A DNA stretch of 32,825 bases, from positions 1-32,825 of the IMG/VR virus record IMGVR_UViG_3300021420_000096. One strand, given 5' to 3'. The DNA comes from a virus. Each line of letters begins with the position of its first letter. Positions within the stretch are counted from its first letter, which is position 1. Position numbers and translations under genes: made by a program. The notes under the pieces were generated by a model. That model saw only the letters and a list, made by a program, of their open reading frames with translations. It was not told the origin of the DNA and searched no databases. Shown in pieces: positions 1 to 32,825 of this stretch.

Positions 1-633
1 AACGCGGCCAAGATCAAGTTCGGTTCGGGAACGCAGGGTGATGCGATCCGTTCGTTTGGAACGTCGTATCGGCATCTTGATCTCGCTGAGCGATTGATCG
101 ACGCCATGAACACCGGGGACAGCAAGCTCGTTAACTCGATCAAGAACGAGTGGAAGACGGTTTTTGGTACCTCGGCGGCTCCCAACAACTTCGAAGCGGC
201 GAAGTCGATTGTTGCTGACGAGATCATGAAGGCGGTGCTCGGCTCTCGCGGCGCGCTTGGCGATCGAACCGATGCGCAGTCCCACCTTGACGGTGCGACG
301 AGTCCGAAGCTTCTGCATAGCGTCATCGAGGACGTCTACAAGCCCCTGATGATCGGCCAATTGCAGGGCTACAAGCACCAGTACGAGGGTGCGACGCATG
401 GCGCTAAGGATTTCGGCGAGAAACTTTCGCCGGAGGTCGCGCGGGATTTGGATAAGGCAGAAGCGGCGTCGGCAGCAAAGGCGCAGGCGTCGCAAGGCAA
501 TACTGGGGCAGCGCCAAGCGCACCACCGGCCGGCGGGGCGGCGCCACCGTTCGTTGGTCGTACCGCGACTAACAAACAGACTGGCCAGAAGATGCGCGAG
601 ACAGCGCCCAATCACTGGGAGCCGGTACAGTGA
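1..633 (+). CDS. Phage protein of unknown function, C-terminal part (5' end outside window)
   Basis: The reading frame is open from base 1, so the start lies upstream of the window. An internal ATG at 94 is not needed as a start. The visible 210 residues are mostly charged and probably helical. They are followed by an Ala/Pro/Gly-rich linker (about residues 155-185) and a short tail containing GRTATNKQTGQKMRE. No catalytic motif is visible. The stop overlaps the GTG start of the next gene, so the two are translationally coupled. The position just before the lysis genes suggests a virion-associated or internal head/tail protein, but that is inference from gene order only. Confidence 0.75.
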   Translation, partial: NAAKIKFGSGTQGDAIRSFGTSYRHLDLAERLIDAMNTGDSKLVNSIKNEWKTVFGTSAAPNNFEAAKSIVADEIMKAVLGSRGALGDRTDAQSHLDGATSPKLLHSVIEDVYKPLMIGQLQGYKHQYEGATHGAKDFGEKLSPEVARDLDKAEAASAAKAQASQGNTGAAPSAPPAGGAAPPFVGRTATNKQTGQKMRETAPNHWEPVQ

Positions 634-2189
634 GCGACCTTCCTCCCGGCTTCGAGATCGATCCGCCGGCTGGTGGTTCCGGCGGAGCACCCGGCCTCCC
701 GCCAGGATTCGAGGTTGACCAGCCCACGCCGCAGCCTTCCATGGGTGCCGACGTCGCCAAGAGTGTGGGCGTCGGCGCCGGCAAGGGACTAATCGACTTT
801 GCCGGAACGGCCGGCGATGCTGCCAACCTTCTGACCAAGGGCAGCAAGATGGCGAGCGATTACCTTGCCAACACCTTTGGTTTCGATAAGGGACCGGAGC
901 CGACCGGTCCGCTGCTCCCGACCAGCGGCGGCATTCAGAAGGCCATTGAAAGCAAGACCGGCGAGTTCTATCAGCCCAAGACCACGGCCGGTAAGTTTGC
1001 CGGCGCTATCACCGAGGCCGCTGCTAACCCGCTCTCGTATGTCGGACCCGGCGGCATGGCTGGAAAGCTCGCAAGCGCCGTTGCCACGGGCGCCGGATCG
1101 GAGGGGGCCGGCGAGCTTGCCCAGAAATATGCGCCGGAAGCAGAACCCTACGCGCGGTTTGCCGGCGGCATGTTCGGCGGCACCACGGTCGGCAAGCTTT
1201 CCGCAAGCGTCGAGAATACCATGCGGGCACGCGGTATTCCGACCACGCAAGACCTGCACAACGCTTCGGACGCGGCCTATGACAACGCGCGCAATCTCGG
1301 CGTTCAATATCAGCCGGCTAACGTCGCGCATTTGCGGGACGATATCGAGCGGACGCTAATTCAAGAAGGACACCGCGACGATCCTCTCTCGCAAGGCACC
1401 TTTCTCCGCGTCAGAGAGTTGGGCAACACCGCGGGCGGCATCAATCCGGAATTTTCGGACATCGAGAGCGTGCGCAAATCGCTCAATCGGGTGCGCAAGC
1501 AGGTCAACCCTGCCACTGGCGGACCTACCGAGGACGCACGCGCTGCCAACATCGCGATCGACCATATCGACGATTTCTTCAGAGACCCGACCAACGCGAT
1601 CCCGGCTCATCAGGGAATCGCGCAGCAAGCAGCCCAATTCGCCGAAGAAGGCCGCGGCAACTGGGGCGCCATGGCGCGTTCGCAACAGATCGAGGATGCG
1701 CTTGCCAGAGGACAGCGGAATGCAGCCGCGACCGGCAGCGGCGCCAACATCGACAATGCGCTGCGCCAGCAGGTGAAGAACATCCTGAATAACCCGCGCC
1801 GGGCTCGTAACTTCAACAACAACGACCGGCGCATCATGGAAGACATTGTTGCCGGTAACCCCATCCAAAATTCGGAGCGGCTGTTTGGCAAGCTGGCTGC
1901 TACTGGCATCGTATCGGCGAGCGGCGTTGCCTACCTCGCGCATCTCATGGGCCTCGGCCCGGCTGGAGCTGTTTTGTTGCCTGCCGCCGGATACGCGGCG
2001 AAGAAGGCAAGCGAGTCCATCACGCGCAATCGTTATCAGAACTTGCTGCAAAACATCCGAATGGACTCGCCAGTCGGTCGGGCGAACCCGGTGAGGCCGC
2101 GTGCATCTACGGGACCGGCAGCGGTGCGTTCGGCACTGACGACGCCGCGCCTTTATGTCAGCCCCGGCAGCAATCCTTATGCGCCCTAG
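630..2189 (+). CDS. Large Gly/Ala-rich phage protein, probably virion-associated
   Basis: This 519-residue protein starts at a GTG that overlaps the previous stop, with GGGAG upstream. The N-terminus contains two near repeats, LPPGFEIDPP and LPPGFEVDQP, a low-complexity pattern often seen in rhizobial phage structural proteins. Residues about 45-200 are Gly/Ala-rich. The middle is charged and helical. A hydrophobic stretch lies near residues 420-460 (GIVSASGVAYLAHLMGLGPAG). The C-terminal 50 residues are basic and Pro-rich. The hydrophobic helix would fit an internal or ejected virion protein that contacts membrane, but no known domain is recognised. Long antisense frames across this gene are shadows. 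Confidence 0.8.
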   Translation: MSDLPPGFEIDPPAGGSGGAPGLPPGFEVDQPTPQPSMGADVAKSVGVGAGKGLIDFAGTAGDAANLLTKGSKMASDYLANTFGFDKGPEPTGPLLPTSGGIQKAIESKTGEFYQPKTTAGKFAGAITEAAANPLSYVGPGGMAGKLASAVATGAGSEGAGELAQKYAPEAEPYARFAGGMFGGTTVGKLSASVENTMRARGIPTTQDLHNASDAAYDNARNLGVQYQPANVAHLRDDIERTLIQEGHRDDPLSQGTFLRVRELGNTAGGINPEFSDIESVRKSLNRVRKQVNPATGGPTEDARAANIAIDHIDDFFRDPTNAIPAHQGIAQQAAQFAEEGRGNWGAMARSQQIEDALARGQRNAAATGSGANIDNALRQQVKNILNNPRRARNFNNNDRRIMEDIVAGNPIQNSERLFGKLAATGIVSASGVAYLAHLMGLGPAGAVLLPAAGYAAKKASESITRNRYQNLLQNIRMDSPVGRANPVRPRASTGPAAVRSALTTPRLYVSPGSNPYAP

Positions 2190-2228
2190 ACGGTGACAAC
2201 ACTTAAGAAATGAACTAGTGGTCAGATC

Positions 2229-2912
2229 ATGGTTGATCTGGCTGCTCTCAAGGAAGCCAACGCGAAACGCTGGGAAACCGCGAAGACAACGCGGAACTTC
2301 CTCAGCGTCGCGCAAGCGCTCGTGCGCAATGACGCCAAGCCCCGCTACCTCGCCGTATCCAGAACGACCGGCATTCCCTGGTTCTTCATCGCCGTGGTGC
2401 ACGAACGAGAAAGTTCGCAGAGCTGGACTGCGAGCCTGGCGCAGGGCGACCCGTGGAACGAGGTCTCGCGGCATGTGCCGGCAGGCCGTGGACCGTTCAA
2501 TTCATGGGAGGAAGCCGCGGTTGATGCTCTGGTCAACTGTCCACCATTTGCGGTTCGCAATAAGGACTGGTCGGTTGGCGGCTTGCTCACGCTGCTGGAG
2601 CAGTACAACGGGCTTGGCTATGCCGAGCGTGGGGTGCCATCGCCATATGTTTGGTCTGGCACAAATCAGTACGTCAGCGGCAAGTACATCCGCGATGGCG
2701 TCTATAGCGAAACCGCGATCGATGCCCAGCTCGGCTGCGCCGGCCTGATCCTCGGCATGATGCGGCTCGATCGCACGATCTCGTTTGGAGCGCCGCTCAC
2801 GGTGCCGCCGGTCGTCGCCACGCCTTCGATCGCCAAGCCGGCCAAGGGCTCGATCGGCGCCGCCATCGCCTCGCTGGTCTCCGCATTCCTCGCACTCTTC
2901 AAAAGGAAATAA
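2229..2912 (+). CDS. Endolysin, lysozyme-superfamily (COG5526-like), with C-terminal hydrophobic tail
   Basis: Predicted peptidoglycan hydrolase of 227 residues for host lysis. The segment VVHERESSQSW (about residues 56-66) fits the catalytic-Glu region of lysozyme-like phage enzymes. It is followed by the family signatures LAQGDPWNEVS, VPAGRGPF, SWEEAAVDAL, YNGLGY and SPYVWSG. No N-terminal signal peptide is seen. The last 25 residues form a Pro/Lys linker and a hydrophobic helix ending in FKRK, so the enzyme may associate with membrane. It is followed after 2 nt by small membrane proteins, which makes a standard lysis cassette. The family assignment is from motif memory; substrate specificity is unknown. 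Confidence 0.85.
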   Translation: MVDLAALKEANAKRWETAKTTRNFLSVAQALVRNDAKPRYLAVSRTTGIPWFFIAVVHERESSQSWTASLAQGDPWNEVSRHVPAGRGPFNSWEEAAVDALVNCPPFAVRNKDWSVGGLLTLLEQYNGLGYAERGVPSPYVWSGTNQYVSGKYIRDGVYSETAIDAQLGCAGLILGMMRLDRTISFGAPLTVPPVVATPSIAKPAKGSIGAAIASLVSAFLALFKRK

Positions 2913-2914
2913 CC

Positions 2915-3283
2915 ATGCGCTTTCTGTTCTTTGCCATCCTGATCATTCCCGGGCTCGCGTGTGCCTATTTTTTCTGGGTGCGGCCGGTGCTCGAAGCTGT
3001 GCCGGCACTCAAGAAGTTCTATGCCGAAGCGGACGGGTTCTGGAACAAAGTGTGGGCCTTGTGCGGGAAGTCCGCGACCTTGGCGTGGTCCTACATTCTC
3101 GCCGGCATCGGCATGGCCATGCAGATGCTGGACCCGGTCGCGTCGACCTTGGGCGACCCTAACCTCAGTGCGCAGATCACCAGCACGCTGCAGTCCGACC
3201 CGAAAATCCTCGGCTATTTTGCGATAGCGGTTTCCGCGATCACCATCGCGGCGCGGCTGCGCACGATCAAGACGGCTGGATAA
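2915..3283 (+). CDS. Small phage membrane protein, possible holin
   Basis: A 122-residue protein with AAGGA 8 nt before the ATG. The N-terminus is a strong hydrophobic helix (FLFFAILIIPGLACAYFFW). A second hydrophobic segment lies at about residues 55-72, and a third near the C-terminus (LGYFAIAVSAITIAARL). It sits between the lysozyme and a better holin candidate. Two or three membrane helices and the location fit a holin or antiholin, but no signature residues prove it. An alternative is a membrane-anchored virion accessory protein. Confidence 0.8.
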   Translation: MRFLFFAILIIPGLACAYFFWVRPVLEAVPALKKFYAEADGFWNKVWALCGKSATLAWSYILAGIGMAMQMLDPVASTLGDPNLSAQITSTLQSDPKILGYFAIAVSAITIAARLRTIKTAG

Positions 3284-3290
3284 TCCTGCG

Positions 3291-3674
3291 ATGTGGATGA
3301 CGATCATCGGCTTCCTTGGCGGCCCGGTCATCCAAGGGCTGATCAACGCCTATAACCTGCACCTGCAGGCGCAGACGCAGGACGCGACGATTGCGGCCGA
3401 TCTGGCGGGCAAGGAGATCGCGGCGCAACAGGCCGAACAGCAAGCGATCACCAATTTGAAGATCGCCGAGATCGGGCACCCGTGGGAGCCTGAAAAACTC
3501 GCGTTCTATATCGTACTGCTTTTCTTTGCGAAGTGCGTCGTATGGGACACCGTGCTTGGTCTCGGCACGACGCCGGCCCTCAAGGGTGACGTGTCGACCT
3601 GGTCGGGCCTGGTCATGTCGTTCTACTTTGGCAAGCGCACGTTCGAAAACGTGGCGAGGATCATCAAGCGATGA
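3291..3674 (+). CDS. Probable phage holin (rhizobial 3-TM type)
   Basis: A 127-residue protein. The N-terminus is hydrophobic (WMTIIGFLGGPVIQGLI) and is followed by an Ala/Gln-rich amphipathic helix (AAQQAEQQA). The motif IGHPWEPEKLAFY leads into a membrane helix, and a last hydrophobic part contains WSGLVMSFYFGKRTFENVARI. The pattern [WEPEKLAFYIVLLFFAK]-W-D-[GLVMSFYFGKR] resembles holins of rhizobial and gene-transfer-agent lysis modules. Its role would be timed inner-membrane permeabilisation to release the lysozyme. The end overlaps the next ATG by 4 nt. Confidence 0.8.
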   Translation: MWMTIIGFLGGPVIQGLINAYNLHLQAQTQDATIAADLAGKEIAAQQAEQQAITNLKIAEIGHPWEPEKLAFYIVLLFFAKCVVWDTVLGLGTTPALKGDVSTWSGLVMSFYFGKRTFENVARIIKR

Positions 3675-3973
3675 GCGGCAATTGGGATTTCCTGATCGGG
3701 ATTGCCGTGCAGACGCTGCTTTTCCTGGCCGGCTGTTACGGAATGGTGCTGCGTAACGATTGGAGTACCCGATCCTTGAAGGAGCAATTGGAAGGAATGC
3801 AGGCCGAGCTGAAGAAGCTCGCGGAGGTCATCACCATGCAGGCCGTGCAGACCACACGGATCGACAACCTCAATAGCCAGATGACCACGGTTCAACGTGA
3901 GCTGTCGGACCTTCGCCGCGGCAACGGATGGATTCTCCGTAGTCGCGGTGACGTCGAGGGAGAGTACCCGTGA
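3671..3973 (+). CDS. N-anchored coiled-coil lysis-cassette protein, possible spanin-like or holin regulator
   Basis: A 100-residue protein whose ATG overlaps the previous stop. An N-terminal membrane helix (FLIGIAVQTLLFLAGCYGMVL) is followed by about 55 residues of heptad-type coiled coil (EQLEGMQAELKKLAEV, then LNSQMTTVQRELSDL). The C-terminus is short and basic. This layout of an inner-membrane anchor plus periplasmic coiled coil matches inner-membrane spanins, and also XhlA-type proteins. The next gene encodes a tiny secreted protein, as expected for an outer partner, but that protein has no lipobox, so the spanin reading is tentative. Confidence 0.75.
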   Translation: MSGNWDFLIGIAVQTLLFLAGCYGMVLRNDWSTRSLKEQLEGMQAELKKLAEVITMQAVQTTRIDNLNSQMTTVQRELSDLRRGNGWILRSRGDVEGEYP

Positions 3974-4134
3974 TCCGTCTTGCGATCATCATGCTCTTCG
4001 TGTTTTTCTCGCCCGCCGTGGCGCAGGACAACAACCCGTTTTCCGGAGCGCGATGGTTCAAGATTGAACTGCACAAGGTAAAGCATGATCCGCATCGCCA
4101 TCGTCCTCACGTTCATCCTGCTCGCCCACGATGA
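3970..4134 (+). CDS. Small secreted protein overlapping its neighbours
   Basis: A 54-residue frame starting at a GTG that overlaps the previous stop (GTGA). It encodes a clear signal peptide (MIRLAIIMLFVFFSPAVAQD, cleavage likely after AVA). The mature part is His/Arg-rich because its last 50 nt are read in a different frame from the start of the next gene. No cysteine for lipid attachment is present. The coupled start and signal peptide argue that it is real. A secreted accessory lysis protein is the best guess. Confidence 0.6.
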   Translation: MIRLAIIMLFVFFSPAVAQDNNPFSGARWFKIELHKVKHDPHRHRPHVHPARPR

Positions 4135-4435
4135 CGGTCGGTATGCCAACTCGCCGCTGAAACCATGGTTCGACCAGCTCAGATCGGGCAGGGGACCGTG
4201 CTGCTCGCAAGCCGATGGCTATGTCGTCGCTGATCCAGATTGGGAAAGCCGGGACGGGCATTACCGGGTCCGCGTCCCGAACAAGGCGCTACCCGGCGAG
4301 CCGTTAGAGTGGGTTGACGTGCCCGATGATGCCATCATCACCGGGCCGAACAAGGCTGGTCGCACCATGGTGTGGCCTGTCTATACCTACCTTGGTGCGA
4401 GCATCCGTTGTTTCATGCCGGGACCTATGACCTAA
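4085..4435 (+). CDS. Secreted conserved phage protein of unknown function
   Basis: A 116-residue protein beginning MIRIAIVLTFILLAHDDGRY, a signal peptide or signal anchor. The mature part contains the pair CC (GPCCSQADGY), a WVDVPDDAI motif and a later Cys (IRCFMPG). It looks like small exported proteins found next to rhizobial phage lysis genes. The first six residues resemble those of the preceding overlapping gene (MIRLAI versus MIRIAI). The stop overlaps the stop of the convergent minus-strand gene by 4 nt. No catalytic function is inferred. Confidence 0.75.
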   Translation: MIRIAIVLTFILLAHDDGRYANSPLKPWFDQLRSGRGPCCSQADGYVVADPDWESRDGHYRVRVPNKALPGEPLEWVDVPDDAIITGPNKAGRTMVWPVYTYLGASIRCFMPGPMT

Positions 4436-4827
4436 CCGTTCCGGATAGCTTCCAGCGCGGCTCTTCCGGTCAGTGGCATTTTCTTAAGATCACCCGCCTT
4501 CTTCGCCTTCATCTTATCGATGCGACCGCGCGCCTTCTTCTTTTTGATCTCCTCTTGTTCGGCCTTGATCTCTTGCGCGACCGGATCAGGTGTCTTGTCT
4601 CTCCGCAGGAACGACGGGATGCCGGTATCGATTGGAGGTGCAGCGATAACCGGGGCCGGCTTGGGCTGATCGACGATTTCGATCTCGGTGAAGAGTCGAA
4701 GCGTCGCCTTCTCTATCCGGCTACGTTGCTTTTCGAGCTTGTCCACCATCCGCACCGCGCGAGTTAGTCTTGATCGCCAGCGCTTCAATGCTGCATTGAC
4801 GTGCTCAATGGTTGGCTTCTTAGCCAT
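4432..4827 (-). CDS. Highly charged coiled-coil protein of unknown function
   Basis: A 131-residue Lys/Glu-rich protein. Residues about 10-50 look like a basic coiled coil (KRWRSRLTRAVRMVDKLEK). A Pro-rich linker follows (PKPAPVIAAPPID), then a lysine-rich helix (EEIKKKKARGRIDKMKAKK). A good ribosome-binding site (GGAGAAC) precedes the ATG at 4827. The gene is convergent with the lysis cassette and may form its own unit, with an extended -10 promoter in the gap upstream. It could bind DNA or RNA through the basic helices, but that is speculative. Confidence 0.7.
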   Translation of the reverse strand: MAKKPTIEHVNAALKRWRSRLTRAVRMVDKLEKQRSRIEKATLRLFTEIEIVDQPKPAPVIAAPPIDTGIPSFLRRDKTPDPVAQEIKAEQEEIKKKKARGRIDKMKAKKAGDLKKMPLTGRAALEAIRNG

Positions 4828-4886
4828 GTCAGTGTTCTCCGATTTTCAAACAGCCGGCGCATGCACTATTGCCTGCGCGTGGGGCC

Positions 4887-4895
4887 ATTATAGCA
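4887..4895 (-). promoter_or_regulatory. Candidate extended -10 promoter for the 4432-4827 gene
   Basis: On the minus strand the gap 4828-5062 contains TGCTATAAT, a perfect TATAAT with the TGN extension. It lies about 60 nt before the start of the charged coiled-coil gene. No good -35 is visible. An inverted repeat AAATCG-N7-CGATTT (4895-4913) abuts the box and could be an operator. The rest of this 235-nt gap shows nothing recognisable. Confidence 0.5.
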
Positions 4896-5062
4896 AATCG
4901 ACTTTTGCGATTTTCGATTTTGGCCACAATCCGATTGAAGAAAGGCCCGTCGTTATTGGCTTTCCGACGCGTTTTCGGAAAACTTGACACGGCTAAATCG
5001 GCACAACTTGCACGCGGATCGCCTCTCGCGATTCAAGAAGTGCCTGCAGCATATGCTCACTA

Positions 5063-5368
5063 TTAATTGATAAACCACTCCCGCATGTATGCCGGCAGCG
5101 CCATGTATTCATCCGCCGTCATATTGCCTTTCTCGGTGTTGCAGCGCCGGCAGGCGCAGGTCAAGTTGTAGCGCTTCCACGTGCCGCCGCGCGACAACGG
5201 TATCTTGTGATCGATGGTGCCGAGCAGATCGCCGCCGAACCTGCCCGTGATCACCTCGCGCCCGCAGTAGGTGCAGATGCCGTTGCAATCCTGCACGATG
5301 CGGTCGCGGACCTTCTTGTAGACCCAGTAGCCGCGCTCCATCAGGATATGTCGGCGCCGCCGGCTCAT
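5063..5368 (-). CDS. HNH endonuclease
   Basis: A 101-residue protein. The HNH/ββα-metal pattern is clear: CTYCG (zinc pair), then IDHKIPLSRGGT (the H of the motif), then NLTCACRRCNTEKG (N, second zinc pair, final segment). Such small phage HNH enzymes often assist terminase or DNA processing, or act in homing. This one lies in a DNA-metabolism operon and overlaps the start of the Toprim gene by 4 nt, so it is co-translated. It is distinct from the second HNH at 11953. Confidence 0.9.
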   Translation of the reverse strand: MSRRRRHILMERGYWVYKKVRDRIVQDCNGICTYCGREVITGRFGGDLLGTIDHKIPLSRGGTWKRYNLTCACRRCNTEKGNMTADEYMALPAYMREWFIN

Positions 5369-6342
5369 GTGATGTCTCCGAAGAGACGGTTAGCCCGTGC
5401 CATCGCGGTTTGCATCGCGTGAAAACCGATCTCGCGCCGTTTGAACCGGGCCTGCGCATCGCACCACTCGATCGCGGCCATGAGCGCATCGGCACCGAAC
5501 CGTTGTATCGCCTTGTTGGCGTCGATCTGTCCGTGCAGCGCCAGCACCTTCGATAGGTGCAGGGGCACGATGTCTCGGCGCACGGTGAATGCCCGCTCAA
5601 GCGCCCGCGGTCCTGCCGGACGCTGTCCGCTGTCATCGTCGACCGCGATGAACACCCGCTCGAAGTGCAGGGCGCTGGAGATCACGGCGGGAATACGCCC
5701 TGCCGATCCAGCGGCCCAAGCGGTCCATCCCGTGATCAACGCCAAGGTCGCGGCATCCTCGATGCCCTCGGCCACGATCAGCTCGCCGTGGTCGGGGTTA
5801 TCCTGCACCACGATCGGCTGTCCGACGCTTTCGCCGATCATGATCTTGTCGCGGTCCGTGCCGGCCTTCGAGCTGCCCTGGCTATTGAGTTTCGTCAGGT
5901 GAACCCCGGTCACGTCGCCGGTCCCGAACCTTGCGATCATTGCTGCCGGATGCGAGCCTCGCGCCGGCAGGCAGCGCAGATTGACGCTCGCGATGAAGCA
6001 CATCCGTGCGCGGAGGTAGGTCTCGGCCAGGGACGCCGCCAGCGGGCTTGCGCGCGTCCATAGGAAGCTTGCCAACTCTTTCCTGTCGCGCCCCGGCGGC
6101 GCCGCCGGTCGCGGCTGTGGCCTCGTCCCTGCCGATTGTGCGTCCTTGGCCCAGCCTGAGATGTTGCACCGCGCGCATTTGTAGGTGATCAGCACGCCGT
6201 CATCCCAAATGCGCAAGACTTTGCGGATGCGGTTCGCGGGCGATCGGCGCTCTGGCCCGCATATCGGACAGGCGATGTCGGTAATGCCGACGCCGCCCAT
6301 CGTGAGCGTGCGCAAGTCGAGCGCTGAGAAGTCGCGGCTCAT
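5365..6342 (-). CDS. Toprim-domain primase-like protein with N-terminal zinc ribbon
   Basis: Predicted 325-residue replication protein. The N-terminal zinc ribbon shows CPICGPE near residue 26 and CARCNISGW near residue 56. The Toprim core has ELIVAEGIEDA (catalytic Glu) and VFIAVDDDSGQRP (DxD). No helicase motifs follow, so it is a primase or DUF7146-type half rather than a full primase-helicase. I chose the ATG at 6342 because it overlaps the upstream stop (ATGA) and has AAAAGGA before it. An in-frame start at 6366 is possible. It is coupled to the HNH gene downstream. Confidence 0.85.
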   Translation of the reverse strand: MSRDFSALDLRTLTMGGVGITDIACPICGPERRSPANRIRKVLRIWDDGVLITYKCARCNISGWAKDAQSAGTRPQPRPAAPPGRDRKELASFLWTRASPLAASLAETYLRARMCFIASVNLRCLPARGSHPAAMIARFGTGDVTGVHLTKLNSQGSSKAGTDRDKIMIGESVGQPIVVQDNPDHGELIVAEGIEDAATLALITGWTAWAAGSAGRIPAVISSALHFERVFIAVDDDSGQRPAGPRALERAFTVRRDIVPLHLSKVLALHGQIDANKAIQRFGADALMAAIEWCDAQARFKRREIGFHAMQTAMARANRLFGDIT

Positions 6343-6812
6343 TCCTTTTCTTGGTTCTTGCGGCATAGCGCCTGCAGCTCTTCGCTTGCGATAAGACTCT
6401 TATTTTGGTTTTGGTTTTGGTTGGATATGCGAGGGACATGCAGACGTGCTGCATGTGTATCTGGCGCTCGTTGTGTTTTCAGTGGCTTATTCCAACGAAC
6501 GAAAGCGGCACTTCTCTTTTTCTCTTGCAGATTTCGAATCCGATTTCGTACCAGATCGAGCTTCTTCTGCCGGTAGCTGTTTTCGTGCAGCGTCCAGAAC
6601 GCCATCACCCGCGGCTTGATCCGCAGCCATTGGGCCGGCGTGCAGCGCGCAAAACGCCGGAGCTGCACGTCGTCATCGGGCAGGTCGTTATTCGGCCTGC
6701 GCCACGCGGTCATCAGCAGCAGCAAGTACGCGCCGGTTTCCGTGGCGTCCAAGTGCATGGTGTCCGACAAGAAGGCGTCGGTCCAAAGCGGAAGCGCCGG
6801 AAACTCGGCCAT
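6339..6812 (-). CDS. DUF1376 (YdaU-like) protein
   Basis: A 157-residue protein. The N-terminal 90 residues match the DUF1376 pattern (LPLWTDAFLSDTMHLDATETGAYLLLL, then AWRRP, then PDDDVQLRRFA, then W). This domain is common in phage replication modules, often next to or fused with replication initiators. The C-terminal part is basic and contains a short Asn-Gln repeat (NQNQNQNK), coded by a GGTTTT hexamer repeat at about 6404-6421, a likely slippage site. The stop overlaps the primase start. Confidence 0.8.
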   Translation of the reverse strand: MAEFPALPLWTDAFLSDTMHLDATETGAYLLLLMTAWRRPNNDLPDDDVQLRRFARCTPAQWLRIKPRVMAFWTLHENSYRQKKLDLVRNRIRNLQEKKRSAAFVRWNKPLKTQRAPDTHAARLHVPRISNQNQNQNKSLIASEELQALCRKNQEKE

Positions 6813-6824
6813 GTGGCGCCCTGG

Positions 6825-7133
6825 TCATGTCGGGTCGAAATACTGGATGGTGTAACGCGAGCCGCGGTTCCTGGTGGGGCAGGCGATCTTCTGCCCGACC
6901 GACACCAACTTCTGGTTGGCCGATCTGATCGTGCAGTAAATCGAGGTGTCGGCTGACGGTGGCCCACCGTCTATGCGATCGGCGTAGGCGCGGTCGATCA
7001 GGGTCCGACCATCAATGCCGTACTTGGCCTTGCGCACGATCTCCCATAGCCGCCGCTCCAGTGGCGACAGGTAGACCCCGGGCGGCTCTTCCTCATATTC
7101 GCCAGTGCCGTTGCAGGTAGGACATTTCAACAT
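6825..7133 (-). CDS. Small protein with N-terminal CxxC zinc motif and possible winged helix
   Basis: A 102-residue protein beginning MLKCPTCNGTGEYEEE, a DnaJ-like CxxCxGTG half-motif. The rest (LSPLERRLWEIVRKAKYGIDGRTLIDRAYAD, then SADTSIYCTIRSANQKL and a C-terminal strand) looks like a winged-helix DNA-binding fold. No function is assigned. Its start lies just after a pentamer array that would be in its 5' untranslated RNA. No clear Shine-Dalgarno is present between array and ATG. Confidence 0.7.
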   Translation of the reverse strand: MLKCPTCNGTGEYEEEPPGVYLSPLERRLWEIVRKAKYGIDGRTLIDRAYADRIDGGPPSADTSIYCTIRSANQKLVSVGQKIACPTRNRGSRYTIQYFDPT

Positions 7134-7142
7134 TGAAGGTCT

Positions 7143-7202
7143 CGTGGCGTGGCGTGCTATGTCGTGGCGTGCTGTGCCGTGGTGTGGTGTGCAGTGCTGT
7201 GG
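7143..7202 (-). repeat. Pentanucleotide array 1 (12 units, CACNN on the minus strand)
   Basis: Twelve phase-locked 5-nt units. On the plus strand each is NGTGN (one is NATGN); on the minus strand they read CACNN. The array fills the space between two minus-strand genes (stop of the RuvC-like gene at 7206, start at 7133). The CAC face is therefore on the mRNA-like strand. Same unit as the arrays at 15301, 16030, 16574, 17198 and 19431, but inverted. Confidence 0.9.
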
Positions 7203-7205
7203 CGT

Positions 7206-7730
7206 TTATGCGCTGGCGCGGAACAACGGTGCCGGTGCCCTCGCAAGCTTCGGCTCGATCAGCGAGCACATGTAGTGCCAGGTGGCGAGGGCATCTGCCT
7301 CATTGTCGTCGGTGACATCCCAGCCCAGGCGCTGGCATTGCTTCACCACCATGGGCTTGGCCGTCTCGCGCTTCGGGTTGCAGCCGATGAAATGCAGCCG
7401 CACGTCCTTGGTATCCGCCTTGCGGAGATCGTAGATGCCGCGCTTGTAGGCCGCAGCCCCGATAACGGCAGGCAAACCGTACAACAGCGTAGTAGTGTTA
7501 ACAGTCGTCTTGCCGCGCCTAAACGAGGTCGCCAGCGGCGCTTCCCAGATCACGATCCTCGGCGCGTGGAAGATGCATTTCGCCGTCATCCACTCCAGCG
7601 CCTTGGCAAAGGTCGCCTCGTGCGAGGACGCGCCGAACTTCACGGACCCGTGCAGCGGCGCGCTGCCGGGCTTGCCGATCGCCCAGCCGGTGGTGGTCGC
7701 CAGATCGAGGGCCATGATGGTGACGGTCAT
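7206..7730 (-). CDS. RuvC-like Holliday-junction resolvase (phage type)
   Basis: A 174-residue RNase H-fold nuclease. Motifs are in order: ALDLATTTGWAIG (first Asp), VIWEAP (Glu), and DDNEADALATWHY (paired acids near the C-terminus). This matches phage RuvC-like resolvases of similar length. It would cut branched recombination or replication intermediates before packaging. It is coupled to a second nuclease-like gene (4-nt overlap at 7727-7730). Its downstream gap is a pentamer array. Confidence 0.85.
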   Translation of the reverse strand: MTVTIMALDLATTTGWAIGKPGSAPLHGSVKFGASSHEATFAKALEWMTAKCIFHAPRIVIWEAPLATSFRRGKTTVNTTTLLYGLPAVIGAAAYKRGIYDLRKADTKDVRLHFIGCNPKRETAKPMVVKQCQRLGWDVTDDNEADALATWHYMCSLIEPKLARAPAPLFRASA

Positions 7731-8230
7731 GCCGCGCTTTCAAACCGCCGCAACATCTCGTCCCAAGACATATCGCAGGCGCCTCGCGAGAAGTTACTGA
7801 CAGTGATAGTGCGCTGACCATCTGCGATTGCATCGATGTGCATGTAGAAGACTGCCCTTTTCGGTAAATGCACGAGTGCAAAGCCATCGATAAGGCTCTT
7901 ATAGGATGCGAAGGTCCGTTGTAGTTGCCTGCTCCACCCGGTCGCACCATGGTTGCTAAAGTGCTCGCTCCTCGAAGCCTTGACCTGGAGCCTTCGATAA
8001 ATTCCATTAATTTCTACGTTCACGTCGGTATGCGCCCCGTTCTGAAGCGCCGCCTCATATCCTCGTATCTTGAGATCGAAGACGGTAAGGCCTTCGCCAA
8101 TATCTCCATTTCTCTGCGACATCTGCCCCCCTGGATGAGGCTGGTATCTGTCGTCACCGTCAGATAGCGGCTCCGCCGACTCCAGCTCTGTTCCAAAGAG
8201 ATCAACCACCACCGACCGCATCTTCATCAC
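7727..8230 (-). CDS. PD-(D/E)XK nuclease-like protein
   Basis: A 167-residue protein. The pattern GDIGEGLTVFDLKIRGY (Glu), TDVNVEINGIYRRLQVKAS (Asp, then Q-x-K in place of E-x-K) fits the PD-(D/E)XK fold seen in PDDEXK_5-type and resolvase-like enzymes. The start is uncertain: GTG at 8230 overlaps the upstream stop, and ATGs exist at 8227 and 8221. It is placed directly upstream of the RuvC-like gene, so one operon encodes two structure-type nucleases. An alternative is a non-catalytic member. Activity is inferred from motifs only. Confidence 0.7.
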   Translation of the reverse strand: MMKMRSVVVDLFGTELESAEPLSDGDDRYQPHPGGQMSQRNGDIGEGLTVFDLKIRGYEAALQNGAHTDVNVEINGIYRRLQVKASRSEHFSNHGATGWSRQLQRTFASYKSLIDGFALVHLPKRAVFYMHIDAIADGQRTITVSNFSRGACDMSWDEMLRRFESAA

Positions 8231-8601
8231 CCACGGGCAGCCCGAGCCTCAGCGCGCTGCAGCGCGGCAGAACCAAGCGGCGTCCCAACGAAGTCACCGA
8301 GCTTGTCCTTGAGCATGTCCAACTCGGCCGTCTGGTCAGGTTCAAGATCGAGCACAAGCGCGTCGATTTTCCGCTCCAGCTCGCGTTCCCGGATGATCTT
8401 CTTGAGCAGCTTCTTGTCGATGCCCTTGTTTGCCGCATCCTCATAGTCGGAGGCCATGGTCTCGCGGATTTTCTTGCACAGGCTCATGTATCGGCCGCGC
8501 TCGGATGCGAGATCGGCAAGACCGTGTTCGATCGCCGCGACCGAGGCTTTGACATCCTCATCGTCAGGCGTGTTGATGGCTTCGTTCGCTTTGCGGGCCA
8601 C
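8227..8601 (-). CDS. GapR/DUF2312-like helical DNA-binding protein
   Basis: A 124-residue helical protein. The segment GRYMSLCKKIRETMASDYEDAANKGIDKKLLKKIIRERELERK resembles the GapR family (alphaproteobacterial nucleoid protein that clamps overtwisted DNA). Phage homologues with an acidic C-terminal helix are common. It starts at a GTG with AAGGA upstream. It overlaps the end of the regulator gene upstream. A role in supporting phage replication or transcription topology is likely by family. The call rests on helix pattern, so moderate confidence. Confidence 0.6.
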   Translation of the reverse strand: MARKANEAINTPDDEDVKASVAAIEHGLADLASERGRYMSLCKKIRETMASDYEDAANKGIDKKLLKKIIRERELERKIDALVLDLEPDQTAELDMLKDKLGDFVGTPLGSAALQRAEARAARG

Positions 8602-8821
8602 GGCTGGATTCCTTCGGGTAAATATCAGGACGAATGAAGTACCGAGGGAGGCCGATGACGCGCTCTACCGCGAGTACGCGGAGCGGTGGCACCTTGTGCC
8701 ACATTCGGACCGCTGCCGGCGTGACGCCGCATTCCGCAGCGACGGCATTCCAGAGTCTGTACATGCTGATGTGGCGCATGGTGGCATCCCAAGGCGGTTT
8801 TAGAGCAGCGGGCGTTCCCAA
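8564..8821 (-). CDS. Cro/YdaS-like DNA-binding regulator
   Basis: An 85-residue protein. AECGVTPAAVRMWHKVPPLRVLAVERVIGLPRYFIRPDIYP is the YdaS/Cro-type helix-turn-helix with its typical RPDIYP end. I favour a TTG start at 8821 because a perfect GGAGGT lies 8 nt upstream; the ATG at 8779 has only a weak GGGA. It is the first gene of the minus-strand block and is divergent from the ERF operon. It likely controls the 8822-9011 intergenic switch region. Confidence 0.75.
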   Translation of the reverse strand: MGTPAALKPPWDATMRHISMYRLWNAVAAECGVTPAAVRMWHKVPPLRVLAVERVIGLPRYFIRPDIYPKESSRGPQSERSHQHA

Positions 8822-9011
8822 GATCGGTGACCTCCGACAAGCATTGCTAGTGGAGTGCAGGAGTCACCGTCAACAAACTTGAAGCGTGAAATCTAGGCGA
8901 ATGACCACATGTTCAGTTCTTTCGCCTAAAAAAATATAGCTCCTCCTGTTCCTTAGAGAACTGACAGCCAAAAAAACCTGTGGTCTAGTTTCCGCAAGGT
9001 AGGATTTCCCA
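8822..9011. promoter_or_regulatory. Divergent early control region
   Basis: A 190-nt gap between divergent early operons. It holds an AT-rich box CCTAAAAAAATATAGC (8925-8940), identical to one at 31581-31596. It also holds an inverted repeat GTTC-CTTAGA-GAAC (8949-8962) and GGTCTAGTTT (8982-8991), matching the left half of the palindrome at 31555. TATAGC in the AT-rich box has TTCAGT 17 nt upstream and could serve the plus operon, but this is a weak promoter match. Confidence 0.5.
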
Positions 9012-9761
9012 ATGACTGAACTGGCTCCGGCCGGCGCGACTATTGTCGCGCAGGCAGTGCAGACGGCTGCGCCGCGTTCCATCACGCCGATGGAAATGCT
9101 TGGACGCGCGATCGACGGTGGCGCCGGCATTGATGTGCTGGAAAAGCTGATGGCCCTGCAGGAGCGCTGGGAAGCGCGCCAGGCGCAGCGCGCTTTCGAT
9201 GAGGCCATCGCCGCGGCCAAGGTGGAGATCAAGCCGATCTTCAAGAACCGCGTGGTCGATTTCACCTCCGCCAGGGGACGCACGCACTATCGGCACGAGG
9301 ACATGGGCGAGATCGCCAAGACGGTTGACCCCGTGCTCGGCAAGTACGGGCTCTCGTATCGCTACCGTGCGACGTCGAACATCAATGAACCTGTCAGCGT
9401 GACCTGCGTCGTCACGGGCTTCGGTCACCGCGAGGAAACCACGCTAACCGCAGCCCGTGATGACACCGGCAACAAAAACGGCATCCAGGCGATTGGATCG
9501 ACCATCACCTTCCTGCAGCGCTATTCGCTCAAGGTTGCGCTCGGTCTTGCCGCTTCGAACGATGACGATGGTGCCGCAGCGACTGACGATCTTCTTATCA
9601 GCGAAGAGCAGATTGCCGCGCTGATGACGCTGGCCGCCGAGGTCAAGGCCGACGTGCCGAAATTCTGCAAGGTGCTCAAGGTCGAAAGACTCGACGAGGT
9701 CCCCGCGAGCAAGTTCCAGCACGCGATCGATCTGCTCAAGACCAAGCGGAAAGCATCATGA
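9012..9761 (+). CDS. erf: ERF-family single-strand annealing protein
   Basis: A 249-residue recombinase that would anneal complementary single strands exposed by the adjacent exonuclease. ERF features: QERWEARQAQRAFDEAIAAAK, KNRVVDFTSARGRTHYRHEDM, IAKTVDPVLGKYGLSYRY, then GSTITFLQRYSLKVALGL followed by an acidic segment. AGGATTTCCC before the ATG at 9012 provides a Shine-Dalgarno. It opens the plus-strand early operon and overlaps the YqaJ nuclease start by 4 nt. Together with NinB it forms a phage recombination module that can work without RecA. Confidence 0.93.
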   Translation: MTELAPAGATIVAQAVQTAAPRSITPMEMLGRAIDGGAGIDVLEKLMALQERWEARQAQRAFDEAIAAAKVEIKPIFKNRVVDFTSARGRTHYRHEDMGEIAKTVDPVLGKYGLSYRYRATSNINEPVSVTCVVTGFGHREETTLTAARDDTGNKNGIQAIGSTITFLQRYSLKVALGLAASNDDDGAAATDDLLISEEQIAALMTLAAEVKADVPKFCKVLKVERLDEVPASKFQHAIDLLKTKRKAS

Positions 9762-10393
9762 ACGAAGTAGTTCAAGGATCGCCGGAGTGGCATGCCTTGC
9801 GCTTGGGCAAGGTAACGGCATCGCGCGTCGCTGACGTGATCGCGCGCACCAAGGGCGGCTATGGCGCGTCGCGCGCCAACTACATGGCCGAGCTTATCAC
9901 TGAACGGCTGACGCACACGGTGCAGGAAGCCTATGTCACCGCTTCGATGCAGTGGGGTAAGGACCACGAGGAAGAAGCGCGCACGGCTTACGAGTTTCAC
10001 ACCGACAGCACGGTGGTGTCGGTCGGCTTTGTCATTCATCCAAACATTCAGTTTGCCGGCGCCAGCCCTGACGGCTTGGTGGGAATGCATGGCCTGATCG
10101 AAATGAAATGCCCCAACACGGCAACTCATATCGACACCCTGGTCAACCGAAAGCCGCCGTCGCGCTACACCGCACAGATTCAATTTCAACTGGCATGCAC
10201 CGGGCGTGCGTGGTGCGATTTTGTCTCGTTCGATCCTCGCGTGCCGGAGCGTATGCGGCTGTTCGTGTGCCGGGTGCCGCGTGATCCGATCATCATCGGT
10301 GATCTGGAAAAGGAAGTTCAGAAGTTCCTGGTCGAGGCCGACGCCAAGTACAAGCAACTGATCGCGCGCTACGGCGTGTTGGAGGCCGCATGA
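9758..10393 (+). CDS. YqaJ/λ-exonuclease-type recombination nuclease
   Basis: A 211-residue PD-(D/E)XK exonuclease. Signatures: SPEWHALRLGKVTASRV near the N-terminus (YqaJ motif), MQWGKDHEEEARTAYEF, GASPDGLVG (Asp), then LIEMKCPN (E-x-K). Length and order match λ Exo/YqaJ proteins. It would resect double-strand ends to give substrate for the ERF protein encoded just upstream. Both gene ends overlap neighbours by 4 nt, consistent with a co-translated pair. Confidence 0.93.
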   Translation: MNEVVQGSPEWHALRLGKVTASRVADVIARTKGGYGASRANYMAELITERLTHTVQEAYVTASMQWGKDHEEEARTAYEFHTDSTVVSVGFVIHPNIQFAGASPDGLVGMHGLIEMKCPNTATHIDTLVNRKPPSRYTAQIQFQLACTGRAWCDFVSFDPRVPERMRLFVCRVPRDPIIIGDLEKEVQKFLVEADAKYKQLIARYGVLEAA

Positions 10394-10899
10394 GCCGCGC
10401 CCTCATCGCGTTGAACAGCAAACTGGATCGCGAACGCGCGGTCACCTGGTTGCAGCGCTGTCCAACCGGCACCCGCGTCGAGTTCAAGGCGCCGAAGCGC
10501 ACGGTCGCGCAGAACGACAAGATGTGGGCGCTGCTCACTGACGTGGCGCGGCAGGTTGAATGGGACGGCAAGAAGCTTCGTCCCGCCGACTGGCGCGATC
10601 TGTTCATCGACGCGCTGAAGCGCGAGTTGCGCGTGGTGCCGCGTCTCGATGGCTATGGCGTGCTGACACTTGGCCGCTCCAGCTCCGATCTCGGCAAGGC
10701 CGAGATGAGCGACCTGATCGAGCTGATCTACGCCTTTGGTGCCAACCATGGCGTTGTCTTTCAAGAACCCGGCGGGGCCGCCCCTGCCGGCGGTGATCCA
10801 CCAACCCCCAACGGTGGATCATCGGCCGCGTCGCCTGATCCTCCCCAGGAAGTCGACGCGGCCAAACTTTCCGCCCTCCTGAAACAGAGGACCGCATGA
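10390..10899 (+). CDS. ninB: NinB-like recombination protein
   Basis: A 169-residue protein. The NinB pattern is visible: TRVEFKAPKRTVAQNDKMWALLTDVARQVEW, WRDLFIDALKRE, then a C-terminal SDLIELIYAFGANHGVVF. λ NinB (Orf) is a recombination mediator that helps load annealing or recombinase proteins on SSB-coated DNA. The last 45 residues are a Pro/Gly-rich tail absent from λ NinB. The gene overlaps YqaJ and the next gene by 4 nt each. Confidence 0.9.
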   Translation: MSRALIALNSKLDRERAVTWLQRCPTGTRVEFKAPKRTVAQNDKMWALLTDVARQVEWDGKKLRPADWRDLFIDALKRELRVVPRLDGYGVLTLGRSSSDLGKAEMSDLIELIYAFGANHGVVFQEPGGAAPAGGDPPTPNGGSSAASPDPPQEVDAAKLSALLKQRTA

Positions 10900-11867
10900 C
10901 CGTGGTGCAATTGGACAAGACCCGCAAGATTCCGAAGTCGGCGATCTCCAGCATGGAGACGATGCTGTTCACGCGGGATCAGGCGACGAGTTGGGTGATC
11001 CCGCCGTTCCAGCGCCCGCTTCGGGTCAACGACAAGGTGCGTGCGCTGGCAGAAGACCTGAAAGCCAACGGCGGCTTCATCTCAGGCGTACTGACGCTGG
11101 GCAAACTGAAGGGCGATCGCGTGACTTATCTCGTCGATGGCCAGCACCGCATCGAGTCACTCAAGATATCGGAGTTGCCCGAAGCCATCGCCGATGTTCG
11201 GACCTGCACCTATGACAGCATGGCTGATATGGCCGATGACTTCGTGTTGCTGCAGCAATCGCTGGTGCGCATGCGGCCCGACGACGTGCTGCGTGGTCTG
11301 GAAGCTTCGACCCATAGCTTGCAAGTGATTGGCAAGACCTGTCCCTTCGTCGGTTATGACCAGATACGGAAGGGCAATGACCGCGCGCCGATCGTGAGCA
11401 TGTCGGCAGTTCTCAAGCTCTGGCAGGGCTCGAAGCCGGAGACGCCGGCCCGGCATTCGGGTTCGACCACGGCAACGCTGGTTGCCAAGGAGATTGATGA
11501 CCTTGAGGTCACCAACCTCTGCAAGTTCTTGCATCTCGCGCATGGTGCATGGGGCCGCGACGCCAACTATGCGCGGCTATGGAACGGTCTCAACCTCTGT
11601 CTGTGCATGTGGATGTACCGCCGCCTGGTGCTGCAGCAGGATCGCACCGCCAAGCGCGCGGCGGTCTTGAACACCGAGCAGTTCAAGAAGTGCCTGATGG
11701 CGATCTCGGCGAGTGCTGAGTACATCGACTGGCTCGGCGGCCGTGTGCTGACCGACTTCCATCGGCTGCCCTGCTATCGCCGGCTCAAGGCGATCTTCGC
11801 TGCGCGGCTCAAGGCCGAGGGCATGGACAATCCGAAATTCCCGTCACCAGCGTGGAGCGTGAGTTGA
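10896..11867 (+). CDS. DGQHR/ParB-Srx-like domain protein
   Basis: A 323-residue protein. Residues about 30-80 show the ParB/sulfiredoxin-like fold: PPFQRPLRVNDKVRALAEDL, then YLVDGQHRIESLK, the DGQHR motif also found in DndB-type regulators and DUF262 proteins. The C-terminal 200 residues are helical and unassigned, with a Cys-rich LNLCLCMWMYRRL. Its position right after the recombination genes suggests DNA modification, nuclease or regulatory work, but no substrate can be inferred. The stop overlaps the ATG of a 29-residue membrane peptide. Confidence 0.75.
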   Translation: MTVVQLDKTRKIPKSAISSMETMLFTRDQATSWVIPPFQRPLRVNDKVRALAEDLKANGGFISGVLTLGKLKGDRVTYLVDGQHRIESLKISELPEAIADVRTCTYDSMADMADDFVLLQQSLVRMRPDDVLRGLEASTHSLQVIGKTCPFVGYDQIRKGNDRAPIVSMSAVLKLWQGSKPETPARHSGSTTATLVAKEIDDLEVTNLCKFLHLAHGAWGRDANYARLWNGLNLCLCMWMYRRLVLQQDRTAKRAAVLNTEQFKKCLMAISASAEYIDWLGGRVLTDFHRLPCYRRLKAIFAARLKAEGMDNPKFPSPAWSVS

Positions 11868-11956
11868 TGTCGGCTGAGGAATTGGTGGGCTGGTTCCTGG
11901 TCGGGTTTGGTGCCGGACTACTGTTGTGGGCTTGGATCAATAGACCTCAGCCGTGA
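11867..11956 (+). CDS. 29-residue membrane microprotein
   Basis: A very short frame, TGATG-coupled to the DGQHR gene and ending in a GTGA overlap with the HNH gene. Sequence: MSAEELVGWFLVGFGAGLLL, then WAWINRPQP. It is a single membrane helix with a GxGAG patch. The two-sided coupling in an otherwise gap-free operon argues it is translated. Similar one-helix peptides occur at 23821, 24898 and 31708. Confidence 0.65.
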   Translation: MSAEELVGWFLVGFGAGLLLWAWINRPQP

Positions 11957-12339
11957 GCCGTAGCGTCGATGAATGGATTGGCAAGACCGACGACACGCCG
12001 GTCCCGCCGCGGGTTCGCTTAAGGGTCTTTCGAAAGAACGAGGGCATCTGTCGCATCTGCAAGACCAAGATCATCGGCAAACGTTGGGTGTGTGATCATA
12101 CCTTGGCGATCATTAACGGAGGAGAGAACCGCGAGAGCAACCTGCAGCCGATCCATGAGGCTTGTGACAAGACGGCTAAGACGCCAGCAGACGTCGCAGT
12201 GAAGGCGAAGAACGATGCGGTGGCGATGCGCCACATCGGGATCAAGAAACGAAAGGGCCGCCCGATGCCGGGCTCACGAGACAGCGGCATCAAGATGAAG
12301 ATTGGTGGGGGATTTGAATGGCGAAAGAAAAACGAGTGA
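11953..12339 (+). CDS. HNH endonuclease (second copy type)
   Basis: A 128-residue protein starting at GTG. The HNH motif reads CRICKTKI (zinc pair), WVCDHTLAIINGGEN (His), RESNLQPIHEACDKTAKT (N and H). A basic C-terminus (KKRKGRPMPGSR) probably binds DNA. This class is common in rhizobial phages and differs from the HNH at 5063 in spacing and length. It overlaps the RHH gene downstream by 22 nt. Confidence 0.88.
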   Translation: MSRSVDEWIGKTDDTPVPPRVRLRVFRKNEGICRICKTKIIGKRWVCDHTLAIINGGENRESNLQPIHEACDKTAKTPADVAVKAKNDAVAMRHIGIKKRKGRPMPGSRDSGIKMKIGGGFEWRKKNE

Positions 12340-12524
12340 ACCGGCTGACGATCATGTTCTCGGATACGGAGCTGGCCAAGATCGATGAGGCGGCAGCGGC
12401 GCTCGGCCACAAGAGGGCAACGTTCATTCGCAACTCGGCACTGCTCGATGCATGGAAGATCATGCAATCCGCAACCACGAATATAAAGGACCACCGAAGT
12501 GCAACACGACTTTATTCTTCTTGA
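12318..12524 (+). CDS. Ribbon-helix-helix DNA-binding protein
   Basis: A 68-residue protein. VNRLTIMFSDTELAKIDEAAAALGHKRATFIRNSALLDAW is a standard RHH (CopG/MetJ-like) strand-helix-helix with the usual K-R-[AS]-x-[FL]-[IV]-R turn. It likely binds as a dimer. Both ends overlap neighbours (22 and 26 nt), so it is strongly coupled to HNH and VWA genes. It may autoregulate the operon or pair with the VWA gene; no toxin-like partner is evident. Confidence 0.8.
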   Translation: MAKEKRVNRLTIMFSDTELAKIDEAAAALGHKRATFIRNSALLDAWKIMQSATTNIKDHRSATRLYSS

Positions 12525-13128
12525 TCGGTCCGGCTCGATGGAATCGCGCTGGGATGAAGCGGTCAATTCCGTCAACTCCTATGTCGCGAAGCTCGCCGAA
12601 GACAAGGTCGACACCGGGGTGACCTTGGTGGTGTTCGACAACGGCACCGATGGCAAGCTCGACTTCAGGATCATCCGCGACCGCATCATTCCGTCAACCT
12701 GGCACAAGGTCAGTCACAGCGAGGTCTCGCCGCGCAACGGTACGCCTTTGAATGATGCGACCGCACGCATCGTGTCGCTGGCGGAGGCCGGCGGCTACGA
12801 CAAGCTCGCTATCATCATCATGACGGATGGCCTGGAGAACGCGTCCCACGAATACCCGGGCTATGTGGGCACGCAGCGGATCAAGGCGATGCTCGATCGG
12901 TGCCGCGCCAAGAACTGGCAGGTCATCTACCTCGGCGCGAACTTCGATAACGCCGCGCAAGCGCAGAGCTACGGCAATCTGCGCGGTCAGACGATCTCGG
13001 CTTCCGCGGGCACCATGGGTCAGCACGTCAACAGCATGGCTCGCAAGCGCGCGGACTATGCCACCGGTCAGTCCGCCACCATGGACTGGAGCGAGGAAGA
13101 GAAGACGGAGCTGAACAAGAAGGATTGA
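12499..13128 (+). CDS. von Willebrand factor A (VWA) domain protein
   Basis: A 209-residue protein made almost only of a VWA fold. All parts of the MIDAS metal site are present: LLDRSGSMESRW (DxSxS) near residue 8, RNGTPLNDA (Thr) near residue 78, and IIIMTDGLEN (Asp) near residue 103. It has a GTG start, no signal peptide and no membrane helix, so it acts in the cytoplasm. Cytosolic VWA proteins usually work with a MoxR-type AAA+ ATPase, but none is present here. It could be a metal-dependent protein-interaction module acting on host machinery. Confidence 0.88.
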   Translation: MQHDFILLDRSGSMESRWDEAVNSVNSYVAKLAEDKVDTGVTLVVFDNGTDGKLDFRIIRDRIIPSTWHKVSHSEVSPRNGTPLNDATARIVSLAEAGGYDKLAIIIMTDGLENASHEYPGYVGTQRIKAMLDRCRAKNWQVIYLGANFDNAAQAQSYGNLRGQTISASAGTMGQHVNSMARKRADYATGQSATMDWSEEEKTELNKKD

Positions 13129-13134
13129 TGGGAA

Positions 13135-13323
13135 GTGTCCAAAGCTTTGAGACTTCGCCGCCGCAAGATCGACGACGCCAAACTCAAAGAGCTTTGGCAG
13201 TCACGCAAGACCGAGATGGAGATCGGCCAGATCATGGGTCACGACCCGAGCACGTTGCGCCGCCGCGCAATCAAGATCGGGCTTCCCTCGTCTCGCCGCG
13301 AGATTTGGAAAACTCAAACCTAA
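13135..13323 (+). CDS. Small basic helix-turn-helix protein
   Basis: A 62-residue protein from a GTG start. RKIDDAKLKELWQSRKTEMEIGQIMGHDPSTLRRRAIKIGLP is a short homeodomain-like HTH (DDAxLxELW...IGxxxG...LRRRAxKIGLP), as in GcrA-like or resolvase-type small regulators. GATGGGA upstream may serve as the ribosome-binding site. It lies 7 nt after the VWA stop. Confidence 0.7.
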   Translation: MSKALRLRRRKIDDAKLKELWQSRKTEMEIGQIMGHDPSTLRRRAIKIGLPSSRREIWKTQT

Positions 13324-13334
13324 CCGGAGTATCT

Positions 13335-13814
13335 ATGAAGCGCGTGTTCTTTTTCGGCGTGATCGCGTACTCGATCGCGATCTTGCTGCTCAACGATCTT
13401 GCCATCGCGGTCAATTCCACCGGGACCGCCGCGGCGCCATGGATCGCAAAATGCCTGATCGATATCTGCTTTGCCGGCTCGGCGTTCTTTGCGCTGTTCG
13501 GCGACAGGATCGAATGGGATGACGATGAGGAGGGTATCCATGCCGAGGACGTCAAGGTGCCCTCGACCTGGCTCTACGGCACCTTCGGGCTCAACCTGTT
13601 CTGCAACTTCGGTTGGCATGGATACGAGTTTGCCAGTCTGAGCGGAGTCGAGTCGCTCTACAACGCGGCGTGGTTCTTCGCCGAGTTTATCGCGATGGGC
13701 CTCACGATCATCCTGTTCCGGCATGCCCGCGATGTTGCTCGCCGTGAGGCTCGCCGTGCACGCGCAAACCAAGGGCTGGCTCCGGAGGCCCGACGCCCGC
13801 GTTCGGCGCTGTGA
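13335..13814 (+). CDS. Four-helix integral membrane protein
   Basis: A 159-residue protein. The chosen ATG at 13335 has CGGAG upstream; a longer in-frame version would overlap the HTH gene with no conserved content. Hydrophobic segments: FFFGVIAYSIAILLLNDLAIAV, WIAKCLIDICFAGSAFFALF, STWLYGTFGLNLFCNFGW and AAWFFAEFIAMGLTIILF. The loop between helices 2 and 3 is very acidic (EWDDDEEGIHAED). Function is unknown; superinfection exclusion would be one possible role for an early phage membrane protein. Confidence 0.75.
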   Translation: MKRVFFFGVIAYSIAILLLNDLAIAVNSTGTAAAPWIAKCLIDICFAGSAFFALFGDRIEWDDDEEGIHAEDVKVPSTWLYGTFGLNLFCNFGWHGYEFASLSGVESLYNAAWFFAEFIAMGLTIILFRHARDVARREARRARANQGLAPEARRPRSAL

Positions 13815-13827
13815 TCTGGACTGCGCC

Positions 13828-13989
13828 ATGCACCATCGGAACATATCGACCTATCTTGCTTTCGCGTCGTTGTGCACCGGAGCGTTCATGGCGCAGCCGT
13901 CGATGGCGGCGCTGATAGCAGACGCTATCAACGCCTGCCTGCTCTGTTCGGTGATCTGGTTCGCGCATCGGGAGGGCCGTCGCAAATGA
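13828..13989 (+). CDS. Small membrane protein
   Basis: A 53-residue protein with two short hydrophobic segments (ISTYLAFASLCTGAFMA, and LIADAINACLLCSVIWFA) and a basic end (HREGRRK). Its stop overlaps the ATG of the next gene (ATGA). Shine-Dalgarno is weak. It follows the four-helix protein and may act with it. Confidence 0.55.
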   Translation: MHHRNISTYLAFASLCTGAFMAQPSMAALIADAINACLLCSVIWFAHREGRRK

Positions 13990-14480
13990 CGCCACTCGCA
14001 CACCAAATTATCCAAGACGTCGCGGCCGCGTGGGGAGTCAATCCGGAATTGGTCGCGGGCAAATGCCGGCGCAAGCGCCTGGTCTGCGCGAGGATCGACG
14101 CGGTTAAACGAATGAAGGCCGCCGGTTATTCCCCAACCAAGATCGGTAGGCAGCTTGGCCAGGATCACACGACCATTCTGTTTTACCTCGGGCGCAAGAA
14201 GGGCAGGAAGCCGCCAGCGCCGGAGTGGAAGACGCCGCAGGTGCGGCATGTGCGCTGGATCAACGCGCCCGGCGGACTGCGGGCGCCCGCCAAGGTCGAG
14301 CGCTACCTGATTCCTTATGCCGGCGCCGACTGGACTGAGTACCGATGGAAAGAACGTCCAATCAGGGATTCGAGTGATGAACGATACGGACAAGCAGGAG
14401 ATCGAGCACGAGATCAGCAACCCGCATGTCAGCGTGTTGCGCGAACAGAGCTACGCTTTGATCGCGATCAAGCCGCGTAA
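13986..14480 (+). CDS. DnaA domain IV-like DNA-binding protein
   Basis: A 164-residue protein. The first 75 residues match the DnaA C-terminal DNA-binding domain: QIIQDVAAAWGVNPELVAGKCRRKRLV, then ARIDAVKRMKAAGYSPTKIGRQLGQDHTTILFYL (the DHTT recognition signature). The AAA+ part of DnaA is missing. Such stand-alone domain IV proteins could bind DnaA boxes and affect host or phage replication. The last 35 residues overlap the next gene by 104 nt and look non-native. A TGA in another frame abuts the next ATG (14375-14379), so a frameshift near the 3' end is possible. Confidence 0.75.
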   Translation: MTPLAHQIIQDVAAAWGVNPELVAGKCRRKRLVCARIDAVKRMKAAGYSPTKIGRQLGQDHTTILFYLGRKKGRKPPAPEWKTPQVRHVRWINAPGGLRAPAKVERYLIPYAGADWTEYRWKERPIRDSSDERYGQAGDRARDQQPACQRVARTELRFDRDQAA

Positions 14481-14559
14481 GCATAGGCAGCAAGGTCGGA
14501 TCGAGCAGGCGCACCGCAAGATCGCGGAACGGAAATCGAAGGGGAATAGCGATGGCTAA
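14377..14559 (+). CDS. Small basic protein of unknown function
   Basis: A 60-residue protein (MNDTDKQEIEHEISNPHVSV, then a Lys/Arg-rich helix). AGGGA lies 8 nt upstream of the ATG. It starts inside the DnaA-like gene in another frame and overlaps the next small gene by 8 nt. The codon phase looks real for most of its length. Confidence 0.6.
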   Translation: MNDTDKQEIEHEISNPHVSVLREQSYALIAIKPRKHRQQGRIEQAHRKIAERKSKGNSDG

Positions 14560-14692
14560 GATTTTGAGAAAGACGCGCGACAAGCTCAACACGCGGCGCA
14601 ACGCGCATGCCGCAACACTCAAGTCATTGCCTTCGAGCGTCAACCCGGTCTCGTACCGGCAACCAGGCTCGATGAAGCGCAGAAAGGGGTGA
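14552..14692 (+). CDS. Small Arg/Lys-rich protein
   Basis: A 46-residue frame with AAGGGGA upstream of ATG 14552, ending 6 nt before the next gene. It encodes MAKILRKTRDKLNTRRNAHA and continues to PGSMKRRKG. Very basic and probably unstructured or nucleic-acid binding. Tight spacing and the good ribosome-binding site support translation. Confidence 0.6.
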   Translation: MAKILRKTRDKLNTRRNAHAATLKSLPSSVNPVSYRQPGSMKRRKG

Positions 14693-14698
14693 GAAGCG

Positions 14699-14902
14699 AT
14701 GAAGTTCTCCAACCAGGTGAAGCTCGGTGAGATCGAGCGTGAGCTGAGCTATCGCCACCACGTGTTCAAGAAGCTGGTCGATCAGGGCAAGCTATCGCTC
14801 GATACCGCGCAACGCCGCATCGCGATCTTGACCGAGATCGCGGACGAGTATCGCGACAAGCTCAAGGAAGGCACGCTGTTTCAAGATGGAGTGGAGCAAT
14901 GA
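14699..14902 (+). CDS. Small helical protein of unknown function
   Basis: A 67-residue protein: VKLGEIERELSYRHHVFKKL, then KLSLDTAQRRIAILTEIADEYRDKL. Two amphipathic helices, common among rhizobial phage early proteins; no function known. GAGAAGCG precedes the ATG, and the stop overlaps the next ATG (ATGA). Confidence 0.7.
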   Translation: MKFSNQVKLGEIERELSYRHHVFKKLVDQGKLSLDTAQRRIAILTEIADEYRDKLKEGTLFQDGVEQ

Positions 14903-15135
14903 CTTATCCGGCGCTGGTCAACCCGTTTATGTTCGAGACGCAGTCTGCGACCTCGGTTGCGCACGGTTGCTCGGACTGCGGCTTCCGGCCGCCATGTGGC
15001 ACGCAATGCCCGCACGTCAGCCAGCTTATGCAAGATTTGCAGGAGCTGACGGCATACGAGCATGAGCCGGTGCCGGCTTTTTTGACCCGGCCGCGACAGG
15101 AGCGGAAGAAACCATGCCGGAATCGCGCAACCTGA
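14899..15135 (+). CDS. Small Cys-rich protein, possible zinc binding
   Basis: A 78-residue protein with CSDCGFRPPCGTQCPH, giving four Cys and one His within 16 residues, a possible zinc site. The rest is acidic then basic with no domain. It overlaps the upstream gene by 4 nt and the downstream HTH gene by 22 nt. Confidence 0.65.
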   Translation: MTYPALVNPFMFETQSATSVAHGCSDCGFRPPCGTQCPHVSQLMQDLQELTAYEHEPVPAFLTRPRQERKKPCRNRAT

Positions 15136-15302
15136 TCACATTCAAGGCGGCGATGGAAAAGCTCGGCTGCAAGCGCGACAAGGTCTATCGGCTGATCCGC
15201 GAGAAGAAGTTGCTCGCCTACAAGGATGGACCGCGCACCATGGTCGATGCCGATAGCCTCGCGACGTACCAGGCGTCGTTGCCGAAGCTCGAATTGAGAT
15301 AA
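15114..15302 (+). CDS. Excisionase/MerR-like helix-turn-helix protein
   Basis: A 62-residue protein. LITFKAAMEKLGCKRDKVYRLIREKKLLAYKDGPRTMVDADSLATYQ matches the AlpA/Xis-type wHTH (target site recognition helix followed by the R-T-x-V-x-x-x-x-L wing). It could be a recombination directionality factor for the integrase at 17242, or a regulator. Its TAA stop is merged with the first unit of pentamer array 2. Confidence 0.75.
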   Translation: MPESRNLITFKAAMEKLGCKRDKVYRLIREKKLLAYKDGPRTMVDADSLATYQASLPKLELR

Positions 15303-15450
15303 CAACACTGCACGGCACGTTACGCCACCACACAACACGGCGCGGCACACTACTACACAACACAACACTGCACGGCCCAACACAGCACGTTACTGCACCC
15401 CACGGCCCATCACAACCCTGCACGACACACCGCTGCACATCACACCACTG
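15301..15450 (+). repeat. Pentanucleotide array 2 (30 units of CACNN)
   Basis: Thirty consecutive 5-nt units with no insertion or deletion. Position 3 is C in all 30, position 1 is C in 26, position 2 is A in 25, while positions 4-5 vary freely (TG, GG, GT, AA, AC, CC and others). The array begins at the stop codon of the HTH gene and ends 12 nt before the next ATG, where GGAGCATAGGAAA supplies the ribosome-binding site. It contains no plus-strand stop in any frame. Confidence 0.95.
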
Positions 15451-15462
15451 GAGCATAGGAAA

Positions 15463-16026
15463 ATGTACCGAGCTACTGTTACGATCAGAGGAACCGCGCC
15501 GCTCTCGCAGTCGCGCCAGCACTTCACCGATAAACTCGACGGCGAAACCGAGAGTGAGTACGATCTGCGCTGCTGGCGCGAGAAGTGCAACTATGACGAG
15601 GACGGCGTTGTCTTTGTCCCGGCCATGGCCTTCAAGCAGGCGATGGACACCGCGGCCAAGCGGCTGAACATCAAGGACTCCGACAACAAGCGCGCCACCC
15701 TGACCAAGTATTTCGTCAGCGACGTGGTCTGCGAGGCGAACTTGTCGATCGGCGTCCACAAGGACGAGATGCCCTGCATCAGGATTTCGGCCAATGTCGA
15801 TGGCGTGCGCGGATCGGGAAAGCGCGTGCCGCGCACGTTTCCGCAGATTCAGGAATGGGGCGGCACCACCACCTTCTTCATCATGGACGATAAGGTGTCG
15901 CACGAGATGTTCGAGAAAGTGCTCGGCGTCGCGGCAAGGTCGGTCGGCGTCGGGCAGTTCAGGCCCGAGAAGGGCGGCCTCAACGGGCGCTTCGAGGTCT
16001 TGAAGGTCAAGTACGAAAAGGTTTGA
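15463..16026 (+). CDS. Conserved phage protein, possibly RAMP/Cas7-like nucleic-acid binding fold
   Basis: A 187-residue protein, single domain. Visible segments: RGTAPLSQSRQH near residue 9, ESEYDLRCWREKCNYDEDG, VVFVPAMAFKQAMDTAAK, then a late glycine-rich VGVGQFRPEKGGLNGRFEV. The order (strand, acidic-basic helix, VFxPxxAF, and C-terminal G-x-FRPxxGGxxGRF loop) recalls Cas7-type RAMP proteins, but this is a by-eye resemblance. The gene is bracketed by pentamer arrays 2 and 3. It may be a single-strand-binding protein; a structural comparison would decide. Confidence 0.7.
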   Translation: MYRATVTIRGTAPLSQSRQHFTDKLDGETESEYDLRCWREKCNYDEDGVVFVPAMAFKQAMDTAAKRLNIKDSDNKRATLTKYFVSDVVCEANLSIGVHKDEMPCIRISANVDGVRGSGKRVPRTFPQIQEWGGTTTFFIMDDKVSHEMFEKVLGVAARSVGVGQFRPEKGGLNGRFEVLKVKYEKV

Positions 16027-16029
16027 CGC

Positions 16030-16084
16030 CACGACACTTCACGCCACAACACATCGCTACACCTCGCCTCACGGCACAACACAG
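16030..16084 (+). repeat. Pentanucleotide array 3 (11 units of CACNN)
   Basis: Eleven phase-locked units beginning 4 nt after the stop at 16026 and ending 11 nt before ATG 16096. Position 3 is C in all 11; two units are CGCNN. The array makes up nearly the entire intergenic gap. Confidence 0.93.
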
Positions 16085-16095
16085 GACAATGCCCG

Positions 16096-16569
16096 ATGCC
16101 CCTTACCTTCGATCGTTCGCCTGACACCGCCGACGTCATCGCGGCGCTGCGCGGCGTCAATGGCGAGATCAGCTACAAAGACCTGGCCAAGCAAGCCGGC
16201 GTATCAATCCCGCGCCTCAAGCAGGTGCTGCCTTCGGCACGCCGCGTGCTGTTCGCCGAGAATGAGATTCTATTCGGTTGCGTTTGGGGCCAAGGTCTTA
16301 GGCGCATGACCGACCAGGATAAGGTCCGCAAGCCCGAGGCATTCAAGAAGCGCGTGTTCCGCGGCGCCGGCCGCGAGCTGAAGCATCTCGAAAGCATCGA
16401 TCTCGGCCGGCTGTCGAAATCCGACCAGCACATCACCACCACCAACCGCACGATCCTGGAGTTGATGCGGCGAGAGGCGCAGGTCAAGACCGAGGCGCCT
16501 GCTCCAATGCAGACCGCTCCGAAACCGCTCCCGAATATGGGCCGTCTGGTTCCGAAGCGGTCCAGCTAA
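16096..16569 (+). CDS. Protein with N-terminal winged-helix-like segment, function unknown
   Basis: A 157-residue protein. The first 75 residues (DVIAALRGVNGEISYKDLAKQAGVSIPRLKQVLPSARRVLFAENEILFGC) look like a winged HTH. A basic middle (KKRVFRGAGRELKHLESIDL) and Pro-rich C-terminus follow. CAGGACAATGCCCG before the ATG gives a modest ribosome-binding site. It is flanked by pentamer arrays on both sides. Regulator is plausible; no family is recognised. Confidence 0.7.
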   Translation: MPLTFDRSPDTADVIAALRGVNGEISYKDLAKQAGVSIPRLKQVLPSARRVLFAENEILFGCVWGQGLRRMTDQDKVRKPEAFKKRVFRGAGRELKHLESIDLGRLSKSDQHITTTNRTILELMRREAQVKTEAPAPMQTAPKPLPNMGRLVPKRSS

Positions 16570-16573
16570 TCGT

Positions 16574-16836
16574 CACCTGACTACACCGCACCTCATAGCA
16601 CTACACCCCACGCCACTTCACAGCATCTCACGACGCCCCACGTCACAACACGCCGCAACGCAACACAACACGCTACGTTACGTCATGCCGCCACACCTCA
16701 CGACCCAGCACGTCACCCCGCTTCACACCACGACACGACAGCAGCGCAACCGTTTTCACACCACACCACGACACGACTCGGCACAACACAACCCTCCGCA
16801 CCACGGCACGCCCCGTCACGTCACGCCACATCACCC
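16574..16836 (+). repeat. Pentanucleotide array 4 (33 + 16 units of CACNN)
   Basis: The longest gap-filling array, between convergent genes. Units run in one register from 16574 to 16738 (33 units, position 3 C in 30 and T in 3). An 18-nt interruption (16739-16756) shifts the phase, and a second run covers 16757-16836 (16 units, position 3 C in all). The last units overlap the stop codon of the minus-strand gene ending at 16821. Histidine/threonine-rich plus-strand frames across it are by-products of the repeat. Confidence 0.93.
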
Positions 16837-17123
16837 GCGCGCTGGCGGTTCGCGATCCTGGTCTTCATTTCCCGCGCCGCGTCGATGCCGCGTTTGCAGG
16901 CGGCGAGAAGTTCGGCGGTCGACCTTTCCAGCTCGGCGAACGTGGGCGCAGTGTTCGCGAACGTGGGCCGAACGTTCGCGAACGTTTTAGGTTTTTCAAC
17001 AGGTTGGTCCGATTTGAGTGCCGATTTGTTCTTTTGGCGTTGCCGGAATGCGCGACCGCGTTCGGCCGACGTTAGCGGGCGCTTGACCGGCGCCGGATGT
17101 AGCGTAACGATGTTCTCAGCCAT
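16821..17123 (-). CDS. Basic phage protein with short TFAN repeats
   Basis: A 100-residue protein starting MAENIVTLHPAPVKRPLTSA, an N-terminus with an AERGRAFRQRQKNK basic region typical of small rhizobial phage proteins. The middle has repeats FANVRPTFANTAPTFAELE, coded by near-palindromic DNA (AACGTTCGCGAACGTT at 16971-16986). The C-terminus is helical. The final codons (D-V-A-stop) lie within pentamer array 4. AACGGGAGA precedes the ATG. Confidence 0.65.
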   Translation of the reverse strand: MAENIVTLHPAPVKRPLTSAERGRAFRQRQKNKSALKSDQPVEKPKTFANVRPTFANTAPTFAELERSTAELLAACKRGIDAAREMKTRIANRQRAGDVA

Positions 17124-17154
17124 TGAAATCTCCCGTTAAGGTTTCGGCGGTTAG

Positions 17155-17188
17155 GCGTGACGTTCGGGGTTCCAGCCCGACGTCACGC
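17155..17188. other. Strong inverted repeat (stem 9 + 4 bp)
   Basis: GCGTGACGT pairs with ACGTCACGC and CGGG with CCCG around a 7-nt loop, with one unpaired T. It lies between array 5 and the start of the minus-strand gene at 17123. There is no T-run on either side, so it is not a clear intrinsic terminator. It could be a leader structure for the 17123 gene or limit read-through from the integrase. Confidence 0.7.
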
Positions 17189-17197
17189 TGCTTTCAG

Positions 17198-17257
17198 CAC
17201 GACACTACACTACGCTTCACGGCACGACGCGGCACGCCACTTCACGCCACATCACGC
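17198..17257 (+). repeat. Pentanucleotide array 5 (12 units of CACNN)
   Basis: Twelve units, position 3 C in all 12. It overlaps the 3' end of the integrase gene by 16 nt and supplies its last codons and stop. The 14-mer TCACGCCACATCAC at 17242-17255 is identical to 16821-16834, where it also forms the stop of a minus-strand gene. Here the CAC face is antisense to both flanking genes. Confidence 0.92.
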
Positions 17258-18492
17258 TTATCGAGACGCACCACGTTGTCACCGACCATGGTGTCGATCC
17301 GGTCCGACCAATGCTGCATCAGCCGCGCGCGTGCAGCAAACAACGATAGCGGACCGGTCCTGTTGTAGATCGACTTGACCGATGACTCGTCCAAATGGGC
17401 GAGTTGTAGCTCGATCACGTCGGCATCCCAGCGCTTGTTCTCCTCGGCGTCGACCTCGGCATTGAGCAACGTCGAGAACGTGGTCCTAAAACCGTGTGCA
17501 CAATGCTGGCTGGCGGTATCGAAGCCGAGATGACGCAGCCGCCGGCATAGTGCCATGTCGGAGATCGGCTGATCCTTGGTCGCAGAGAACACGTATTGGC
17601 GCTGGCCGGTGATCCGCTTGACTTCCTCCAAGAGGGCAAGAGCCTGGCGCGACAGCGGAACGACATGCTCCTTGTCCATCTTCATTTTCTCGGCAGAAAT
17701 GGTCCACCGCGCCAGCGTGAAGTCAAAGTCCCCCCACTCGGCGCTAGCGATCTCGCCCGGACGCACCACGGTCAGGCTGATGAACCGCAGCGCGTACCCG
17801 ACGATATCGCGATAGCGTCCGCGCTCGAATGGCACGGCCATTTTCTGGAACAGCCCCATTACATCCTTTTCCCGGGTCAGCGCCGGCCGTGGCGTGGAGT
17901 TGTTATCGATGAGCTGCGCGCCGAGATTACGGAATGGATTGACCATGGTGCCGTCGAGATCGGCATAGTCGAAAATCTTCTCGCCGGCCGATCGCACCCG
18001 ATCGCGGTTTTCAAGGGTACCCTCGGTCTCAAATTCCCGCAGGTACACGATGACATCGCTGCGCTTGACCTCCGACAAGGGCTTAGTGCCGAACTCCTCT
18101 TTCAGGTAGTCGACGAACCGCTGCTTGCCGACAATGGTGCGCTCACTGAGCGGCGGCTGCAGGTTTTTCTGCTTCTCCATCCATTCATCAGCCCACTCGG
18201 CGAAAGGGCGGAGGGCAGCCTCCGTGCGCTTGGCCTCCGCCTTAGCCGCGGCGGGATCGATGCCGTTGGCGAGCAGCCGTTTGGCATCGTCGCGCTTCTT
18301 GCGGGCATCAAGCAGGCCGATCGCGGGATAGGGGCCGATGTTCAGTTCCTTCTGCTTGCCCTGAAAGCGATAGGCCAGCCGCCAGATTTTGGCCCCGGTG
18401 GTGGTGACGAACAGGAACAGGCCTTCGGCATCGGAGACTTTATAGGCCTTGTCCCGCCGCTTCAGGGCCTCAATGGTTTTGACGTTCAACAT
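17242..18492 (-). CDS. int: Tyrosine-recombinase integrase (DUF4102/P4-like)
   Basis: A 416-residue phage integrase. The N-terminal DUF4102 arm-binding domain (KAYKVSDAEGLFLFVTTTG, KIWRLAYRFQGKQKELNIGPYP) is followed by a core-binding domain and the catalytic domain. Catalytic segments: VVRPGEIASAEW (Arg), HCAHGFRTTFSTLLN (HxxR), QLAHLDESSVKSIYNRTG (His and the nucleophilic Tyr). All are intact. I chose ATG 18492 (MLNVKTIEALK) because GAGAGG lies 5 nt upstream; a start at 18540 would add non-family residues. It should integrate at a tRNA 3' end, matching the att core found upstream. Confidence 0.95.
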   Translation of the reverse strand: MLNVKTIEALKRRDKAYKVSDAEGLFLFVTTTGAKIWRLAYRFQGKQKELNIGPYPAIGLLDARKKRDDAKRLLANGIDPAAAKAEAKRTEAALRPFAEWADEWMEKQKNLQPPLSERTIVGKQRFVDYLKEEFGTKPLSEVKRSDVIVYLREFETEGTLENRDRVRSAGEKIFDYADLDGTMVNPFRNLGAQLIDNNSTPRPALTREKDVMGLFQKMAVPFERGRYRDIVGYALRFISLTVVRPGEIASAEWGDFDFTLARWTISAEKMKMDKEHVVPLSRQALALLEEVKRITGQRQYVFSATKDQPISDMALCRRLRHLGFDTASQHCAHGFRTTFSTLLNAEVDAEENKRWDADVIELQLAHLDESSVKSIYNRTGPLSLFAARARLMQHWSDRIDTMVGDNVVRLDKRDVA

Positions 18493-18511
18493 GGTGTCCT
18501 CTCGGGTTACG

Positions 18512-18773
18512 ATCCCAACCGATCCCAACAAGAATCCCAACAGAATTTCCCGTCAGTGGCAAACATCGGCCGGCATCAACAGACACCATCATATGCAGAA
18601 GTGCCCGGTTTACAAGGCTAACTTTGATGTTGTTGGGATGGTAACCGACACGGCCCGACATGGTCAGAAAGGGCACTTGGCTCCCCGGGCTGGAGTCGAA
18701 ATAACGACCTAACCGCTGGTTCTGCTTATGTTTTCCGGGTCGGCTTTTCGATGGTCCCAACCAAAATCCCAAC
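18512..18773. promoter_or_regulatory. attP: attP region with integrase arm-type repeats
   Basis: ATCCCAAC/GTTGGGAT octamers flank the tRNA-like core: 18512, 18522 and 18534 (minus sense), 18632 (plus sense), 18754 (one mismatch) and 18766 (minus sense). Pairs 12 bp apart form a repeated module GTTGGGATTNNNGTTGGGAY, at 18522-18541 and 18754-18773. Positions on both sides of the core fit P and P' arm sites bound by the DUF4102 domain. No protein-coding gene is seen between 18493 and 18913. Confidence 0.75.
18678..18700 (-). other. Candidate attP core: tRNA 3'-end identity segment
   Basis: On the minus strand this reads TTCGACT (T-loop), CCAGC (T-stem 3' strand), CCGGGGA (acceptor 3' strand), G, CCA. 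The segment fits exactly the 3' end of a tRNA with acceptor 5' strand TCCCCGG. Weaker similarity (GGTCGTTA) continues upstream, reminiscent of a tRNA-Asn 3' half from memory. The rest of a tRNA is absent, so it is an att identity block and not a gene. Confidence 0.75.
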
Positions 18774-18913
18774 GAGATTTAACTTTTTGCGGCGCAATCA
18801 CAACTGCGTGTGTAAACCGTGAGGCTGAATAAAATTATACCTACCGGTGTCCCCGAAGAAGCGTTAGGATACCGTTATTTCGGCGGATCGGGAGCTACCA
18901 AGAGGATTTCTAC

Positions 18914-19204
18914 GTGCACGATTTAGGCTTGCGCAAAAAACACATTGGAAAGTTGCTGGAAAGAACAAGAAGACTTCGGGGGTTAACAGCAGATGAGGTA
19001 GCGGTCCGGTGCAATGTCACCCGTGGCCGGGTCTACCAGTGGGAAAAGCAATCCTTCGTTCTGCCCAAGAACTTACCGCTGTTGTCGGTCGCTTTGGCGT
19101 TGCCGCTTCGAGTGCTGCTCGACGAGAACGGCCCGCGGCCTTCCTCCTCAAAAAAATATCGATTGTCTAATATCGTACAAGGTAACGCACGATGCCCGTT
19201 TTAG
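18914..19204 (+). CDS. XRE-type helix-turn-helix regulator
   Basis: A 96-residue protein from a GTG with AGAGGA 7 nt upstream. HIGKLLERTRRLRGLTADEVAVRCNVTRGRVYQWEKQSFVLPKNLPLLSVAL is a standard XRE HTH. No C-terminal protease or oligomerisation domain as in CI. It is next to attP, so it could be the Cro or repressor of the lysogeny switch. The 3' end of the gene is AT-rich and contains a palindromic site (19164-19179) like those at 21285 and 31555. Confidence 0.75.
   Translation: MHDLGLRKKHIGKLLERTRRLRGLTADEVAVRCNVTRGRVYQWEKQSFVLPKNLPLLSVALALPLRVLLDENGPRPSSSKKYRLSNIVQGNARCPF
19164..19179. promoter_or_regulatory. Candidate operator TGTC-N8-(G/T)ACA
   Basis: TGTCTAATATCGTACA, inside the 3' end of the XRE gene and directly after CAAAAAAATATCG. 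It is one mismatch from the TGTC-N8-GACA pattern. Confidence 0.4.
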
Positions 19205-19251
19205 TTGTGCAAGCGCGACCAAATCCCGTCATTGTATAAAATCGGACTGAT

Positions 19252-19284
19252 CGACCTCGGCGCACGTTTAAGGTGCCGAGGTCG
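19252..19284. other. Long hairpin downstream of the XRE gene
   Basis: CGACCTCGGC(G)CAC pairs with GTGCCGAGGTCG around GTTTAAG (12 bp with a 1-nt bulge). No immediate T-run, although CTTTTTA occurs about 20 nt later. A second perfect 8-bp hairpin CGACTCAT/ATGAGTCG is at 19373-19396. A TATAAA box lies just upstream at 19235-19240, so a structured non-coding RNA is possible. The region 19205-19430 shows no convincing gene. Confidence 0.6.
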
Positions 19285-19298
19285 GTTGATAAACCAAG

Positions 19299-19314
19299 AA
19301 TCACTTTTTAGACA
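19299..19314. promoter_or_regulatory. Candidate operator, half-degenerate
   Basis: AATCACTTTTTAGACA keeps the right half (TTTTTAGACA) shared with 21285, 31464 and, in part, 31555; the left half has two mismatches to TGTC. Confidence 0.4.
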
Positions 19315-19430
19315 TCTTGACGCCACGGGGTTCCCGGGTGTTCAACCTTGGGGCAGCCCCGGGTCGCGCACACGACTCATAACCAGCGATGAGTCGCTAC
19401 GGCAGTAGGGTCCGGGGCTGCGCCATAGGG

Positions 19431-19635
19431 CACTACATCGCACGGCACATCATCGCACCTCACAACATCTCATGCCACTCGACGGCACACCACACTACGG
19501 CACGGCACGCTACGGCACGGCACAAGACGGTCCACCACAACACCACGCAACACACCCCGACACGGCACAGCACTCCACGACGCGGCACGACACAGCGCCA
19601 CACAGCACACTACTTTGCGCCACACCACACCACAT
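19431..19635 (+). repeat. Pentanucleotide array 6 (41 units of CACNN)
   Basis: The longest unbroken array: 41 units with no register change over 205 nt. Position 3 is C in 37 and T in 4. A further TACTT TGCGC pair near the end is still in phase. It ends about 30 nt before ATG 19666. Confidence 0.95.
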
Positions 19636-19665
19636 GCGTTCCCATTGAGTTAGGAAATTGCCCGC

Positions 19666-19860
19666 ATGAAACACCATCCCCCTCCGGCGGATCGGCGCAA
19701 GCCGATCACACATCGAAAGCTGGTCTTTTCTCTTGGTCGCTTTGTTGATCCCGGTGATCTGTTCTTGCCACGTGAACAGTTCCTGCGCGCGGTGTTGGAT
19801 CGCATCGTCAACTATCTTAGCTCGCCTGTCCCGAAGGAGACTCCACGAAACCAAAATTAG
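19666..19860 (+). CDS. Small protein of unknown function downstream of array 6
   Basis: A 64-residue protein with HRKLVFSLGRFVDPGDLFLP followed by REQFLRAVLDRIVNYLSS, which looks like a folded, natural sequence. TTAGGAAA lies about 8 nt before the ATG. Position matches the rule that an array precedes a gene start. A 144-residue minus-strand frame covers the same DNA, but runs into the array and looks like a shadow. Confidence 0.5.
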   Translation: MKHHPPPADRRKPITHRKLVFSLGRFVDPGDLFLPREQFLRAVLDRIVNYLSSPVPKETPRNQN

Positions 19861-19928
19861 TTTGACTCGCTCTTTGGTCTCGGCGCGGAATGTCAGCGTT
19901 GCTTTCAACATTCTGGAGCTACAACACC

Positions 19929-20372
19929 ATGCACAAGCCACTGTCTGTTACCGAGCGCGCCAAGCTGCAACTCGCCGAGGAAGTCAAGACGATGACCCGG
20001 CGCGAGAAGCTTCTGCGTCTCGCCGAGATCGCGCGCGGCGGCCGTAACACGCTTCTCACCAAGGGTCTCAAGCTGCTCGGGTGGGCGCAGTATTACGAAA
20101 ACACTTGGGCGATCTTCCACAATCTGGAATTTATGACTTCGTTCGACCTTGGTCGGAGCTTTAGCCCTGCATCGGTGTTCGATGCCGCGGCGAAGGACCC
20201 GGTCTTGTTTGACGCCGGCCTTCGGCCGGACCAGGGCGAGAGCGTTTCCGCGCTGCGCGCCATGGAGTTCTTCGAGCTGAAGCAAAAGGAACTGCACGAG
20301 TTTTCCTGCAACTGCGGTGGCGCGGTCACGAATGACGCGATGGCTGCTCGGATCGAAAAGCTCGCCGGCTGA
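19929..20372 (+). CDS. Conserved phage protein of unknown function
   Basis: A 147-residue protein from ATG 19929, which has GGAG 10 nt upstream; a longer start at 19890 lacks one. Contents: ERAKLQLAEEVKTMTRREKLLRLAEIARGG, then WAQYYENTWAIFHNLEFM and a C-terminal FSCNCGGAVTNDAM with two Cys. No known domain. It ends at an intrinsic terminator, so it closes its transcript. Confidence 0.7.
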   Translation: MHKPLSVTERAKLQLAEEVKTMTRREKLLRLAEIARGGRNTLLTKGLKLLGWAQYYENTWAIFHNLEFMTSFDLGRSFSPASVFDAAAKDPVLFDAGLRPDQGESVSALRAMEFFELKQKELHEFSCNCGGAVTNDAMAARIEKLAG

Positions 20373-20438
20373 TGGGATCGCCAGCGGGGGACAAAGAACC
20401 AGCCCTCTGCGTTTCCCGCAACTTCCGGTGATGGGAAG

Positions 20439-20466
20439 CCCCCGCTGTGACAGCAGCGGGGGTTTT
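20439..20466 (+). terminator. Intrinsic terminator
   Basis: CCCCCGCTG pairs with CAGCGGGGG around a 6-nt loop (9 bp), followed by TTTTCT. It serves the plus-strand gene ending at 20372 and sits next to the stop of the convergent Crp/Fnr gene (20468). Confidence 0.9.
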
Positions 20467-20467
20467 C

Positions 20468-21109
20468 TCATTTGCGCTTGATCTTGGCTTCGCTGACCTG
20501 CGCCAACTTGGACGCGTTCGTGATTTCGATGGCGCCGTTGTACTTGATGTAACCAAGCGCGCGAAAGCGCGTCATGAACTGATTCACGCGTGGCCTGGTA
20601 GTGCCGATCATTTCGGCAAGCATCTCCTGGCTGATCGCGGCGGGGATGGGCCGCTCGTTTCCATCGCCATTGATGTGCGCCAAAAGCAACAGAAGCCGAG
20701 CAAGACGCTTCTCGCTCGGATTGAAAAGCTGATCAACGAAGTCCGCCTGAATGCGATTATTGCGTTGTACCAAGCATCCAATGAAGCCCTGCAGGAAGCG
20801 GTGATCCTCAAGCAAGCGATTGATCGCCTCTCTGCTGATCGAGATCACACGGCTCGGCATCAAGGTGACCGTGGTCGCCGTCCAGTTCGACGCGCCCTCA
20901 AGCGAGGTCTCGCCGAAAAACTGGCCTGGTTCGATGACGCCGATCGCGGCGCCGGAAACCGTGATGCTCACCAGCCCTTCCTCAAGGAAGTAGATCGCCT
21001 CTGCCGGCTGATCCTTCGCATAAATCGTCTCGCCGCTCTTGTAGCGCGTGGTGGTCTTGCCTTTCACCACCTTCGACAAAAACGTCTCGGGGCTGAACTT
21101 TCGGTCCAT
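20468..21109 (-). CDS. Crp/Fnr-family transcription regulator
   Basis: A 213-residue protein from ATG 21109 (MDRKFSPETFLSKVVKGKTT), which has AATAGGAA upstream. Cyclic-nucleotide-binding-like β-roll: YKSGETIYAKDQPAEAIYFLEEGLVSITV, PGQFFGETSLEG (phosphate-binding-cassette region). Dimer helix follows, then a wHTH: ISQEMLAEMIGTTRPRVNQFMTRFRALGYI. No Fnr-type Cys cluster. Bradyrhizobium genomes carry many such proteins. Phage carriage suggests it links phage or host genes to cell state. It is divergent from the 21365 gene. Confidence 0.88.
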   Translation of the reverse strand: MDRKFSPETFLSKVVKGKTTTRYKSGETIYAKDQPAEAIYFLEEGLVSITVSGAAIGVIEPGQFFGETSLEGASNWTATTVTLMPSRVISISREAINRLLEDHRFLQGFIGCLVQRNNRIQADFVDQLFNPSEKRLARLLLLLAHINGDGNERPIPAAISQEMLAEMIGTTRPRVNQFMTRFRALGYIKYNGAIEITNASKLAQVSEAKIKRK

Positions 21110-21284
21110 TTCATTTCCTATTCTCTCCCCAGGTGCGTTCATTGTGATCAACCTGTACATGTGATGCCGCCTTTCCCGCTCCCCGCTTGCGGTCTCTTTT
21201 TCGCAACCAGCCCCAGATTTTTTGCAAGCACAGCTTGCGCAATAATCGGAACCTGATTATCGTTTTGCTAACACCTTGGCTAGA

Positions 21285-21300
21285 TGTCCTTTTTTAGACA
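21285..21300. promoter_or_regulatory. Candidate operator TGTCCTTTTTTAGACA
   Basis: A 16-bp imperfect palindrome TGTC-N8-GACA in the 255-nt divergent gap (21110-21364) between the Crp/Fnr gene and 21365. TAGACA could double as a -35. Same architecture at 31464 and 31555. Nothing else is recognised in the gap. Confidence 0.5.
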
Positions 21301-21364
21301 ACCGACCTTAGGTGGATTAACCCTAACCTAGCGGATTACGTGTAACTGCAACCGGAGCAGCCTG

Positions 21365-22030
21365 ATGGCGAAACAACCTGAGACCCACGACCACTTCCGA
21401 ATACACGCCGACAATATCGGGCTTGAGGGCCTTGGGGTGGTGCTCACCGCGCTGGCCAGATTAGGCATCACTAACGTCACCTACGAACTTGTTACCGATA
21501 TTCTCGCCTACAAAGTCCCGGTCCGCGTGTTTGAGACCGACGCGCTCGATCTGGCCCGTACCTTCATCAAGCAGCATCACACCTTCAAGGCCCGCGAGTT
21601 GACCCTGGTCTTCGAGCAAAGCGGGCGAAGCGCTGCGAACGGTTTCTCTGTCATGAAGAAGCTGGTCGAGCTGAACGAGCTGCGCAAGCTCGGCGGCGGC
21701 CACTATCAGAGCACAGAGGTCAAGGCGCTAGCGGCGCCGGAAGATTCTGCCAAGCCGGCACAACCAGCCGAGCCGGCCAAGCCGCATGCTCGGGCTGGCA
21801 TCCCGCCGAAGCGCTATCCCGTCAGCAACATCGTCCTGCTCTGGAATGCGATCGAGCGGCGCAAGCAAATCACGCGCGCCGAGATGGCGCAAATCCTGGT
21901 CGATAATGAGCGCCCCAAGAAATCGATCGACGGCGTAGTCGGCAAGCTCAAGGAAGCGGGCAGGCTCAAGAGCCTGAGCGACGGAGTGTATGAAATTCTC
22001 AAACCAGCAAAGGCAAGTAGACATGGGTAA
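21365..22030 (+). CDS. Protein with two possible winged-helix segments
   Basis: A 221-residue protein with CGGAGCAG upstream. The N-terminal half contains AFEQ-type wHTH-like text (ELTLVFEQSGRSAANGFSVMKKLVELNELRKLGGGHY). After an Ala/Pro linker (EDSAKPAQPAEPAKP) the C-terminal half repeats the design (SNIVLLWNAIERRKQITRAEMAQILVDNERP, then GVVGKLKEAGRLKSLSDGVYEI). This points to a two-domain DNA-binding protein. No family is named. The end overlaps the next gene by 8 nt. Confidence 0.75.
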   Translation: MAKQPETHDHFRIHADNIGLEGLGVVLTALARLGITNVTYELVTDILAYKVPVRVFETDALDLARTFIKQHHTFKARELTLVFEQSGRSAANGFSVMKKLVELNELRKLGGGHYQSTEVKALAAPEDSAKPAQPAEPAKPHARAGIPPKRYPVSNIVLLWNAIERRKQITRAEMAQILVDNERPKKSIDGVVGKLKEAGRLKSLSDGVYEILKPAKASRHG

Positions 22031-22418
22031 GGGGACAAACGGTCATTCTCGCATCGGGCACAACAGCGGCATACGCGGTGCGATCTGGCTGACGCGCTCC
22101 TACAACTGCCTGGAGGAAGACCCGGAATGCGCTCGTTTCCGGAAAATCCTCAGAGCAGAAGGCTTGAAGGAAAGCGACATCGCAGCACTCGCTGGCGTCG
22201 GAACGCTGACGGTCAAGAACCTGCTCGAACACGAAACGCGTAACCCCCGGCATTCGACATTTGCCAAGCTCGCGGGCGGCCTGGGGTATGAGTACCAGCT
22301 AGTACGCGAGGTCAAACCGAACTTCGAAAGAGAAATCCCGAAAGCCGTGGAGCAACGCAAGCTCTACCGCGAACAACTGGCAAAGAAGAGAGAGCGTACA
22401 CAACCGAAAAAGGGCTGA
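22023..22418 (+). CDS. Small HTH-like phage protein with IGHNSG motif
   Basis: A 131-residue protein from ATG 22023. The N-terminus has the IGHNSG motif seen in many alphaproteobacterial phage proteins. A HTH follows: ECARFRKILRAEGLKESDIAALAGVGTLTVKNLLEHETRNPRHSTFAKLAGGLGYEY. The C-terminus is basic. It is followed after 2 nt by another XRE gene, so this is a regulatory gene pair. Confidence 0.75.
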   Translation: MGKGTNGHSRIGHNSGIRGAIWLTRSYNCLEEDPECARFRKILRAEGLKESDIAALAGVGTLTVKNLLEHETRNPRHSTFAKLAGGLGYEYQLVREVKPNFEREIPKAVEQRKLYREQLAKKRERTQPKKG

Positions 22419-22420
22419 TC

Positions 22421-22831
22421 ATGGCGAAACGAACATTAAAGCAGACTACGCCGCGTTCCGTAGGTCGCGGCGATAAAGTTTTGGGGCAGCGCATTCGCAT
22501 ACGCCGCACCGAGTTGAAGATATCTCAGGAGGCGCTTGGCGAAAAGCTCGGCGTCAGCTTCCAGCAGGTGCAGAAGTACGAGAAGGGCGTGAACCGGATC
22601 GGGAGCGTCCGGCTCGGTAAAATCGCCGAGGTGCTGCAGGTCCCGATCCAGTATTTCTACGAAACCAACGGCAAGAACCAACAGGCCGAGAACCTGATCT
22701 TTGACGATCCGAAGTTCAGTCTGCGATTGCTCAAGGCCTACTCCAAGATTTCCAGCGATGAACTACGTCACCAGTTCGTGGTCATGATGGAAAAAGTGGC
22801 CGAAGTCTCCATGCCCGGAGCAGCGGCCTAA
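22421..22831 (+). CDS. XRE-family regulator, rhizobial type
   Basis: A 136-residue protein. LGQRIRIRRTELKISQEALGEKLGVSFQQVQKYEKGVNRIGSVRLGKIAEVLQVPIQYFYE is a textbook XRE HTH, followed by a helical C-terminus (FSLRLLKAYSKISSDELRHQFVVMMEKVAE). This family is abundant in Rhizobiales. It could be the lytic/lysogenic repressor. Its 3' end carries the first segment (22813-22821) of a possible three-part attenuator with the hairpin downstream. Confidence 0.9.
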   Translation: MAKRTLKQTTPRSVGRGDKVLGQRIRIRRTELKISQEALGEKLGVSFQQVQKYEKGVNRIGSVRLGKIAEVLQVPIQYFYETNGKNQQAENLIFDDPKFSLRLLKAYSKISSDELRHQFVVMMEKVAEVSMPGAAA

Positions 22832-22835
22832 CAAG

Positions 22836-22913
22836 CTTGCTCCGGGCGTGCGGATGGTAAGGCCGGCGCGGCACTTCGGAATACGCGGTCGGTACTGCAC
22901 CGCCCGGAGCAAG
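22836..22913 (+). promoter_or_regulatory. Structured leader with competing pairings
   Basis: CTTGCTCCGGGCG (22836-22848) pairs perfectly with CGCCCGGAGCAAG (22901-22913), enclosing 52 nt. The core GCTCCGGGC (22839-22847) can instead pair with GCCCGGAGC at 22813-22821 in the upstream gene. Two identical 9-mers thus compete for one partner, as in attenuators. The element ends 30 nt before the ATG at 22944. Confidence 0.6.
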
Positions 22914-22943
22914 ACCAAAGTTTTCATTCAACAGGAGAACGTA

Positions 22944-23195
22944 ATGCACGGCACGATGGAAGTCATGGACCGCACCGGCCACACCACGGTGACATGGGAC
23001 CCCGAAAACGCGGACTCCGTTCGCGATGCGGAAACCCAGTTCCGACAACTGGTTCGGCAAGGTTACACGCCATTCCGGATGAACGTCGTCTCGGAGAATG
23101 GCGTCGTGGTCGAGGAGAAGAGCGCCACGCGCATGGACACCTTCGATCCGCGCGCCGGTAGGGTCATGATGGTGCCGCAACTTCGGGGCGGCTAA
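22944..23195 (+). CDS. Small conserved rhizobial phage protein (MHGTMEVMD type)
   Basis: An 83-residue protein from ATG 22944, which has a perfect AGGAGAA upstream. MHGTMEVMDRTGHTTVTWD, AETQFRQLVRQGYTPFRMN and FDPRAGRVMMVPQL define a family common in Bradyrhizobium-type phages, with no known function. A longer frame from 22848 would read through the leader hairpin and is rejected. The stop overlaps the next ATG (TAATG). Confidence 0.8.
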   Translation: MHGTMEVMDRTGHTTVTWDPENADSVRDAETQFRQLVRQGYTPFRMNVVSENGVVVEEKSATRMDTFDPRAGRVMMVPQLRGG

Positions 23196-23824
23196 TGCCG
23201 ATTTTTGGGGGATGGGCTACTCCCACAACCGGCGGAAGGGCATATGCGCTTCCGCCGACCTGGGTGTGGAGTCAGCCGACAAATTCATCTCTGGCGCAGA
23301 CATACGTGACAGGAACGACGCCAGCGCTCTATCAAACCATGCTTGCGAACGCGGCGTCTAATGCCTTTTGGGTTCAGGAGGACGACTGGATGAATGCGCA
23401 ATATCTACAATTGGCCCAAAATCGTGCGGTCTATTCGCGCGAGTTGACGGCCCTGGAACTCGCGCAGCAACTGTTGGCGCGGCAGGCGGCGCAACGGGAG
23501 CAAGAGGAATATATCGAAAGAGTAAAGCAGGCGCACGCACGGTCGCGCGAACTTTTGCTCTCGCATCTCGATCCGGCGCAGCGCAAGACCTTCGAGAAGT
23601 ACAAGTGGTTTGTCGTCGATGGCGGCAAGACCAAACAGAAATATCGCATTCGCACGGAAGGGTACGCCGGCAACATCGACGTCATGGCCGGCAGCAAGGT
23701 CATGCACCGGCTTTGCGTCCACTGCAGTGACGTCCCTCTGCATGATCACCATGTCGCGCAAAAGCTCTGGCTTGAGCACGACGAGGAGCGGATTCTCAAG
23801 ATCGCGAACAGGCAGGCAGCATGA
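23195..23824 (+). CDS. Conserved phage protein of unknown function
   Basis: A 209-residue protein coupled to the MHGTMEVMD gene. The N-terminal 60 residues are low complexity (Gly/Thr/Ala). A coiled coil follows (LELAQQLLARQAAQREQEEYIERV). The C-terminal 90 residues form a compact domain (KTFEKYKWFVVDGGKTKQKYRI, NIDVM, LCVHC, DHHVAQKLWLEHDEERILKIAN). This C-terminal domain is familiar from rhizobial phages, and its partner is always similar. It may be a virion or scaffold-associated protein. Confidence 0.75.
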   Translation: MPIFGGWATPTTGGRAYALPPTWVWSQPTNSSLAQTYVTGTTPALYQTMLANAASNAFWVQEDDWMNAQYLQLAQNRAVYSRELTALELAQQLLARQAAQREQEEYIERVKQAHARSRELLLSHLDPAQRKTFEKYKWFVVDGGKTKQKYRIRTEGYAGNIDVMAGSKVMHRLCVHCSDVPLHDHHVAQKLWLEHDEERILKIANRQAA

Positions 23825-23916
23825 AACTCGTGATCGGAGTCACCGCGCTATTAGCCCTGTGGTCGCCGATCATCTATCTGGGCTGGCAAATCTGGCGCAT
23901 TGGCGCGCTGCAATAA
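23821..23916 (+). CDS. 31-residue membrane microprotein
   Basis: ATG overlaps the previous stop (ATGA). It encodes MKLVIGVTALLALWSPIIYL, then GWQIWRIGALQ, one membrane helix. Coupling and hydrophobic design support translation. Confidence 0.6.
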   Translation: MKLVIGVTALLALWSPIIYLGWQIWRIGALQ

Positions 23917-23932
23917 GGAAAGGAAACCAAGT

Positions 23933-24214
23933 ATGCTAGAGAGACCCGAGCACATCGAGCACCTGCGCAAGATCAAGCGGGAGCTGCGGACCGAAGTCCT
24001 GGCGGCGTTTGGCTCGCGGACAACGCGGGAAATCGTGACTGCGACCGGCTTGCACCAAGGCGACATCAGCGAGCTGCGCACCGACAGCAAGCTAAACCGG
24101 TTCAGTGTCGATCGGCTGTTGCTGATCCTGATCATGCTCGGTTGCACGCCTGTCTTTGACGTGACCGTGAAAAGGACCCCCATCATGGTCAAGGTCGAAT
24201 CGACGGCGATCTGA
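23933..24214 (+). CDS. HTH regulator (HTH_37/HigA-like)
   Basis: A 93-residue protein from ATG 23933 with AAGGAAAGGAAA upstream. RTEVLAAFGSRTTREIVTATGLHQGDISELRTDSKLNRFSVDRLLLILIMLGCTPVFDVTV matches the XRE-like HTH_37 domain found in phage regulators and HigA-type antitoxins. No toxin gene is adjacent, so a stand-alone regulator is favoured. Confidence 0.8.
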   Translation: MLERPEHIEHLRKIKRELRTEVLAAFGSRTTREIVTATGLHQGDISELRTDSKLNRFSVDRLLLILIMLGCTPVFDVTVKRTPIMVKVESTAI

Positions 24215-24235
24215 AAATTCCACTAGCGTGCGGCC

Positions 24236-24706
24236 GTGGTCTCTGCATTTAGTCCGGCAATGCAAGCCACGCGCCGCACCTTCTTCGGATGGATGACCGC
24301 TACGCCGCTCGCGGCCAAGGCCGCGGCCGATGCCGAGATTACCAAGCTCACCGCGATGCGCGATGTTCCCGGCTTCGGTGACGCTGCGGTATCGTTGGGG
24401 GATGGCATCGCGTTTGGCGATGAAGATAAGCTCCCCTATCGTCAGCGCCTAATGGGCGCGGCGGATTACATCAAGACATTTGGGATTCCGCCGGCCGTCG
24501 AGGCGCGCTTGCGCAATGATGCCAAGTATGTCCACTCGCTTGATCCGGACATCGCATGCATGCGGTCTTGGTCCATGTCCTTTAAGATACATTGCCAGCG
24601 CCAGCGCAACTACGAGCGGGCGCTTGAGGCCATTACCACGGGCGCCAAGCACGAGCGCGCAAAAAAGCTGCTTAAGGGCATGCTCGGATTCGAATGGCCG
24701 TGGTAA
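24236..24706 (+). CDS. Phage protein with Tat-like N-terminus, function unknown
   Basis: A 156-residue protein. Start is uncertain: GTG 24236 or ATG 24260 (MQATRRTFFGWMTATPLAAK), neither with a clear ribosome-binding site. RRTFFGW resembles a twin-arginine signal, but the helix after it is short and alanine-rich, so export is doubtful. The middle contains LPYRQRLMGAADYIKTFGIPPAVEARLRNDAKYVHSLDPDIACMRSWS; the C-terminus is basic. This pattern recurs in rhizobial phages; no function known. Confidence 0.65.
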   Translation: MVSAFSPAMQATRRTFFGWMTATPLAAKAAADAEITKLTAMRDVPGFGDAAVSLGDGIAFGDEDKLPYRQRLMGAADYIKTFGIPPAVEARLRNDAKYVHSLDPDIACMRSWSMSFKIHCQRQRNYERALEAITTGAKHERAKKLLKGMLGFEWPW

Positions 24707-24715
24707 GCTCGCGGG

Positions 24716-24901
24716 ATGAAAAGCGGAGTTGAATTGCGTTGCTCTCGGGACCTGGCATTGCGCCTCGGCGCTATTACCCCTGAAACGGTCAAGCACCACC
24801 TGGCATTGCGCGATGCCGGTCACCTATTGGTCCGGGACAAGACCACGGGATGGCCGATGTTCTGGCCATGGATAAAAGACCTGCTCGCGAAATCGAGCTA
24901 G
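24716..24901 (+). CDS. Small protein of unknown function
   Basis: A 61-residue protein, 9 nt after the previous stop. SRDLALRLGAITPETVKHHLALRDAGHLLVRD resembles a small HTH or helical hairpin. It ends with WPWIKDLLAKSS. Its last 4 nt overlap the convergent microprotein. The ribosome-binding site is weak. Confidence 0.5.
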   Translation: MKSGVELRCSRDLALRLGAITPETVKHHLALRDAGHLLVRDKTTGWPMFWPWIKDLLAKSS

Positions 24902-24969
24902 TGCAGCTTCATCAAGATTTCGATCGCCGCAATTGCAATCATCATAAGAAGCGTGTTTGTGAGCGTCAT
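24898..24969 (-). CDS. 23-residue hydrophobic microprotein coupled to TetR
   Basis: MTLTNTLLMMIAIAAIEILM, then KLH. An excellent Shine-Dalgarno (AAGGAGG) overlaps the TetR stop codon (TAAGGAGG), 5-6 nt before the ATG. The whole product is one membrane helix. It is the last gene of the minus-strand accessory block. Confidence 0.6.
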   Translation of the reverse strand: MTLTNTLLMMIAIAAIEILMKLH

Positions 24970-24979
24970 CAGATCCTCC

Positions 24980-25543
24980 TTAGAATACCGGAATCTCGGC
25001 TAACCATCTAGGCGGTAGGCCAACCGCCCGCAGAAGGCACAGCACAAGCGTTCGCTCGGCGCGCACACCAAGACGGGCAGTCTCGAAAATCGCACCGTAG
25101 GCCATCGCTGCGAGAATGGCGGGCCGTTCCTTTGGGCTGGTTGCTTTGATCAGCTTGGCAAGTTCGTCCTGCACTGGATCGCGATATGCCGGCATGGTGC
25201 CGATCGCGGACATCAGGCGGTATTTGGACGCCACGATATGCGCGAACATACTAATACCGGCAATGAGATTGTCGCTTGGCCGTTGTGCAACTTCGCGAGC
25301 TTGGTGCATTGCCTCGATATCGCGGTCGCGCAATTCGGTGGCGACGGCAATGATCAATTCCTTGGTGTCTGCGAAATGCATGTAAATGCTGCCGGTCGCG
25401 ATTTCGGCGCGCTCGGCTAGCGTGCGAATGGTCAATGCCTCGATGCCATCGGCTGCCATGATATCGATCGCGCAAGCGATCAGCAAATTGCGGGTTGCGG
25501 CGATCTTTGAAAGCACCTTCTCGGTTTTACGGTAAGCCATCAT
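24980..25543 (-). CDS. TetR-family transcription regulator
   Basis: A 187-residue protein from ATG 25543, which overlaps the upstream stop (ATGA). The N-terminal HTH is clear: NLLIACAIDIMAADGIEALTIRTLAERAEIATGSIYMHFADTKELIIAV. The C-terminal ligand/dimer domain is helical and includes LIKATSPKERPAILAAMAYGAIFETARLG. It is encoded after a small HTH gene and before a hydrophobic microprotein. It may control the accessory block or a host transporter. Confidence 0.9.
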   Translation of the reverse strand: MMAYRKTEKVLSKIAATRNLLIACAIDIMAADGIEALTIRTLAERAEIATGSIYMHFADTKELIIAVATELRDRDIEAMHQAREVAQRPSDNLIAGISMFAHIVASKYRLMSAIGTMPAYRDPVQDELAKLIKATSPKERPAILAAMAYGAIFETARLGVRAERTLVLCLLRAVGLPPRWLAEIPVF

Positions 25544-25740
25544 TTCCCCGCCCGTTCGAGGGCCTTGGCCCATAGTTCCCTAAGATACACTTCCCGGGCC
25601 TCCGGATCAAGATTCCGTGCCCACCATCGTACCGTTTGGCGCTTAACCCCCGCTCGCTTGGCAATCTCCGAATAACTGGCAAGACCGCGCTCTAGGAGGT
25701 AGATCGCGGCCTTGATTGTGGTATCTGTCTTGTCCGTCAT
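25540..25740 (-). CDS. Small HTH protein
   Basis: A 66-residue protein. IKAAIYLLERGLASYSEIAKRAGVKRQTVRWWARN is a resolvase/IS-type HTH, followed by an acidic-helical end (AREVYLRELWAKALERAGK). The mRNA upstream carries a long UUGCCG hairpin and a CCGAGAGG segment. It is coupled to the TetR gene and may be its partner regulator. Confidence 0.75.
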   Translation of the reverse strand: MTDKTDTTIKAAIYLLERGLASYSEIAKRAGVKRQTVRWWARNLDPEAREVYLRELWAKALERAGK

Positions 25741-25757
25741 CTGGTTGCCCTTGGTGC

Positions 25758-25817
25758 CCTCTCGGGCCTTGGTGTGTGGCTAGGTGGCAGGCCCGCGGGC
25801 CGGCAAGCTCGCGGGCC
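25758..25817 (-). promoter_or_regulatory. UUGCCG-hairpin leader, copy I
   Basis: On the minus strand an 11-bp stem (GGCCCGCGAGC/GCCCGCGGGCC, one A-C mismatch) carries the hexaloop TTGCCG (25790-25817). CCGAGAGG follows 22 nt later, farther from the hairpin than in the other copies. This is the most divergent copy. Confidence 0.7.
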
Positions 25818-25824
25818 ACTTTGG

Positions 25825-26028
25825 CTAGTCCTCCGATATCAGCGCCGCGCGCAAGGCTGCGGAGCGCTCGGCCAAGATATCGTGACCGGGCAGGCTAGGT
25901 ACGCGTTCAAGCACGGAATCGACCGCGCTCATCAACATTAACGCTTGCTGGCAGAGATTTTCGAGCGAGTCGACGAAATCAAAGCGCAAGGTAGACATCG
26001 GCTTAATCGGTGGTTTCTTGCGAGCCAT
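25825..26028 (-). CDS. Small protein of unknown function
   Basis: A 67-residue protein from ATG 26028 with AAGGA 6 nt upstream. MARKKPPIKPMSTLRFDFVD, then LENLCQQALMLMSAVDSVLE and an Ala-rich acidic end. Mostly helical. No family recognised. It follows the next upstream gene after 2 nt, so they are co-translated. Confidence 0.65.
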   Translation of the reverse strand: MARKKPPIKPMSTLRFDFVDSLENLCQQALMLMSAVDSVLERVPSLPGHDILAERSAALRAALISED

Positions 26029-26030
26029 GG

Positions 26031-26210
26031 TTAGTCCTTTCCGGTTGCGTTGATGGCGTTCCGCGCTTCGATACAAGCATCCTGCAGCGGGTCGCCCTGC
26101 CAATCGTCCGGCATTCCGGCGCGGAAATCGTCATTGGCATCTAGCACCGCATTGAGCAACTTAAGCAATTCGTCGCGGCTAGGCGATTGCTCGGCTTTGA
26201 AGCGTGACAT
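26031..26210 (-). CDS. Small protein of unknown function
   Basis: A 59-residue protein (MSRFKAEQSPSRDELLKLLN, then DANDDFRAGMPDDWQGDPLQ and ARNAINATGKD). GAGGAA abuts the ATG. Four nt separate it from the upstream stop. Acidic and helical. Member of the small-gene accessory block. Confidence 0.6.
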   Translation of the reverse strand: MSRFKAEQSPSRDELLKLLNAVLDANDDFRAGMPDDWQGDPLQDACIEARNAINATGKD

Positions 26211-26214
26211 TTCC

Positions 26215-26415
26215 TCAGTCCTCCTCGATTGGGTCTTGGAACATTTCAACTAGGTCCATTTGATCCGCGTCATCGGAGAATAGCCCGACATCGCAGGGCG
26301 CTTGTGGCTTGCGCGGCTTGATCGGCGCCGCGGCCTTCAAACGGAGCAAGCCCCGAACGTCGGGGCCTGTACCGGGCAAGCTGGCTTGCCGATTAGAACG
26401 GGATTTCTTCGTCAT
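26215..26415 (-). CDS. Small protein of unknown function
   Basis: A 66-residue protein with a basic N-terminus (MTKKSRSNRQ), a Lys/Pro linker (AAPIKPRKPQAP) and an acidic end (FSDDADQMDLVEMFQDPIEED). It overlaps the gene upstream by 23 nt. No domain visible. Confidence 0.6.
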   Translation of the reverse strand: MTKKSRSNRQASLPGTGPDVRGLLRLKAAAPIKPRKPQAPCDVGLFSDDADQMDLVEMFQDPIEED

Positions 26416-26662
26416 CCCGAAAACCCTCCCGCTTTCGCCAGCACGTCATCTTGTACTCTTCGCGCTGCAACTCCGCGGCTTGCCGGAATGCGTGCAGCAT
26501 TTCGATGCAGGCGCGGCGGAACGGCGAAAGATCGTTGTAGCCGCGCGCGTCATAGTAGGCCTTGGTTGTGTTGTAGACCTTGAACGCGCCACCCCCGCCC
26601 GCCCGCTGATAGCGGTCGCGCGAAACGTGTTGCAATTCAAGCATTGCGTTCGAATCGAACAT
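26393..26662 (-). CDS. Small protein of unknown function, first gene of a leader-controlled unit
   Basis: An 89-residue protein: MFDSNAMLELQHVSRDRYQR, GGGGAFKVYNTTKAYYDARGYNDL, SPFRRACIEMLHAFRQAAEL. Its ATG is 9 nt after the conserved AACCGAGAGG site of leader E. It is followed by three overlapping or near-abutting small genes that seem to share its transcript. Confidence 0.7.
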   Translation of the reverse strand: MFDSNAMLELQHVSRDRYQRAGGGGAFKVYNTTKAYYDARGYNDLSPFRRACIEMLHAFRQAAELQREEYKMTCWRKREGFRDDEEIPF

Positions 26663-26670
26663 CTAAAGTT

Positions 26671-26700
26671 CCTCTCGGTTTGTGCCCGCGGCAACGGGCA
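26671..26700 (-). promoter_or_regulatory. UUGCCG-hairpin leader, copy E
   Basis: TGCCCG-TTGCCG-CGGGCA (26683-26700), then CA and AACCGAGAGG (26671-26680). It lies 28 nt after the palindrome at 26729-26744. Confidence 0.85.
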
Positions 26701-26744
26701 TGGCCGGAGTCAATCAAGACTCCGGCCTCTTGTCAATTGACAAG
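26701..26744 (-). promoter_or_regulatory. Operator-promoter of leader E
   Basis: CTTGTCAATTGACAAG (26729-26744) is a perfect 16-bp palindrome holding TTGACA. Its -10 position (TTGACT) is poor. A perfect 10-bp inverted repeat GGCCGGAGTC/GACTCCGGCC (26702-26727) fills the spacer. The geometry to the hairpin matches the copies at 27663 and 30444. Confidence 0.6.
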
Positions 26745-26748
26745 ATCG

Positions 26749-27021
26749 TTACAGGTTGATGGGGATGAAATTATTCGCGGCTCGGAGCTTGTTAAAGCCG
26801 GGCGGCTTGCGCTCCCCGTGCGCCATCGACATGGAAAGCGCCATAGGCTTGCCGGTCGCTTGCGCTTCGGCCTTGTACGTTTCGAGGGCCTTCTCGCAGT
26901 CCGCGACGTTGCGCACTTCAACGATCTTTTGGGGGAAGGGGGATTGCGCCATGATAGCGACTTGCAGGTGCACGCCATCGCGGCACGTGGCCTGATAGGC
27001 ACTTAAGACGAGTCTAGCCAT
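26749..27021 (-). CDS. Small protein of unknown function
   Basis: A 90-residue protein from ATG 27021, 8 nt after AACCGAGAGG of leader F; longer upstream starts are not supported. It has an α/β look: ARLVLSAYQATCRDGVHLQVAIMAQSPFPQKIVEVRNVADCEKALETYKAEAQATGKPMALSMSM. This resembles small phage host-interaction proteins, but no family is known. Confidence 0.7.
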   Translation of the reverse strand: MARLVLSAYQATCRDGVHLQVAIMAQSPFPQKIVEVRNVADCEKALETYKAEAQATGKPMALSMSMAHGERKPPGFNKLRAANNFIPINL

Positions 27022-27029
27022 GTTCGAGT

Positions 27030-27102
27030 CCTCTCGGTTTTGGCTGGTCACGGCAATGACCATAGGATGTTGCCGATTATGGCCCGCACGAGGCGGGCCA
27101 TA
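27030..27102 (-). promoter_or_regulatory. UUGCCG-hairpin leader, copy F
   Basis: TGGTCA-TTGCCG-TGACCA (27045-27062) with AACCGAGAGG at 27030-27039. Upstream is a perfect 10-bp hairpin TATGGCCCGC/GCGGGCCATA (27078-27102). The 6-mer CGGCAA between them is complementary to the hexaloop, so a kissing interaction is possible in this copy. Confidence 0.85.
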
Positions 27103-27115
27103 GGCTGCAACGTCT

Positions 27116-27376
27116 TTAGACAGCCTTGAAAGGCTTATCCAGCCAATGGCCAAGCGGCCAAGACTGATTCCGCGTGTAGCAATCGGGAGTGCCCGGAACG
27201 CCAAGATGCCCGGTCTCGCCCGGGAAATACGTGTTCTCGTACCACTCACGATCCGTGCGAAATTGCGGCGCGTAATACTTGCCGTCAATCGAATTGCGTG
27301 ACCATGTCGGGACGTGCTCCATTGTGAAGCGGTGCACGTAAAGGGTTTTCGCGCGTTCGAAGGTCATTTTCCGCAT
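27116..27376 (-). CDS. Small protein of unknown function
   Basis: An 86-residue protein: MRKMTFERAKTLYVHRFTME, HVPTWSRNSIDGKYYAPQFR, TDREWYENTYFPGE. Rich in aromatic residues, it looks folded. GAGGAGCTAG precedes the ATG, which lies 3 nt after the upstream stop, so it is co-translated with the zinc-motif gene. No family recognised. Confidence 0.7.
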   Translation of the reverse strand: MRKMTFERAKTLYVHRFTMEHVPTWSRNSIDGKYYAPQFRTDREWYENTYFPGETGHLGVPGTPDCYTRNQSWPLGHWLDKPFKAV

Positions 27377-27379
27377 GGC

Positions 27380-27592
27380 CTAGCTCCTCGCAATCCAAGC
27401 GATCTTGTGGCGGTTATAGGTGCGATTGCAGGCAATCTGGCGCCTCGATTGCCGGCCCGTACCCTTGCAAGAGAAGCAAGAGCCGCTGTTTTGCATCTTG
27501 CCGTTCACGCAAGCGCCCCACGAATAAACCCCGGTTCCGCGGCATTTGACGCAACGACCGGGCCGGTCATTAGGTTGGCTAAGATCGTACAC
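27380..27592 (-). CDS. DnaJ-type zinc-finger-like small protein
   Basis: A 70-residue protein from GTG 27592, chosen because AACCGAGAGGAG of leader G lies just upstream; a longer ATG frame would run through the leader and promoter. CVKCRGTGVYSWGAC and CFSCKGTG are two CxxCxGTG motifs, as in the DnaJ zinc-binding region. The end is basic. It may bind zinc and act as a chaperone-interaction or RNA-binding module. Confidence 0.7.
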   Translation of the reverse strand: MYDLSQPNDRPGRCVKCRGTGVYSWGACVNGKMQNSGSCFSCKGTGRQSRRQIACNRTYNRHKIAWIARS

Positions 27593-27602
27593 TTTCGAGT
27601 CT

Positions 27603-27633
27603 CCTCTCGGTTCGAGGAACGCGGCAACGTTCC
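27603..27633 (-). promoter_or_regulatory. UUGCCG-hairpin leader, copy G
   Basis: GGAACG-TTGCCG-CGTTCC (27616-27633), then TCG and AACCGAGAGG (27603-27612). The hairpin starts 29 nt after the palindrome. Confidence 0.87.
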
Positions 27634-27678
27634 CGTGTTGTATAAAAAAGGAATGGCCGCGTCTTGTCAAGTGACAAG
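27634..27678 (-). promoter_or_regulatory. Operator-promoter of leader G
   Basis: CTTGTCACTTGACAAG (27663-27678) includes TTGACA. TTTATA follows at an 18-nt spacing, then 7-8 nt lead to the hairpin. The predicted transcript starts at the hairpin. A second, weaker palindrome AGTCTTGAATTAGACA lies at 27695-27710. Confidence 0.75.
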
Positions 27679-27713
27679 AGCACGGCCATCACAGAGTCTT
27701 GAATTAGACAAGG

Positions 27714-27893
27714 CTAGGTTATCTCCGCCTCGATTGCCCGCGCCAGCTTGGCAAGTTCGACGGCAAGCACATGGATCGTTGCCGCATAGCTTGGATGGGA
27801 ACTTGTCTTAACCCGGTCCGCGTCGCGCTCTAGCTCGTAAACTAGGCGATGGTACTTTTCCGCAAGCCGGTCCATTTGGGCCTTTGTCATCAT
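27714..27893 (-). CDS. Small helical protein of unknown function
   Basis: A 59-residue protein from ATG 27893 (MMTKAQMDRLAEKYHRLVYE), with LERDADRVKTSSHPSYAATIHVLAVELAKLARAIEAEIT. Amphipathic helices, probably oligomeric. It is 4 nt after the upstream stop. GGAG lies 12 nt upstream. Confidence 0.65.
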   Translation of the reverse strand: MMTKAQMDRLAEKYHRLVYELERDADRVKTSSHPSYAATIHVLAVELAKLARAIEAEIT

Positions 27894-27897
27894 GGGT

Positions 27898-28092
27898 TCA
27901 GCACTCCGCCTTGACGGTCCAGTCGAACGGCGCGATAGCGTCCCACTTGCCATTGCTGATAACGTAGCGCTTGCCCGTGGTGTCGCGGTGATACTCGGAA
28001 TAGCCGCCTTCCCCCGGATAGCCAAACGAGCAGGACCACTTCGCATCAGCGGGTAGCTGCGCCGCGGCATCTGAATAGAACTTAAACGTCAT
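27898..28092 (-). CDS. Small protein of unknown function
   Basis: A 64-residue protein from ATG 28092, 7 nt after AACCGAGAGG of leader A. MTFKFYSDAAAQLPADAKWS, then CSFGYPGEGGYSEYHRDTTG and KWDAIAPFDWTVKAEC. Rich in aromatic and Gly residues, mostly β. No family recognised. Confidence 0.7.
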   Translation of the reverse strand: MTFKFYSDAAAQLPADAKWSCSFGYPGEGGYSEYHRDTTGKRYVISNGKWDAIAPFDWTVKAEC

Positions 28093-28099
28093 GTCGATT

Positions 28100-28176
28100 C
28101 CTCTCGGTTTGCAGAGGGCCGGCAAGCCCTCCTAATGCCTTAGGCGCGGTAGCCTTTCGGCGCCGCGCGTAAAGCC
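28100..28176 (-). promoter_or_regulatory. Two-hairpin leader RNA, copy A
   Basis: Hairpin 1 (28144-28168): GCGCGG-C-GCC-GAAA-GGC-TA-CCGCGC. Linker CTAAGGCATTAG-like. Hairpin 2 (28114-28131): GAGGGC-TTGCCG-GCCCTC. Then AACCGAGAGG (28100-28109). GGCTTTA precedes hairpin 1. Confidence 0.88.
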
Positions 28177-28189
28177 ACTGTGAACCGGA

Positions 28190-28453
28190 CTACAGAAAAT
28201 AAATTCGGCTATCGTCCGGGAAAACGTGTTCATGGGTTTCGAAGTTGTGGATCACGCCAAGCGTGTGTCCCGGCTTGGACTGCTCGGCGGTAAGGTAACC
28301 GAACCCGCGGTAGTTGTTCGTATCGTGCAAGACTGCCTCAACAAACGACTGAATCGCGCGACGCGCATCGCGGAATGGATCGCCGCTGTTGTGGAAATAT
28401 TCGTTCGCCATTCGCTTAAGCTTGGCGACTTCGACGGTTTGGCGCTTGGCCAT
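28190..28453 (-). CDS. Small protein of unknown function
   Basis: An 87-residue protein: MAKRQTVEVAKLKRMANEYF, DARRAIQSFVEAVLHDTNNYRGFGYL, HTLGVIHNFETHEHVFPDDSRIYFL. Mixed helix and strand. Starts 8 nt after AACCGAGAGG of leader B. No family recognised; it may be an anti-host protein like its neighbours. Confidence 0.7.
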   Translation of the reverse strand: MAKRQTVEVAKLKRMANEYFHNSGDPFRDARRAIQSFVEAVLHDTNNYRGFGYLTAEQSKPGHTLGVIHNFETHEHVFPDDSRIYFL

Positions 28454-28461
28454 GGTGTATC

Positions 28462-28534
28462 CCTCTCGGTTAGGAGGGCCGGCAAGCCCTCTAACGCCCT
28501 AAGGCGGGTAACCCTAAGGTGCCCGCCATAAAGC
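28462..28534 (-). promoter_or_regulatory. Two-hairpin leader RNA, copy B
   Basis: Hairpin 1 (28503-28527): GGCGGG-C-ACC-TTAG-GGT-TA-CCCGCC. Hairpin 2 (28474-28491): GAGGGC-TTGCCG-GCCCTC. AACCGAGAGG at 28462-28471. AGGCTTTA precedes hairpin 1. Confidence 0.88.
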
Positions 28535-28548
28535 CTATGTTGAGCGCG

Positions 28549-28785
28549 CTAGAGATTGCGCACAATGACCGCGTTTTTGTAGGCACGATATCGCTTTCCA
28601 TATGGCTTGCCGTATGGTCCGGGTCGCCCGACGGTCATTGCGCTTTCCGCGAACTTATCCGCGATGTAGCGGCGCAATTCATGCCCGTCCCAATCTTCCG
28701 GCATTTGTGCCACCTTGGCCAAGATATCGGCTTGCACGTTGCAGATTAGCGCAACGATGAAAGCCTCTTTCGCGTCTCGATTCAT
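28549..28785 (-). CDS. Small protein of unknown function
   Basis: A 78-residue protein: MNRDAKEAFIVALICNVQAD, ILAKVAQMPEDWDGHELRRYIADKFAESA, then a basic GRPGPYGKPYGKRYRAYKNAV. The W-x-G-x-E/H-L-R-R-Y-I-A-D segment recurs in small alphaproteobacterial phage/plasmid proteins near ArdC genes. It starts 8 nt after leader C. Confidence 0.7.
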   Translation of the reverse strand: MNRDAKEAFIVALICNVQADILAKVAQMPEDWDGHELRRYIADKFAESAMTVGRPGPYGKPYGKRYRAYKNAVIVRNL

Positions 28786-28793
28786 TTATCTTC

Positions 28794-28868
28794 CCTCTCG
28801 GTTAACGAAGCGCGGCAACGCTTCTAATGCCTTAAGGCGAGTAGGGTTGCCCCGCTCGCCGTAAAGCC
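28794..28868 (-). promoter_or_regulatory. Two-hairpin leader RNA, copy C
   Basis: Hairpin 1 (28836-28860): GGCGAG-C-GGG-GCAA-CCC-TA-CTCGCC. Hairpin 2 (28807-28824): GAAGCG-TTGCCG-CGCTTC. AACCGAGAGG at 28794-28803. AGGCTTTA precedes hairpin 1. Confidence 0.88.
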
Positions 28869-28881
28869 TATGTGCGGCGAT

Positions 28882-29754
28882 CTATGCCGCTTCGGCCATG
28901 GGTTCGGCAATCGCCAAGCCTCGGAGATATTCAGCGGCCTTGCTCGCCTTGCTCGCCGCGGTGAAGATTGCGCGGCTATCATCCTTGAGCAACTGAATCC
29001 AGTTGGCAAGATAGGCCGCGTTGTGTGGCGTTTCGTCATAGCCAAACTCGGCATTGATGAAAGCCGCGCCAAGTTCGGCAACCAACTCTTCCGCAGCATA
29101 CGCGACGTTGCCGAAGCGCCGCGCGATATCGTTGTCACGATCAAGGCGAGACTTGTGACCAGTCCAGTGCACTAGCTCGTGAAACACGTCACCATAGAAC
29201 GCTGGCATGCTGCGATATTGCTCGAAGGCCGGAGTCGAGATGATATCGCGGCTCGGAATGTAACAAGGCTTGCCCGTACCTTCCCGGAAGTCGGCGCCCG
29301 TCGACTTGATGAAAGCATCGGCGAGTGAGTCGCGCTCATCCGTGTTCAGCGCGGCAAGCGCCTTGCCGTTGACGATATGGTCCGGCAAGTCGTCGCACTG
29401 TGCCACGTTGAACACTGTGTATTCTCGCAACAGCGGTATAGTCTTGTCATCCCCGCCGTTCTTATCTTCAACGGTCAATTGCTTGAAGAAAACGACCTTG
29501 CGACCGTGTTCCCCCTTGCGAACGTGCCCGCCGTGCTCTTGAGCTTGCTTGAACGTCAGGTAACGCGCGGTCGGATAGCCCTTGTCGGCGCCGAGCCAGA
29601 AAAGCAGAATGTTGATTCCGGAATAGGGCCGGTTCGAAACCGCATTCATCGGCATCGCGTTGTTTCCGCGCCATGCTTGCTGCCAAGGCACGACTCCGGC
29701 TTGCATCTGGTCAAGAATGCGTTGCGTCACTTCGTGGTAAAGGTCGCGCTTCAT
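28882..29754 (-). CDS. ardC: ArdC-family antirestriction protein
   Basis: A 290-residue protein. The N-terminal ssDNA-binding domain is clear (DLYHEVTQRILDQMQAGVVPWQQAW, NRPYSGINILLFWL, RKGEHGRKVVFFKQ, REYTVFNVAQCDDLP). The C-terminal zincin-like metallopeptidase domain has FHELVHWTGHKSRLDRD (HExxH) and a downstream acidic AAEELVAELGAAF, giving the third ligand. ArdC proteins protect incoming DNA from restriction. It starts 6 nt after leader D. It is the only gene in the accessory block with a named function, and supports a host-defence-evasion role for the block. Confidence 0.93.
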   Translation of the reverse strand: MKRDLYHEVTQRILDQMQAGVVPWQQAWRGNNAMPMNAVSNRPYSGINILLFWLGADKGYPTARYLTFKQAQEHGGHVRKGEHGRKVVFFKQLTVEDKNGGDDKTIPLLREYTVFNVAQCDDLPDHIVNGKALAALNTDERDSLADAFIKSTGADFREGTGKPCYIPSRDIISTPAFEQYRSMPAFYGDVFHELVHWTGHKSRLDRDNDIARRFGNVAYAAEELVAELGAAFINAEFGYDETPHNAAYLANWIQLLKDDSRAIFTAASKASKAAEYLRGLAIAEPMAEAA

Positions 29755-29760
29755 TGTGTA

Positions 29761-29830
29761 CCTCTCGGTTTGCGAGGGGCGGCAACCCCTCCTAACGCCC
29801 TAAGGCGGGTAGCCTTTCGGCGCCCGCCAT
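29761..29830 (-). promoter_or_regulatory. Two-hairpin leader RNA, copy D
   Basis: Hairpin 1 (29804-29828): GGCGGG-C-GCC-GAAA-GGC-TA-CCCGCC. Hairpin 2 (29774-29791): GAGGGG-TTGCCG-CCCCTC. AACCGAGAGG at 29761-29770. It directly controls ardC. The GGCTTTA seen in copies A-C is absent. Confidence 0.9.
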
Positions 29831-29850
29831 GGGAACGATGTTTGAAAGCG

Positions 29851-30093
29851 TCAGGCGATGCGGATATGCGCGATATCACCATAGCGGCGTTCCGGTCCGC
29901 CCTTGATTGTGCGCGAGGGCTTGCCGTATCGGTCAAGCTCTTCAATGTCGCAACCCATCGCAAGCACGTTAAGCAAGGTGCAGCGCGTCAAAGTCTTTGT
30001 GCCTGCGATGTTCGCGATGCACTTGGCCGCATCATTCATCGGGTAAGCCTTTTCTTCCCCGTAAACGTTTCTGATCTGGATTTGAATGATCAT
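29851..30093 (-). CDS. Small protein of unknown function
   Basis: An 80-residue protein from ATG 30093, overlapping the upstream stop (ATGA). MIIQIQIRNVYGEEKAYPMN, DAAKCIANIAGTKTLTRCTL, then GKPSRTIKGGPERRYGDIAHIRIA. The N-terminal strand pattern (IQIRNVYGEEKAYP) and Cys pair resemble small proteins found with ArdC in plasmids and phages. Function not known. Confidence 0.7.
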   Translation of the reverse strand: MIIQIQIRNVYGEEKAYPMNDAAKCIANIAGTKTLTRCTLLNVLAMGCDIEELDRYGKPSRTIKGGPERRYGDIAHIRIA

Positions 30094-30374
30094 GACAACC
30101 CCCACACGTTCCAAGTTCCGGGAATGAGCCAAACGCAATCAGAAGGCGACGGAAAGCCAATGACCGCGCCGTAAACCATCACGCGACCGTCGCGGCTGTT
30201 AGAGAAGGCAAACACGCTTGTGTCGAGATACGGCAGAAGCGGCACAAGATATCCGACCGCAACATTCGCGCGCATCACGCTTTTGCGGCCTTCCAGATCA
30301 GAAGCGTTGAAAAAGTCGGCCCAATCGGCCGCCTCTTGATCAATCGCCTTGTCGATTTGCTGTTTTGTGAACAT
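30090..30374 (-). CDS. Small protein of unknown function, first gene of the accessory block
   Basis: A 94-residue protein: MFTKQQIDKAIDQEAADWAD, FFNASDLEGRKSVMRANVAVGYLVPLLPYLDTSVFAFSNSRDGRVMVYGAVIGFPSPSD. Helical start and hydrophobic strand-rich middle. The ATG is 6 nt after the AACCGAGAGG site of leader H. It is transcribed from the palindromic promoter at 30444. Confidence 0.7.
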   Translation of the reverse strand: MFTKQQIDKAIDQEAADWADFFNASDLEGRKSVMRANVAVGYLVPLLPYLDTSVFAFSNSRDGRVMVYGAVIGFPSPSDCVWLIPGTWNVWGLS

Positions 30375-30380
30375 TGAAGC

Positions 30381-30414
30381 CCTCTCGGTTGCGGTCGGTT
30401 CGGCAAAACCAACC
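30381..30414 (-). promoter_or_regulatory. UUGCCG-hairpin leader, copy H
   Basis: GGTTGGTT-TTGCCG-AACCGACC (30393-30414; one G-U pair), then GC and AACCGAGAGG (30381-30390). Hairpin begins 29 nt after the palindrome. Confidence 0.88.
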
Positions 30415-30459
30415 TGTCAACATTCTCTCTCTTAGCTAAGGCCCTTGTCAACTGACAAG
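30415..30459 (-). promoter_or_regulatory. Operator-promoter of the accessory block
   Basis: CTTGTCAGTTGACAAG (30444-30459) embeds TTGACA. An 18-nt spacer leads to GAGAAT, then 7 nt to the hairpin. It is the first promoter of the block. Confidence 0.75.
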
Positions 30460-30530
30460 ACATGAAATGACCACTTGATCACATCATCGTGTTTCACAAA
30501 CGCGTGAGAAAGCCAGAAAAATAGGTCAGT

Positions 30531-30558
30531 ATTGCAGTGCAATCGCTACCTGGTAGCG
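30531..30558. other. Two abutting inverted repeats upstream of terS
   Basis: ATTGC-AGT-GCAAT (30531-30543) directly followed by CGCTACC-T-GGTAGCG (30544-30558). They lie in the 174-nt gap before the small terminase gene. GCCAGCTAGTCG is repeated at 30603-30614 and, inside the gene, 30671-30682. They could be operator or packaging-site elements. Confidence 0.55.
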
Positions 30559-30633
30559 CTATCGACCGTAAACAGCCGAACACGTGGTCAACTCTTGAAC
30601 GTGCCAGCTAGTCGAGATACAAGCTAGAGCACC

Positions 30634-31116
30634 ATGCCAGCGCTCAAAAATGCCCGTGCAGAACGGTTTTGCCAGCTAGTCGCTCAAGGCATTGTCCCCT
30701 TCAAAGCCTTCCCTATGGCCGGCTACAAGCCAGACAACGCCCATCCTTATCGGCTGGCAGAAAACGGCAGAGTGAAACAGCGTCTCGCCGAACTACACAA
30801 AGGCCTAGCCATGAAAACCCGCGTCACCGTGGAAAGCATCAGCGAACAACTCGACGACGACCGAGCGTTTGCGCAACGCGTGGATCAGGCCGGGCCAGCG
30901 CTCAACGCGACGATTGCGAAAGCGAAACTGCACGGACTGATCGTTGACAGGAAGGAAAGCGGCGCGCCGGGCGACTTTGCCGCTCAGAACAGCGAAACCG
31001 ACATCATCGCGCTAGTCCGGCAAGAGCTAGGCGAGCAGGCAGCCGCGCTGCTCGTGTCCGCGCTAGCCGATGAGGCCTCGGTACCGGAGCGCGACCCGAG
31101 CGAGCCCTTGAACTAG
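30634..31116 (+). CDS. terS: Probable terminase small subunit
   Basis: A 160-residue protein. ALKNARAERFCQLVAQGIVPFKAFPMAGYKPDNAHPYRLAENGRVKQRLAEL is the HTH and early helices of phage small terminases, followed by a VTVESISEQLDDDRAFAQRVDQAGPALNATIAKAKLHGLIVDRKE oligomerisation segment. The C-terminus is acidic. It would recognise the packaging site and load the large terminase. No large terminase is in the window; it should lie beyond the right edge. There is no strong ribosome-binding site before the ATG. Confidence 0.8.
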   Translation: MPALKNARAERFCQLVAQGIVPFKAFPMAGYKPDNAHPYRLAENGRVKQRLAELHKGLAMKTRVTVESISEQLDDDRAFAQRVDQAGPALNATIAKAKLHGLIVDRKESGAPGDFAAQNSETDIIALVRQELGEQAAALLVSALADEASVPERDPSEPLN

Positions 31117-31117
31117 C

Positions 31118-31189
31118 GTTGGGATTTGTGTTGGGATCATGCACGCTATCGCAACGATAGCGCAACGATATCAAGCACTTAGCAACGAT
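31118..31189. repeat. Arm-type repeat pair and three GCAACGAT repeats downstream of terS
   Basis: GTTGGGATTTGTGTTGGGAT (31118-31137) is a third copy of the attP arm module. It is followed by GCAACGAT at 31151, 31162 and 31182 (spacings 11 and 20 bp, near whole DNA turns). GCTATCG-CAA-CGATAGC is an inverted repeat within it. The rest of the gap to 31463 is GC-rich with CCGGGGAGGGG twice (about 31275 and 31296) and no gene. Confidence 0.65.
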
Positions 31190-31463
31190 TGATTGCTCCC
31201 GCTTTAGGAGCACGCACGCCACGCGCTGCACCGCGCGCCAGCCCGCCGCAGTGCACCATGGTCGCGCCGCGGCCGGGGAGGGGAGCCGTACTGTCCGGGG
31301 AGGGGCCGCTAATGGCGCGGGTCCTCGTTCGATTTCGCTTCCCCCGGACTTCCCGATGGGACCCATTTCCGGATAGAATTTTTTTAGCCGGTGCTACTGG
31401 CCCCCCTTTGCGCCGGTTAGGGGTGGCGCGGGTGGATGCACCTGGCGCCATCCCCGCGGGCCG

Positions 31464-31479
31464 GGTCCCTTTTTAGACA
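31464..31479. promoter_or_regulatory. Candidate operator and promoter
   Basis: GGTCCCTTTTTAGACA; TAGACA at 31474 is followed after 18 nt by TATAGA (31498-31503), a fair promoter reading right. Confidence 0.5.
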
Positions 31480-31554
31480 TTTACAACTGCGGATTGGTAT
31501 AGACCCCGGTTTTTGGGCACCGGGCGGCGTCGATGCAACCGGAAGACGCCGGTT

Positions 31555-31596
31555 TGTCTAGTTTTAGACATTAGGCTTTCCCTAAAAAAATATAGC
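31555..31596. promoter_or_regulatory. Candidate operator plus AT-rich box
   Basis: TGTCTAGTTTTAGACA (31555-31570) is a 6-bp-arm perfect inverted repeat. CCTAAAAAAATATAGC at 31581-31596 is identical to 8925-8940. The pair probably controls the small-gene cluster starting at 31708. Confidence 0.6.
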
Positions 31597-31707
31597 GAAA
31601 TTCTCTGGAGGCTCTTTCCAGGGTGGTCGGTCTCTGTCTTGTTTGCGGGCCTGGTTGTTGGGGGCCGTGTGTACAATTCGGGACTCCACCGGAACGGGAG
31701 CGCAATT

Positions 31708-31833
31708 ATGGAGCGGGGACCGGACGAGCGGCGGGCGCCTGAGGGGCCGGGCAGGGACATCCTGAGCTGCCTGATGTTCTTCGCGGTGGTGGTGTGGCTG
31801 ATGGGGTTTGTCATTTGGCTGGGGTGGCGGTGA
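31708..31833 (+). CDS. 41-residue membrane microprotein
   Basis: From ATG 31708 with GGGAG 8 nt upstream. A charged start (MERGPDERRAPEGPGRD) is followed by one membrane helix (ILSCLMFFAVVVWLMGFVIW). A longer in-frame version would cross the operator at 31555. The stop overlaps the next ATG (TGATG). Confidence 0.65.
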   Translation: MERGPDERRAPEGPGRDILSCLMFFAVVVWLMGFVIWLGWR

Positions 31834-32018
31834 TGTTTCTGCGGATTTACACATGCACGAGCGAGCGTCCTTGGCCTGCAGCGGCGTGTGGGCCGAAGGT
31901 TTTCGTTTTCCATCCTGATCAGGACGTTATTGCTCGCACCGAGGGCTGGCCTGGCGGGGATTATCTGGAGCGGCAATGTCGACACTGTAGTTATCGGTGG
32001 ATTGCGGAGTCGGCGTGA
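31833..32018 (+). CDS. Cys-rich small protein, paralogue of 32286
   Basis: A 61-residue protein coupled to the membrane peptide. CTSERPWPAAACGPKVFVFHPD, then CRHCSYRW: spaced Cys residues suggest a zinc ribbon. The order C-x-[RS]-x-x-PW, C-x-P, [FL]HPD, CxxCxYxW is shared with the 32286 product. Function unknown. Confidence 0.7.
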   Translation: MFLRIYTCTSERPWPAAACGPKVFVFHPDQDVIARTEGWPGGDYLERQCRHCSYRWIAESA

Positions 32019-32040
32019 AAAAGATGTTGGGGAGGTGGTG

Positions 32041-32286
32041 ATGGGGATACGTAGCTTCATTGATACGTTAGGCAGGATTTTCTGGCGGCAGTTACCGGAC
32101 CGATGCCAGATGCCGCATTGTTCGCGGCACGGCATCCGGGGGAAAGAGAACGTGGTCGTGATCGGCGAGGTCGGGTGCATCATGTGCCAGGAGTGCACGC
32201 AGATCGAGCTAGCGAGGCGAGGGCAGGCGCAGGAATACGTCGCGATGCACAAGCGGGTTATCGACGCGCTGAACGAGGACGAGTGA
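32041..32286 (+). CDS. Cys-rich small protein, possible zinc finger
   Basis: An 81-residue protein from ATG 32041 with GGGGAGG upstream. CQMPHCSRHG, then CIMCQECTQIEL provide a probable zinc site; the N-terminus is helical (GIRSFIDTLGRIFWRQL) and the C-terminus is a charged helix. Its stop overlaps the next ATG (TGATG). A longer frame starting inside the previous gene is rejected. Confidence 0.7.
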   Translation: MGIRSFIDTLGRIFWRQLPDRCQMPHCSRHGIRGKENVVVIGEVGCIMCQECTQIELARRGQAQEYVAMHKRVIDALNEDE

Positions 32287-32528
32287 TGGCGGTTATGAGG
32301 GGGCCGGTTCACCTCAAGCGGGTGACGCTGGACACGACATTTGTGTGCACGCGTGCGCAACCGTGGAAGCGCGGGATGTGCTCGCCGGACACCCTGGTCT
32401 TGCATCCCGACATGGTCGAAACGCGCAACCCGGTGTGCGGCACGTTGGGCGAGGCAGTCAGTGGCGAATGCCCGAACTGCGGGTATGCGTGGCCACCTGT
32501 ATATCGGGCACTTAAGAAGCAAACATAG
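32286..32528 (+). CDS. Cys-rich small protein, paralogue of 31833
   Basis: An 80-residue protein: TFVCTRAQPWKRGMCSPDTL, VLHPDMVETRNPVCG, GECPNCGYAWPP. It shares a Cys/PW/HPD/CxxCxYxW layout with the 61-residue product at 31833, suggesting duplication of a zinc-ribbon gene with another Cys-rich gene between the copies. No function known. Confidence 0.7.
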   Translation: MAVMRGPVHLKRVTLDTTFVCTRAQPWKRGMCSPDTLVLHPDMVETRNPVCGTLGEAVSGECPNCGYAWPPVYRALKKQT

Positions 32529-32538
32529 GGGAGCGACA

Positions 32539-32825
32539 ATGACGGACGAGCTAAGCGAGGAAAGCAAGGCCATGGCGAGCCGGGCGGCGGAAATCTATGG
32601 TCAGATCGCGGCCATGGTGAAGGAAGAGCACCAGAATGTTGTCGGTGCGGTCTTGGGCTCGATGCTTGCGGTCTATCTCTGCTGCCACGACATCGGCGAG
32701 CAGATGGAGGTGCTACATCGGTTGCTGATCTTGGCGAAAAATATCCTCGACGATCTGAATGCGGCGAACGGCGTCCACAACGTGGGCGATGCGCAGTTTC
32801 AGTTCGTATACGAGGATGGCGTCCA
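32539..32825 (+). CDS. Helical protein of unknown function, 3' end outside window
   Basis: ATG 32539 with GGGGAG 6 nt upstream; the frame is open to the window edge (95 residues visible). MTDELSEESKAMASRAAEIY, then EEHQNVVGAVLGSMLAVYLCCHDIGEQ and LHRLLILAKNILDDLNAANGVH. Amphipathic helices with a Cys pair. No family is recognised. Complete length is unknown. Confidence 0.65.
   Translation, partial: MTDELSEESKAMASRAAEIYGQIAAMVKEEHQNVVGAVLGSMLAVYLCCHDIGEQMEVLHRLLILAKNILDDLNAANGVHNVGDAQFQFVYEDGV

What the first reader, a model, noticed from the sequence alone, without database searches (positions are those of the whole stretch)
7143..7202. The inverted array matches inverted genes
The one array in the minus-strand operon reads CACNN on the minus strand, while arrays 2, 3 and 6 in plus-strand regions read CACNN on the plus strand. 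In these four cases the CAC face is on the predicted mRNA and lies just before a start codon (7133, 15463, 16096, 19666). This argues for action at the RNA level. Arrays 4 and 5 flank minus-strand genes with the opposite face, so orientation is not absolute.
Basis: partly seen in the sequence, partly recalled or inferred. Interest (0 to 1): 0.7.

Follow-up and report, generated by a model that had tools for sequence, protein, structure and literature searches.

The report
Phage guide-RNA repeats beside Cas7-like gene
The five-base CACNN repeats that this phage carries next to a small relative of the CRISPR protein Cas7 are very probably guide RNAs of the newly described VIPR weapon that phages use against rival phages, here built on a different repeat scaffold (CAC instead of GGY).

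Summary
Window 7144-7203 is a period-5 array (11 of 12 units CACNN on the minus strand) between two minus-strand genes; the other arrays read CACNN on the plus strand. No shuffle of the window gives more than 5 CAC/GTG units in register.

The arrays belong to gene 15463-16026, which encodes a 187-aa single-domain RAMP (Cas7/Csm3 fold) homologous to Vipr of phage SUSP1. Of 120 viral loci fetched by array pattern alone, 44 encode this protein. Around the gene, CAC, CGC and GGC arrays lie on its sense strand 236:1. So the window carries a VIPR-type RNA-guided locus (preprint, 2026) with a CAC/NN scaffold; the published one is GGY/NN.

In a sister CGC/NN locus (Paracoccus), decoding the NN dinucleotides with the published 1-nt skip finds targets: one guide is 20/20 in terminase genes, two others hit one serine-recombinase gene at 21/22 and 18/20. 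A 3-nt skip finds none for the first guide.

No target was established for the window's own guides, and transcription is untested. The strand rule is near-perfect beside vipr, but arrays elsewhere include two counter-examples. New variant of a known kind.

The parts
7144..7203 (-). Inverted CACNN array, 12 units, NN = AG TG AC AC GG AG GC GA AG GC GC GA; candidate solo guide RNA (vrRNA) in the minus-strand operon
   Evidence: 11/12; shuffles; neighbour strands
15306..15450 (+). CACNN array, 29 units (21 exact), probably two guides in a row, directly upstream of vipr
15463..16026 (+). vipr-like gene, 187-aa single-domain RAMP (Cas7/Csm3 fold), phrog_4652; glycine loop GVGQFRP with Q at residue 165
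16030..16084 (+). CACNN array, 11 units (9 exact), between vipr and the accessory-like gene
16096..16569 (+). vap-like accessory gene (weak winged-helix hits), of a family found beside vipr in many relatives
16574..16836 (+). Run of CACNN arrays (16574-16653, 16694-16738, 16757-16791, 16802-16836) downstream of the vipr operon
17198..17257 (+). CACNN array, 12 units (10 exact), antisense to and overlapping the 3' end of the integrase gene
19431..19634 (+). CACNN arrays (19431-19465, 19476-19525, 19536-19610) upstream of a doubtful 64-aa ORF
6825..7133 (-). Gene directly after the inverted array; function unknown, zinc-knuckle-like start; context only
7206..7730 (-). RuvC-like resolvase gene before the inverted array; context only
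   Evidence: phrog_159, E 1.2e-10

Best explanation
The CACNN arrays are guide-RNA genes (vrRNAs) of a VIPR-type system, and gene 15463-16026 is its effector Vipr. Proposed mechanism: (1) arrays are transcribed as CAC-containing RNA. (2) Vipr, a single-RRM RAMP, polymerises on this RNA with one subunit per 5 nt and holds the constant CAC. (3) The exposed NN dinucleotides pair with one strand of a target DNA in which each dinucleotide is followed by one unread base (1-nt skip). (4) The bound filament represses genes of rival phages or prophages. Shown here: the arrays; their coupling to this RAMP and its sense strand; the RAMP fold; homology to SUSP1 Vipr; and target decoding with a 1-nt skip in a sister CGC/NN locus. 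Inferred from the preprint: transcription, RNP assembly and repression. Inferred for the window: that CAC arrays are read the same way, and that the isolated inverted array 7144-7203 is an active guide.
For: Of 120 viral loci fetched by the array pattern alone, 44 encode a homologue of 15463 (most E 1e-70 to 1e-100); no other window gene is in more than 5. Conversely, of 80 loci fetched by protein, 66 have CGC, CAC or GGC as the best period-5 repeat within 1.5 kb. Strand 236:1 near the gene. AF2 model pLDDT 94.4; all top PDB matches are Cas7-type subunits (type VII, Csm3; Z up to 13.0). Profile match to SUSP1 Vipr over 166 columns, prob 97.4, E 9e-12. NN positions carry 3.93 of 4 bits, while the last 2-3 units lean to AA/GA, like a constant tail. 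Target test in L206 (Paracoccus; CGC/NN; same 98%-supported Vipr clade as the window): guide B with 1-nt skip has three 20/20 hits in 296 Rhodobacteraceae genomes, in terminase large-subunit genes with the skip at wobble positions; 3-nt skip finds only the array itself and one 2-mismatch hit. Guides A (21/22) and C (18/20) hit one serine-recombinase gene 213 nt apart; skips 0, 2 and 3 find nothing there.
Against: No target was established for any window guide. The 7144 guide: 10 eight-unit hits in viral contigs, none extending, and no excess over the reversed-pattern control in 397 Rhizobiales-order genomes. No CAC-scaffold guide from any locus gave a convincing target. The window's CAC units are less perfect than in relatives (21/29, 12/16), so some arrays may be decaying. 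Two arrays away from vipr are antisense to their neighbours. The vap-like gene matches SUSP1 vap1 only weakly (prob 49, E 1.7e-4). No RNA data.
Confidence: 0.85

Rival explanations
1. The arrays are cis-acting RNA sites: a protein (Vipr itself or a TRAP-like ring protein) binds the CAC triplets of the mRNA leader and controls translation of the next gene.
For: Arrays often end 5-60 nt before a start codon, CAC is on the mRNA strand, and TRAP is known to read triplets spaced by two free bases (own knowledge).
Against: Sense arrays lie as often downstream of the gene as upstream (93 downstream, 63 upstream). NN positions are near-random between phages yet decode to targets in L206. Several arrays in a row with a constant end look like guide arrays.
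Confidence: 0.06
2. The system is a VIPR, but the inverted array 7144-7203 is an orphan or decaying copy that is not expressed or not loaded, so its orientation is accidental.
For: It lies 8 kb from vipr in another operon; the few arrays away from vipr agree with their neighbours in only about 4 of 6 cases; no target was found for it.
Against: It is the most regular array of the window (11 of 12 CAC), of the length reported for vrRNAs (9-16 repeats), in an intergenic gap and on the strand of the surrounding genes.
Confidence: 0.25
3. The arrays are strand-asymmetric DNA elements (replication, packaging, partition or recombination signals) bound as DNA by a phage protein.
For: In 34 of 37 contigs all arrays share one strand, as DNA polarity signals do; a recombination gene set is present in the window.
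Against: Arrays cluster at one gene family and not at an origin or terminase; the protein is a RAMP, an RNA-binding fold; the flipped cases L081 and window 7144 follow the local transcript.
Confidence: 0.03
4. The arrays are simple-sequence slippage products without function.
For: Monotonous CACNN-like repeats such as (CACAG)n do occur in unrelated contigs.
Against: Units are not copies of each other: NN dinucleotides are close to maximal entropy, the association with one gene is overwhelming, and strand is 236:1.
Confidence: 0.01

Closest known systems
VIPR (Viral Interference Programmable Repeat) of phage SUSP1 and a P. fulva prophage, PMC13142463 / bioRxiv 2026.04.26.720920
   Same: Phage-borne ~190-aa RAMP of the same protein family, flanked by intergenic tandem pentamers with a constant triplet and hypervariable NN; accessory gene next to it; targets in phage-type genes read with a 1-nt skip (shown here by sequence in the sister L206 locus).
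   Different: Scaffold triplet is CAC (sisters CGC), not GGY; glycine-loop residue is Q (sisters R), not D as in SUSP1; one array lies 8 kb away in an opposite operon. The preprint says 'or a related consensus (fig. S17)', which could not be read here, so CAC may already be listed there.
Class 1 CRISPR-Cas effectors (type VII Cas7, type III Csm3)
   Same: Same RAMP fold, with a filament expected on guide RNA in a fixed nucleotide step.
   Different: No cas operon or CRISPR repeat-spacer array; pentamer arrays instead of spacers; guide information is non-contiguous.
TRAP (MtrB) attenuation
   Same: RNA triplets repeated with two free bases between them (own knowledge).
   Different: CAC instead of (G/U)AG, no MtrB homologue among the proteins scanned, arrays also downstream of genes, NN carries information.

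Membership tests
VIPR | Small single-RRM RAMP protein with glycine loop | tested here: met
   AF2 pLDDT 94.4; top Foldseek and VIA matches Cas7-type; GVGQFRP loop
VIPR | Homology to a characterised Vipr (SUSP1) | tested here: met
   hhalign prob 97.4, E 9e-12, 166 columns; family profile recovers SUSP1 Vipr at E 8e-32
VIPR | Encoded by a phage or provirus, vipr flanked by long intergenic stretches | tested here: met
   Window is a virus record with integrase; arrays fill the gaps on both sides of vipr
VIPR | Tandem pentamers of a constant triplet (GGY or a related consensus) and hypervariable NN, 9-16 per RNA | tested here: met
   Period 5 and NN entropy 3.93 of 4 bits; 11-12 units in arrays 7144, 16030 and 17198. 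Triplet is CAC, not GGY; whether CAC is in the preprint's fig. S17 could not be checked
VIPR | Accessory (vap) gene beside vipr | tested here: inconclusive
   16096-16569 is of a family conserved beside vipr, but matches SUSP1 vap1 only at prob 49, E 1.7e-4
VIPR | Invariable 3' tail after the repeats | tested here: inconclusive
   Last 2-3 units lean to AA/GA in relatives, with a repeated trailer in L038, L078 and L117; not clear in the window itself
VIPR | NN pairs with DNA under the 1-nt skip rule | tested here: inconclusive
   Met by sequence for the sister L206 locus; no target established for window guides
VIPR | Array RNA expressed and co-purifying with Vipr | not testable with these tools
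   No RNA data
Class 1 CRISPR-Cas | cas operon with a CRISPR repeat-spacer array | tested here: not met
   No CRISPR-like repeat family in the tandem-repeat scan and no Cas hit in the ten proteins scanned around the arrays
TRAP attenuation | TRAP (MtrB) protein and (G/U)AG triplets | tested here: not met
   Triplet is CAC; no MtrB hit among the ten proteins scanned

The most novel reading that the evidence does not exclude
VIPR has several orthogonal scaffold alphabets set by the glycine loop of Vipr: glutamine 165 reads the A of CAC, arginine reads the G of CGC, and D/E goes with GGY, so the code can switch by one residue and one phage can run two non-crossing guide systems (L143 and L167 each carry two Viprs, with CGC and GGC arrays).
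Probability: 0.35. Interest if true: 0.82.

Novelty: new variant of a known kind. Interest (0 to 1): 0.7.

Why it matters
VIPR is a proposed ancestor of class 1 CRISPR and the first guide system reported to read DNA non-contiguously; its main text describes GGY/NN guides. The results here tie CAC/NN and CGC/NN arrays to close relatives of the same protein, show that the scaffold triplet follows the Vipr tree, and find natural targets with the 1-nt skip rule in a CGC system: a terminase, and one recombinase hit by two guides of the same locus. If confirmed, the scaffold is a separable, switchable part of the system, which gives orthogonal guide channels and a direct test of how the RAMP fold reads RNA bases. 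It also explains a class of odd pentamer repeats in uncultured phages.

Tried and rejected
Guide targets inside the fetched loci only (2.3 Mb): no signal for any skip length. Window guides 7144, 16030 and 15306a, eight units each, against 2.9 million viral contigs: 10, 9 and 5 hits, none extending to further units. One of the five, L338, comes from the same metagenome as the near-identical phage L126 and is in frame with the skip at wobble (W-G-V-A-Q-K-G-G), but units 9-10 mismatch and no other window guide hits that 60-kb contig, so it is only a lead. Guide 7144 against 397 Rhizobiales-order genomes: no excess over control. L103 guide against viral contigs: 0. NN strings shared between CAC and CGC guides: no more than in shuffles. 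Host of the window phage: unresolved, integrase at most 40% identical to anything found. Vipr relatives in INPHARED phages by single-sequence tblastn: none. Rfam: nothing at gathering score. PADLOC: no model hits Vipr. The tally (44 hits with skip 1 against 9, 10 and 15 for skips 0, 2 and 3) is inflated, because the database contained loci fetched with guide B; only the coincidence of guides A and C was used from it. The sign test for Q165 against scaffold has too few independent switches (2-4) to reach significance.

Full report
What is there. Period-5 scanning finds CAC at 11 of 12 positions on the minus strand at 7144-7203, and CAC on the plus strand at 15306-15450, 16030-16084, 16574-16836, 17198-17257 and 19431-19610. 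No other trimer exceeds 6 units, and 200 dinucleotide-preserving shuffles never give more than 5 CAC/GTG units or 6 units of any trimer.

What goes with the arrays. Searched with 28 window proteins, only one gene recurred: 15463-16026, in 43 loci by tblastn and 44 by profile. The next best was its neighbour 16096-16569 in 5 loci, then others in 1-2. Array loci without the gene are in part monotonous repeats such as (CACAG)n. The reverse search, by protein (80 loci), gave CGC as best period-5 repeat in 49, CAC in 12, GGC in 5, and none or other in 14. So the arrays belong to this gene family, and the triplet differs between members.

Strand. Within 1.5 kb of the gene and after removing duplicates, arrays read on the gene's sense strand in 116 of 117 (CAC), 113 of 113 (CGC) and 7 of 7 (GGC) cases. 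In the protein-selected set it is 44 of 44 for CAC. The single near exception, L081, sits in front of a plus-strand gene with a ribosome-binding site and is sense to that gene. Farther away the sample is small: window 7144 and L334 2841-2975 are concordant, window 19431-19634 precedes a doubtful ORF, and L052 3098-3167 and window 17198-17257 are antisense to their neighbours. In 34 of 37 whole contigs all arrays share one strand.

The protein. The alignment of 33 relatives keeps G-x-G-[QR]-F-R-P...G-G-x-x-G-R-F at the C terminus. The AlphaFold2 model has mean pLDDT 94.4. Foldseek and VIA-align return Cas7-type RAMP subunits at the top (type VII Cas7, Csm3; Z 13.0 over 155-161 residues). A literature search then turned up PMC13142463, describing VIPR: a phage RAMP of ~20 kD with vrRNAs of 9-16 YNNGG pentamers, whose NN pairs read dsDNA with one skipped base per step. 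SUSP1 (KT454805) was fetched; its gene 28474-29061 aligns to our profile with prob 97.4, E 9e-12, over 166 columns. The window's 16096-16569 gene is of the family that sits beside vipr in many relatives; its link to SUSP1 vap1 is weak (prob 49, E 1.7e-4).

Scaffold follows protein. On a tree of 93 Viprs the scaffold label (CAC, CGC, GGY) needs 8 changes against 30.1 for shuffled labels, 0 of 200 as low. The window's clade (CAC) is nested with CGC systems, including the Paracoccus locus L206, in a clade of 32 with 98% SH-aLRT support. Phages L143 and L167 carry two Viprs each, one with CGC and one with GGC arrays. Residue 165, the one after G-x-G, is Q in 18 Viprs labelled CAC and in none labelled CGC; it is R in 41 of 41 readable CGC Viprs, but also in 11 CAC and 2 GGC ones; D or E appears in four SUSP1-like GGY proteins. 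Independent switches are too few for a test; this is a hypothesis.

Guide content. Outside the last four units the NN dinucleotides have 3.93 (CAC) and 3.92 (CGC) of 4 bits; the last 2-3 units lean to AA/GA (CAC) or AA (CGC), like a constant 3' tail. Guides are almost never shared between phages.

Does the code read targets? L206 (Paracoccus litorisediminis, NZ_WMIG01000026) has guides A, B and C. Guide B, written as NN-x-NN with one skipped base (20 fixed bases), matched exactly in three of 296 Rhodobacteraceae genomes, with two more at one mismatch and eleven at two; the reversed-pattern control gave two. About 0.002 exact hits are expected by chance (my arithmetic: 2.2e9 positions over 4^20). 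The exact and one-mismatch sites read D-P-L-[IV]-E-R-V-T-L-V, and those whose loci were fetched lie in terminase large-subunit genes with the skipped base at the wobble position (terminase named from the sequence, own knowledge). The same guide with a 3-nt skip found only the array itself and one 2-mismatch site. Guide C matched 18/20 in many genomes, both mismatches in most of them falling in its one irregular unit, at the antisense of A-I-Y-T-R-K-S-S-E-E-G of a large serine recombinase. Scanning all guides against everything fetched, guide A matched 21/22 in three of the same recombinase genes (20/22 in four more), 213 nt from the guide C site, on the same strand, with no match for skips 0, 2 or 3. 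Two guides of one locus converging on one gene is hard to explain without the code. So the 1-nt skip rule holds, by sequence, in a CGC/NN relative of the window system.

What is not shown. No CAC guide has a confirmed target. Guides 7144, 16030 and 15306a gave only hits at the chance level. One lead, L338, from the same metagenome as L126 (99.9% identical to the window where they overlap), is in frame but stops at 8 units and is not supported by other guides. Transcription, RNA-protein binding and repression are taken from the preprint. The supplement with 'related consensus' motifs could not be opened, so the CAC and CGC scaffolds may be known to its authors; the main text names neither.

Verdict. 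The inverted array is real and the RNA-level reading is right in kind: it is most likely a guide RNA of a CAC-scaffold VIPR, with the effector 8 kb away. The finding is a new variant of a very recently described system.

Noticed in passing
L143 9971-10537 and 14931-15527; L167 9989-10552 and 14384-15106: Two Vipr genes in one phage, each with its own arrays and its own scaffold triplet (CGC and GGC).
   Followed up: partly
L256-L279: The terminase type targeted by L206 guide B occurs on many short 10-14 kb contigs, several from isolate genomes; these may be satellites or defective prophages.
   Followed up: no
L334 2841-2975 (minus): A phage contig 99.9% identical to window 8739-32825 continues 5.7 kb past the window end and carries a further pair of CACNN arrays on vipr's strand.
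   Followed up: partly
window 6825-7133 (minus): The gene after the inverted array starts MLKCPTCNGTGEYEEEP, a zinc-knuckle-like motif with very weak anti-TRAP and antitermination-Q hits (E about 0.05).
   Followed up: no
window 16936-16986: Palindromic repeat (GCGAACGTGGGCCCAACGTTC, 2.4 copies) inside the minus ORF 16821-17123.
   Followed up: no
L103, arrays flanking the vipr gene 3870-4454 (minus): Two guides of one locus agree at 13 of 16 NN bases over eight units, as if aimed at variants of the same target site.
   Followed up: partly
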